Positions 1-43,952 of a stretch of 43,952 bases of DNA are shown here, piece by piece; position 1 is the stretch's first letter; every line of letters starts with the position of its first letter. This DNA is from Anaerolineales bacterium (GTDB lineage: Bacteria > Chloroflexota > Anaerolineae > Anaerolineales > UBA4823), in contig PQAL01000026.1 of assembly GCA_003105035.1 (NCBI GenBank), forward strand, positions 1 through 43,952, given 5' to 3'. The notes below the pieces were generated by a model. It was not told the origin of the DNA and searched no databases. It saw nothing but the letters and a program-made list of their open reading frames with translations. Made by a program: the position numbers and the translations under genes.

Positions 1-333
1 GTCATCGAGCTGCTCCAACCAGGTGTACCTAGCCCGCTGATCTTTCCAGTGCGTAACCCGCTCGGAGAAATTGTCACCATCAACCTGGGCCTCGTCCCTT
101 ACCTGCCAGGCTGGTCCGTCCAGCTGTCCCAGACTGCCCTGACAGATATGGCTCCCTTCGAAACCCGGCTTGTCACGCTGACGGTCACCCCACCCGCTGG
201 ACAGCCCTTGCCCCCCGACAATACACCAGTCGTCGATGTGGAGGGATATATTAAAGGTAACCTTCTGGGTGGCATCGAATTGCTAAAACTAACCTCAAAA
301 AACCATACTTTTTTAGCGGTTGTCTTAAAATGA
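1..333 (+). CDS. C-terminal end of an extracellular Ig-like/repeat protein (5' partial)
   Basis: The reading frame is open from base 1 and ends at TGA 331-333, so about 110 C-terminal residues are visible and the start lies outside the window. The residues are rich in Pro, Val, Thr and Leu and alternate like a beta-sandwich, for example a TLTVTPPAG stretch followed by DNTPVVDVEGYI. This is typical of the last Ig-like or CARDB-like module of secreted bacterial proteins. No catalytic motif is present. The last 15 or so residues (Lys-rich, then hydrophobic) fit the module poorly and may reflect a late frameshift. The family assignment is inference; only the open frame and composition are seen. 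Confidence 0.6.
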   Translation, partial: VIELLQPGVPSPLIFPVRNPLGEIVTINLGLVPYLPGWSVQLSQTALTDMAPFETRLVTLTVTPPAGQPLPPDNTPVVDVEGYIKGNLLGGIELLKLTSKNHTFLAVVLK

Positions 334-597
334 TATCAGGATATACCCAGGTGAAGATGGTGCATGGGTCTCTCGAACGAGTAGGTCTGAGAAAATTTTT
401 CTAAGGTGTAGCTGACCTCCTCTTCTTCTTTTTTTTGCTCATTGGTTTCCTTATCCTTTATCGAGCTTTAATCACCCACATCTTGACACAACCAGGATAA
501 GCCCCTAAAATACTACTATTCGGATGAAATACATCTACATAAGTCCGTTGTTGAAGATGCAAGTGCAGTCCAATTATTTGACATGTAGGAGTTATTT

Positions 598-1041
598 ATG
601 AACCAAACCGGAGCCACCACAAGTAAAAAGTCCTCCTCAGGATTCACCGCCGATGAAAAAGCTGCAATGAAGGCACGCGCCAGGGAGCAGAAAGCCCAGG
701 CAGATGAAACGCAAGCGGAAACAGATGCGTTGGAGGCAATCGCCGCGTTGCTAGAACCGGATCGCAGCTTGGCCAGGCGCCTGCATGAGCTCATTAAGGC
801 CAACACACCAGAACTTAAAGCGCGGACCTGGTATGGCATGCCCGCCTACGCCAAGGACGGCAACGTGGTATGCTTCTTCCAGAGTGCACAGAAATTTAAG
901 ACCAGGTACGCCACCCTCGGCTTTAGCGACAAGGCCAATTTCGACGAAGGGAACATGTGGCCGGTTGCCTACGCGCTGCACGAGCTGACCCCAGCTGAAG
1001 AGGCCAAGATAAGTGCCCTTGTAAGGAAAGCAGTAAGCTGA
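598..1041 (+). CDS. DUF1801 (YdhG-like) domain protein
   Basis: A 147-residue cytoplasmic protein. The N-terminal third (residues 1-45) is a charged, Ala/Glu/Lys-rich helix. From about residue 50 it follows the DUF1801 pattern: a helix, a W-Y-G-M-P-A-Y core (residues 78-84), a strand reading VVCFFQ, and a C-terminal helical tail. DUF1801 proteins are small alpha/beta proteins of uncertain function; some relatives are described as iron-chaperone-like, which is not shown here. The start is set by an AGGAG ribosome-binding site at 587-591, seven bases before the ATG. It stands alone, with gene-free DNA on both sides. The opposite-strand frame across it is a shadow. Confidence 0.8.
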
Positions 1042-1405
1042 GTTGTGTAGGTGGGAAGTTGAATCCGCCTGCTTAATTAATTCCTCCACAGCGAGTAAGG
1101 CGGCTTCCGTGGTGAAACCCGTTCCCACCCTCCAATAAAATTCCCTAATAATTGTGAATAGCCGGATGAGTTTCGTGTAAACCGATAAGCTAGACCAGCT
1201 AGGATTCGAGGACGGTCTGCACATAGCGGATTACTAACCCCATCACGAACGCCACCGCTAATTTCAGCTGCTTGGTTCATACACCTAAAACTTTGCTGGC
1301 TTATCTCTGAGTATAAACCACTCACAATAATGTGTAATTTAGTTTATAATCCTTTCTGATAATTATTATTTTCACAAACTGGCTGTGATTGGATGGGATT
1401 AATTT
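1042..1405. other. Gene-free spacer, 364 bp
   Basis: No frame with a plausible start and composition is seen on either strand. The sequence becomes AT-rich towards 1340-1405, just before the next + strand gene, consistent with a promoter region, but no clear -35/-10 pair could be assigned. Confidence 0.5.
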
Positions 1406-2581
1406 ATGCATCAGAGACATATATATAGAAAAATATTATTGTTGACTTTCCTGGCAATCGATTTTCTTATCCTATTTTCTGATTCTCACTTTATTTTAGC
1501 GAAAACAAATCCAGCATCTAATAACCTCATATACCTACCTCTCTTGTCAAAGCCTTATCCCACTGCACCTGCGAACGGGTTGCTGATTGCATATTCCTCG
1601 CAAATGACGGGAGAGCTCAAACAATACAATGTGGATACGGGTGCAGTGACTCAACTATTACCCGATCATTTTATGAGTGAGGGCTGTAATAAATTCTCAC
1701 CAGACATAATCCATCCAAAGCTTCTCTACCTGCTCCAAAATCCTGCCAGTGGAGACCTGGAGGTAAAAATAAAGGATCTGTTTGGCGGCAACAATATTAT
1801 CACCTTGCCGAACTCCTATCGCAATTCTTGCTCCATGTATTGGTATCCGAACGGTTCGGCGTTTGCGATCCGTAATCTTAATACGGATGTCTATGATTTG
1901 CTTTCCCCGGATGGCACTAAGCTCACATCTTTCTGGGGAGACTTAGGATGGAAGTTAGCATTCTCCCCGGATGGCAATCGGGCAGTGTTTGTTTCACCAT
2001 TTCGCAGTAATGTACTACGCTTTTTCACTATCCTAAAAGATGGCAATGGCAATATCATTGGGCTAAATCAGGACCCTTCTGATTTTGTTACTGTTGATAT
2101 TGGTGATCACTTTATTGCAGATATCGAATGGTCCCCGGAAGGTACTACTCTGGCCATTCTTATTGAGAACAATTGGGACTTAGAAGATGCAGATCTTCTT
2201 CTCATCGAACCAAATGGCACAGTCGTGGCCAACTTGACAAATGGATTTAACAGACAGGCTGGCAAACAACAAAACTACTGGGAGATTCAATGGTCACCCG
2301 CAGGAAAAAATATCGCTTTTTGGGTATACAACTTAGTGGGTGACACCTATGTGAACCCACAGGTGTATGTGATTAATATCTACACCAAACGTATCATCGA
2401 GCTGACCGGAGATGAATTTCAAACCGGTGAAACCCCGGCTTTCTCTCCGGATGGCAATAAGCTAATTTTCACTGCTGGACCTCAATTTGGCCGCACTATT
2501 GTGATGTGCAATCCAGATGGTTCCGATAAAATTTCGCTACCCATCGAGAATTCTGCATTCAATGCGATTTTTCGTCCATAA
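1406..2581 (+). CDS. Secreted PD40/TolB-like beta-propeller protein
   Basis: A 391-residue exported protein. Residues 1-33 form a long signal peptide (basic start, hydrophobic core, then Ala-Lys), and residues 42-48 read IYLPLLS, a motif common just after the signal peptide of Anaerolineae surface proteins. The body carries repeated propeller blades with the PD40 signature F/W-S-P-x-G: FSPDGNRAVF, WSPEGTTLAI, WSPAGKNIAF and FSPDGNKLIF. PD40 propellers occur in TolB and in many outward-facing binding proteins and have no enzymatic chemistry of their own. No lipobox Cys is visible, so the protein is secreted or membrane-tethered rather than lipidated. The ATG has only a weak GGGAT-type ribosome-binding site about 8 bases upstream. 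It is monocistronic. Confidence 0.75.
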   Translation: MHQRHIYRKILLLTFLAIDFLILFSDSHFILAKTNPASNNLIYLPLLSKPYPTAPANGLLIAYSSQMTGELKQYNVDTGAVTQLLPDHFMSEGCNKFSPDIIHPKLLYLLQNPASGDLEVKIKDLFGGNNIITLPNSYRNSCSMYWYPNGSAFAIRNLNTDVYDLLSPDGTKLTSFWGDLGWKLAFSPDGNRAVFVSPFRSNVLRFFTILKDGNGNIIGLNQDPSDFVTVDIGDHFIADIEWSPEGTTLAILIENNWDLEDADLLLIEPNGTVVANLTNGFNRQAGKQQNYWEIQWSPAGKNIAFWVYNLVGDTYVNPQVYVINIYTKRIIELTGDEFQTGETPAFSPDGNKLIFTAGPQFGRTIVMCNPDGSDKISLPIENSAFNAIFRP

Positions 2582-3101
2582 TTTGCAGGTAGCTTAGTCA
2601 GGTTGAGAAATCTAGTTATTTTGACTATTTTTCTAATAATTTGTTGACCAAACTAACTCTACAGCCAAAGATAATCAATATCTACCCCCTATCGATAAAC
2701 TCCCATCGATTGTTAGGTTAAAACTGGACACACCTCTTCACGCGCCGAATCGTAGCCTCGGTAAGTTTTATCAGCTCTTACATGAAGTCTTCAGATACCG
2801 TCTCATTCGTATTGCCGTGGACACTATTTACTTTACCTAGGCATTTACTGTGGTTAGTTTCTGTAATAAAACGTCAAGTCAGTCGGAAGCCTATGCCTGT
2901 CAAGTCAACGCGATGAGGAGATTGAATTACAAGGTCTTCGTAGCCAAACTCGACACCAACCCAACCTCCCCCATTAAAAAATGGGGGAGGTTGGGTCACT
3001 TAGTCACCTGCCGTATTAGGCGGCACTGTTTTTATGCGAAGGGGGTCAGCGAAATCCAATCCACAACGGTCTAAATCGTTGACCAATTCACGTAAATGGG
3101 C
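2582..3101. other. Gene-free spacer between convergent genes, 520 bp
   Basis: No convincing gene is seen on either strand. Short open frames here have unlikely composition and no ribosome-binding site. The only clear structure is the perfect hairpin at 2959-2996, annotated separately. Confidence 0.5.
2959..2996. repeat. Perfect 17-bp hairpin between convergent genes
   Basis: The arm 2959-2975 (ACCCAACCTCCCCCATT) is the exact reverse complement of 2980-2996, with a 4-base AAAA loop. It lies between the ends of the + gene (2581) and the - gene (3102). No T-run follows on either strand, so it is not a classical intrinsic terminator. It could be a bidirectional terminator of the U-less kind or a copy of a dispersed extragenic palindrome. 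Confidence 0.75.
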
Positions 3102-3917
3102 TTACGCTGCAAGCAATCGGTTGCGATGGAAGCTTCGGCTTCCCAGCCAGATGAATAAAATGCTGATGAGCCAGACGATCAACCCGATGAGAAGCATGAT
3201 GCCTATATTGAGGAATATTGCTCCCGCCATCTGGGCATAGAAGAGTGCCACGATGGGCAGCACCACCACTCCAGCCGCCTGGTTGGCGTCCTGGAACCCT
3301 TGGGCCCGAGCCGAGGCCACCACCATGATACTCACCCCTAATGCAGATAGGGCTGGTACCACCCAGATGACCATCACCAACCACAAGGCATTGGGGAAGA
3401 ATAAGCGCTGCATTTGAGACCAGGCTGCCACATTCACGGTAATGGCGTATATCACAAATCCGCCCAGGGCAATCGCATTGGCTGCCAGCCAACCCGAGAG
3501 CATCTTGGCGATAAGTAATTCCCGGTCGGTGGTGGGTGTATACAGCAGGGCTTCAAGCGTCTTGCGCTCCTTCTCGCCCGCAAAACTATCCGCAGCAATC
3601 ATCGAGGCAACCATCAGGGGCAGAAGCAAGAAGAAGGGCAGCAGCATAATCTCAAGGGAAAATACGATGAACTTCTGGATGGTGGTATACCTGGCAAATT
3701 CCAGTTGCATTCCAGCGGGCATCTTCGCCAGGAAGGCCTCGGTGATGGGTAATTTCGTGACCAGCTCAGGGAATAATGAAAAGATCAGGCCGATCCCTAG
3801 TGGGACGAGGATAAAGAAGGTCACAAATATGATGATGATCGGGATAAGCACATTCTTATTCTGTCTGACTACTTTCAGATCCTTACGGACGATCGCCATG
3901 ATTGCGCGTGTATTCAT
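3102..3917 (-). CDS. ABC-2 type exporter permease (NatB-like)
   Basis: A 271-residue inner-membrane protein with about six membrane segments: near residues 24-48, 82-108, 138-160, 172-196, 205-230 and 236-262. After the second segment lies the charged G-E-K-E-R-K-T-L-E-A-L-L stretch that is diagnostic of ABC-2 permeases of the NatB/YhaP group. Its ATG overlaps the stop of the upstream ATPase by 4 bp (ATGA, 3914-3917), so the two are translationally coupled and presumably form one transporter. Substrate is unknown: family members export Na+, antibiotics, peptides or lipids. It is the last gene of a long leftward series that starts with a two-component system. Confidence 0.88.
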   Translation of the reverse strand: MNTRAIMAIVRKDLKVVRQNKNVLIPIIIIFVTFFILVPLGIGLIFSLFPELVTKLPITEAFLAKMPAGMQLEFARYTTIQKFIVFSLEIMLLPFFLLLPLMVASMIAADSFAGEKERKTLEALLYTPTTDRELLIAKMLSGWLAANAIALGGFVIYAITVNVAAWSQMQRLFFPNALWLVMVIWVVPALSALGVSIMVVASARAQGFQDANQAAGVVVLPIVALFYAQMAGAIFLNIGIMLLIGLIVWLISILFIWLGSRSFHRNRLLAA

Positions 3918-4864
3918 TTCATGCCTTCACTTTCTTCGTGAATCGTAAAGTACACCTGTTCAAGGTCGGCTTCCTGTGGGGCAATCCGGTACACCTTCAC
4001 CTGGTTCTGGATCATGCAAGCCAGGACTTCGGGGATGGATTCGCGCTGGTTAACTGTCACCACCAGGGCACCGTTGGGTTTGGACGGTTCGCCCACTACC
4101 AGCTGTGGCATATTCCGCAGGACCTTCAGCGCTACTTCGGTCTGTGACTCCTCCACCTCGAGTTCAACTTCCAGACGCCGGACGTACTGGCGGGTCAACT
4201 CGGCAGGTGTGCCCAATGCCACCAGGCGGCCGTGCTCCAGGATGGCCACCCGGTCACACAGGCGCTGAGCCTCAACCAGGTTGTGCGTGCACATAAAGAC
4301 TGTGCAGCCTTCCCGGCGAGCCATCCGCTCGATCAGCTCGTTCACATGGTGGGCAGATACCGGGTCGAGCCCGGAAGTAGCTTCATCCAGGAAGATCAGC
4401 TCAGGCTTGTGTAGCAGAGCGCGTGCCAGGGCCAGGCGTTGTTTCATACCCTTGCTGTAGCCACCCACTTTTTCATTCGCCCGCTCGGCCAGATCGAATT
4501 CATCCAGCAGGTCAAAGATTCGCTGCTTTACTTCCATGCGAGGTACAGCATACAGGTCTGCATAGATGCCGAGGATATCCTGGGCGGTTAAGCGCTCGTC
4601 CAGGGATGGTGTTTCAGTTAAGACACCCGTGCAAGCACGCAAGGCGGTACCTTCGACCTGTGGATCGAGGCCGAGCACGCGCATGCTGCCGGAGGTTGGC
4701 TCGATCACCCCATTCAGCAGGCGCACGGTGGTCGTTTTCCCGGCGCCATTATGACCCAGGAAACCGAAGATCTCACCCGCTTGCACTTCCAGCGAAAGCT
4801 GGTTTACCGCGATGGTATCCTTGAAATGTCGGGTGAGCTGGTTGATACTGATGACGGCGTTCAT
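3914..4864 (-). CDS. ABC exporter ATP-binding subunit (NatA/CcmA-like)
   Basis: A 316-residue ATPase. Walker A GHNGAGKTT is at residues 37-45, the signature YSKGMKQRL at 136-144, Walker B LIFLDEA at 156-162, followed by the D-loop SGLDP and the switch His in the C-T-H-N segment. The last 90 residues form the C-terminal extension typical of ABC-2 exporter ATPases. A strong AGGAGG ribosome-binding site precedes the ATG. Walker B reads DEAT rather than the common DEPT, which should not impair activity. It is coupled by a 4-bp overlap to the permease at 3102-3917 and separated by 74 bp from the permease of the neighbouring transporter. Confidence 0.92.
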   Translation of the reverse strand: MNAVISINQLTRHFKDTIAVNQLSLEVQAGEIFGFLGHNGAGKTTTVRLLNGVIEPTSGSMRVLGLDPQVEGTALRACTGVLTETPSLDERLTAQDILGIYADLYAVPRMEVKQRIFDLLDEFDLAERANEKVGGYSKGMKQRLALARALLHKPELIFLDEATSGLDPVSAHHVNELIERMARREGCTVFMCTHNLVEAQRLCDRVAILEHGRLVALGTPAELTRQYVRRLEVELEVEESQTEVALKVLRNMPQLVVGEPSKPNGALVVTVNQRESIPEVLACMIQNQVKVYRIAPQEADLEQVYFTIHEESEGMK

Positions 4865-4883
4865 ATTTTCCTCCTAGGCTCCT

Positions 4884-4906
4884 CGCCCTCAGCAGTCATG
4901 AGGGCG
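4884..4906. repeat. Hairpin between the two ABC cassettes
   Basis: An 8-bp perfect stem (4884-4891 CGCCCTCA with 4899-4906 TGAGGGCG) with a 7-base loop lies in the 74-bp gap between the two transporter pairs, just upstream of the ribosome-binding site of the downstream ATPase. No T-run follows. It may attenuate or mark an mRNA processing point that uncouples the two cassettes. Confidence 0.5.
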
Positions 4907-4938
4907 GGGATTGTGAGAAGAAGTCCATTATCCCGGGT

Positions 4939-5811
4939 TTAAAACTCCCTGCGCTGAAAGCGCCAGAGTGCTACCACGATGAATACGATGCTTAAGATAG
5001 CGGCGGAGATGATTTCCGAGATGAACATTGCCGGTAGGGTTATGCCCAAAACGACCAGCTGGGCAACCTTATCCATGGTCACCGGCAAGATATAGCTGAT
5101 CTGTGGGATCATACCGCCGATAGCCAGCCCAGCCAGCACAAGCCCAAAGGATATCCCCAACACCGGCCCGCGTGTCTCAAACAAGACACCCAGCATGATC
5201 ACCAGGCTGATGTAGAACAGCATGGTCAGCATGAACACCCCCAGACCAGCCAGGAATGACAGAATAGGCACTCCCTGATGGGTATCCAGGTAAACCTCGC
5301 TTACAAAGATCACTGCGGGTATGGCAATAATAAAGACCAGTGCACCGATGACATTCGATAGTAGCTTGGTGATGATAAAAGACTGGCGTGCCGAAGGCTT
5401 GGAAAGGATCCAGGCCGCCGTCCCCGTTTGAACCTCTTGAATGATCTCATCCTGTGCCAGGATGATCACACCAATCGCGCCAGCCATCACAGCAAAAGCG
5501 AAGTAATAATAGGAGCCCTTGGCGGAAGGCGGCATCCCTACGAAAGCCTGATTGATCGAAGCATTAAGCCCAGGAAGTATTCGTTCCAGCCGCGGTACAA
5601 CAAACAGGATTAAAGCAACCATCCCGTCCAGGATACCAATCCAGATCAACATCTGCCCCAGCCAGCGGCGGGTGTGGAACCATTCGCCCATCTCTTTACT
5701 GAGCATGTTGCCAAAGCCGGCCAGCCAGCCACCACCCCTGCTGGGTAACAAGCCCTGGCGGGCTGCCAGGCGCAGATCGGTGGATACTTGTGTACTCGTT
5801 TGTGCGGTCAT
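4939..5811 (-). CDS. ABC-2 type transporter permease
   Basis: A 290-residue membrane protein with about six segments: one near residues 54-72, a second near 103-120, and four packed between about 150 and 285. The stretch after the second segment (EVQTGTAAWILSKP) is the permease counterpart of the E-x-x-x-G-T pattern of ABC-2 proteins. Residues 1-40 are cytoplasmic. The start overlaps the stop of the ATPase at 5808-6785 by 4 bp, so the two form a coupled pair. It differs enough in sequence from the permease at 3102-3917 that these are two separate transporters, or two halves of a heteromeric one, rather than a recent duplication. Confidence 0.85.
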   Translation of the reverse strand: MTAQTSTQVSTDLRLAARQGLLPSRGGGWLAGFGNMLSKEMGEWFHTRRWLGQMLIWIGILDGMVALILFVVPRLERILPGLNASINQAFVGMPPSAKGSYYYFAFAVMAGAIGVIILAQDEIIQEVQTGTAAWILSKPSARQSFIITKLLSNVIGALVFIIAIPAVIFVSEVYLDTHQGVPILSFLAGLGVFMLTMLFYISLVIMLGVLFETRGPVLGISFGLVLAGLAIGGMIPQISYILPVTMDKVAQLVVLGITLPAMFISEIISAAILSIVFIVVALWRFQRREF

Positions 5812-6785
5812 TTCGAATTCTCCTTTTCAACAAGACTTATGAATACTTCTTCGAGGTTGTATGACTTACGGCCGTAGTGGGTCACCTTTAGGCTGCGGTC
5901 ATCAAGGATCAAGCGTAGAAGCAGGTCTTCCGCTGCGGCTTCATCGGTCACACTGATTTGCCAGCTCATATGGCCATTTTCCGGTGCCATGCTCAGGTTT
6001 TTGACCCATGGCTGGTCAGCTACGCGAACGCGTGCCTGTGCCATGGCTTCGGTTTGCTCACCCTTTACGGAAATGCTAAAAATGGTAGAACCGCCATCGC
6101 CAGCAAGCAGCTCATTAATCGGAGCTTCAGCGATCAGGCTACCCCGATTGAGAATGGCAACGGTATCACTCACCCGCTGCACATCCTCAAGAATGTGTGT
6201 TGAATAAAAGATGGTGGTGTATTTGCGTAGCCTTTCCATGACGTCCAGGACATCATGCCGGCCCATGGGGTCAAGCGAAGCAGCTGGCTCATCGAGAATA
6301 AGCAGGTCAGGGTAGTTCACCTGGGCCTGGGCAATCCCCAGGCGCTGGCGCTCACCGCCTGAAAAGCCGCGCACCGGTCGATCGGCTTTGTCGTCTATGC
6401 CAACCAGCTCGAGCATTTCCTGTACACGTGCTTCGAGAAGATCTTTTGGCCCGCGGTAGAAGAAGCGGGCAGTATAGTCGACAATCTGGCGAGCGGTCAT
6501 GTGCTCGTAGTAGCGCGGGTCCTGGGCCAGATAGCCAACCCGCTTACGGATCTCCACACTCTCGCGCTGTATATCATGCCCGAAGATAGTCGCCTGCCCC
6601 CCACTGGGCTGGATCAACCCGAGCAGAAGCTTGATGGTGGTGCTCTTGCCAGCCCCATTAGGTCCAAGGAAGCCAAAGATCGAATTCTGTTTTACCGTCA
6701 GGCTTAGGTCTTTGAGGGCTTGCGTATCCTTATAGATCTTGCTCAGGTGGTGGGTTTCGATTACCAGAGAATTGTTAGTTGACAT
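5808..6785 (-). CDS. ABC exporter ATP-binding subunit
   Basis: A 325-residue ATPase. Walker A GPNGAGKST is at residues 41-49, signature FSGGERQRL at 141-149, and Walker B LLILDEP at 161-167 followed by A-A-S-L-D-P. The switch His follows in S-T-H. The C-terminal 90 residues are the accessory domain seen in ABC-2 exporter ATPases. A textbook AGGAGG ribosome-binding site (AAAAAGGAGG) lies 4 bases before the ATG. It is translationally coupled to the following permease and preceded by the small ASCH-like gene with a 29-bp gap, so it probably shares that gene's transcript. Confidence 0.92.
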   Translation of the reverse strand: MSTNNSLVIETHHLSKIYKDTQALKDLSLTVKQNSIFGFLGPNGAGKSTTIKLLLGLIQPSGGQATIFGHDIQRESVEIRKRVGYLAQDPRYYEHMTARQIVDYTARFFYRGPKDLLEARVQEMLELVGIDDKADRPVRGFSGGERQRLGIAQAQVNYPDLLILDEPAASLDPMGRHDVLDVMERLRKYTTIFYSTHILEDVQRVSDTVAILNRGSLIAEAPINELLAGDGGSTIFSISVKGEQTEAMAQARVRVADQPWVKNLSMAPENGHMSWQISVTDEAAAEDLLLRLILDDRSLKVTHYGRKSYNLEEVFISLVEKENSK

Positions 6786-6814
6786 GTTGCCTCCTTTTTA
6801 TTTATGGCTTCTAA

Positions 6815-7252
6815 TTATTGCAACATCCCAGACGTAAGGACACTGAACGCCTGGAATGCAATCCAATCCGATTGACCTTTGATTTCATCCAAGTCCAGGT
6901 GGATCATTCCGATCTTTTGAGCACACTCAAACTCAACCAGCAACACCTGCTTTTTTGTGCACCAGTACATGAACTGTGCTTCAGTCAGCTGCAGCTTGGG
7001 CTGCATCTCTTTAAGTTGGTGTGATATATCCTCAGCTGATCCGCTTGAAACAACCTGGATGCTTTTTATCGTAGCTTTTACACGAATATCCCTTTCAGCA
7101 TTGTTTCGAAGGAAATACAGGTTGTCGCCCAGCAATAAAGGCATACCCGAGGTATCTGCTGATTTACTCTCTTTGATAACCATGCTTTTTACTCCGCTAA
7201 GGATCTTCTCAAGCTCGCCTGCATCTGCATCTAAAATAACAAGATAATTCAT
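6815..7252 (-). CDS. Small ASCH/PUA-like protein (tentative)
   Basis: A 145-residue soluble protein. The start at 7252 is preferred over the longer frame from 7324 because a GAGGA ribosome-binding site lies 8 bases before it and homology-like sequence begins there (NYLVILDADAGELEKILSG). The order strand, ILSGVK helix, GDNLYFL strand, VKATIKSIQ strand and C-terminal helix/strand resembles ASCH/PUA-like folds, which bind RNA or nucleotides. The match is by pattern only and key residues are not conserved enough to be certain. It sits between the response regulator and the first ABC cassette, all on the same strand. It may be an accessory of the exporter or of the two-component system; this is inference. 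Confidence 0.6.
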   Translation of the reverse strand: MNYLVILDADAGELEKILSGVKSMVIKESKSADTSGMPLLLGDNLYFLRNNAERDIRVKATIKSIQVVSSGSAEDISHQLKEMQPKLQLTEAQFMYWCTKKQVLLVEFECAQKIGMIHLDLDEIKGQSDWIAFQAFSVLTSGMLQ

Positions 7253-7412
7253 GGAACCAGTCCTCTGATCAATGTGTTGTTGCTTGCATCCAATATATAA
7301 AAAATACTCCCCGGGCACATCCATCGGCCGAGGAGTTATTGATTATGCTTTAGATTGAATTTTATACTTATACTAAAGGAGTTACATCCTTATACCAAAG
7401 TATTAGGTCGAC

Positions 7413-8066
7413 TCAAATTGAGACTAGTTTATGTTTAATGGCGAATGCGATCGCCTCTGACCGGCTGGATACCTGCAGCTTGGAGAGGATGTTGCTGATG
7501 TGGGCTTTAACGGTCGCCAGGGTGATTACCAGCGCATCAGCGATCTGCTGGTTGCTGTAGCCTTTAACCACCAGCGCCAACACTTCATGCTCGCGCTCCG
7601 TTAGGTCGAAGTTGGCGTGCGGCGCAGGTCGAGTAGCCTGGACCAGCACCCGGGCGGCTTCAGGAGAAAGGGTCGACCTGCCTGAGGTTGCATCGCGGAT
7701 GGCCTTCGCCAGCTCATCTGAAGTGACATTTTTGATCAAATAGCTGATCGCCCCAGCGGCCAGAACGCCCTGTACCAGCTGCTCATCCTCGAAGCTGGTC
7801 ATGGCGATGATCTTGATCTCCGGGTGTTCTGCTAGGATCGCCTTTGTGGCTGCAATGCCGTCCATCTCCGGCATCATCAAGTCCATCAAGATCACGTCTG
7901 GAGTTTTGTGCTGGCAGGCCATGATCGCCTCCCGCCCATTACTTGCTTCAGCGACCAGCTCCAGGTCATCATAGGCGCGGAGAAAGGTAGCCAGGCCGCT
8001 GCGGACCACATTGTGGTCATCGACCAACATCACGCGGATGATATGTGTGTCACACAGGTCATTCAT
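7413..8066 (-). CDS. NarL/FixJ-family response regulator
   Basis: A 217-residue transcription factor. The receiver domain (residues 10-125) has the acidic pair D16-D17, phospho-acceptor D62 in the LMDLMMPEMDG motif, T90 and K112. A linker leads to a LuxR-type helix-turn-helix (residues 153-217), with LTEREHEVL and the recognition segment TLATVKAHI. The start overlaps the stop of the sensor kinase gene by 4 bp (8063-8066), making a coupled pair. The direct output is probably the downstream ASCH-like gene and exporters, since they follow on the same strand with no obvious terminator. Confidence 0.93.
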   Translation of the reverse strand: MNDLCDTHIIRVMLVDDHNVVRSGLATFLRAYDDLELVAEASNGREAIMACQHKTPDVILMDLMMPEMDGIAATKAILAEHPEIKIIAMTSFEDEQLVQGVLAAGAISYLIKNVTSDELAKAIRDATSGRSTLSPEAARVLVQATRPAPHANFDLTEREHEVLALVVKGYSNQQIADALVITLATVKAHISNILSKLQVSSRSEAIAFAIKHKLVSI

Positions 8067-10363
8067 TGTTGATTACCCTCCGGGTTAAGCTTCCAGCTAA
8101 GAGTCACAGATGTCCCCTGGCTTACCACACTTTCAATTTTAAGAATGGCGCCGATCGAATTAGCCCTTTCGCGCATAATGGCGATTCCCAGGTGTTCTGC
8201 TGTGATCGCGCCTGGATCAAAGCCAAGCCCATCATCCTTGATCAACAAGTTCAGCTGCCATGGCTGACACTCCAAGCGCATGCTAACCTGACGGGCTCCG
8301 GCATGTTTGGCGATGTTATTCATCGCTTCCTGAGCCACACGGTAGAACACCAGCTTAACCTCATGGGTCAGCTTGCAATCCCCCTGGATATCCAACGCAA
8401 CTGGAACCCGAACCCGGCCGATAAATGCATCCGCCAGCTGGGTGAGCAGGGTTCTGATATCTGCACGTTCCAAAGATTCAGGGCGCATCTCTAAGAGCAT
8501 TGTACGCATCTCAGCCAGGGCACCGCGCGTGAGCTGGCGCAGTTCCTCCAGGTTTTTCATGCCTTCTTCAGGGTCGCGCTTCCAAATGCGGGGGAGCACA
8601 TCAGCAATAAGATTGGCAGAGAATAGGGTTTGGGTGACGGCATCATGCAGCTCGCGCGCCAGGCGGCTGCGTTCAGCCGTGATGGCTGCCTGTTCCGCTT
8701 GTTCATACAAACGGGCATTTTCAACCGCCACGCCAATCTGCTGCCCAACAGTTTTCAAGAGCGCGATCTGCTCCGGAGGATAGGTTCGGCTCTGGTTCGT
8801 GCTGAGATTAAGCGATCCAACAAAGCGTCCTTTGGCCATCAGTGGAATCGCAATCACTTGCTCGACTCCTAGGGTCACCAATCTCTGTTTAACTGTGCCA
8901 TCCGTCGGCAATTCCTCGAGAGTCCAGATCACTGGCTCGCCGCGGCGGCCAGCCACGCCAGCAGCACTGTGTTTCAGGGGTAGCTTTTCGCCCAGGTCAG
9001 CATAGGTAGATGGCATTCCACGGAGTGCCATCACCCGTAGATAAGCTTTCTCCACCTCTGTTCCGTTATTCACTGCCCTGTCATCGCCACTCTCAACTCG
9101 ATAAGCAATGCCATACTCCATCCCAGTCAGGTCCATAATTCGGTCCAGAGCGTCCGACATGATCTCGTTGAGATTGAGCGAGCTGCTCACCTGGACCGCA
9201 ATGGCGTTGAGGGTAGCTAATTCTTTGGTTCGGGCAGTAACTTTTTTCTCAAGCGAGGAATATGAGTCATCTAATTCAACCGACATCGTGTTGAACTGGT
9301 CGGCCAGTGTCTCAATTTCATCCCCCGTGTTCACCTCGATGCGGTGCTTAAAGTCACCTGCAGTCACCTGCTCGGACGCATGGATCAGCTCCTGGATCGG
9401 GTTGGTGATGTGCCTGACCCCATAAGCAGTCACCAACATCGGCACGATCACACCCAGTGCCAGCAGGCCATACAGAAGATACCGGTAGGGTAGCGTTGGA
9501 CGCATAATCTCGGACCAGCTCTCCTCTTTTATGACATTCCATTGCACATAATTCCCTGCATAAGGGTAAAAAGGAGCATAGGAGACCAGCAAGTCCTCGG
9601 CTCCTTTGCGGAACCGCCCACTCATACTCTGCCCTTGAAGAAGCTGTTGGATGTACGCTTCTCCTGATAAATCCTTACCCATTTCGGATGGATCCGTGGA
9701 GAATATGATGTGTTGGTTCCCATCTACGATGTATATATTCGCATCCAAAGCGTTTTTGGAATATGCATTGCTAAATGATTCATAAAAGGTATTTTGAGTG
9801 GCCGGGAAGATCGTAAAGCAATAATAATCCGCGCCGATAAATTCGCCCTGTGATCCATTCATTGAGGCAGATATACAAAGGATTTCCTTCCCGCTCGGCT
9901 CAATGGTCCTGAGATTGCTATATGCAGCTTTGCCTGGATGATCAACCATATAGCGAAACTGGGCATCTGACCAATCCTGGCCTAGAACTTCAGGCTGGTC
10001 GGGGTATGTTTTTACAACCTTTCCCTGCGCATCCACAAAATAGATACCGCCATCAAAAATATCTATACCTTCAGCATGGTCAATGATATTCTGAGCTCTG
10101 TCCTCCAGTGGCGCTCCTCTTTGAGTATCAACTTGCAGGATGATCTTGACGATAAGGGGATTGGTGATGTCGAAGAATGCCTGGAAGAGAGGTGGGGTTT
10201 TCGATTGGACAATCCCCCAATCTTGCTTAATCGCCAGGTCTCCGATCACCTTCTGGTATGAATAGAAAGTGAACCAGGCTACCGCAGAAAGGATGATCAC
10301 TGTTGGCACGAATGACCAGCCGATAATTTTAATCCGCAGGCTTTTCCACCAGTGTGTTTTCAT
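8063..10363 (-). CDS. Membrane sensor histidine kinase (HAMP-GAF-HisKA_3)
   Basis: A 766-residue kinase. The start at 10363 (MKTHWWKS) is chosen because an AAAGGGA ribosome-binding site lies just upstream; a longer frame from 10510 adds 49 residues with no such site. Order: membrane segment at about 15-36; a 260-residue extracytoplasmic sensor region, probably Cache-like (GGIYFVDAQGKVVKTYP is a typical core); membrane segment at about 296-315; HAMP at 316-368; a coiled segment; GAF at about 385-550; HisKA_3 with phospho-acceptor H573 in RELHDAVTQTL; and an HATPase_c domain with the N-box (NNIAKHA) and D-G-L-G-F-D. It signals to the coupled NarL-type regulator. The ligand is unknown. Confidence 0.92.
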   Translation of the reverse strand: MKTHWWKSLRIKIIGWSFVPTVIILSAVAWFTFYSYQKVIGDLAIKQDWGIVQSKTPPLFQAFFDITNPLIVKIILQVDTQRGAPLEDRAQNIIDHAEGIDIFDGGIYFVDAQGKVVKTYPDQPEVLGQDWSDAQFRYMVDHPGKAAYSNLRTIEPSGKEILCISASMNGSQGEFIGADYYCFTIFPATQNTFYESFSNAYSKNALDANIYIVDGNQHIIFSTDPSEMGKDLSGEAYIQQLLQGQSMSGRFRKGAEDLLVSYAPFYPYAGNYVQWNVIKEESWSEIMRPTLPYRYLLYGLLALGVIVPMLVTAYGVRHITNPIQELIHASEQVTAGDFKHRIEVNTGDEIETLADQFNTMSVELDDSYSSLEKKVTARTKELATLNAIAVQVSSSLNLNEIMSDALDRIMDLTGMEYGIAYRVESGDDRAVNNGTEVEKAYLRVMALRGMPSTYADLGEKLPLKHSAAGVAGRRGEPVIWTLEELPTDGTVKQRLVTLGVEQVIAIPLMAKGRFVGSLNLSTNQSRTYPPEQIALLKTVGQQIGVAVENARLYEQAEQAAITAERSRLARELHDAVTQTLFSANLIADVLPRIWKRDPEEGMKNLEELRQLTRGALAEMRTMLLEMRPESLERADIRTLLTQLADAFIGRVRVPVALDIQGDCKLTHEVKLVFYRVAQEAMNNIAKHAGARQVSMRLECQPWQLNLLIKDDGLGFDPGAITAEHLGIAIMRERANSIGAILKIESVVSQGTSVTLSWKLNPEGNQQ

Positions 10364-10619
10364 ATGGATCCCTTTCCAGTCAATAAAAATGAGAAAGGAA
10401 GGTGTGAGGTTAAGCCAATATCGATGAAGATCGTTAATTAATAATAGCACAAATTGGAGTTCAGGCAACTTTATAATTCTTCCCCTGCTCTGCCTGGTTT
10501 TCCTAACCATAATTTTGTCCGATCGGTGAATAATGATTGAGGGATTTCTAGTATTGTTTATTGTAAACCTGACCCTGGTAGCTTACAGACAGCCATGAAT
10601 AAGCCATCAAGTTGCCATC

Positions 10620-10841
10620 TTATTCGTGATACTCCTGACCGACTTCCATGCTGCTAGCGGAAATGAGCTCCAGGCCCAAATCGCGCAGATGGGAGATAAT
10701 GCCATATAAAGCAGCTTGATCGGTTACAAAGCCAGTAAGAATGGTCTCATTACCATTGAGGTTCAGAATGGTTAAATTATCAAACCAGCCTGACCATTGC
10801 TGGTCAATTCTACCTTTTAGATGGATTTCTATTTGTTGCAT
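10620..10841 (-). CDS. Small conserved protein, DQAALHG-type (paralogue 1)
   Basis: A 73-residue protein starting at 10841, behind a GGAAAG site; a longer frame from 10862 lacks a ribosome-binding site. It reads as three strands and a helix: IEIHLKGRID, a W-S-G-W-F-D-N-L-T motif, a strand reading NETILTGFV, then T-D-Q-A-A-L-Y-G with a helix ending R-D-L-G-L-E-L-I-S. The same pattern occurs in the protein at 23037-23333. I know similar small proteins of unknown function from Chloroflexota and Actinobacteria, but no defined role. Both copies here lie downstream of a MalT-type regulator on the same strand, which suggests a partner or a target. Confidence 0.75.
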   Translation of the reverse strand: MQQIEIHLKGRIDQQWSGWFDNLTILNLNGNETILTGFVTDQAALYGIISHLRDLGLELISASSMEVGQEYHE

Positions 10842-10880
10842 TGTATGCTTTCCGTGAATCACACGATATGAATTCTTGGA

Positions 10881-10918
10881 TGGGTGCTGAGCGTATCACA
10901 CAGTGCGCCCAGCACCCA
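10881..10918 (-). terminator. Hairpin after the Lnt-like gene
   Basis: A 9-bp perfect stem (10881-10889 with 10910-10918), one mismatch, then 3 further pairs, with a 12-base loop. It lies in the 94-bp gap between the end of the Lnt-like gene and the start of the small protein. It lacks a T-run, so termination strength is unclear and partial read-through to the small gene is possible. Confidence 0.5.
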
Positions 10919-10935
10919 TTAGTATAGTAGCAGAT

Positions 10936-12444
10936 CTACGCCCTTGGCTTCCGATATTTAATAGTGCGGAAGATCGCCCATCCTGCCATGCCGATGAAAC
11001 CGATTACCATCAACCAGCCGAACCAGTCACCCAGGCTCCCAAACAGGGTTTGAATATGATGAATGGGAACTTGAGCTACCATCACGCGGTCATTGGTATT
11101 GTAATAATCCAAAGAAGCCAGGGTACGGCCATACGGATCGGTGGCAAGTGACACACCTTCCATCGCCGAGCGCACCAGTGAAAATCCATTCTCAACTGCC
11201 CTGAAAGCAGCCAGCCGAAAATGCCAGAAACTGTTCTCTGGACCATCAGCGGCAGGAACCAGCATGATATCGACACCTTTACGCCCAGCTTGTTTTATGA
11301 TTCCCGGATTATCCAGATCACCACACAAGACTCCCGAAAGCCTGCCATAAGGAGTGTCAACAGCCTGCAGCTCCACCTGGCTTAGGTCTACTCCCAGGTT
11401 GTAAGCATATTTATAATGATCCAGGACGATCTCTCCTGATGGACCAACGATGATCATGTATATGCCAGCCCGATCTGTATCCATCAGTATCTTCCCAAAG
11501 GCGATATAAATACTCTCTGTCCTGGCTATTTGCTTGATCTGAGCAATCAACGGATCCAGGTCTTCCTTGATGCCCACAAAGGCAGTCTCCGGCAGCACGA
11601 CAATCTGAGCGCCAGCCTGGGCTTCATGGTTGATAGCCGTCAGGTTGGGTGCATAACTATCCGTGGTTCGTTTGCGGAATGTCGCAAGATCGGATTTATA
11701 AAGCTCAGGTAAAGTTTCCAGAGCGTTTTCTGCTGTTTCTGCTCCAGCACTTAGCGCATGAATTCGCACTGTGCCAACCTGTGGCTCAAAGAAGCGGGTG
11801 CGGATGGTTCCAAAGAGCAGGATGACCAGCAGGAAGGCAGTGTAAATGATGGTCCCGTTGCGGATGACTGGCCAGTCGAACTTCCGCTCCCAGGCCCAAT
11901 TAACCGTCGAGGCGAACCAGGTGGTGAGAAAGGTTAACCCCCACAGTCCGGTCATCGAGATCATTTGCATGAGGATGATATTACCTGATTGGCTGTAAGC
12001 TGCGGAACCGCTGCTGCCGAAGGGAAATTTATTCAACAACAAGAATTCATAGCCCGTCATAAGCAATGGGAAGACAAGTGTTGTGCTGAATCCAGCCAAA
12101 CCATGCTGTGGTAACCTGCCCACCAGGATCCGATCAATCAGGTAAATTAATGCGTAGCTTAGTCCTAATATCACTCCAAAAATCAGGGGAGGAATGGCAC
12201 CAGGACCAGCTCCCCCCATATAGGCGATTGAGCAGGCGATACTCAACCCCACTGCCATCAGCAAGTACCCCCAGAGTTTTCTTTGCGATCGCATGAAGCG
12301 GATTAAGAATACGGGTGCCAACCAACCTGCCAACGATAATGGCCAATTCCCGGCCAGAAAGACCATCAACACACAGCCGAGGACCAACCAGAGCAATGAC
12401 CAGCGATCAGATTTTGGATAGGGTGTGGAAATTTGGTTGTTCAT
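10936..12444 (-). CDS. Apolipoprotein N-acyltransferase-like membrane protein (nitrilase superfamily)
   Basis: A 502-residue protein. Residues 15-215 hold six or seven membrane segments; residues 225-460 form a CN-hydrolase (nitrilase) domain; a final segment lies near 472-492. This is the Lnt layout. The catalytic triad appears intact: E286 in VVLPETAF, K345 in DHYKYAY and C374 in GVLCGDLD. Lnt adds the third acyl chain to lipoproteins in the outer leaflet of the inner membrane, using phospholipid as donor. The sequence is divergent and sits in a regulator-controlled cassette rather than in housekeeping context, so a different acyl or amide substrate is possible. A strong AGAGGAG site precedes the ATG. 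Confidence 0.8.
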   Translation of the reverse strand: MNNQISTPYPKSDRWSLLWLVLGCVLMVFLAGNWPLSLAGWLAPVFLIRFMRSQRKLWGYLLMAVGLSIACSIAYMGGAGPGAIPPLIFGVILGLSYALIYLIDRILVGRLPQHGLAGFSTTLVFPLLMTGYEFLLLNKFPFGSSGSAAYSQSGNIILMQMISMTGLWGLTFLTTWFASTVNWAWERKFDWPVIRNGTIIYTAFLLVILLFGTIRTRFFEPQVGTVRIHALSAGAETAENALETLPELYKSDLATFRKRTTDSYAPNLTAINHEAQAGAQIVVLPETAFVGIKEDLDPLIAQIKQIARTESIYIAFGKILMDTDRAGIYMIIVGPSGEIVLDHYKYAYNLGVDLSQVELQAVDTPYGRLSGVLCGDLDNPGIIKQAGRKGVDIMLVPAADGPENSFWHFRLAAFRAVENGFSLVRSAMEGVSLATDPYGRTLASLDYYNTNDRVMVAQVPIHHIQTLFGSLGDWFGWLMVIGFIGMAGWAIFRTIKYRKPRA

Positions 12445-12511
12445 GAGAATACTCCTCTTGATATAAAATTCCTTGGTTACGCAGCGACCCGGGCTTTACC
12501 TCATAACCACT

Positions 12512-12545
12512 CCTGCCTCTCCTGATCATAAAGAGGAGAGGCAGG
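12512..12545 (-). terminator. Strong 12-bp hairpin between membrane protein and Lnt-like gene
   Basis: The arm CCTGCCTCTCCT (12512-12523) pairs perfectly with 12534-12545 around a 10-base loop. It follows the stop of the gene at 12554-13078 on the - strand by 8 bases. No T-run is present. It is probably a transcript end or an mRNA-stabilising structure. Confidence 0.55.
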
Positions 12546-12553
12546 GAACGAAA

Positions 12554-13078
12554 TTAGGATAGCTTCTTTAGGGTGGTGGACACCATCTTTAGCACAATAC
12601 TGATGGCGATACCAAAACCAAGTGCAATGCCCAGCAAGCTGATTAGCAGGCGCAATAGTTCATCATTGGCAGCTACTGTTCCATATGCCATCATTACCCA
12701 GAATGCGGCATAGGACAGCCCACCCATGATCAACCCCACACCAATCCACATCGCTTTGACGCCAGTGACGAACTTGCTGGCTTTACTGGGCAGGATGCTG
12801 ATCGGAAATGCACCCAGGACGGCAGTGTGTACCCCATTGAGGATAAACAGCAAAGAACCGCAGGCTGCGAATGTAAACCAGGCGAGCGGAATGCTCACAG
12901 GATTGACGGTTTTCCAGGCCACAGAAAAATACAGCGCGAATAGAAAGGCAATCACGATAATCCCCATCCCAAGCACTTCGAGATAGTTCATTACTTTATG
13001 AAACGCCTTATGTGATCCTGGCAACCCATCGATATAACGATCGGTCTCTGACTTCAATTCATTGCGTGTCTCCCTCAT
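12554..13078 (-). CDS. Four-helix membrane protein of unknown function
   Basis: A 174-residue protein. A charged cytoplasmic N-terminus (residues 1-33, predicted helical) is followed by four hydrophobic segments near 35-57, 64-88, 104-132 and 141-163, and a short Lys-rich tail. I do not recognise a family: there are no conserved polar residues within the segments that would suggest a transporter or enzyme. The ATG follows a GGAAGG ribosome-binding site. It is the first gene downstream of the MalT-type regulator, whose terminator (13165-13208) separates the two, and an inverted repeat at 13130-13147 lies just before its start, so it likely has its own regulated promoter. Confidence 0.75.
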   Translation of the reverse strand: MRETRNELKSETDRYIDGLPGSHKAFHKVMNYLEVLGMGIIVIAFLFALYFSVAWKTVNPVSIPLAWFTFAACGSLLFILNGVHTAVLGAFPISILPSKASKFVTGVKAMWIGVGLIMGGLSYAAFWVMMAYGTVAANDELLRLLISLLGIALGFGIAISIVLKMVSTTLKKLS

Positions 13079-13129
13079 TTTTACCTTCCTTCTTTTTTTG
13101 ATTTGTGCTTTTAATTTAGCAGATAAGGG

Positions 13130-13147
13130 GATAGATTGTCATCTATC
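13130..13147. promoter_or_regulatory. Operator-like inverted repeat GATAGAT-N4-ATCTATC
   Basis: A perfect 7-bp inverted repeat (13130-13136 and 13141-13147) with a 4-base TGTC spacer lies 52-69 bp upstream of the - strand gene starting at 13078. A further half-site-like AGGTAGATT follows at 13151-13159. The size and spacing fit a dimeric DNA-binding protein. The regulator is unknown; the neighbouring LAL regulator is a candidate but usually binds direct repeats. Confidence 0.45.
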
Positions 13148-13164
13148 AAAAGGTAGATTCAGGG

Positions 13165-13208
13165 ATATAAAAAGCGGTGTGCAGGATTTGAATATCTCTG
13201 CACACCGC
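13165..13208 (-). terminator. Rho-independent terminator of MalT-type regulator 1
   Basis: On the - strand an 11-bp perfect stem (13198-13208 with 13174-13184, GCGGTGTGCAG arms) is followed directly by TTTTTAT (13167-13173). It begins 21 bases after the stop codon of the regulator at 13230, giving a canonical intrinsic terminator. Confidence 0.85.
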
Positions 13209-13229
13209 CTGAAACTAACTCAGGGTTTA

Positions 13230-15839
13230 TTACAATAGATTTAGCTGGCGGGCCTTTGCAACGGCCTGGGTGCGGCTGGTGCACCCCAGCTTCTCAATGA
13301 TATGATGAACATGCGATTTTGCCGTGCCAACACCGATCACCAAGCGCCTGGCGATCTGCATGTTTGACAGGCCATCCGCAAGCAGCCGCAGGATCTCCAG
13401 CTCACGCTCACTTAATGGCTCAACCAGTGGTTGTGCGCCTGGTGCAGATTTTTCCGGCCCAAATGCTGCCAGGATGGAACTGATACATGCTTTGAGATGC
13501 GGGGCTTGAGACCTCAACCGCTCCAGCATCAGCTTCAACGCTTCACCTTTATCTACGAAGGTACGGATAAATCCCTCCGGCTGGGCGTTTTCCAATGCCT
13601 CCCGGACGAATCGTAAGGAATCCTCCTGAGATTCAGCTGCCAAGGCCTGTAGCAGCTGAACCTCGATGAGCCCAGAGCGACAGTCTTTTTGTAAGGCAAC
13701 TTCATAAATCCCAGACAACCTTTTTGCTGCTTCTGCTTTTTCATCAAGGGCAAGGAGAATGCGAATTGGGGTCAGCCTAAAACAAGGAAAAAGAAAAGAA
13801 GAATCGGTAGGCGCAGTGACTCTTTCCGCCCAGTATTGCGCTGAGGGGAGATTTCCCTGTGCCAGGGCAATTTGAACATGGCAGGCTGCGATGCGGGTGC
13901 TGGCAAGAGCTGAAATATTGTGGCTATTCACCAGCTGGTCAGCTTTTTGTAGCGTGGCAAGAGCAGCCTGTGGCTGGCCATACGCTTGTTGAATGACCGC
14001 CAGGGTGCGGTAAGCATCATTCTGTAGCAGCGGGTTCCCCGTTTGCAAGCTTTGTTCAACCCCAACCTGAGCCTCGGTGAGGGCCTGGTCCAGTTGGTTC
14101 CACTCGTAGTACAGGGTGGCTAATTCGATGTGGGCAGACGAAACCGTCGGAGATGGCCCGCCAAGTTGAATGACCTTCTGGCACAGCTCCATGGCATGGT
14201 GAAGCCGCCCAAACACGGCCTGGATCATTGCCAGGTAAGTAAGGCCGATCATGCGGGCGTACTGGTTACCAGATTGCTGGGCAGCCCGGTCAACTTCCAG
14301 GAAGATTTGTTCGGATGCCCTGAAATTTCCATCATTCCAGTGCGCCAGGCCCAGGGTAAGCGCTGCCAGGCCCTTGGAAAGCGTATCCGCCTGGTCGAGG
14401 ATCGTTAATGCCCGTGTGGCATATTCAATTGCCCGCGGATTATCCCCCGAGACGCGCAAGTGGTAGGCCCTGGCGACTAAGATGGGACCCAAGAGCGCCT
14501 GGTCGTTACTGGCCAGCACCTCCGCCTGCTGTAAGTACGCGTTCGCAGCCTCCAGCTGCCCCGTGAGGGTCAATGCCCAGCCATAATTCTGACATAGACC
14601 AGGATACTGATAGATCACCTCGTCTGGAACGCGCTTCAGCCAGCCGATCAAGGTCATTAATTCGCCCTGCCCCAGCATAGATTCAACACAATCCTGTATG
14701 AGCATGGCTGACATTTCCCAATCTTTAGCTGATAAGGCATGCTGGATAGCTTCAGGCAGATAACCCTGTTGACCAAACCATTGGCTGGCGCTCCTGTGGA
14801 GCTCAATTTCAGAGATTGAGCTGGAAGCATGCAAACGCTGTTTTAGCAAATCAGCAAATAACAGGTGATAGCGATACCAGCTACGGGTTTGGTCTAACGG
14901 GACGATGAACAGGTTGGTGTGTTCCAGGTTTCCGAGCAGGTCCCCGCTGCCTGGCTGCCCTACTACAGCGTCACATAACGGGCCTGATAACCTGCTCAGG
15001 ATTGAGGTCTTCAACAGGAAGTCTTGAATATGGGATGGCTGCCGGGTGAATACCTCTTCGATCAGGTAGTCCAGCACATAATGGCTGCTGCCGGTGAATG
15101 CCCGGATGAATCCCGACAGGTCATCCTGACCCAGCATGGATAAGATCGCCAGCTGTAGACCAGCAATCCAACCCTCAGTACGTTGTTCCAGGGCTGAGAC
15201 GTCAGTTGATGACAGATTCAAGCCCATCACCCGATTGAGTAATGTAACACACTCATCCGGTGAAAAACGCAGGTCATTCTGACGCACCTCGACCATCTGA
15301 CCACGCGCCCGCAAGCGTGCCAGGGGCAACGGTGGGTCTTCACGCGTGATGATCACCAGATGCATAAGGGCAGGTTGGTGCTCTACCAAAAAACACAGCT
15401 GTTGATGGATGGGTAAGCTATTAATGACATGATAATCATCCAGCACCAGGATAAATGGCTGGTTGACAATGGAGATTTCGTTGATCAGGGATGTCAGAAC
15501 CACCTCAGCAGGTAGCGGCTGAGGAGATTGGAGCAGCGCAGCAGTGCTTTTTCCAAGGCGAGGATCAACCTGTTGCAAAGCAGCAATCAGATATGAAATG
15601 AACCGGACGGGATCATTATCGCCACCATCCAATGAAAACCAGGCTGCTTTGGCTGGTTGGCTGTGGATCCATTCAGCCACCAGTGTGGTTTTACCATAGC
15701 CTGCCGGCGCCGAGGCTAAAACCAAATTTTTGTTTTGTTGCCAGGCATCATCCAGGAGCTGATTCAGCGGATGTCGTTCAACCAGATTCTTACGCGTTAT
15801 GGGGATATTGAGTTTGGTCGCTAACAGGCTCGATGGCAT
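13230..15839 (-). CDS. MalT-type LuxR transcriptional regulator (LAL/STAND), copy 1
   Basis: An 869-residue protein. The ATG at 15839 is preferred (GTGAGG ribosome-binding site 5 bases before) over a TTG six codons upstream. Layout: STAND NTPase with Walker A APAGYGKTT at residues 44-52 and Walker B FILVLDDYH at 129-137; a winged-helix region with the R-T-E-G-W-I-A-G-L-Q motif; a long TPR-like helical sensor region (about 400-790); and a C-terminal LuxR helix-turn-helix with LSERELEIL and the helix VGTAKSHVHHII. Relatives such as E. coli MalT oligomerise on ATP and a ligand, then bind direct-repeat sites. The inducer is unknown. It is followed by its own terminator. Confidence 0.92.
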   Translation of the reverse strand: MPSSLLATKLNIPITRKNLVERHPLNQLLDDAWQQNKNLVLASAPAGYGKTTLVAEWIHSQPAKAAWFSLDGGDNDPVRFISYLIAALQQVDPRLGKSTAALLQSPQPLPAEVVLTSLINEISIVNQPFILVLDDYHVINSLPIHQQLCFLVEHQPALMHLVIITREDPPLPLARLRARGQMVEVRQNDLRFSPDECVTLLNRVMGLNLSSTDVSALEQRTEGWIAGLQLAILSMLGQDDLSGFIRAFTGSSHYVLDYLIEEVFTRQPSHIQDFLLKTSILSRLSGPLCDAVVGQPGSGDLLGNLEHTNLFIVPLDQTRSWYRYHLLFADLLKQRLHASSSISEIELHRSASQWFGQQGYLPEAIQHALSAKDWEMSAMLIQDCVESMLGQGELMTLIGWLKRVPDEVIYQYPGLCQNYGWALTLTGQLEAANAYLQQAEVLASNDQALLGPILVARAYHLRVSGDNPRAIEYATRALTILDQADTLSKGLAALTLGLAHWNDGNFRASEQIFLEVDRAAQQSGNQYARMIGLTYLAMIQAVFGRLHHAMELCQKVIQLGGPSPTVSSAHIELATLYYEWNQLDQALTEAQVGVEQSLQTGNPLLQNDAYRTLAVIQQAYGQPQAALATLQKADQLVNSHNISALASTRIAACHVQIALAQGNLPSAQYWAERVTAPTDSSFLFPCFRLTPIRILLALDEKAEAAKRLSGIYEVALQKDCRSGLIEVQLLQALAAESQEDSLRFVREALENAQPEGFIRTFVDKGEALKLMLERLRSQAPHLKACISSILAAFGPEKSAPGAQPLVEPLSERELEILRLLADGLSNMQIARRLVIGVGTAKSHVHHIIEKLGCTSRTQAVAKARQLNLL

Positions 15840-16048
15840 ATCAGCCTCACTTGTCAACCCTTGGGTAACCCCACAATTAGTGAATACCTTAGCTATAGTA
15901 TAGCAAAAATCTTAACGAATTTGTACTCCTCCCTGCACGATTGATAGTTGGCAATCAGGCCAACCATGTTAGCTTAACGGGTCTACTGCTGTTGAAATAT
16001 GAGTATGAAAATCAGCAGCCTGATGATAACTGCAAACGGTACCTTTGA

Positions 16049-16414
16049 TTATTGCTCCCCTTGTTTCTTTTCGATTTCTCGCTGTTCCTTCTGCCTCTTA
16101 ATGCGGTCTTTTTCCTGCTCTGTGTCCAACTCTTCTCGTGCCGCCCGTTGAGGTTCTCCCTGTTGGTTTTGCTCACGTTCCAGTCGCAACTGAACCTGCT
16201 GGCGTTGCTTACGTTCTGCTTCCTGCTGCTTTTCCAGCTGTAGACGTTCCTGCTGGCGTTTTTTCCGTTCTTCTTCCTGCTGTTGCTCTAACTGTTGGCG
16301 CTGTTGCTGGCGCTGCAATTGTTCTTCAGCTTGCTTTTTCTCGAGCTCACGCTCTTGGCGGTGTTTCAGGTCAAGCTGATCCTTATCGGATGATTTATCA
16401 TCAGGTGTCATCAT
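16049..16414 (-). CDS. Charged Gln/Glu/Arg-rich coiled-coil protein
   Basis: A 121-residue, low-complexity protein made almost wholly of Q, E, R, K and L, with near-heptad runs such as KKRQQERLQLEKQQEAERK. It should form one long helix or coiled coil. The start at 16414 (or the adjacent ATG at 16411) follows an AGAGGA site. There is no signal peptide or membrane segment. The internal DNA is repetitive (GCTGxx repeats on the + strand), so it may have grown by slippage. No homology can be argued because composition dominates. It might be a structural or adaptor protein, but the function is unknown. Confidence 0.55.
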   Translation of the reverse strand: MMTPDDKSSDKDQLDLKHRQERELEKKQAEEQLQRQQQRQQLEQQQEEERKKRQQERLQLEKQQEAERKQRQQVQLRLEREQNQQGEPQRAAREELDTEQEKDRIKRQKEQREIEKKQGEQ

Positions 16415-16791
16415 GGGTTCCTCTACCAACAAGTATAGCCTAAATTACGATCTTCAAATAATTTATCATTATCAGATAACTACGTTCGTCTTGTTTATTA
16501 ACGACAAATCCATCGCTGGATGACAGTATGGGATGGCATCGGTTGAATATGATTTCTCCTGCTCATCCTTGTCGTAAAGATGCTCAGCTGCGTAATGGCG
16601 ATCGTGGAAGATTCATCAGGGGATCACCGCACGGGATTTTATTGAATTGAATAGTTGAATGAATATTGCGTGGTGAGAAATTATTCTGTATACTGAATGT
16701 AATTAATGCGCTGCCAGCGCCATATCCGCTCATATCCGTTAATCAGTACGGTTCTTTCGGTTCGTAATACAAGACTTCAATGGGGTAAAAC
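16415..16791. other. Divergent intergenic region, 377 bp
   Basis: Separates the coiled-coil gene (-) from the propeller lipoprotein (+). No gene is seen. It should carry promoters for both directions; the candidate for the + gene is listed separately. Confidence 0.5.
16666..16738 (+). promoter_or_regulatory. Candidate promoter with downstream dyad and direct repeats
   Basis: TTGCGT (16666-16671) and TATACT (16689-16694) are separated by 17 bases, a reasonable sigma-70-like pair for the gene at 16792. Immediately downstream lie a 6-1-6 inverted repeat (GCGCTG C CAGCGC, 16708-16720) and two copies of CATATCCG (16721-16728 and 16731-16738) spaced exactly 10 bp apart. The arrangement suggests an operator overlapping the early transcript. 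It is judged by eye only. Confidence 0.35.
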
Positions 16792-18120
16792 ATGATCATG
16801 CGAATGAAATTATCGTGTGTTGCACTCGTCTTTATTTGTTTTGCTACCGCATGTGAGCCACTTCAAACACCTGCGGCTACACCTGCCTCATCAAGCACCT
16901 TGATCATACCGCCCACGCGCGAACCGACATCGACCATACTTCCCACCCAGACCCTCGTTTTTCTCCCTGAACCAACCAGCACTGCCACGCCACAGCCTCA
17001 GGAGATACCATTTTTCCAGCGCGTAACTTCACTGACCGATCATCCACTGAACCCTTACATGGATTTGCAAGTGCGTGCCCTGGCGGAAGGTTCTTTATGG
17101 ATCATCACTAACCAATCAGTCCTGCGTTGGTACGACCAGAAATGGGAGGAAATACTATCAGAAAGTAAGGATTTCCTTGCTGCAGTGGATGATAGCGGCC
17201 GCTTATGGGTTTTACGTCAAGACATGAGCAAGATTGATGCCTGGCAAGCTGGGAAGTGGATGACCTATGGCGCTGAAAGCGGTTGGACGGATCCGGTTAG
17301 TTCACCGACGAACTGGTGGGCACCTATACCCTGGAGTTTGTATAACGATGCTGAAGGCACCCTTTGGGCACCGATGGCTAGAGACGTCAGGGCATTTGAT
17401 GGTAATAGATGGACTGTTTACTCCCTGACAGATATGGGGTTTGCACAGCCAGATATGGAAGACATCAGTATCGTTCATAGCCTCGCCACGGCTAAAGCTG
17501 GTGCAGAAGTGTGGGTAGGCGAGTGCTATTATTCAGGACCAGGCCCAATGGGTGGCGGTGGGGTGCGCTGGTTCGATGGAAAAATCTGGCAAGCAGGGAA
17601 TATCCCAGATGGCGCCACGTGCGTCTCTACTTTACAAGAGGACCTTGCTGAGAACGTTTGGCTTGGATCTTACGGAAGTATCTGGCGCTTCGAACACACC
17701 ACACAATCTTGGACTGAATATCGCCTGCCAAAAGAGTTGCTATTCGATTACAACTTCGCTTACCCTCAACAACTCATCATCGACCGGGTCGGTGATGTGT
17801 GGGTGATTATGCAAATGTGTGGCGGGGCAAGCTGCAGCGGTCTATCTAATCTTTACCGGGTGCACAATGGGGAATGGTCGTTGGTCATTGATGCACAGTC
17901 GTGGTCCTCGCAGAAAATGCAACTGGCACTGGATAGTGGAGGACAGGGTTGGCTTTTTGGAGATGGAAATGTATTTCAGCTTGAAGGAGGATCCGCAATA
18001 CCTGTTGCTTCCATTGAGACGCGTGGCATTGGCGTCGATCCTGACGGTAGGGTATGGGTAATCGCACAGATCGGAAATGACCTCGCTCTGTTGTTCTTAA
18101 ATCCTCAGGGGGAGGAGTGA
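16792..18120 (+). CDS. Propeller-repeat lipoprotein
   Basis: A 442-residue lipoprotein. The signal peptide ends in a lipobox F-A-T-A-C, so Cys21 would be lipidated. Residues 22-75 are a Thr/Pro/Ser-rich linker, typical of cell-surface tethers in this phylum. The rest (about 80-442) contains repeated blade-like segments with aromatic pairs and G-x-x-W/V-x-I/L patterns (DDSGRLWVL, DAEGTLWAP, DRVGDVWVI, DPDGRVWVI) resembling the sensor propellers of hybrid two-component proteins. No kinase part is attached, so it is likely a surface binding or scaffolding protein. Three in-frame ATGs lie within the first five codons; the first is used here, and a GGGG stretch precedes it. Confidence 0.75.
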   Translation: MIMRMKLSCVALVFICFATACEPLQTPAATPASSSTLIIPPTREPTSTILPTQTLVFLPEPTSTATPQPQEIPFFQRVTSLTDHPLNPYMDLQVRALAEGSLWIITNQSVLRWYDQKWEEILSESKDFLAAVDDSGRLWVLRQDMSKIDAWQAGKWMTYGAESGWTDPVSSPTNWWAPIPWSLYNDAEGTLWAPMARDVRAFDGNRWTVYSLTDMGFAQPDMEDISIVHSLATAKAGAEVWVGECYYSGPGPMGGGGVRWFDGKIWQAGNIPDGATCVSTLQEDLAENVWLGSYGSIWRFEHTTQSWTEYRLPKELLFDYNFAYPQQLIIDRVGDVWVIMQMCGGASCSGLSNLYRVHNGEWSLVIDAQSWSSQKMQLALDSGGQGWLFGDGNVFQLEGGSAIPVASIETRGIGVDPDGRVWVIAQIGNDLALLFLNPQGEE

Positions 18121-18849
18121 CGATCTGCCGACAAAGTTTATTACTGTAAACACCGCAGATTTTCGCAATATAGCCCCAGTATGGGTTTAGCTGGCTGCAT
18201 CAGCTCGGTTGGACGATCAAGGCGTGGCCTGGATGCATAAGTCTCCACGAAGGTCCATTCGGATTCAGCTTTGCAATCCTCGCTTATCAACGACTGCAAA
18301 CTCCTTATGACATTCGGGAGTACATGCGGGATCATATTAGACTGAGCACAAGATAACGCCCAACTATATCATCTGGGAAGTGGCCTGCTGTATGTCTGAC
18401 TCCACAGTAGTGCAGGTGTTTTACCTTAATCTTCTCTACTAATCGACTTGAGAGTTTTCGTATCCGTGTCATCTTCAATATCTATAAATACTATGCATAA
18501 TAGCTGACATATAGAATATCAGTCGATCTTATACTTCTCGCTTTATGATATTTGGCGAACTCCCCACTTTTTGGATTGGAAAATCATGTCGTGTCCGACC
18601 TGAGGACCTGATTCAATATATTGAAACCAATAAATATAAGATGAATCAATATTTTGAGTAAAAGTGTAAACCAACCCACAGCCCTTTCTTCATAATTTCA
18701 CTCAGAAAGGGCTGTGGTACGAAGTGACAGGTACATACCAAGATTTGATTAGGAAAGGATATTTCAATTTTTGTATTAAGCTTTTTTCTTTATGATTCGA
18801 TTCTATTCCGAACCTGATTTCATTGCTATCATGTCCTTTATGCTTACTG
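18121..18849. other. Gene-free spacer between convergent genes, 729 bp
   Basis: No reading frame with coding-like composition is seen; the central part (18440-18660) is AT-rich. The only clear structure is the long hairpin at 18676-18717. The region may hold decayed sequence, but no homology could be recognised. Confidence 0.5.
18676..18717 (-). terminator. 14-bp perfect hairpin between convergent genes
   Basis: The arm CCACAGCCCTTTCT (18676-18689) pairs perfectly with 18704-18717, around a 14-base loop. It lies 133 bases beyond the end of the - strand lipoprotein gene. On the - strand it is followed by a moderately T-rich tract. It is probably the end of the long leftward operon. Confidence 0.6.
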
Positions 18850-19473
18850 TTACCTATCAACCTCGATACGCTCCACAAGAACCTGCGAGCCATTGCAATC
18901 AGGTACATTGCTGAGAAGTGTGCCATAAAGATGCACGACCTTACCACTGTCGCGCAGTTCTACAATCTGGGATTCGATTACTGGATCTCTAGAATCGATG
19001 CCAAAATAAATGACCTGCCCCAGATCCTGCCGCTCGAAGCAATCATCATACTCCGCGCCTGGTGCGTTGCTCTTGATGACGCCCCACCAATCTGCTAACT
19101 CTTCAGTAGTACCGGGTGGCATGTAACCGCCCGAGGCATTTCCTCCTGAACCGCCACCACCTGCTTCTGTGGTTACCTCAAGGGTTGTAGTAGGTGTTGG
19201 TCTATTTTCCACTGCAGGACCGCACTCTCCTCGGTAATAGGCCCACTCGTCGCAGCTGCTGCCATCCGGAAAAATACATACTCCGCTTTGGCTACCATCG
19301 GCTGCCGTTTGAATCTCAAGTTCGTTGCCGTTTTGCTCGCAATAGACCGAAGCAGGATTCGGCATATTCACCTGAGGCATGTCCGTCGCTGTAGGTGCAG
19401 GTATCTGGACCTGCGGCGCCGTGCAGGCTGCCAGTGCTAACAAAATGATTGTGAATGAACAGATTCTTTTCAT
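18850..19473 (-). CDS. DUF333-containing lipoprotein
   Basis: A 207-residue lipoprotein: short signal peptide with lipobox L-A-A-C (Cys17), then a Pro/Thr linker. A DUF333 domain (about residues 40-85) has the conserved pattern NPASVYC, G-V-C-I-F-P-D-G-S-x-C and E-W-A-Y-Y-R-G-E-C, with its Cys pairs intact. A Gly/Ser-rich linker follows, then a C-terminal 90-residue domain (ELADWWGVIKS) that looks like a small beta-barrel. DUF333 is found in secreted and haemolysin-like lipoproteins of unknown function. The mosaic lipoprotein at 36234 carries two more copies. It is the last gene of the leftward set behind MalT-type regulator 2. Confidence 0.8.
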   Translation of the reverse strand: MKRICSFTIILLALAACTAPQVQIPAPTATDMPQVNMPNPASVYCEQNGNELEIQTAADGSQSGVCIFPDGSSCDEWAYYRGECGPAVENRPTPTTTLEVTTEAGGGGSGGNASGGYMPPGTTEELADWWGVIKSNAPGAEYDDCFERQDLGQVIYFGIDSRDPVIESQIVELRDSGKVVHLYGTLLSNVPDCNGSQVLVERIEVDR

Positions 19474-19521
19474 TTTTTCCTTCTTTCTGTTGTTTCAGGT
19501 TTGGTGTAACTTGTCTTTTAG

Positions 19522-20463
19522 CTAATGCTGCACACTGATGACGACATTTCCCTTTTTGTGTCCTTTTTCGACATACCTGTGCGCCTCAACCATCTGGTCC
19601 AACGGATAGAGTCTATCAATGACCGGTTTTATCTTTCCCGCTTCAATCAGCTCTTTGACAGAAATTAAATCTTCAATATATAACTTTGGTGTCCCCTCAT
19701 CGACTGATATGTATTTCCCGGCTGGGGTTAGCGCTTTTTTATACTGTAGTTTTGAGCTATATCTTTTTCCAACGGCATCAAAGATAAAATCATAAGATTC
19801 TCCTCTATTCGTAAAATCCTCTTTTGTGTAATCAATTACCTTATCGGCTCCCAGAGATTTCACGAATTCTAAATTTGTGGTACTGCATACCCCGGTAACT
19901 TCCGCCCCAAAGTACCTGGCAAGCTGTACCGCAAAAGTACCTACCCCTCCAGAAGCTCCATAGATGAGAACTTTTTGTCCTTTCAGGATATTTCCTTTCT
20001 TCTTGAGAAAATTCAATGCTAAAGTTCCTCGGGAAGGAACAGCAGCAGCTTCCTCATAGGTTACATTGGACGGTTTTAATGCCATAATACTGTCTTGTGG
20101 CATGCACACTCCGTCTTCTGGCAGACAAGCGTACTCGGCATAAGCACCAAAACGCTTGCCGGTAAGTGCAAAAATTTGGTCACCTTTTTTAAATCGTTTT
20201 ACATCTTTGCCTATTGCATAAATTTCTCCGGCTAACTCTAACCCTAGTACAGGTTTTCTTGGTCTTCTGAAACCAATAAATATGCGCATGGGGATCCATA
20301 GCAAGATATTTACTTTACCACTTCGAACTATACAGTCAGAAACTGTCACTGCTGCTGCATGAATTTTTATCAATACTTCATTGTCCTTGGGAGTAGGTTT
20401 TTCCACCTCTTTGAGCTGAAGAACCTCCGGCGGTCCGTATTTTGTGCATACAATTGCTTTCAT
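19522..20463 (-). CDS. NAD(P)-dependent quinone oxidoreductase-like enzyme (MDR superfamily)
   Basis: A 313-residue cytoplasmic enzyme. The start at 20463 follows a GGAAAGG site; the longer frame from 20514 overlaps the previous gene. The N-terminal GroES-like domain begins [15 protein letters not shown], and the Rossmann domain carries the NADPH-binding YGASGGVG motif at residues 168-175. The Cys/His ligands of catalytic zinc are absent, placing it with the zinc-free quinone oxidoreductase/enoyl-reductase branch, which reduces quinones or activated C=C bonds. It follows a set of membrane-protein genes and is probably co-transcribed. The AT-rich, Lys-rich coding differs somewhat from the upstream genes, which may indicate acquisition from a Firmicutes-like source. 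Confidence 0.88.
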
Positions 20464-20500
20464 TTTTGTACCTTTCCTTTTTACTTGATAGTACTCATTT

Positions 20501-21196
20501 TTATTTCTGACCATCAGCTAGGGTTGGTTTCTGATCCTTTACACCCTTAATCAAAAGCCACAAAGTTAGAGAGAGTTCCGCAATAAAACTAACCACCATA
20601 CATGGGTACGATATTACTTCGTAGCCCGGCAAAAGGAAACGCTGAAAAACATATATCAAAAGACCAAAACCATCGGCAATCAACAGTATGCCCAAGATCT
20701 TAGGAAGAAAGCCCGACTTGAAAACTAGATAACCAAGAGGAAAGAGCCAGAAACCATAGGGTATCTGGGCGACAATATATCCATTTTTGTATAAATAGAC
20801 AAATAATATCGCTAGCGCTTGTAGCTGATCTGGCTGGAATACTTTCAAATAGTCAGCTCCGCTCAAAAGCAACAGGCTGGCAAATAGATAAAGCATACCA
20901 AAACACCATATAGCAAACCCACCCAAGTTTAATAACAGGAACAGTAAAGCTATGTTTTTGTCCACCGGTTTTAATAACACGTACAAATACCAGGCCGCCA
21001 TAAGAAAAAACACAACTGAGAATAGACTGATTACAAATCCGATACGAAATAGCGATTCATGAGCCATTATGTGATTGACCGTTACTGGGGCATCCACGGA
21101 TACAAAGCGACCAAACTCATTTCCAATGATCGAAGTTACAATATACATGAAATAGAGGATACCTGCGATTCTTGCGGTCTTATTGATTGAATTCAT
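20501..21196 (-). CDS. DUF4386 family membrane protein
   Basis: A 231-residue protein with six or seven membrane segments. It starts with the family hallmark ([11 protein letters not shown]) and continues with F-R-I-G-F-V-I-S, both typical of DUF4386. The function of the family is unknown; its members often occur near regulators and in operons of small membrane proteins in Chloroflexota and Firmicutes. The start overlaps the upstream gene's stop by 4 bp (21193-21196). A second, diverged DUF4386 gene lies at 21748-22464. Confidence 0.85.
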
Positions 21197-21627
21197 TTTT
21201 TATCACCTTTAAATAGTGAATAGCCCGACAGGCCTATGCCTACCAGATATAGAACGCTCTGAAGGACATTCACTTGCCATCTCACATTTCCGACTTCTGC
21301 GGAAGCGATGAAGGCCATCACTTCCACGAAGCCGATCACGAACAGCAATACCCAGAAAGCCCATTTTTGGCTGGCGATCAGGCTTTTTCGGATGATCAAC
21401 CACACCAGCACCGAGAGACCCACCGAGCAAGAGTTGTACAGGATCGTCAGAGCATTGAGCGATGCAATGACCTTGGCATCCAGGCTGGCGATTTCAGATT
21501 TATCAAACACCATCACCAAAAGTGGAGAGTTTGCGTTGAAAATGACGACACTGGACAATATCGCGGCGGCAAGAAGAAAATTGATACCGCTCCAGATTGA
21601 GAGAACTATCGAACCTCTTTTTAGCAT
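21193..21627 (-). CDS. Small four-helix membrane protein
   Basis: A 144-residue protein with hydrophobic segments near 8-30, 48-78, 86-108 and 116-138. An AAGGAGA ribosome-binding site precedes the ATG. No family is recognised with certainty. The last segment runs into a Lys-rich tail, so the C-terminus should be cytoplasmic. It is coupled by a 4-bp overlap to the downstream DUF4386 gene, suggesting the two membrane proteins are made together. Confidence 0.75.
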   Translation of the reverse strand: MLKRGSIVLSIWSGINFLLAAAILSSVVIFNANSPLLVMVFDKSEIASLDAKVIASLNALTILYNSCSVGLSVLVWLIIRKSLIASQKWAFWVLLFVIGFVEVMAFIASAEVGNVRWQVNVLQSVLYLVGIGLSGYSLFKGDKK

Positions 21628-21703
21628 TTTGCTTTCTCCTTATGATGTGTGGTCTCCGCTATTTAAGGTCTATTCCACAAGCTTTATCATTGTGCGTAAC
21701 GGT

Positions 21704-21732
21704 GAGAGGGAGGGCTGAAGATCCTCCCTCTC
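21704..21732 (-). terminator. Intercistronic hairpin
   Basis: A 10-bp perfect stem (GAGAGGGAGG at 21704-21713 with 21723-21732) around a 9-base loop lies 15 bases after the stop of the DUF4386 gene at 21748. No T-run is present. It may partly terminate the transcript or protect upstream mRNA from decay. Confidence 0.5.
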
Positions 21733-21747
21733 CCCTATAGTGCAGAT

Positions 21748-22464
21748 CTATGCCACGCTCAACAGCTCGTTCGTTTCTGATTTCCCATACTTTGAAGCAA
21801 TTACAGACGGATTGAATCCCTTAACGATCAGCCAAACTGCCAGAACCATTTCCTGCAGAAAAATAGGAGCCGCCAGGGGAATGTAGCTGGTAATCCGGTT
21901 TCCGCTGAACAAGGCCAACACGCAAGCCACCATCATCAGGATGATCGCGACGATACCAAAGCCCGACAGCCATCGGGGAATGAGCCGTGATTGGAAGAAC
22001 AGGTAGTAGTACATAAATGCACCCAGGCAGAAGGCGAACACCGCCACCAGCGCGGCGTTGTCGCGTACGCTCACCAACAAATTGCCGATAGCCTGAAGCG
22101 ACGTACGATCGGCAGCTCCCGCTGTTGTGAACTGCTGGCCGAGTGTCAGCAAAGACTGCAGACTCACGAGGCCGACCACGTAAAAGGCTGTCTCAATTGT
22201 CCTGAAGACGACAGATCCGATGGCCAGACCCGCATTCCGCTCCTTCAAGACCGTATACATCACGACGGCTGTGCCAGCACATGCGAAGTACCCGATGAGC
22301 ATGAGCAGCACTCCTGCAGCCACCTGGTTCGTAGGCGCAGATAACGGAGTGAGGTTATCCGCACCAGTGAGGTCAGGTACGAGCGACGAGGCTAGCATGG
22401 GCGCGACAGTTGCAATGATGAAAATCACGCCTGTAAACACGGCAATCTTTCGAGTTGAATTCAT
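21748..22464 (-). CDS. DUF4386 family membrane protein (second copy)
   Basis: A 238-residue protein with about six membrane segments. It opens with S-T-R-K-I-A-V-F-T-G-V and contains a family-like region (VFRTIETAFYVVGLVSL) matching DUF4386. An AAGGAGA ribosome-binding site lies 6 bases before the ATG. It is only distantly similar to the copy at 20501-21196, so the two are old paralogues rather than a recent duplication. It is followed by a hairpin and then the next membrane-protein gene. Confidence 0.82.
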   Translation of the reverse strand: MNSTRKIAVFTGVIFIIATVAPMLASSLVPDLTGADNLTPLSAPTNQVAAGVLLMLIGYFACAGTAVVMYTVLKERNAGLAIGSVVFRTIETAFYVVGLVSLQSLLTLGQQFTTAGAADRTSLQAIGNLLVSVRDNAALVAVFAFCLGAFMYYYLFFQSRLIPRWLSGFGIVAIILMMVACVLALFSGNRITSYIPLAAPIFLQEMVLAVWLIVKGFNPSVIASKYGKSETNELLSVA

Positions 22465-22488
22465 TTTGTATCTCCTTTTTCACTGTGC

Positions 22489-22890
22489 TCAAATAGGTTC
22501 AACTACTGGTTTCCACTTCCAGGCAAACCAGATAATTAGCAACATACACGCCACTTCCACTGTTGCAAAAAACACATAATAAGGACCGTGTCCGCCAGTT
22601 ACAACACCAAAAATATTTATTGCAGCAATAATGCTGGTTACCCAGCGGATTATTTTATAGTTCAATACCCAGGACAGGATAACCATCGCAATCGCAGTTT
22701 CCATTATTATTGCGCCTAGCACCAAACCTCCCGAAGGCAATGGAGCTCCGCCCATTACTTCGCGGATCGCGGATGTGGGATCCATTAAAGAAAGAATATC
22801 CGCATAAGCCATATTGAGTAATACAAATATCCATAACAATGAAAGTTTTATTTTTGGATCTAATCCGGTGGTAGATTTGATTGTCTTCAT
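22489..22890 (-). CDS. DUF6326 family membrane protein
   Basis: A 133-residue protein with four membrane segments. The pattern L-S-x-L-W-I-F-V-L-L-N-M-A-Y-A-D-I-L near the start and the segment G-G-A-P-L-P-S-G-G-L-V are characteristic of DUF6326. The function is unknown. An AAGGAGA site precedes the ATG. The gene ends 24 bp before the following DUF4386 gene, consistent with one operon. Confidence 0.82.
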   Translation of the reverse strand: MKTIKSTTGLDPKIKLSLLWIFVLLNMAYADILSLMDPTSAIREVMGGAPLPSGGLVLGAIIMETAIAMVILSWVLNYKIIRWVTSIIAAINIFGVVTGGHGPYYVFFATVEVACMLLIIWFAWKWKPVVEPI

Positions 22891-23036
22891 TTATTTCTCC
22901 TTGTTTTTTAAAGATATGGATGGGTTCCATTAATTTGGACTTGAATAAAATTGTGGTCGTCACCCGGTTACCGGGGGTTGAAATAGGCTGGAAATGTTTT
23001 CAAAGGCAAACTCCTTTCCAATGCGCTACTATCCAT

Positions 23037-23333
23037 TTACGATTTGATGTCTGACCTATCAGCCTGGACTGTCTCGAGCGTTGTCGAGGGACCGTGTTCG
23101 AGAGGATTGACCGAAATTAACGGCAAACCTAAATCCCGCACTTTTTTCAGCAATCCATGCAACGCGGCTTGGTCAATTACCGGTCCAGTTAAAAGCGTAT
23201 CGCCATTGTCCTCGAGTGTGATGGTCAGGCCTTCAAACCAGGCGGCCCACTTGCCATCAAGGTGTCCCTTGAGGCGAATTTCATAAATACCAGGCCCGTA
23301 ATGATCTTTGGTTGATGCATGTGCCTTATACAT
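23037..23333 (-). CDS. Small conserved protein, DQAALHG-type (paralogue 2)
   Basis: A 98-residue protein. The start at 23333 follows an AAGAGG site; a frame reaching back to 23411 is Cys/Lys-rich and unconvincing. The core matches the protein at 10620-10841: IRLKGHLDG, W-A-A-W-F-E-G-L-T, D-T-L-L-T-G-P-V, D-Q-A-A-L-H-G and R-D-L-G-L-P-L-I-S. It adds a longer N-terminus and a 20-residue polar tail. It follows MalT-type regulator 2, and the repeats at 23415-23473 lie 82-140 bp before its start. The function is unknown; regulated co-occurrence with LAL proteins is the main clue. Confidence 0.82.
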   Translation of the reverse strand: MYKAHASTKDHYGPGIYEIRLKGHLDGKWAAWFEGLTITLEDNGDTLLTGPVIDQAALHGLLKKVRDLGLPLISVNPLEHGPSTTLETVQADRSDIKS

Positions 23334-23414
23334 TCTGCGCCTCTTGATTTTTTTATGTATGAATCTCCACTCATTGCATTCACTCTTATCTTCGCAAAAT
23401 ATATCAATCAATAT

Positions 23415-23473
23415 GGGGAGATGTATTCCCCATGTGTGGGGATTTATGTAGGGATGTATATGGGGATATGTGG
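23415..23473. repeat. 12-bp tandem direct repeats, MalT-box-like
   Basis: GGGGATTTATGT (23438-23449), AGGGATGTATAT (23450-23461) and GGGGATATGTGG (23462-23473) run head to tail with a 12-bp period. A fourth related unit, GGGGAGATGTAT, lies at 23415-23426; its first six bases together with 23427-23432 also form a 6-7-6 inverted repeat. The E. coli MalT box is GGGGA(T/G)GAGG, so the leading GGGGAT is similar. The array sits upstream of the small protein gene and just behind the gene for a MalT-type regulator. A regulator-binding role is inference. Confidence 0.5.
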
Positions 23474-23491
23474 GAGAGGATGCCAGGGAAT

Positions 23492-23541
23492 CAAAAGCCC
23501 TGCCAGGCCAGTATTAAAATGCTGGTTTATCTGGCAGGGCT
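23492..23541 (-). terminator. Rho-independent terminator of MalT-type regulator 2
   Basis: On the - strand an 11-bp perfect stem (AGCCCTGCCAG arms, 23531-23541 with 23496-23506) contains a second inner 4-bp stem and runs into TTTTGA (23492-23495). It starts 35 bases after the stop of the regulator at 23576, a good intrinsic terminator. Confidence 0.75.
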
Positions 23542-23575
23542 GTGTGAAGCCTGATGGGATAATGCTTTAGCGTGG

Positions 23576-26299
23576 CTAAATCAAATGCAGCTCTTCGGCT
23601 CGTTTAACTGCTTCTTGGCGATTATTGACGTTGAGTTTACTGTAGATACTCTTGGTATGCGTGCGGACAGTGCTCACGGCTATCACGAGTTCACGGGCAA
23701 TCTCCGGCCCGGAAAGTTCGCTTTTTAATAATCGGAGAACTTCAAGCTCGCGCCGGCTTATTGGCTCGATTAGGGGTTGCGAAGCGGGGGCCGTGGGAAG
23801 AGAAGATTTGCCCGCACTCATGAATTGCTCTTCTTCAAATGCTGACAGTAGCTTGTCTGTGTAGATTGGCATGATCTCACGCGCAGAAGCTTCACGAAGC
23901 AGTCGGAGCATGCTTGAGCCTTCGTCAAGGAACATACGGATGTAGCCCTCCGGCTCTGCCAACATCAGAGCCTGTTTCAGCGGCTCGAGAGCGGCAGGGA
24001 TGTCACTCTGCGCGGAATAAGCCATCGCCTGCAGTACCATGATTTCAATTACGCTTCCCTTCCCACCGCGTTCTTCTGCGGCTTTCAACAGGCGCTCCAA
24101 CAGTCCCAGTATCGCAGAAATGGTACAATCTTCACGGTCATTCAGGTAGCGGGTTAGGAGCATTCTTGCCAGGGTGATGTGATCGAATTCGTGTAGGTAG
24201 CTAAGATCGTCTTCGACAGACAGTCCCTGCTCGCGCGCCCAGTCCAAGGCTTCACCCAACCGACCTTGGGCCAGCCACACCCGTACCTTCCGCGTCGCAA
24301 TGGGACGTACATTCGGAGCAAAGGCACCATCGTATAGGCGCTCTGCCTGGCTGAGCAGGACGACTGCGTCGTCTAGATCGCCTTGGGCTACACGTATACG
24401 CGCCATCATTGCGCACCAGCGATACCGGTTTGGCGGTAGCCCACCAAGCTCACCAAGTGCCTCGCTTGTGAGTAGGAGCTTCATGGCGGCCTTTAGATCG
24501 TTATACTCGTACTGAAGGTTGCTCATACCCACGTACATATCTGCCGCTCCCCGCTGTACTGGCATGCCTGGCTCAGTTGCCCACTGCAACGCCTGCTTAT
24601 AGGTGTTCATGGCCTCGCGGAGTCGACCTTGCGCAATCTGGATATCCGCCAGGACTCTGGCAGCGCCGATGGAGGCAGAGATATACCCAGCCTGTCGCAC
24701 ATGGACCATGCCATCGGCAGTCATCCGGCGGGCAGTTTCGAGATCCCCGCTTGTCCATGCGGCAAGCCCAAGCTGCGAGGCTGCCCCACCCAACATCAGA
24801 TGGGCATCCGCAGGTGCGAGATCGAGCACCCTTCGGGCATTTTTCACAGCCTCAAGCATATCGCCCCGGACCAAAGCGTGCGCAGCACGGAGAAGGGCGA
24901 TCATACCCGGCAGACGTTGAAATTCCTCCTGGTCGACAACGACCATCCCCGCCGTGTCGGCTGCCGTGTCCATCCACCTTTCGGCGTCCCTCAATCGAGC
25001 CTCAACAGCCTCAAGCTCTCCGCCACCAAATAATGCATAAGCATAGTCAACGCAGAGCACCGGCCTGAAGTGGACCAGCTCGTCGGGTAGCGCCTTTAGC
25101 CAGCCAAGCTCCGTGACCGTGGCTCCCTGTCTATTCCTGCGCATTTCTGGCACTGCCAGTTCGACCAGGGTCGCCGCTCGCTCGAAATCCTTTGCCGCCA
25201 GCGCGTGGCGGATCGCATCGGCCGCCGAACCATTGTGCTCGTACCACTCGCTCGCCCGTTGGTGCAGGCTGAATACTTGATCCGGCTTCTCGTCTAGTAA
25301 ACGCGCTTGCAATACTTCAGCAAAGAGGGGATGATAGCGGTACCACTGGCGCTGGTCGTCGAGTGGAATGATAAACAGGTTGCCACGCTCGAGTGTTTCC
25401 AACATTCCTTTGCCGTCTTCTCGACCTGTAACGGCATCACACAGAGAACCGCATAGCCGATCGAGAATGGCGGTTTTCAGTAAGAAGCTGTGAATACCTT
25501 CTGGCTGGGCCCGGAAGACCTCCTCAACCAAATAATCCAGCACAAACCGATGGCTGCCGGTGAAGGCCTGGATAAAACTGGCAATGTCTGACCGCCCCTG
25601 CATGGAGAGCGCTGCCAGTTGCAGGCCGGCGATCCAGCCTTCGGTGCGAGTTTCCAGGGCGGCGATATCTTCTGCCGAGAGATTCAGCCCCATTACCCGG
25701 TTGAGAAATTCAGCAGCCTCTTCGGGGGTAAAACGCAAGTCGGCGGCGCGCAGCTCGGTCAGTTGGCCCCGGGCGCGCAGCCGGGCCAGGGGCAGCTGGG
25801 GATCCTCACGGGTGGCGATGACCAGGTGCATCTGGGGCGGCAGGTGCTCGAGCAGAAAGGCGAGGGCATTGTCAACCGGTTTGGAATCAATGATGTGATA
25901 GTCGTCAAGAACGAAGATGAAGTTGTCTGGGATGGTGGCGATTTCATTGAGCAGGGCCGTCAGAATCGCTTCGGTGGATGGTGGCTGAGGGGATTGGAGC
26001 GCAGCCAACGCCCCTGCTCCAATATTTGCCGCAATCGTCTGCAAAGCCGCGACGAGGTAAGTCAGAAAGCGTGTGGGATCGTTATCCCCTTCGTCCAGTG
26101 ATAGCCAGGCAACCGGTCGTGCGCAACCAGCAATCCATTCGCTTACTAGCGTGGTTTTTCCAAAACCGGCGGGAGCTGAGATGAGACTCAGCTTTTCATC
26201 TAATCCTAGATTAAGCCGTTGTATAAGGCGTGGGCGCGGGACAAGGTTTTTTCGGACAGGAGGAGTGAATAATTTTGTCGATAATAATTCAGGAGACAT
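23576..26299 (-). CDS. MalT-type LuxR transcriptional regulator (LAL/STAND), copy 2
   Basis: A 907-residue protein. The start is taken at ATG 26299; a TTG three codons upstream is also in frame, and neither has a strong ribosome-binding site. NTPase domain: Walker A SAPAGFGKTT at residues 41-50 and Walker B FIFVLDDYH at 127-135, then R-T-E-G-W-I-A-G-L-Q. A long TPR-like region (400-820) is followed by a LuxR helix-turn-helix (ISRRELEVL, VSTVRTHTKSIY). The N-terminal 350 residues are clearly paralogous to copy 1, while the TPR region is much less similar, suggesting different inducers. It heads the leftward set down to 18850 but ends in its own terminator. Confidence 0.92.
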   Translation of the reverse strand: MSPELLSTKLFTPPVRKNLVPRPRLIQRLNLGLDEKLSLISAPAGFGKTTLVSEWIAGCARPVAWLSLDEGDNDPTRFLTYLVAALQTIAANIGAGALAALQSPQPPSTEAILTALLNEIATIPDNFIFVLDDYHIIDSKPVDNALAFLLEHLPPQMHLVIATREDPQLPLARLRARGQLTELRAADLRFTPEEAAEFLNRVMGLNLSAEDIAALETRTEGWIAGLQLAALSMQGRSDIASFIQAFTGSHRFVLDYLVEEVFRAQPEGIHSFLLKTAILDRLCGSLCDAVTGREDGKGMLETLERGNLFIIPLDDQRQWYRYHPLFAEVLQARLLDEKPDQVFSLHQRASEWYEHNGSAADAIRHALAAKDFERAATLVELAVPEMRRNRQGATVTELGWLKALPDELVHFRPVLCVDYAYALFGGGELEAVEARLRDAERWMDTAADTAGMVVVDQEEFQRLPGMIALLRAAHALVRGDMLEAVKNARRVLDLAPADAHLMLGGAASQLGLAAWTSGDLETARRMTADGMVHVRQAGYISASIGAARVLADIQIAQGRLREAMNTYKQALQWATEPGMPVQRGAADMYVGMSNLQYEYNDLKAAMKLLLTSEALGELGGLPPNRYRWCAMMARIRVAQGDLDDAVVLLSQAERLYDGAFAPNVRPIATRKVRVWLAQGRLGEALDWAREQGLSVEDDLSYLHEFDHITLARMLLTRYLNDREDCTISAILGLLERLLKAAEERGGKGSVIEIMVLQAMAYSAQSDIPAALEPLKQALMLAEPEGYIRMFLDEGSSMLRLLREASAREIMPIYTDKLLSAFEEEQFMSAGKSSLPTAPASQPLIEPISRRELEVLRLLKSELSGPEIARELVIAVSTVRTHTKSIYSKLNVNNRQEAVKRAEELHLI

Positions 26300-26652
26300 A
26301 CCGCTCAATTATAGCAACGAACTAATCTACTTAATCAACAAGTCTCAGGCAATTGTCCAGTAAAATTCTTATTTGCTTATCATCGACAGGGGAATCTGAT
26401 TGAAAATAAGGGTATTTATGCCATGCAATTGGGATTTTTATATATATTCCACCTGCTTAGAAACTATTCAGACTAAAAGAATATGTTACTAGAACCGTTC
26501 ATTTTTATTACTATAGCAAGAGAAAAATACGGCTGTTCTGGATAACCAATTTTATGGAAATTACTCATACCATGAATCTGATGGGACGCAAACCCTCGCC
26601 CTCTACTATATCTAAAAAGATCAATGCATAAACGTGGGTAATCAAATCGACC

Positions 26653-26680
26653 TGGCGGTGCCGGCAGATTCGAACCCGCG
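26653..26680 (-). pseudogene. Degenerate tRNA-like 3' end
   Basis: Read on the - strand, the segment carries the T-loop core GGTTCGAATC followed by an acceptor-like stretch ending in CCGCCA. The T-stem is not properly paired, and no normal anticodon arm is found upstream. About 70 bases upstream GACAGTG could pair with CACCGCC at 5 of 7 positions, so this may be a decayed long-variable-arm tRNA (about 99 bases) or just the 3' fragment left by site-specific integration. Identity cannot be assigned. Confidence 0.45.
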
Positions 26681-26949
26681 CCTTCTTTAGCGCGATTACT
26701 CCGCCTAAGCTGTGTAGCATCCCTTTCAACCGACAGGCCTCGATCACTGTCATACTATTATTGATGTGCTGGAAAACCTGGAGGTTGTTATTCTTACGGG
26801 ATGCTTTTGCAAAACCTTCAAGTGGGCATGGAATCAGTGCTGATTCTCAAAGCGAATCCTCACTCTGTTCCCAACTGCTAGGCTTACGAATTATTGGTTT
26901 TTCATAGACGAGTACATCAAATACTTGTCACTGTCCTCCTAGTCTATGT

Positions 26950-27053
26950 GGCATAGATGAAGACTATGCCTGATAATATTGATGCGGATTAATGCTGGGA
27001 AATTGAGTCACGAAACCCGGTCTCCGATTGTCGTGGAGACCGGTTATTTTTTT
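26950..27053 (+). ncRNA. Possible small structured RNA upstream of an orphan terminator
   Basis: A perfect stem GGCATAG/CTATGCC (26950-26956 and 26964-26970) with a 7-base loop is followed about 45 bases later by a strong intrinsic terminator, with no protein-coding gene on this strand upstream. That is the expected layout of a small RNA, but no promoter was identified and no known RNA family is recognised. Confidence 0.25.
27017..27053 (+). terminator. Orphan Rho-independent terminator
   Basis: The stem CCGGTCTCC (27017-27025) pairs with 27035-27043 across a 9-base loop and is followed by TTATTTTTTT (27044-27053). The T-run fixes the direction as +. The nearest upstream + strand gene ends more than 8 kb away, so it must end an unannotated transcript or be a relic. 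Confidence 0.65.
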
Positions 27054-27293
27054 GATGAGATCAATAGATTGGCGCTTTTTGTCTTGGTCTCTCCGAATAT
27101 TTATAATAAACTGGCAACATATGGCAATATTGGCAGTTCCATTTCCTAGATATTGGCGCCCCCAGGGCTATCTGACTTCAATCAATGGTATATACACATC
27201 TATAGTAAAATTATTCACATTCGTGCAATCAGGTACAAAGTAAATAAAATATTCTGCCCAGCCGAAATTGGGTGGACCAATCTTAGAGGAAAT

Positions 27294-27587
27294 TTGTTTT
27301 CCATACACATTCCATTACTGCAAAAATTTCTTTCCTTGCTCCACGTCACCCTCACCACCACCCACTGTATGGCAGCTCCGGCATCTATCCAATCAGAGTC
27401 AGAACCCGCATCGACCATCCCTGCCGGCACAGATGCTGAGGCTGCGAACCTGAACACTCCCCAGCTGACCCACGCGGGTGAAGGTAATATTGGGGATGTC
27501 CTGGAAATGCCGGTTCCCCTTCATACCACCAATCTAGCCTTCCTGGGCAGCTCACAAAACTGCTGGCAAGGTATCTACGGAGGATAA
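27294..27587 (+). pseudogene. Degraded or truncated ORF ahead of the secreted protein
   Basis: The frame runs to TAA 27585-27587, just 4 bases before the next ATG, as in an operon. The last 70 residues are coding-like (Ser/Pro/Ala/Thr-rich, PASTIPAGTDAEAANLNTPQL), similar in style to secreted linkers. Upstream residues are not: Cys/His/Leu-rich, with no proper signal peptide. A TTG at 27294 behind AGAGGA is the only start with a ribosome-binding site. The best reading is the 3' end of a lost secreted or lipoprotein gene whose 5' part has been replaced; a genuine small protein is possible. Confidence 0.35.
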
Positions 27588-27591
27588 GCCT

Positions 27592-28350
27592 ATGCGATTG
27601 ATCCAGCGTAGCTTTTTGACTATCGTCTTATTCATCACCCTTTTTCTCTCTGGTTCACCCCAAACCTCCCAGGCGCAGTCGACAGTTTTAAGCCCGGGAA
27701 TATATGCAGGTAGGTTTCAATTTACTTCTAAAGATCTCCTGGATGATTGGGCGCAGGAAGATGACGTCGAGGTAAAAACTGAATACCATAGTTCAGTACA
27801 AATCAAGGGAAAACTCTCTTTCCAAATTGATACCGATGGGCAAACGATATCCAATGTCAGCATCCAATTAAGTCCAACTGTAGCTGACTATCATCACACA
27901 TTATTCATCAACAAAATGGCTTGCGACGTTGTAATCGACTTGTATGCTAAGGCTTCAGGTACGCTAAAGCCTGTCACCTCCGGATCTGCAGGAAATATCA
28001 TAATGGCAGATATTAATCTCTCCAATGTCTCGCCAGTCTTGTTTAATATCGCTGGAATTTCAAAAGATTGCAAAACCCTTGGTAATGAGAACTCTGCTGA
28101 AGAAGGTATGAACAAACATATCAGCTCGCTCAATCAACGCAAATCCATGCAATTTGTGATCACTCGAGCATCCGAGATGGCAATCAGTGGATTTATCCAA
28201 ATCCCTGGATTGAATTATTTGCAACAGACCCCGCATGGCAGAATTCAACTATCAGGAACAGGTTACTTTAATGTGAAAAAAATCGGTCCTCCGATAGATC
28301 CATCCGAAGGAACTTCTACTTATCCTTTAGGCGAGTGGAGGGGAAAATGA
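27592..28350 (+). CDS. Secreted protein of unknown function
   Basis: A 252-residue exported protein with a clear signal peptide (residues 1-29, cleaved after S-Q-A or Q-A-Q). The mature part is beta-rich and hydrophilic, with two Cys (about residues 105 and 153) that may form a disulphide. No known domain is recognised. The GGAGG ribosome-binding site overlaps the end of the previous frame, and its stop overlaps the ATG of the following lipoprotein gene by 4 bp (ATGA), so the two are translationally coupled and likely act together at the cell surface. Confidence 0.7.
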   Translation: MRLIQRSFLTIVLFITLFLSGSPQTSQAQSTVLSPGIYAGRFQFTSKDLLDDWAQEDDVEVKTEYHSSVQIKGKLSFQIDTDGQTISNVSIQLSPTVADYHHTLFINKMACDVVIDLYAKASGTLKPVTSGSAGNIIMADINLSNVSPVLFNIAGISKDCKTLGNENSAEEGMNKHISSLNQRKSMQFVITRASEMAISGFIQIPGLNYLQQTPHGRIQLSGTGYFNVKKIGPPIDPSEGTSTYPLGEWRGK

Positions 28351-30209
28351 AAGCGTTGAAGCCCAGCTGCGCGCTTATCGCCTGCCTGCTCGTAATCATC
28401 CTCAGCTCTTGTAGTAGTGCTCCTGAAACACCCGTCATAATGCCATCTGAATCCAGTGCCCTTCCTCAGGCGTCTCAGCCATCCGCCTCTCAAGCCCAAG
28501 AGTCACCCGCAACCTCTTCACCCGTCGCTACCACCACGCAGGACGCCCCACAGCCAGCAGCGAGCGAGATCCCCGACCCGTTGAACCGGCTGTTGGACCT
28601 GCGCGGAATCAGCTTCAGCCTGAGCGGAGCGCGCCCCGATGGCAGCACCCAATCCATCCGCGGAGAAATTGACGCAACAGGAAACATGCATCTCACCTAT
28701 ACCCAAACACCGGTCACAGTAGAAAGAGATCCTGCAGCAGGTACGGTTGTGCTGGAAGAAATCACCTACGAGGTTTACGTCATCAGTGGCAAAGCCTACA
28801 TGCCCTCCACTGGTGATCCCAGCTGGGCGAATGTCCCAGCCGAGGAGGACTATCTTCCTACATTATCAAACCAGCTGCATGATTTGGAAGGCTTCAGCTT
28901 GTGGCTTGACCTTCTGCCCAAAGGTAGCCTCACCAGCGCGGGTAGTGAGCAGTCAGGCGGGTTTTCGGTGGATAAATATACTGTGAACGGCCTCATCGGT
29001 GACCAGGTTATCACTGGCGCTCTGTCGTATGACCAGGCTTCCCATGCGCTGGTGAAATCCGAGCTGCGCGTGCCGGCTGTGCTGGACAGTGACCCTGAGG
29101 CACCCGAGGCAGGTGAGATTGTCATCACTCTGTCAGCCAGTAAAGCCGATATCCCGCCAATCACCATCCCTTCTGATGGCCAGGCAGCCCCCCTGTCTAC
29201 CGCCCTCACTGGTGCGCTGACTACCCCCACAGGTCAGGCACCCCTTTCCGATGAGCCGGTGGTAATTAACACGTTTACTATCTCCGATATGCCCTACCAC
29301 CCGGGTGGAGCAGGTGGGGTTGTCTTAGCCCTGCCCGGGCAGCTGTGGACTGCCGACATGTTCTCAGGCCTGCAGCTGCTTGATCCGCAAACCGGTGCAG
29401 TAGTGCAGGCAGTCCCGCTGGAAGCAAGGCTTTATCATGACCTGAAAATGATCGATCAACGATTGTGGGTTTTGGCAACCAGGGGTGAAGACGAAAACCA
29501 TGCCGATGTTCTTTACTTACTTGACCTGCCCAGCGGTGAGGTTGTAGAAACCATCCCGATTACAAATCTAGGTTCTTATGGATTTGAGCCTGCCCAGCTT
29601 GGCGTCTCTCCCGGTAAGGTGTGGGTGAATTCTGGCATCGTGGATACCGGGACGCTTGAATTTACTGCCTTACCAGATGGGCTACCCAGCGGCGCACGTT
29701 TTGCGTATGATGGCGCAAGCTGGATGTGGATCACCGGCAGCTGGTGCTATGCCTGTGAACATGACCTGTGGATTATGGATGCGGTGAACCCTCCGGCGCA
29801 TAAAGACGGTCATAACTCTGGCGTCCTGGGCACCGGCACATTGGGTTCGCCTCTCGCTTTGGCTGGCGGTCGCATGTGGGTGCTCACCATATATTATGTT
29901 GGCAACAATCCGACCTATTACCTGGATGCATATGATCTGGCTAAAACCGATCGGCCAGCACTCCATATTGATGTAACCGATGAAATTGGCGATGCAAACC
30001 GGGAAAGACTACTGGTCACCGATGATCACATGCTCTGGATGGAAGTCAAAGGCAAGCTGTATTATTACGATAACCTTACCGGTGAAAAGAAAGGCGAGCT
30101 AACCCTGCCGGGTGAATATGTGGAAAGCATGAGCTTCGATGGAACCAGCCTGTGGGTATTAAGCTCCGACACCGGGCTGCACCAGGTCTACCTCCCCTGG
30201 CAGGATTGA
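28347..30209 (+). CDS. Two-domain surface lipoprotein with C-terminal propeller
   Basis: A 620-residue lipoprotein. The start at 28347 follows GGAGGGG; a GTG four codons earlier is less likely. The lipobox L-S-S-C puts the lipid on Cys22, followed by a Ser/Ala/Pro linker to about residue 75. Residues 76-265 form a beta-rich module resembling LppX/LolA-like lipid-binding folds (GISFSLSGARP, G-N-M-H-L-T-Y, YVISGKAYM); this comparison is by pattern only. Residues 310-620 are propeller blades with aromatic-rich repeats (GQLWTADMF, QRLWVLATR, GKVWVNSGI, GRMWVLTIY, TSLWVLSSD). A role in binding and carrying an outer ligand is inferred. Confidence 0.75.
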   Translation: MKALKPSCALIACLLVIILSSCSSAPETPVIMPSESSALPQASQPSASQAQESPATSSPVATTTQDAPQPAASEIPDPLNRLLDLRGISFSLSGARPDGSTQSIRGEIDATGNMHLTYTQTPVTVERDPAAGTVVLEEITYEVYVISGKAYMPSTGDPSWANVPAEEDYLPTLSNQLHDLEGFSLWLDLLPKGSLTSAGSEQSGGFSVDKYTVNGLIGDQVITGALSYDQASHALVKSELRVPAVLDSDPEAPEAGEIVITLSASKADIPPITIPSDGQAAPLSTALTGALTTPTGQAPLSDEPVVINTFTISDMPYHPGGAGGVVLALPGQLWTADMFSGLQLLDPQTGAVVQAVPLEARLYHDLKMIDQRLWVLATRGEDENHADVLYLLDLPSGEVVETIPITNLGSYGFEPAQLGVSPGKVWVNSGIVDTGTLEFTALPDGLPSGARFAYDGASWMWITGSWCYACEHDLWIMDAVNPPAHKDGHNSGVLGTGTLGSPLALAGGRMWVLTIYYVGNNPTYYLDAYDLAKTDRPALHIDVTDEIGDANRERLLVTDDHMLWMEVKGKLYYYDNLTGEKKGELTLPGEYVESMSFDGTSLWVLSSDTGLHQVYLPWQD

Positions 30210-30557
30210 CCGGCTGAGAGCTCAGCTGCAGGCTGTTGATGAGTAACGTAAAAAGGCCGGATTGCCAATAACCCGTTTTCATGACTGCCGGCACATAACC
30301 GCGACGATCATGCTCAGCCATTGAATTGCTCTGATCATCGTGGCTGGGATGTTGGGTCATTCACTATCAATTTTAATGACTACTTATGCTCACTATATTC
30401 CAGGAACTCAGGATGAAGCAGCTCGTCTGATGGATGAAATTCTCACCCCAATCCCGATCGATATAAAATCTCTACAAACATAACGAAATTAATTAACCAA
30501 TTCCAATCAGAACAGCCTTCCCATGTAAATGCTCGTAAAGTCAACGGCTAGCTCAAT
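30210..30557. other. Gene-free spacer between convergent genes, 348 bp
   Basis: No gene is seen. A tight palindrome GCTGAGAGCTCAGC (30213-30226) lies right after the stop of the + strand lipoprotein gene, but its 2-base loop makes it a weak terminator candidate. Confidence 0.45.
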
Positions 30558-31784
30558 TCATTTGCTCTGCTCTAACAACCAGGTATACAAATTCTGATTT
30601 TCGAAGACAGTCAGGTAGATTTCATAGCTTGCATCGGGGTAGATGGTGAATTGGATAGTTTTGCTACCACAGGCTTTAAGGGCATCAACGAGCATCTGTT
30701 CAGCGTTGAGGGGAACTTCTGTTTCGTCTTCACCGTGAAAAGCCCATATAGGCATGTCTTTAAGGTCGCAAATATTTTCAGGAACTGCGAAAGGATAGCC
30801 CATATATCCACTAACAGGCGCGAGGGCAGCGAACACCTCTGGATGGGCAAGACCAAGCTCCCAAGTGCCATTGGCACCTTCAAGTATCCCGGAGAGGTAG
30901 ATCTGCTTGGGATTTATATTGAAATCAGCCTGTAATTCTGCAAGAAGAGTGAGTAGTGCATCCATTACTTCAGGTTGTGACCAGTGTTGGTATTCTCCTG
31001 TATGTAGAGGTGAGGCGACGATGAAAGGAAATTCAAGCTGGTTATCCAATCGGGCAGCAATCGGTTTGATGCGCATCCAGTCCAGTTTGGTAACGTTAGG
31101 AAATGCATGCAGGAATAGGATCAGGGGCCAGGTTTGTTGTGGGTCCTTACCATACTCCCCGGGAAGGTAAAGCAGCAGCTCGAAATTGGTGGTTTCAGAG
31201 GTATAGGGGTGCTGACCTAGGCGGTCAACCGCTGTGGACAGTGGCTGAATGGGATCTTCCTCCGCAGGTTTGAATGCAACAAGGAAAGTATATTCAGTGG
31301 TTTCGCCACTGACCGTGAGGACATCATGGATGGTAAGGGTTACCGGCTCAGTGCTGGTGAGGACAACATTAGGAGCGCGCATATATAACTGCGTCCGGTC
31401 ATGGACGAAATCGATGGTTCCAAAAGCGGCAATATCGACGGGTCGCCCTTCGATACTGAAGGTTTCGGTATAAGTTTCCCAAGTTTCATCGAGTTCTTCA
31501 GAGGTAGGGGCAGCAATAGACCCGATGACGTTGTAAGGATTACCTAATGTGACAGTACATAAGTCAATGCCATCCTTCTTTGTCCAGGGGAGGTCAAACA
31601 AGAAGGTGCTGTCCTCATTACCAGTGGTAACGAGTACACCATTGATGGAATCTCCAGGTTGGATCATGTCAATAGAGGTTGGTGTAGCTACTACATCTGG
31701 CACTTGAGTTGACTTGGCACAACCTGCCTGGATGGCAATCAAGAAAAGGACATACAACATCAACCGAAAAGGTTTACGAATCAC
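30558..31784 (-). CDS. Esterase-fold lipoprotein lacking catalytic Ser and His
   Basis: A 408-residue lipoprotein. The start is a GTG at 31784 with an AAGGAGGG ribosome-binding site, better than the upstream ATG at 31820. The signal peptide ends in the lipobox I-Q-A-G-C. An N-terminal beta domain (about 40-185) is followed by an alpha/beta-hydrolase of the COG4099 (putative peptidase/PHB depolymerase-like) type: oxyanion region LILFLHAF, nucleophile elbow, then VFAALAPVSGY and FHGEDETEVPL with the usual Asp. The elbow reads Y-L-S-G-I-L-E-G instead of G-x-S-x-G, and the usual G-H-x-S-W near the C-terminus reads A-S-Y-E-I. The Ser and His of the triad are therefore missing and a binding role is likelier than hydrolysis. 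Confidence 0.8.
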   Translation of the reverse strand: MIRKPFRLMLYVLFLIAIQAGCAKSTQVPDVVATPTSIDMIQPGDSINGVLVTTGNEDSTFLFDLPWTKKDGIDLCTVTLGNPYNVIGSIAAPTSEELDETWETYTETFSIEGRPVDIAAFGTIDFVHDRTQLYMRAPNVVLTSTEPVTLTIHDVLTVSGETTEYTFLVAFKPAEEDPIQPLSTAVDRLGQHPYTSETTNFELLLYLPGEYGKDPQQTWPLILFLHAFPNVTKLDWMRIKPIAARLDNQLEFPFIVASPLHTGEYQHWSQPEVMDALLTLLAELQADFNINPKQIYLSGILEGANGTWELGLAHPEVFAALAPVSGYMGYPFAVPENICDLKDMPIWAFHGEDETEVPLNAEQMLVDALKACGSKTIQFTIYPDASYEIYLTVFENQNLYTWLLEQSK

Positions 31785-31971
31785 AATCCCTCCTTGTGAT
31801 TTGGGAATCCCCCAAATCATTCATCTAATAATACTATAGCACTTTTATGGGTCGATTACAACAGGTTGGGAAAACTAATATTTATTATGCCGATAGTTAT
31901 TTGTTCACGAAATCGGTTATCAGGCTAATCTGGAGACCAATCTGTATCACGGACAATTTCTGGAGGTTATT

Positions 31972-31993
31972 AATGGCGCTAAAATGGCGCTAA
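31972..31993. repeat. Tandem 11-bp repeat AATGGCGCTAA x2
   Basis: Two exact copies of AATGGCGCTAA run head to tail (31972-31982 and 31983-31993). They lie 68 bp from the tRNA 3'-end-like segment at 32061. Short repeats next to tRNA ends are typical arm-type binding sites of tyrosine integrases, but no integrase gene is present here. Confidence 0.5.
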
Positions 31994-32060
31994 AATATTT
32001 CTTAACATGTCCAATTATGTCTAAATATGAAGGACTATCGAGCGAACACCCCCATATATA

Positions 32061-32084
32061 GGCGCCCCCGGCGGGATTCGAACC
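32061..32084 (-). pseudogene. tRNA 3'-end remnant
   Basis: On the - strand this segment reads GGTTCGAATCCCGCC and then GGGGGCGCC: a normal T-loop and 3' half of a T-arm plus an acceptor 3' strand. The 5' half of the T-stem is not complementary, and the rest of the tRNA is absent. This is what remains when a sequence recombines within the T-loop, as at attachment sites. Confidence 0.55.
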
Positions 32085-32600
32085 GTCAATTTGCTTTATG
32101 AACCAGGGCTTGCCCTGGCTGCCTTCAGGCGGCACAACCGTCTGATCCGAAGTTCTAGAAACGACGTTCTTTAGCTTATATCTGGTATTCTATAGTCCAC
32201 AGAATCCAATTTTAGGCGCTATATTTCTCCAACATGTCTTCTGAATCCACTGCGTAACACCCCATCTGCATCGCATCTGCATCGTTTTTGATAATTGCGA
32301 AGAACAATTATTACTAATTATCGAAGAGGGAAGGCAGCCTGTAGACCTGTCCAAAGGGGGAATAACACTTGAACCACTGTCAAGCGATCAGGTATTATTT
32401 GGCTATCGATTATATCCACTCCATCTTTGAGGGGCTAAATTTTTACAAAACTGCAACGAAATTAATGATGATCTAGTCCCGTAAATCCACAATTTCCATA
32501 CTCTGTCGGGATATTACACCCAAACTGCCCACAGTACGAAGCAAGGAGAGGCGACCCGCATATGAGATTTAATTTATAAAAAAATGTGTAATTTACTTTT

Positions 32601-32631
32601 GGGAAACCTGGCAGGGCTCGAACGCTCAACC
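32601..32631 (-). pseudogene. Weaker tRNA 3'-end-like remnant
   Basis: On the - strand the sequence contains GTTCGAGC followed by CCTGCCAGGTTTCCC, matching the shape of a T-loop and an acceptor 3' strand. The T-stem 5' half is mismatched and no other tRNA part is visible. It is listed because it is the third such segment within 6 kb in the same orientation. Confidence 0.35.
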
Positions 32632-33354
32632 AATGGCTTAAAAAGGCGATGCCGAAAAAACTCATCTCCCAACCAATGTCCTGCTCTTTTTGCCCAGTCC
32701 ATCGGACACAAAGCAAGGACGAATATTGGATTGGTTATTAGTTTCCAGTCAATACTTCTATATATTGCGAAGGCGTCCCGTGGATTTTCTTCACCTGCAT
32801 GAAGATAACAATGGATAAAACTAGATAAAATTTTGTATTGCCGGGAAAGGACGTAGTAGAAGCACTTAAAATATTTATATCATTTTACGTTTCCAAAATA
32901 CCCGTTGCCTTCCGAGAGAATTATGTAACCTACAAAACATCTTGCACCGCTTTATAAAGCAAGAATATGCAAATTACGACTGCGATCAGTGGGGACATAA
33001 ATTGCCTGGTAACTTACTAATATAATGCCGCTTTGTTGAGATCAACATAATCAATAAAGCCACGCTTCACCTGCGAGTGAGAAAACCATTTATATACTTC
33101 TTTTCCGCATCCGCGTTTGACAAAAAGATTCCTTTTACCTATAATTAAAACAACCTAAAAGGCACAGCGGAAATCATCTCGGTAGGAAATTTCTCCTTTT
33201 CATATTTCGTTCCCTTGCCTTTTTCTTATAAACCGATCACTCTTCGATAACATCTTCACCTTAACGGTTTCAATTCAGTACATTTCCAGGCGATGCACGG
33301 CTGAGGTCCCTCCACCACAGCGCTCCTCGTGGGTGGATTAAAGTACCATACACC

Positions 33355-35040
33355 ATGACTGCCTCTTATTCCTACACTCCCTATATCTGGCCGATGCTGG
33401 CTTCAGCATTGTTCTTTGCATTGCTGGGAATCTATAGCTACCGCCATAGGGCCGTTCCTTGCGCATTGTCCTTTACGGCTATGATGATCTTTCCGACCTT
33501 CTGGTCAATTGGGGCTGCCTTGATGCTGTCAGCCAATGATCTACCGACCCAGATCTTTTGGTTTAAATTCCTGAATTTATTCAAGATCCCGACCGCGACG
33601 GCTGAATTATGCTTTGTGCTTCAATATTGTGGGCTTGGCCGCTTTTTAACCCGCCGCAACCTGATCCTACTATCGATCCCTATTCTCCTTTCCACCATAT
33701 TTATCTTAACCGATAACACATTTCACCTGATCTGGACTGATCTGCAATACAACGGCCGGATCGATCCGGTCCATACCAATGTGACCAACCTGCTCTTTGT
33801 TTATTTTTTCTGCTTGTTCTTGGTAGAAATCTTCGTCCTGGTGCGTTTTTTTATTAGATCACCCCAACAGCGCTGGCCTGTCGGCCTCATCCTTTTGGTC
33901 TTCATCATCTCACACGCCGTTTTTATCACCGATTACTTTCATGTCAATCCTTTTCAGCCGATGGATCCGGTGATCCTGTTCTGGAATGCTGGCGCAGCCA
34001 TATACGCCCTGGCGATCTTCGTGTTCCGCATATTCGATCCCATTCCACTCGCGCGGGCAGTGGCGGTCAGGCAGATGCAGGATGGTATGCTCGTGGTCGA
34101 TAGCGAGCATATCATTGTGTACTCCAATCCTGCGGCCGAAAAGATCTTAAGTGGTCATTCGATGCATTTAAAAGGGAAGGATTTCACCACTGTTGTGGAT
34201 ATTTTCCAAAAGGCGCGCGATCACCCAGGTGACCCGACTGCTGTCACCACCGAGATCAGCCTTGGAGACGAGCCAGATATCCGCGAGGTATCGCTCCGGA
34301 TATCCTCCATCATGGATGATAACAACCAGGCACTTGGCTCCCTGGTGCTCCTCCACGACGTCACGGATGAGAAGCTTTCCCAGGCCCAGCTCATCGAACA
34401 GCAGCAGGTATTGGCTACCCTGCGTGAGCGTGAGCGGCTGGCCGGCGAGCTCCACGATAACGCCGGGCAACTGCTTGGCTACGTCAACCTGCAAGCCCAG
34501 GCGATTCGCAAGCTGGTCCACGATGGAGAAAATGAAAAAGCTGAAGCCCAGCTATCCCGCCTGGCAAGTGCTGCCCAGGAAGCCCACACCGACCTGCGTG
34601 AGTCGATCTCGAACCTGAAGGTGGGCTCGCTGGAAGCCTGGTCGTTCCTTGGGACTCTCCAGCAGCATCTTGCCAGTTACCAAAATATATATGCGATCAA
34701 TACCGAGCTGGTCATCCCCGGTGGCCTGGATATCAATGCCTTAAAGCCAGGCACCAGCGTTCAGCTTTATCGGGTGATCCAGGAAGCCCTGACCAATGCC
34801 CGTAAGCATGGGCAAGCGCATCTAATCCGCATCACTTTTGAGCATCAGGACAACAGGATACGGATTGTCATCACCGATGATGGTGTGGGGTTCGACCATA
34901 CTCAGGTAAAATCAGATACTGCGAAACATTACGGGATGGAATTTATGACTGCGCGTATACAGCAGATCGGCGGAAGCATGCAGATCGCTTCCCAACCCGG
35001 TTCAGGCACACAGGTCGTGCTTGACGCGCCCTATGAGTAA
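33355..35040 (+). CDS. 7TM-PAS sensor histidine kinase (NarX-like)
   Basis: A 561-residue kinase. Residues 10-225 hold seven membrane segments in the pattern of the histidine-kinase N-terminal 7TM domain. A PAS domain follows (about 240-350: DGMLVVDSEHIIVYSNPAAEKIL), then HisKA_3 with phospho-acceptor H367 in the RLAGELHDN motif, and HATPase_c with N-box ALTNARKHG and D-D-G-V-G-F-D. It should phosphorylate the NarL-type regulator encoded 12 bp downstream. The ATG lacks a good ribosome-binding site; a later Met could be used, but the first segment starts within ten residues. Confidence 0.92.
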   Translation: MTASYSYTPYIWPMLASALFFALLGIYSYRHRAVPCALSFTAMMIFPTFWSIGAALMLSANDLPTQIFWFKFLNLFKIPTATAELCFVLQYCGLGRFLTRRNLILLSIPILLSTIFILTDNTFHLIWTDLQYNGRIDPVHTNVTNLLFVYFFCLFLVEIFVLVRFFIRSPQQRWPVGLILLVFIISHAVFITDYFHVNPFQPMDPVILFWNAGAAIYALAIFVFRIFDPIPLARAVAVRQMQDGMLVVDSEHIIVYSNPAAEKILSGHSMHLKGKDFTTVVDIFQKARDHPGDPTAVTTEISLGDEPDIREVSLRISSIMDDNNQALGSLVLLHDVTDEKLSQAQLIEQQQVLATLRERERLAGELHDNAGQLLGYVNLQAQAIRKLVHDGENEKAEAQLSRLASAAQEAHTDLRESISNLKVGSLEAWSFLGTLQQHLASYQNIYAINTELVIPGGLDINALKPGTSVQLYRVIQEALTNARKHGQAHLIRITFEHQDNRIRIVITDDGVGFDHTQVKSDTAKHYGMEFMTARIQQIGGSMQIASQPGSGTQVVLDAPYE

Positions 35041-35052
35041 AGCGAGGTAAAG

Positions 35053-35739
35053 ATGAAAGTACTACTTGCGGATGACCACCGCCTGCTCCTGGAAGGCTTA
35101 CAGAATCTGCTGACGGCGCATGGGATCGAGGTAGTGGGCCTGGCTTATGATGGCAATGAAGCGGTCAGCTTGGCGCGCCAGCTAAAGCCCGACGTGGTCC
35201 TGATGGACATCCGCATGCCGCTCTGTGATGGTCTGTGTGCCACGAAACAGATCTGCGCCGAGATGCCTGAGATTAAGATCATTATCCTGACCACCTCAAC
35301 CGAGGAGCAGGATCTGTTCGAGGCAATAAAAAGTGGCGCATGCGGTTACCTGTTAAAGAACATGGATGCTGATGAGCTGGTAGAATGCCTTAACCAGGCG
35401 CAGCAGGGTTTGCCACCCTTCTCGCCCGGCTTGGCGAATAAGATTCTCAGCGAATTTACCCGCCTCGGGGCGGATAAGATCGCCGCAGAAGACGCGCTTA
35501 AGGCACAATCCGAAGTTGACCTGACGCCCCGGCAGCGCCAGGTCCTATCCCTGCTGGCCCAGGGATACTCCTACAAGGAAGCTGGCCAAAAATTGGGATT
35601 GAGCCCACGCACGATCAAATATCACATGTCTGAGATCATTGAGCGCCTGCACCTGGAAAACCGGTCGCAGGTGTTGGCTGCTGCCGGGCGGCTGGGCCTC
35701 AATGGAACGGGCCCCGACCGCGAAAACCAACCCCTGTAG
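35053..35739 (+). CDS. NarL/FixJ-family response regulator
   Basis: A 228-residue regulator. Receiver: acidic pair D7-D8, phospho-acceptor D52 in LMDIRMPLCDG, T80 and K102. The linker (110-155) is longer than usual. The LuxR helix-turn-helix (156-216) has LTPRQRQVL and the recognition helix SPRTIKYHMSEI. GAGG lies 6 bases before the ATG. It is paired with the 7TM kinase and followed by a weak terminator, then by a degenerate receiver and a large lipoprotein that are plausible targets. Confidence 0.93.
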   Translation: MKVLLADDHRLLLEGLQNLLTAHGIEVVGLAYDGNEAVSLARQLKPDVVLMDIRMPLCDGLCATKQICAEMPEIKIIILTTSTEEQDLFEAIKSGACGYLLKNMDADELVECLNQAQQGLPPFSPGLANKILSEFTRLGADKIAAEDALKAQSEVDLTPRQRQVLSLLAQGYSYKEAGQKLGLSPRTIKYHMSEIIERLHLENRSQVLAAAGRLGLNGTGPDRENQPL

Positions 35740-35766
35740 AATAATAGGACATTCACCCACTGTCTT

Positions 35767-35802
35767 AAAGGACAGTCTTATTCTATTGAAGGCTGTCCTT
35801 TT
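35767..35802 (+). terminator. Weak intrinsic terminator after the response regulator
   Basis: A 9-bp stem (AAAGGACAG at 35767-35775 with 35793-35801) with a 17-base loop ends in a short T-run (TTTTA). The loop is long and the T-run short, so read-through to the downstream genes is plausible. Confidence 0.55.
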
Positions 35803-35862
35803 ATTGTCCCGCCAGACATTGTGAACGGTGCTGCTCTTTGATATTGTTAAGCTTGGCCACGC

Positions 35863-36228
35863 ATGGATAAAAACAGAAGAGTATTTCTATACGGGAAATC
35901 AATCCTGCTAAGTACCATGGGGGAAAGCCTTAAACGTTTCCAGAATCTGGAGGTCATCCAGCTCTCCCCGCCTCTACCAGATGTCCAGGAGCTTGGAAAA
36001 TTAGCTCCCGATGTGATCATTTTCGATGTCCAGGCTTCCCACCCCGATCCGGGGTTCACCTTATTAAGAACGCTACCTGACCTGGTCTTGATCAGTGTCG
36101 ATTCGGGTAGCGATCGCGTCAGCCTGTGGTCAGGGCAGCAGCTACGAATATTCTCGATGGAGGAGCTTGTGCAGCTGATCAGTGGCTCCCCATCAGACTC
36201 AATATTAGGATATATAACCAAGGAGTAA
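35863..36228 (+). CDS. Degenerate receiver-like protein
   Basis: A 121-residue protein with the alternating strand-helix order of a receiver domain: VFLYGKSIL, a helix, VIQLSP, a helix, DVIIFDVQ with D55 in the phospho-acceptor position, LVLISVDS, and a last helix EELVQLI. The acidic pair after the first strand is missing (Y-G-K-S instead of D-D), and the conserved Lys is absent. It is thus a pseudo-receiver, probably unable to be phosphorylated in the usual way. It ends 5 bp before the large lipoprotein gene, so they share a transcript. No clear ribosome-binding site precedes the ATG. Confidence 0.7.
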   Translation: MDKNRRVFLYGKSILLSTMGESLKRFQNLEVIQLSPPLPDVQELGKLAPDVIIFDVQASHPDPGFTLLRTLPDLVLISVDSGSDRVSLWSGQQLRIFSMEELVQLISGSPSDSILGYITKE

Positions 36229-36233
36229 AGACC

Positions 36234-38750
36234 ATGCGAAAAACGATCGTTTTCATGATCATCCTGCCTCTCTTGCTGATTGCGTGTAAACCCACTGCCA
36301 CAACCCAGCCAGTCAGTGAATGGCAGACTTTCACAAACGCCGAGGCTGGCTATACCCTCCAAGCTCCAACGGCCTGGGTCCAGGCTGCCCTGCCCGACCA
36401 GGGTAATGGATCCATTCACGGGATGGCTTATACGGGCTCAGAAGGCGGTGTGGAGGTGTACTGGGGTGCGGCTTTCGGGGGGGCTTGCACCACCGGTACT
36501 GAAATGGTGAAGCTGGCAGCCGGGGAGGTGAGCGCCTGCCATGCCACCAAGAGCGATGGGACCGAGGAATGGAGCCAGATCGCTTACCAGAACAGCGGTA
36601 TCGATTACTCACTACGGGCCTACACCAGCAACAAGCAGTCGACCAGCCATGACCTGATCCTCCAGGTACTGTCGACGGTAAATTTCATTCCCACTGAGGC
36701 CTCCCAGCAGATCAGCGAGTGGCAAACCTTCGCCAACACCGATGTGGGCTATAGCCTTAAAGCACCCACCAGTTGGACGGAGCAAGCCCTGCCTGACCAG
36801 AACGATGGGGCATTGCACGGGATGGCATACATCGGTTCGGAAGGCGGTGTGGAGATCTATTGGGGCACCGGTTTTGGCGGCGCCTGCCCAACAGGGACTG
36901 AATCGATCCAGCTTGCTATCGGAACGGTCCCTGCCTGCCACACAACAAAGGCTGATGGCACCGAGGAATGGGCCCAGATTGATTACCAGGTGCCTGAAGG
37001 GAACGATTTCTCAGTCCGAGCATATACCAGCAACAACCTGACCTCCAGTCACGACCTGGTGCTGCAGGTGCTATCCACCATGATGTTCACCACCCCCCAG
37101 GCCTCCCAGCTCGGGGCAGGGACCGCCAATCCGGCTTCGCAATACTGTATCGACCAGGGCGGCACTCTGGAAATCGAGGACCGTGGTGACCTGGGCCAGA
37201 TCGGGGTGTGCTACTTTGAGGATAACTACCAATGTGAAGAATGGGCCCTGATGCGGGGAGATTGCCCGGTGGGCGGGGTCAAGGTCACCGGCTATGCCAC
37301 CGAAGCCGCCCGCTACTGTGCCATCACGGGTGGTACCTATGCCATCACAGGCAATTCCGGGGCTGCCGATGAGCAGGGTACCTGCACCTTCAAGGACGGC
37401 TCGCAGTGTGATGCCTGGGATTATTACAATGGGGTCTGCTCACCTTCGGGTACGACGACCCCTGCATCGGGTTTGGCCATCCAGCCTTTATCAATGGAGG
37501 TGTGTAACGGGATGGCCCAGGCCATGTCGCATACCCTCAATGACATGATCCCCACGCAATCTGAAGAACCTCTTAGTGATTCGGTCAATAACGCAACTGG
37601 CACAGGCTGCCAGTCGACCATCACCGGGACGGGCGTGGATTTCGAAAGCCCTTCAGCTGTGGTTTCTGAGCTGGAGTCCATGCTTACCGATGAGGGCTAC
37701 ATGATGGACCCATTGCTCGGGGCGGATGGGCCGACAGGCCATTACATGGGGTATCGCAAGGATAACCAGCTCTGTTATGCAGGTGCAATGTGGACTCACG
37801 ATCCCAAGGTGAACTGTCCGACCGATCAGCCCATCACTGTTTGCCCACTGACCCCCGAACAGAAGCTCTATACGGTCACTCTTAATTGCGGTGAAGAGGT
37901 CGAGGCATCTGCTTCATCTTCTGGTACCGCCTTAGGGGGTGGAGGGAGCCAGATGGTGTTCGATTCAAACCGAGGTGGCGATTACCGCGACCTGTACTTA
38001 ATGAGTACCGAAGGCATGGACCTCAGTCGCCTCACACGTGGGGATTCCAACAATTTCGCCGGTCCATGGTCACCCGATGGGAAGCAGATCATTTTCACTT
38101 CCTTCGGATTGACCAACAGTTTCATCGCCGCCATCAATGCGGATGGCTCTAACCAGGTGACCCTGGATGCGGTCGATGGTTCCGATGAAGCCTTCCCAGC
38201 CTGGTCACCCGATGGGAAGCTGATCGCCTTCACCTCCCGGCGGGATGGGAACAATGAGATCTATACCATGAATGCCGATGGCTCAAGCGCCGTACGACTC
38301 ACCAACAGCCCGACGGATGATTTTTCACCCAGCTGGTCTCCGGATGGTAAACAAATAGTTTTCGTGTCTGATCGCGATCAGAAACTCGGCATCTATGACC
38401 TATATCTCATGAATGCCGATGGCAGTGGCGTGACGCACTTGACCAACGATACGTTCATCGACTACTCGCCAGCTTGGTCACCGGATGGAAAGCAAATCGT
38501 CTTCCGCTCTATCCGCGATGGACAGTCAGATATCTTCGTCATCAACATCGATGGCAATGGACTGACCAACCTCACCAATAACGCGGCTGAGGATTGGGCA
38601 CCCACCTGGTCACCCGATGGAAAATATATTGCCTTCCAAACCAACCGGGACGGCAACTGGGAGATCTATATCATGGCCGCCGACGGCTCAGGTCCCGTGA
38701 ACTTAACCAACGACCCAGGTGATGACCAGCTGCCCTACTGGCAGCCGTAA
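36234..38750 (+). CDS. Mosaic surface lipoprotein: duplicated module, two DUF333, PD40 propeller
   Basis: An 838-residue lipoprotein. The start at 36234 follows AGGAG; the frame extends further upstream but overlaps the previous gene. Lipobox L-L-I-A-C gives Cys18. Two tandem copies of a 133-residue module follow (from about residues 28 and 161), each starting SEWQTF and containing HGMAY-x-GSEGGVE and F-G-G-A-C. Then come two DUF333 domains (about 299-350 and 355-405), a Cys-containing module of unknown type (415-555), and a C-terminal propeller (573-838) with five WSPDGK blades. All parts are extracellular binding-type domains. It lies behind a two-component system and a pseudo-receiver. No enzyme motif is visible. 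Confidence 0.85.
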   Translation: MRKTIVFMIILPLLLIACKPTATTQPVSEWQTFTNAEAGYTLQAPTAWVQAALPDQGNGSIHGMAYTGSEGGVEVYWGAAFGGACTTGTEMVKLAAGEVSACHATKSDGTEEWSQIAYQNSGIDYSLRAYTSNKQSTSHDLILQVLSTVNFIPTEASQQISEWQTFANTDVGYSLKAPTSWTEQALPDQNDGALHGMAYIGSEGGVEIYWGTGFGGACPTGTESIQLAIGTVPACHTTKADGTEEWAQIDYQVPEGNDFSVRAYTSNNLTSSHDLVLQVLSTMMFTTPQASQLGAGTANPASQYCIDQGGTLEIEDRGDLGQIGVCYFEDNYQCEEWALMRGDCPVGGVKVTGYATEAARYCAITGGTYAITGNSGAADEQGTCTFKDGSQCDAWDYYNGVCSPSGTTTPASGLAIQPLSMEVCNGMAQAMSHTLNDMIPTQSEEPLSDSVNNATGTGCQSTITGTGVDFESPSAVVSELESMLTDEGYMMDPLLGADGPTGHYMGYRKDNQLCYAGAMWTHDPKVNCPTDQPITVCPLTPEQKLYTVTLNCGEEVEASASSSGTALGGGGSQMVFDSNRGGDYRDLYLMSTEGMDLSRLTRGDSNNFAGPWSPDGKQIIFTSFGLTNSFIAAINADGSNQVTLDAVDGSDEAFPAWSPDGKLIAFTSRRDGNNEIYTMNADGSSAVRLTNSPTDDFSPSWSPDGKQIVFVSDRDQKLGIYDLYLMNADGSGVTHLTNDTFIDYSPAWSPDGKQIVFRSIRDGQSDIFVINIDGNGLTNLTNNAAEDWAPTWSPDGKYIAFQTNRDGNWEIYIMAADGSGPVNLTNDPGDDQLPYWQP
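36312..37089 (+). repeat. Internal tandem duplication, 399-bp period
   Basis: Segments 36312-36690 and 36711-37089 within the lipoprotein gene encode the two SEWQTF modules and stay clearly similar at the DNA level (for example GGATGGC-AT-C-GG and GAAGGCGGTGTGGAG in both). The period of 399 bases equals 133 codons. The similarity suggests a fairly recent duplication or ongoing gene conversion. Confidence 0.75.
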
Positions 38751-38758
38751 GATCGCTT

Positions 38759-38920
38759 ATGCAAGAAAGAAGAACGAGCTTCGCTTCCCACTCCTTCACT
38801 CCCGAGGTCTGTGGGTTTACCGGAAAGATCAACTGGATCCAACCTGACCTGGATATTGATGTTCATAATCACCTGATCAGCCCTGAAGAACGTTTACACC
38901 TGGCTATGTCAAGACAATAA
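38759..38920 (+). pseudogene. 3' remnant of a sulfatase gene
   Basis: A 53-codon frame whose last 34 residues (from FTGKINWIQ to HLAMSRQ) match the C-terminus of the intact sulfatase at 38934-41321 (FNGKIEWVQ to RLAMSRQ), including the shared HLISPEERL segment. The first 19 codons do not match, so the rest of the gene has been lost. It abuts the ribosome-binding site of the intact gene, as expected for a tandem array. Confidence 0.85.
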
Positions 38921-38933
38921 AGGAGGAGAAAAA

Positions 38934-41321
38934 ATGAGCGTGAAAGAAAATATCCAGCGGGAGATCCTTCCCATCCCCGACATCCCATACGTCGGGTTAA
39001 CCACATACGATTCCAAAGATCCAGACACGAAGTACCCGCCGATCGTGCCACTCCGCCCTCCAGCAGGAGCACCGAATATATTAATCATTCTGCTGGATGA
39101 TTTGGGTTTTGGTGCGCCCAGTGTCTTTGGCGGACCATGCTACACGCCAACGGCCGAGCATTTGGCAGCCAATGGGTTGAAGTACACCCGCTTTCACACC
39201 TGTGCCTTGTGTGCGCCCTCCCGTCAGGCATTGCTCACCGGTCGCAACCACCACACAGTCGGGATGGGTTGCCTTCCCGAGCTGGCAACTTCTGCCCCGG
39301 GCTACAATTCGATTCGCCCCAACACCTGTGCTCCCCTGGCTGAGACGCTCAAGCTCAATGGCTACGCCACAGCACAGTTTGGCAAGTGCCATGAAGTGCC
39401 GGTTTGGCAAACCAGCCCGATGGGACCTTACACGGGCTGGCCCACCGGTAGTGGGTTCGAGTATTTCTACGGTTTCATCGGCGGGGAGACCAACCAGTAT
39501 TACCCTGCGTTATATGAAGGCACCAGGCCGATCGAGCCAGAAAAAACACCCGAAGAAGGCTACCATTTCACTGAGGACATGACCGATAAGGCCATCAGCT
39601 GGGTGCGCCAGCAGAAGGCGCTAATGCCCGACAAACCCTTCTTCATGTACTTTGCACCAGGAGCGACCCACGCCCCTCACCACGTACCAAAAGAATGGTC
39701 GGATAAATATAAAGGCAAATTCGATCAAGGCTGGGATAATTTGCGCGAAGAGACCTTCGCCCGCCAGAAGCAGCTGGGCGTGATCCCCCCCGAGGCGGAG
39801 CTGACCAAACGTCACGCCGGTATCCCTGCCTGGGATGAGATCCCCGCTCCATTGCGACCGATACTGGCGCGCCAGATGGAAGTGTACGCGGGCTTTCTGG
39901 AGCACACCGATTATCACATCGGGCGGCTGATCGATGCGTTGGAAGATCTGGAGGTCTTCGACGACACATTGATCTACTACATCACCGGTGATAATGGTGC
40001 CAGCGCGGAAGGCAATCTGCAAGGTGCTCTCAATGAAATGATCGCCATGAATACGACCGAAGCCACCATGGGCCTTTTACAGTCATTTTCGTCGCCCCAG
40101 TACATTACGGAACACATCGATGAATTTGGCTCACCCAAGGCATTTAATATTTACGCGGTGGGTTGGGCGCATGCCATGGATACGCCATACCAATGGACCA
40201 AGCAGGTGGCCAGCCATTGGGGCGGCACCCGTAATGGCACGGTCGTCCACTGGCCAAATGGAATAAAGGCGAAAGCTGAGATCCGAAACCAGTTCCATCA
40301 TATGATCGATGTAGCGCCTACCATCCTGGAAGCTGCAGGATTACCTCAACCTGTATTTGTTAATGGTGTCCAGCAGAAGCCTTACGAAGGGGTTAGTATG
40401 CTCTACTCCTTCGACGAACCCCAGGCAGCTGAGCGTCACGAGACCCAGTATTTTGAAATGTTTGTCAACCGCGGTATCTATCACTCGGGCTGGACAGCCG
40501 TCACCAGGCACAGCACCCCATGGCCTACTCCGGGTGGCTTCATTTTACCGGCGTACGATGATGACCAGTGGGAATTATACAGCCCAGAAGATTGGACGCA
40601 GGCTCACGATCTGTCCAAGGAGATGCCGGAAAAGCTGCACCAGTTACAGCGTTTGTTTCTGATCGAAGCAGCCAAGTACAATGTCCTACCGCTGGATGAT
40701 CGCCGCGTGGAGCGCTTTAACGCCGAGCTGGTCGGCCGGCCGACGTTAATCCGTGGCAAGACACAGCTGCTATTCAGCGGCATGGGGCGTCTCGGTGAAA
40801 ACGTGGCGCTCAATACCAAGAATAAATCTTATGCCGTGACAGCCGCAGTCGTGCTCCCCGAAGGAAACGTCAATGGGGTGATCGTCACCATGGGCGGGGG
40901 TAGTGGTGGCTGGTCGGTCTATGTAAAAGACGGGCGGCTGAAGTACTGCTACAACTGGCTAGGCTTACAACACTACTATGCCGAAGCCAGCTCATTATTA
41001 CCAGCAGGGAAACACCAGGTTCGCATGGAGTTCGCCTATGATGGCGGTGGGCTGGGCAAGGGCGGTGGAGTCACGCTCTACCTGGACGGTAACCCGATCG
41101 GAAGTGGGCGAGTGGAGTATACCCAGCCGATGATTTTCAGTATCGATGAAACCCTGGATATTGGCTGCGATTATGGAACGATGGTAGCTGAAGACTACTC
41201 CAGCAGCACCAGCAAGTTCAACGGCAAGATCGAATGGGTGCAGCTCGACCAGGGCCTGGATGACCACGATCATCTGATCAGTCCGGAGGAGCGCCTACGC
41301 CTGGCCATGAGCAGACAATGA
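38934..41321 (+). CDS. Formylglycine-dependent arylsulfatase
   Basis: A 795-residue sulfatase. Metal ligands D55-D56 lie in ILLDDLGFG. The activation motif C93-A-P-S-R97 is followed by QALLTGRNHH; Cys93 would be converted to formylglycine by a maturase. GDNGASAEG around residue 364 supplies further metal ligands, and HTDYHIGRLIDAL is typical of the family. After the catalytic part (to about 560), a 200-residue C-terminal domain is beta-rich and lectin-like. There is no signal peptide, so it is cytoplasmic unless exported atypically. A strong AGGAGG site precedes the ATG. It hydrolyses sulfate esters; the substrate is unknown. No maturase is encoded in the window. Confidence 0.92.
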   Translation: MSVKENIQREILPIPDIPYVGLTTYDSKDPDTKYPPIVPLRPPAGAPNILIILLDDLGFGAPSVFGGPCYTPTAEHLAANGLKYTRFHTCALCAPSRQALLTGRNHHTVGMGCLPELATSAPGYNSIRPNTCAPLAETLKLNGYATAQFGKCHEVPVWQTSPMGPYTGWPTGSGFEYFYGFIGGETNQYYPALYEGTRPIEPEKTPEEGYHFTEDMTDKAISWVRQQKALMPDKPFFMYFAPGATHAPHHVPKEWSDKYKGKFDQGWDNLREETFARQKQLGVIPPEAELTKRHAGIPAWDEIPAPLRPILARQMEVYAGFLEHTDYHIGRLIDALEDLEVFDDTLIYYITGDNGASAEGNLQGALNEMIAMNTTEATMGLLQSFSSPQYITEHIDEFGSPKAFNIYAVGWAHAMDTPYQWTKQVASHWGGTRNGTVVHWPNGIKAKAEIRNQFHHMIDVAPTILEAAGLPQPVFVNGVQQKPYEGVSMLYSFDEPQAAERHETQYFEMFVNRGIYHSGWTAVTRHSTPWPTPGGFILPAYDDDQWELYSPEDWTQAHDLSKEMPEKLHQLQRLFLIEAAKYNVLPLDDRRVERFNAELVGRPTLIRGKTQLLFSGMGRLGENVALNTKNKSYAVTAAVVLPEGNVNGVIVTMGGGSGGWSVYVKDGRLKYCYNWLGLQHYYAEASSLLPAGKHQVRMEFAYDGGGLGKGGGVTLYLDGNPIGSGRVEYTQPMIFSIDETLDIGCDYGTMVAEDYSSSTSKFNGKIEWVQLDQGLDDHDHLISPEERLRLAMSRQ

Positions 41322-41411
41322 TCAATAATAGAGGTGTTGTGCACTATAGTACATACCATAAGATCCCATAAATCCGATGAACGATCGAGAATCGAAAAAG
41401 GAGTAAAGAAA

Positions 41412-41570
41412 ATGAGCGTTTAGGACCAAATCCATCGGGAGATCCTTCCCATCCACGACCCCCAGCATGTCAGGTTGACTATTCATGGTGCCAAGGGTCA
41501 AAATGCGAAGTTTTCACCGACCAAGTTAGCTCAGGATAGCTTGATTGATAAACCTGTTAGCCAACATTGA
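41412..41570 (+). pseudogene. 5' remnant of a sulfatase gene with in-frame stop
   Basis: From ATG 41412 the translation reads MSV, then TAG (41421-41423), then DQIHREILPIHDPQHVRLT, which aligns with the N-termini of the intact sulfatases (IQREILPIPDPQHVGVTT at 42748). Similarity ends at about 41520, and the frame runs to TGA 41568-41570. Its upstream AAAGGAGTAAAGAA region still resembles a sulfatase ribosome-binding site. It is dead by both nonsense mutation and truncation. Confidence 0.85.
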
Positions 41571-41590
41571 TAATAAAAAGGAATACTGCT

Positions 41591-42691
41591 ATGCCAACAC
41601 ACACCCAACCTGAACAAGCTCGACTAGCCGCCAATCCAGAGGACTACGAGCGTTTCAAAATTGTAAAGCACCAGATCCAACCATGGGAAGACGGCCTCCG
41701 TCTCGATACCGCAGCACCGAATATTGAGTGGTGGTACTTCGATTCGATTCTTGATGACGGCGCTAAACTGGCGATAATCTTCTGCACCAAGGATGCCTCC
41801 CGGCCCCACCAGCCCCTTGAGCCGCTTATCGAGATCGACCTTGACCTACCGGACGGGCGAAAGTTTATGAAGTTCGGCAGGTTCAAAGCAGCCGAGTTCG
41901 ACGCATCCAAGGATAGCTGCAACGTCCGCATAGGGAAGCATCGCTTCACCGGTGACCTGCACAAGTACACGATCACGGGCGCGGCTGAGGATCTCTCAGC
42001 GGAGGTTGAGCTTGAAGGAACGAGCGAGCCTTGGCGCCCTGAGACAGGCCACATGGTTTTCGGGCAAGAAGGTCAAACGATCTTCGCCTGGACGCCTTTC
42101 GTGCCCATGGGAAATGTGAAGGCCACCTACCGGATCGGCTCGGAGGTCCACGAAGCAATGGGTACTGGCTACCATGATCACAACTGGATGAACAAGGAGA
42201 TGGCGCATCTGGTTGACCACTGGTACTGGGGGCGTGGGCAGGTTGGTCCCTACTCATTTGTCACCGCCTACATCACATCCGCCAAGCACTATGGTTATGT
42301 GCCCTTTCCCATTTATATGCTCGCCCGCGACGGCAAGGTGATCGCGGACGATGGCACGAAGCTGGTATTCTCGAGAAGTGGAAACCAGGTCGACGAACAC
42401 ACCGGCAAGACAATTCCGGATGCGATCTGCTTTGATTATCGCGATACCGACGCACGCTACGTACTGACCTACTCACGCCAGAAGACCCTTGTGAGTCAGA
42501 AATTCCTGGATTTGACCACAGGCGTGCAAAAGCTCGTAGCCGAGCTCGTAAGGTACCCTGGGGGATACCTGCGCTTCTCAGGACCGGTGAGCCTGGATTG
42601 CTATCAGGGTGGTGAGCTAGTCGAGCACGCTGAAGCTACAGGCTCTTTTGAAGAGTGTTACCACGCATCCGAGATCCACGGCGACCAGTAG
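41591..42691 (+). CDS. CrtC/AttH-like lipocalin-fold protein
   Basis: A 366-residue protein. The ATG at 41591 has an AAGGAA site 7 bases upstream. It carries the hallmarks of the CrtC/AttH family: I-E-W-W-Y-F-D (about residues 44-50) near the start, and the motif GTGYHDHNW followed by HWYWGRGQVGPYSF near residues 190-220. CrtC proteins hydrate carotenoids; AttH proteins have two lipocalin-like domains and diverse or unknown roles. There is no signal peptide. No other carotenoid gene is in the window, so a hydratase-type role is a family guess only. It sits where the rest of a sulfatase gene is missing, between the 5' remnant and the next sulfatase. Confidence 0.82.
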   Translation: MPTHTQPEQARLAANPEDYERFKIVKHQIQPWEDGLRLDTAAPNIEWWYFDSILDDGAKLAIIFCTKDASRPHQPLEPLIEIDLDLPDGRKFMKFGRFKAAEFDASKDSCNVRIGKHRFTGDLHKYTITGAAEDLSAEVELEGTSEPWRPETGHMVFGQEGQTIFAWTPFVPMGNVKATYRIGSEVHEAMGTGYHDHNWMNKEMAHLVDHWYWGRGQVGPYSFVTAYITSAKHYGYVPFPIYMLARDGKVIADDGTKLVFSRSGNQVDEHTGKTIPDAICFDYRDTDARYVLTYSRQKTLVSQKFLDLTTGVQKLVAELVRYPGGYLRFSGPVSLDCYQGGELVEHAEATGSFEECYHASEIHGDQ

Positions 42692-42747
42692 TACGGTTAG
42701 CCAGATGCCTAACTCAACTTATTTGGAAGAAATGAGGATTGATGATC

Positions 42748-43952
42748 ATGAAAACACAGGATAAGATCCAACGGGAGATCCTACCCATCCCCGACCCCCA
42801 ACACGTCGGGGTGACCACTTTCGATGCCAAAGACCCGGATACATATTATCCGCCCATCACGCCCCTGCGCCCACCTAAGGGTGCACCCAATGTGCTGATC
42901 GTGTTGATCGATGATGTGGGCTTTGGCGCCTCATCCGCCTTTGGTGGCCCCTGCTACACCCCCAATGCCGAACGCCTGGCTGCCGGTGGGCTAAAGTACA
43001 ACCGCTTTCACACCACTGCCCTGTGCTCACCCACCCGCCAGGCATTGCTCACCGGGCGCAACCACCACACGGTGGGTATGGGTGGCATCACTGAGATGGC
43101 CACCTCAGCCCCGGGAAACTGCTCAATTCGTCCCAAGAGCTGTGCCCCGCTGGCGGAGACGCTCAAGCTGAATGGCTACGCTACTGCCCAGTTCGGTAAG
43201 TGCCATGAAGTCTCTGCCTGGGAAACCAGTCCCGCAGGTCCATATAGCGCCTGGCCAATTGGCAGCGGATTCGAGTATTTTTACGGTTTCATCTGCGCTG
43301 AGACCAACCAATACTTCCCCTCGCTTTATGAAGGCACCACGCCCGTCGAGCTGAAAAAGACCCCTGAAGAAGGCTATCACCTCACTGAAGACCTGGCTGA
43401 CCATGCCATCAGCTGGGTCCGCAGGCAGAAGGCGTTGATGCCCGATAAGCCCGTGTTTATGTATTTCGCCCCTGGCGCAACCCACGCCCCACACCATGTG
43501 CCGAGCGAATGGTCGGCCAAGTATAAAGGCAAGTTCGACCAGGGCTGGGACAAGCTACGTGAAGAGACATTCGCCCGGCAGAAGCAGCTGGGGGTCATCC
43601 CACCTGACTGTGAATTGACTAAGCGCCATCCGGAGATCCCTGCCTGGGATGAGATGCCGGATGAGCTGAAACCGATCCTGGCCCGCCAGATGGAGATCTA
43701 TGCTGGCTTCCTGGAACATACCGATCACCAGGTCGGTCGGCTGATCGATGCCTTGGCAGACCTGGAAATCCTCGACGATACCCTGGTCTACTACATCATC
43801 GGTGATAATGGCGCTTCTGCTGAAGGCACATTACAAGGCACATTTAACGAGATGGTGCCCCTCAACGGGTTCGGCCAGCTGGAAACCCTTGATTTCATGC
43901 AGGCCAATATTGATAAGTTCGGGACGCCCGCTGCCTACAACCATTATGCTGT
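42748..43952 (+). CDS. Formylglycine-dependent arylsulfatase (3' end outside window)
   Basis: The frame is open to the last base; about 401 residues are visible. It is colinear with the sulfatase at 38934: metal ligands D55-D56, activation motif C93-S-P-T-R97, then QALLTGRNHH, and GDNGASAEG near residue 354. Identity is high throughout the shared part at both protein and DNA level. The start at 42748 has GAGGA 9 bases upstream; another ATG two codons earlier is in frame. The C-S-P-T-R variant is equally suited to formylglycine formation. Like its paralogue it lacks a signal peptide. Confidence 0.92.
   Translation, partial: MKTQDKIQREILPIPDPQHVGVTTFDAKDPDTYYPPITPLRPPKGAPNVLIVLIDDVGFGASSAFGGPCYTPNAERLAAGGLKYNRFHTTALCSPTRQALLTGRNHHTVGMGGITEMATSAPGNCSIRPKSCAPLAETLKLNGYATAQFGKCHEVSAWETSPAGPYSAWPIGSGFEYFYGFICAETNQYFPSLYEGTTPVELKKTPEEGYHLTEDLADHAISWVRRQKALMPDKPVFMYFAPGATHAPHHVPSEWSAKYKGKFDQGWDKLREETFARQKQLGVIPPDCELTKRHPEIPAWDEMPDELKPILARQMEIYAGFLEHTDHQVGRLIDALADLEILDDTLVYYIIGDNGASAEGTLQGTFNEMVPLNGFGQLETLDFMQANIDKFGTPAAYNHYA

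Follow-up and report, generated by a model that had tools for sequence, protein, structure and literature searches.

The element analyzed here has its closest described counterpart, in palindrome and spacing, in the operator of MalT in Actinoplanes sp. SE50/110, a MalT-like LuxR-family activator (PMC7567727). In the available text of that report, the MalT palindrome TCATCC-5nt-GGATGA overlaps the -35, with 34.4 ± 1.0 nt separating its 3´ end from the start site, and the MalT boxes of E. coli and Klebsiella are given as GGGGA(T/G)GAGG (PMC7567727). The promoter of the LAL activator TpdR in Rhodococcus jostii TMP1 carries direct and inverted repeats, according to the part of its report at hand (PMC6099782). 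For MalT bound to ATP and maltotriose, the accessible text describes open ring-like oligomers in which DNA contacts the outer layer (PMC10427625). Our literature searches, which covered open-licence papers, found no operator of a Chloroflexota LAL and no exchange of HTH and operator in the LAL family.

The locus studied here lies in a 43,952-nt stretch of DNA, referred to in its whole as the window, which is contig C26 of a 4.45-Mb genome that is 97% complete. On the minus strand, a LAL/MalT-type regulator gene (23576-26308, start codon uncertain) is followed by an intrinsic terminator hairpin (23496-23541, minus strand; -25 kcal/mol, z = -5.15), a repeat array and a small gene of 98 aa (23037-23333), the first gene of a predicted operon, with an ATG at 23333 preceded by AAGAGG. 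The earlier note had placed the repeat between the gene for a MalT-type LAL and the small gene that follows it; this location is borne out, and the place is conserved in relatives. Same-strand genes further downstream (18850-22890, minus strand) may form the remainder of the controlled operon, assuming co-transcription, and encode a DUF6326 protein, two DUF4386 proteins, a 144-aa protein, a quinone-oxidoreductase-like protein and a small lipoprotein (by eye). The regulator has the build of a LAL/STAND protein, with an N-terminal NTPase part that scores below cut-offs (AAA_16 28.6 bits, NACHT 21.9) and, above cut-off, MalT-like TPRs (TPR_MalT, residues 468-809) and a C-terminal LuxR-type HTH (GerE, residues 849-903; 23600-23764, minus strand) with the recognition helix STVRTHTKSIYSKL. 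The small protein matched no Pfam family (limit 0.001) or NCBIfam family (limit 0.01), and its best match in the PDB was an AHAS regulatory subunit at E = 0.024, with none at ≤0.001. An AlphaFold model (mean pLDDT 76, pTM 0.61) goes with a predicted β-α-β-β-α-β fold, to be read as a fold class only.

The array occupies 23415-23466, and the 12-bp repeat described in the earlier note is real: on the plus strand, GGGGAT at 23438, AGGGAT at 23450 and GGGGAT at 23462 follow one another at steps of 12 and 12 bp, and Tandem Repeats Finder reports 23437-23467 with a period of 12, 2.6 copies and a score of 41. In dinucleotide shuffles of the 242-bp stretch 23334-23575, three or more RGGGA units on either strand chained at 11-13 bp arose in 1 of 20,000, and six or more RGGGA/TCCCY units in 18 of 20,000; given the rarity of the three-unit chain, chance is a poor explanation of the repeat. 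A fourth unit had been proposed at 23415, and it is present there, though it reads GGGGAG, so it is not a further GGGGAT; it lies 23 bp from 23438. Nor is the array purely a direct repeat: the direct units are joined by an inverted one, TCCCC at 23427-23431, which gives a direct-direct-inverted-direct order. Along the direction of transcription, from 23466 onward (TCCCCATATACATCCCTACATAAATCCCCACA followed by CATGGGGAATACATCTCCCCATATTGATTGATATATT), two direct half-sites come first, D2 (GGGGA, 23462-23466, plus strand; TCCCC on the coding minus strand) and D1 (AGGGA, 23450-23454, plus strand). They are followed by two palindrome arms, the outer arm L (GGGGA, 23438-23442, plus strand) and the inverted half-site I (23427-23431, minus strand; TCCCC on the plus strand), which pair as TCCCC-N6-GGGGA (23427-23442) centred between 23434 and 23435. 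One more direct half-site, T (23415-23419, plus strand), lies between the -35 and -10 positions, and last comes a predicted -10, TATATT (23398-23403, minus strand), whose first base stands at a distance of 31 nt from the centre of the palindrome. A sigma-70 scan of 22850-23700 found no full promoter and no good -35. The inverted unit, the LAL terminator hairpin and the -10 had been overlooked earlier, when four of the five units were seen.

An Actinoplanes-type operator would have its palindrome over the -35, with arms 5-6 nt apart that end about 34-36 nt before the start site. The window has inverted arms and a -10 at a spacing close to the one described in the available text, relative to a start site that is predicted only, whereas its letters differ and its palindrome is accompanied by D1, D2 and T, tandem direct half-sites of a kind not described in that text for Actinoplanes MalT. 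With the E. coli and Klebsiella MalT boxes, as given there, the window shares the GGGGA(T) core, direct repeats, a LAL/STAND regulator and overlap with the -35 region; it departs from them in its inverted unit, in its gene content and in a regulator whose score does not reach the cut-off of the MalT model. Of the 10 positions of GGGGA(T/G)GAGG, each of the five units matches 6-7, and in no unit is the GAGG end present. The description as MalT-box-like therefore holds for the core and the kind of protein; lacking the GAGG half, the array is not an actual MalT box. The TpdR promoter resembles the window in combining direct and inverted repeats under a LAL activator, whereas its direct repeats, in the text at hand, are 15 bp long, of other sequence (TnnAAnnGCGGAnTC) and differently spaced.

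Relatives of the small protein were found at E ≤1e-6 in 36 of 61 related genomes, and a scan of a species-genome collection gave at least 79 distinct loci among the matches listed, mostly in Chloroflexota, with some in Actinomycetota, Paenibacillus and others. As flanks we took the sequences 3´ of LuxR-type HTH genes on the listed relative loci and in the window, scanned 320 nt of each with leave-one-out profiles scored against shuffles, and counted z ≥5 as a match. The 96-flank scan left out L001 (the window itself), L012 (a copy of L067), flanks shorter than 120 nt and all minus-strand matches except that of the window; L008 was not used at any stage. With two profiles, the direct-direct-inverted-direct layout was detected behind 75 of the 96 regulator-gene ends of the window and its relatives, 39 of superclass AB (ATC-type) and 36 of superclass CD (A(C/T)AC-type), a count in which the close relatives L097, L103 and L111 each figure and L098, its left arm out of register, barely passes the z limit. 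The remaining 21 flanks gave no such operator with these profiles. By reading, an AB- or CD-type helix is encoded by 77 of the 96 genes; L028 and L095 have no operator in the scanned 320 nt and a similar element further downstream, and the other 19 genes carry other helices, among them the window's other LAL and two short non-LAL genes of the window (7413-8066, minus strand, and 35053-35739, plus strand). Scored for this layout by self-similarity, free of any profile, 44 of 137 flanks scored higher than each of 30 shuffles of themselves, the window reaching 17 of 18 against an own-shuffle maximum of 14.

The layout is tied to a -10, as TAnnnT starts exactly 31 nt past the centre of the palindrome in 39/39 AB and 28/36 CD operators, a spacing that is partly built in, the finding profile reaching into the hexamer. 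Should the -10 begin at -12, this distance would put the palindrome centre near -43.5. In most cases the LAL is followed directly by the small gene; in 11 clear cases a different gene takes that place, and the operator precedes it by 71-135 bp (L052, L057, L060, L071, L072, L079, L091, L093, L098, L101 and L112). The picker of the next ORF was crude and skipped the small gene's own start at some loci, so only clear cases were used. Conservation appeared only when geometry was followed, and the GGGGAT letters were rejected as the conserved feature: since relatives keep the geometry and most do not keep the letters, the check proposed in the earlier note, conservation of GGGGAT in relatives, would fail in most of them despite a conserved element.

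What varies between relatives is the half-site letters, which read ATCCCC in the window and ATCACC, ATCAAC, ATCATC, AACAC or AATAC elsewhere, the half-sites of one operator mostly being of the same class. The superclass of the operator equals that of the recognition helix in 75/75 cases (73/73 in the tree set). Among AB-type helices, STVRTHT(K/E)(S/G), which includes the window's, goes with TCCCC in the right arm in 8/8 and in the left arm in 6/8; N-first helices with K or R at position 8 have TCAC as right arm in 21/22 cases, all but L064, and as left arm in 18/22 (L097, L098, L103 and L111 are out of register). THTNN helices have ATCAAC in the left arm (6/6) and THTQN helices TCATC (3/3). 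In superclass CD, D-T-x-KG helices have ACAC in both arms (14/14) and N-T-x-KG helices ACAC in the left and ATAC in the right (3/3); the 19 S-first helices have ATAC in both arms in ten cases, ATAC in the left with an altered right arm in five, and other arrangements in four (L015, L063, L067 and L102). Letters thus change with the helix by superclass, and in the finer classes with exceptions. L099, for instance, combines KS with an N as first helix residue and has an operator of the ATCACC type, so KS alone does not give TCCCC and S..KS is not to be read residue by residue. The helix-to-box code suggested by these pairings is strong but not absolute.

A fixed half-site layout tied to a -10, with letters that match the helix, argues that the LAL reads the array. 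Very probably, the array serves the small-gene operon as operator and activator-dependent promoter and is bound by the LAL encoded just upstream; we take it to be the LAL's own operator, with a probable role in activation. The link to the regulator suggested in the earlier note is thereby supported, by sequence comparison with relatives. After its signal, the LAL may take the ATP form and oligomerize as MalT does. One pair of heads would occupy the palindrome, whose centre is near -43.5, others would dock, presumably by cooperative loading, on the upstream tandem half-sites and the half-site in the promoter spacer, and RNA polymerase would be recruited to a promoter that lacks a good -35. With 10.5 bp to a turn, the 12-bp step amounts to 1.14 helical turns. 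Neighbouring units are thus not strictly on the same face of the DNA, and the earlier idea of loading on one face is ill-matched to this pitch; such a pitch, with a single unit flipped, would instead suit DNA that gently winds round a curved oligomer. The same LAL could use the same site for repression, which half-site T within the promoter spacer would suit, yet we regard this as unlikely, since the promoter has no good -35 and the closest described palindrome and spacing, those in the available account of Actinoplanes MalT, serve an activator (PMC7567727).

Agreement between helix and box was also assayed on trees of 73 LAL bodies minus their last 75 residues (L009 and L049, with no body sequence, were left out). 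On the body tree, the HTH superclass changes 12 times and the operator superclass also 12 times. Independent supported superclass contrasts agreed in 9/9 cases on the careful tree (p = 0.004) and in 10/10 on the quick tree (p = 0.002). Asp versus Ser/Asn in the helix was paired with C versus T in the right half-site: of seven contrasts on the careful tree, six agreed, none opposed and one showed no difference (p = 0.031), and the five contrasts on the quick tree were not significant. The finer ATC-type traits gave three contrasts each, all or nearly all concordant and too few for a test. As judged from these comparisons, box class follows the recognition helix and not the rest of the regulator, and heads have moved between sensor bodies; such domain exchange accounts for the many superclass changes on the body tree. 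The window LAL and L017 (genome G047, one contig) are 56-90% identical in body bins and 40-43% over the last 90 residues. Conversely, the window LAL and L038 are 86-90% identical over the last 60 residues versus 20-66% further in, and the body of L038 is 81% identical to that of L051, whose head is CD-type. At the DNA level, the window and L038 are 74% identical at the body end, 89% in the HTH, 87% in the intergenic region and 82% in the small gene; as this contrast is weaker, we claim sharp borders for window/L017 and L038/L051 only.

The last three of these DNA identities would also fit a purely passive process, in which the HTH end, terminator and operator recombine as a block of ~400 bp and the repeat serves another regulator. 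HTH and operator adjoin, so block transfer explains part of the concordance, and in-genome orthogonality of box classes is unsupported, with 5 of 35 same-class pairs among co-resident LALs versus 6.4 expected (p = 0.36). (Identical helices occur in 0/116 co-resident pairs, a figure with no control for comparison.) We nonetheless find such hitchhiking quite improbable, given that within one superclass a change of one helix residue goes with a change of a half-site base on the body tree, that the half-sites of one operator mostly share their class letters, and that operators are found away from LAL genes.

Linkage alone does not explain the pattern, since operators are also present at a distance from any regulator gene. 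A pattern search of 61 genomes found class-B operators at nine places in seven genomes, with a LAL-type HTH in the 3-kb locus at 5/9 and none at 4/9: G046 (short contig), G015:533130, G012:383935 and G035:370772. The last three genomes have a class-B-type LAL elsewhere (L141, L161 and L170 in G015, G012 and G035); the extra operators of G015 and G012 are only ~4-5 kb from the LAL-adjacent operator, and that of G035 is ~280 kb from L170. The operator of L095 lies 1.5 kb from its LAL. In G040, 10 places are within three mismatches of a class-A-like operator, with none in the reversed control. One is beside a LAL with the helix STVRTFVKSVYGKL, in which the S..KS residues of the window's helix recur; the nine other 3-kb loci are without a LAL HTH, and three have three mismatches and are weak. 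The genes behind these operators encode, among others, an ABC-type ATPase, membrane proteins (by eye), a second relative of the small protein (by eye) and a lipoprotein. Over its first 70 residues, the lipoprotein shows 39% identity to the protein encoded by window gene 18850-19473. The dispersed class-A-like operators of G040 (L207, L209-L211 and L214-L219) are probably a regulon acting in trans. Reversed-pattern controls gave no match in any of the seven genome pattern searches; a strict class-D pattern had two matches in the 61 genomes and misses many class-D operators. The class-A pattern occurs once in the window's 4.45-Mb genome at ≤3 mismatches, so the window LAL seems dedicated to its neighbour operon; at ≤1 mismatch, the pattern occurs in 2/61 genomes. 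The three-unit direct-repeat pattern has one match elsewhere in the window's genome.

The inverted pair could also be thought to form an RNA hairpin, a terminator or attenuator, as TCCCCATGTGTGGGGA is flagged as terminator-like on the plus strand. We hold this to be very improbable: in the ORF list no convincing plus-strand gene ends there, the predicted transcript begins downstream of the inverted pair, the direct half-sites switch class together with the pair, and 23496-23541 holds a separate strong terminator. It is scarcely credible that the units are genuine MalT boxes controlling a maltose regulon, for although the core is GGGGAT and the NCBIfam MalT model (NF003420) aligns over nearly the whole LAL (residues 8-907), the score of 471 bits is below the cut-off of 537, the units lack the GAGG half, and the scan of the downstream genes recognised none for maltose.

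Beyond LAL activation of the small-gene operon, we lean towards the broader reading that LALs of Chloroflexota and some other phyla are plug-in modules, with a head-terminator-operator cassette set under varied sensors and a code matching helix to box. The cassette would comprise a head of about the last 65 residues, would often include the first target gene and would have been placed repeatedly under different bodies. The code would pair Asp with AACAC, Ser with AATAC, S..KS with ATCCCC, KN with ATCACC, NN with ATCAAC and QN with ATCATC, and could be tested by a few point changes. The candidate operators cover many uncharacterised LAL (STAND) regulators, so that sequence by itself would suffice to list their target genes. 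The swapping of DNA-reading heads among sensors in nature is what synthetic biologists try to build, and the 12-bp pitch with one flipped unit offers a concrete DNA geometry for asking how MalT-type oligomers hold promoters.

Several further features of the window were noted. Within 320 bp upstream of the listed start of the LAL gene there is one lone TCCCC, so autoregulation of the LAL is not supported. The window's other LAL (gene 13230-15857, helix GTAKSHVHHIIEKL) has a possible operator of its own at 13149-13150 with TCTACC/TCTATC units, whose score of 14 was reached by 2/30 shuffles; CCTATC units are present in L104 and G010:L196, which have GTAKWH helices. Just below 7413, TAATACTTTGGTATAAGGATGTAACTCCTTTAGTATAAG contains two palindrome-like repeats behind the short LuxR-type HTH gene 7413-8066 (minus strand). 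A 54-bp tandem repeat at 16195-16316 (2.3 copies, 75% matches) lies within open frames of both strands. A second relative of the small protein, with 50% identity, is at 10635-10832 on the minus strand, and at E 0.001 matches to the small protein were found at seven places in the window's genome, its own gene included.
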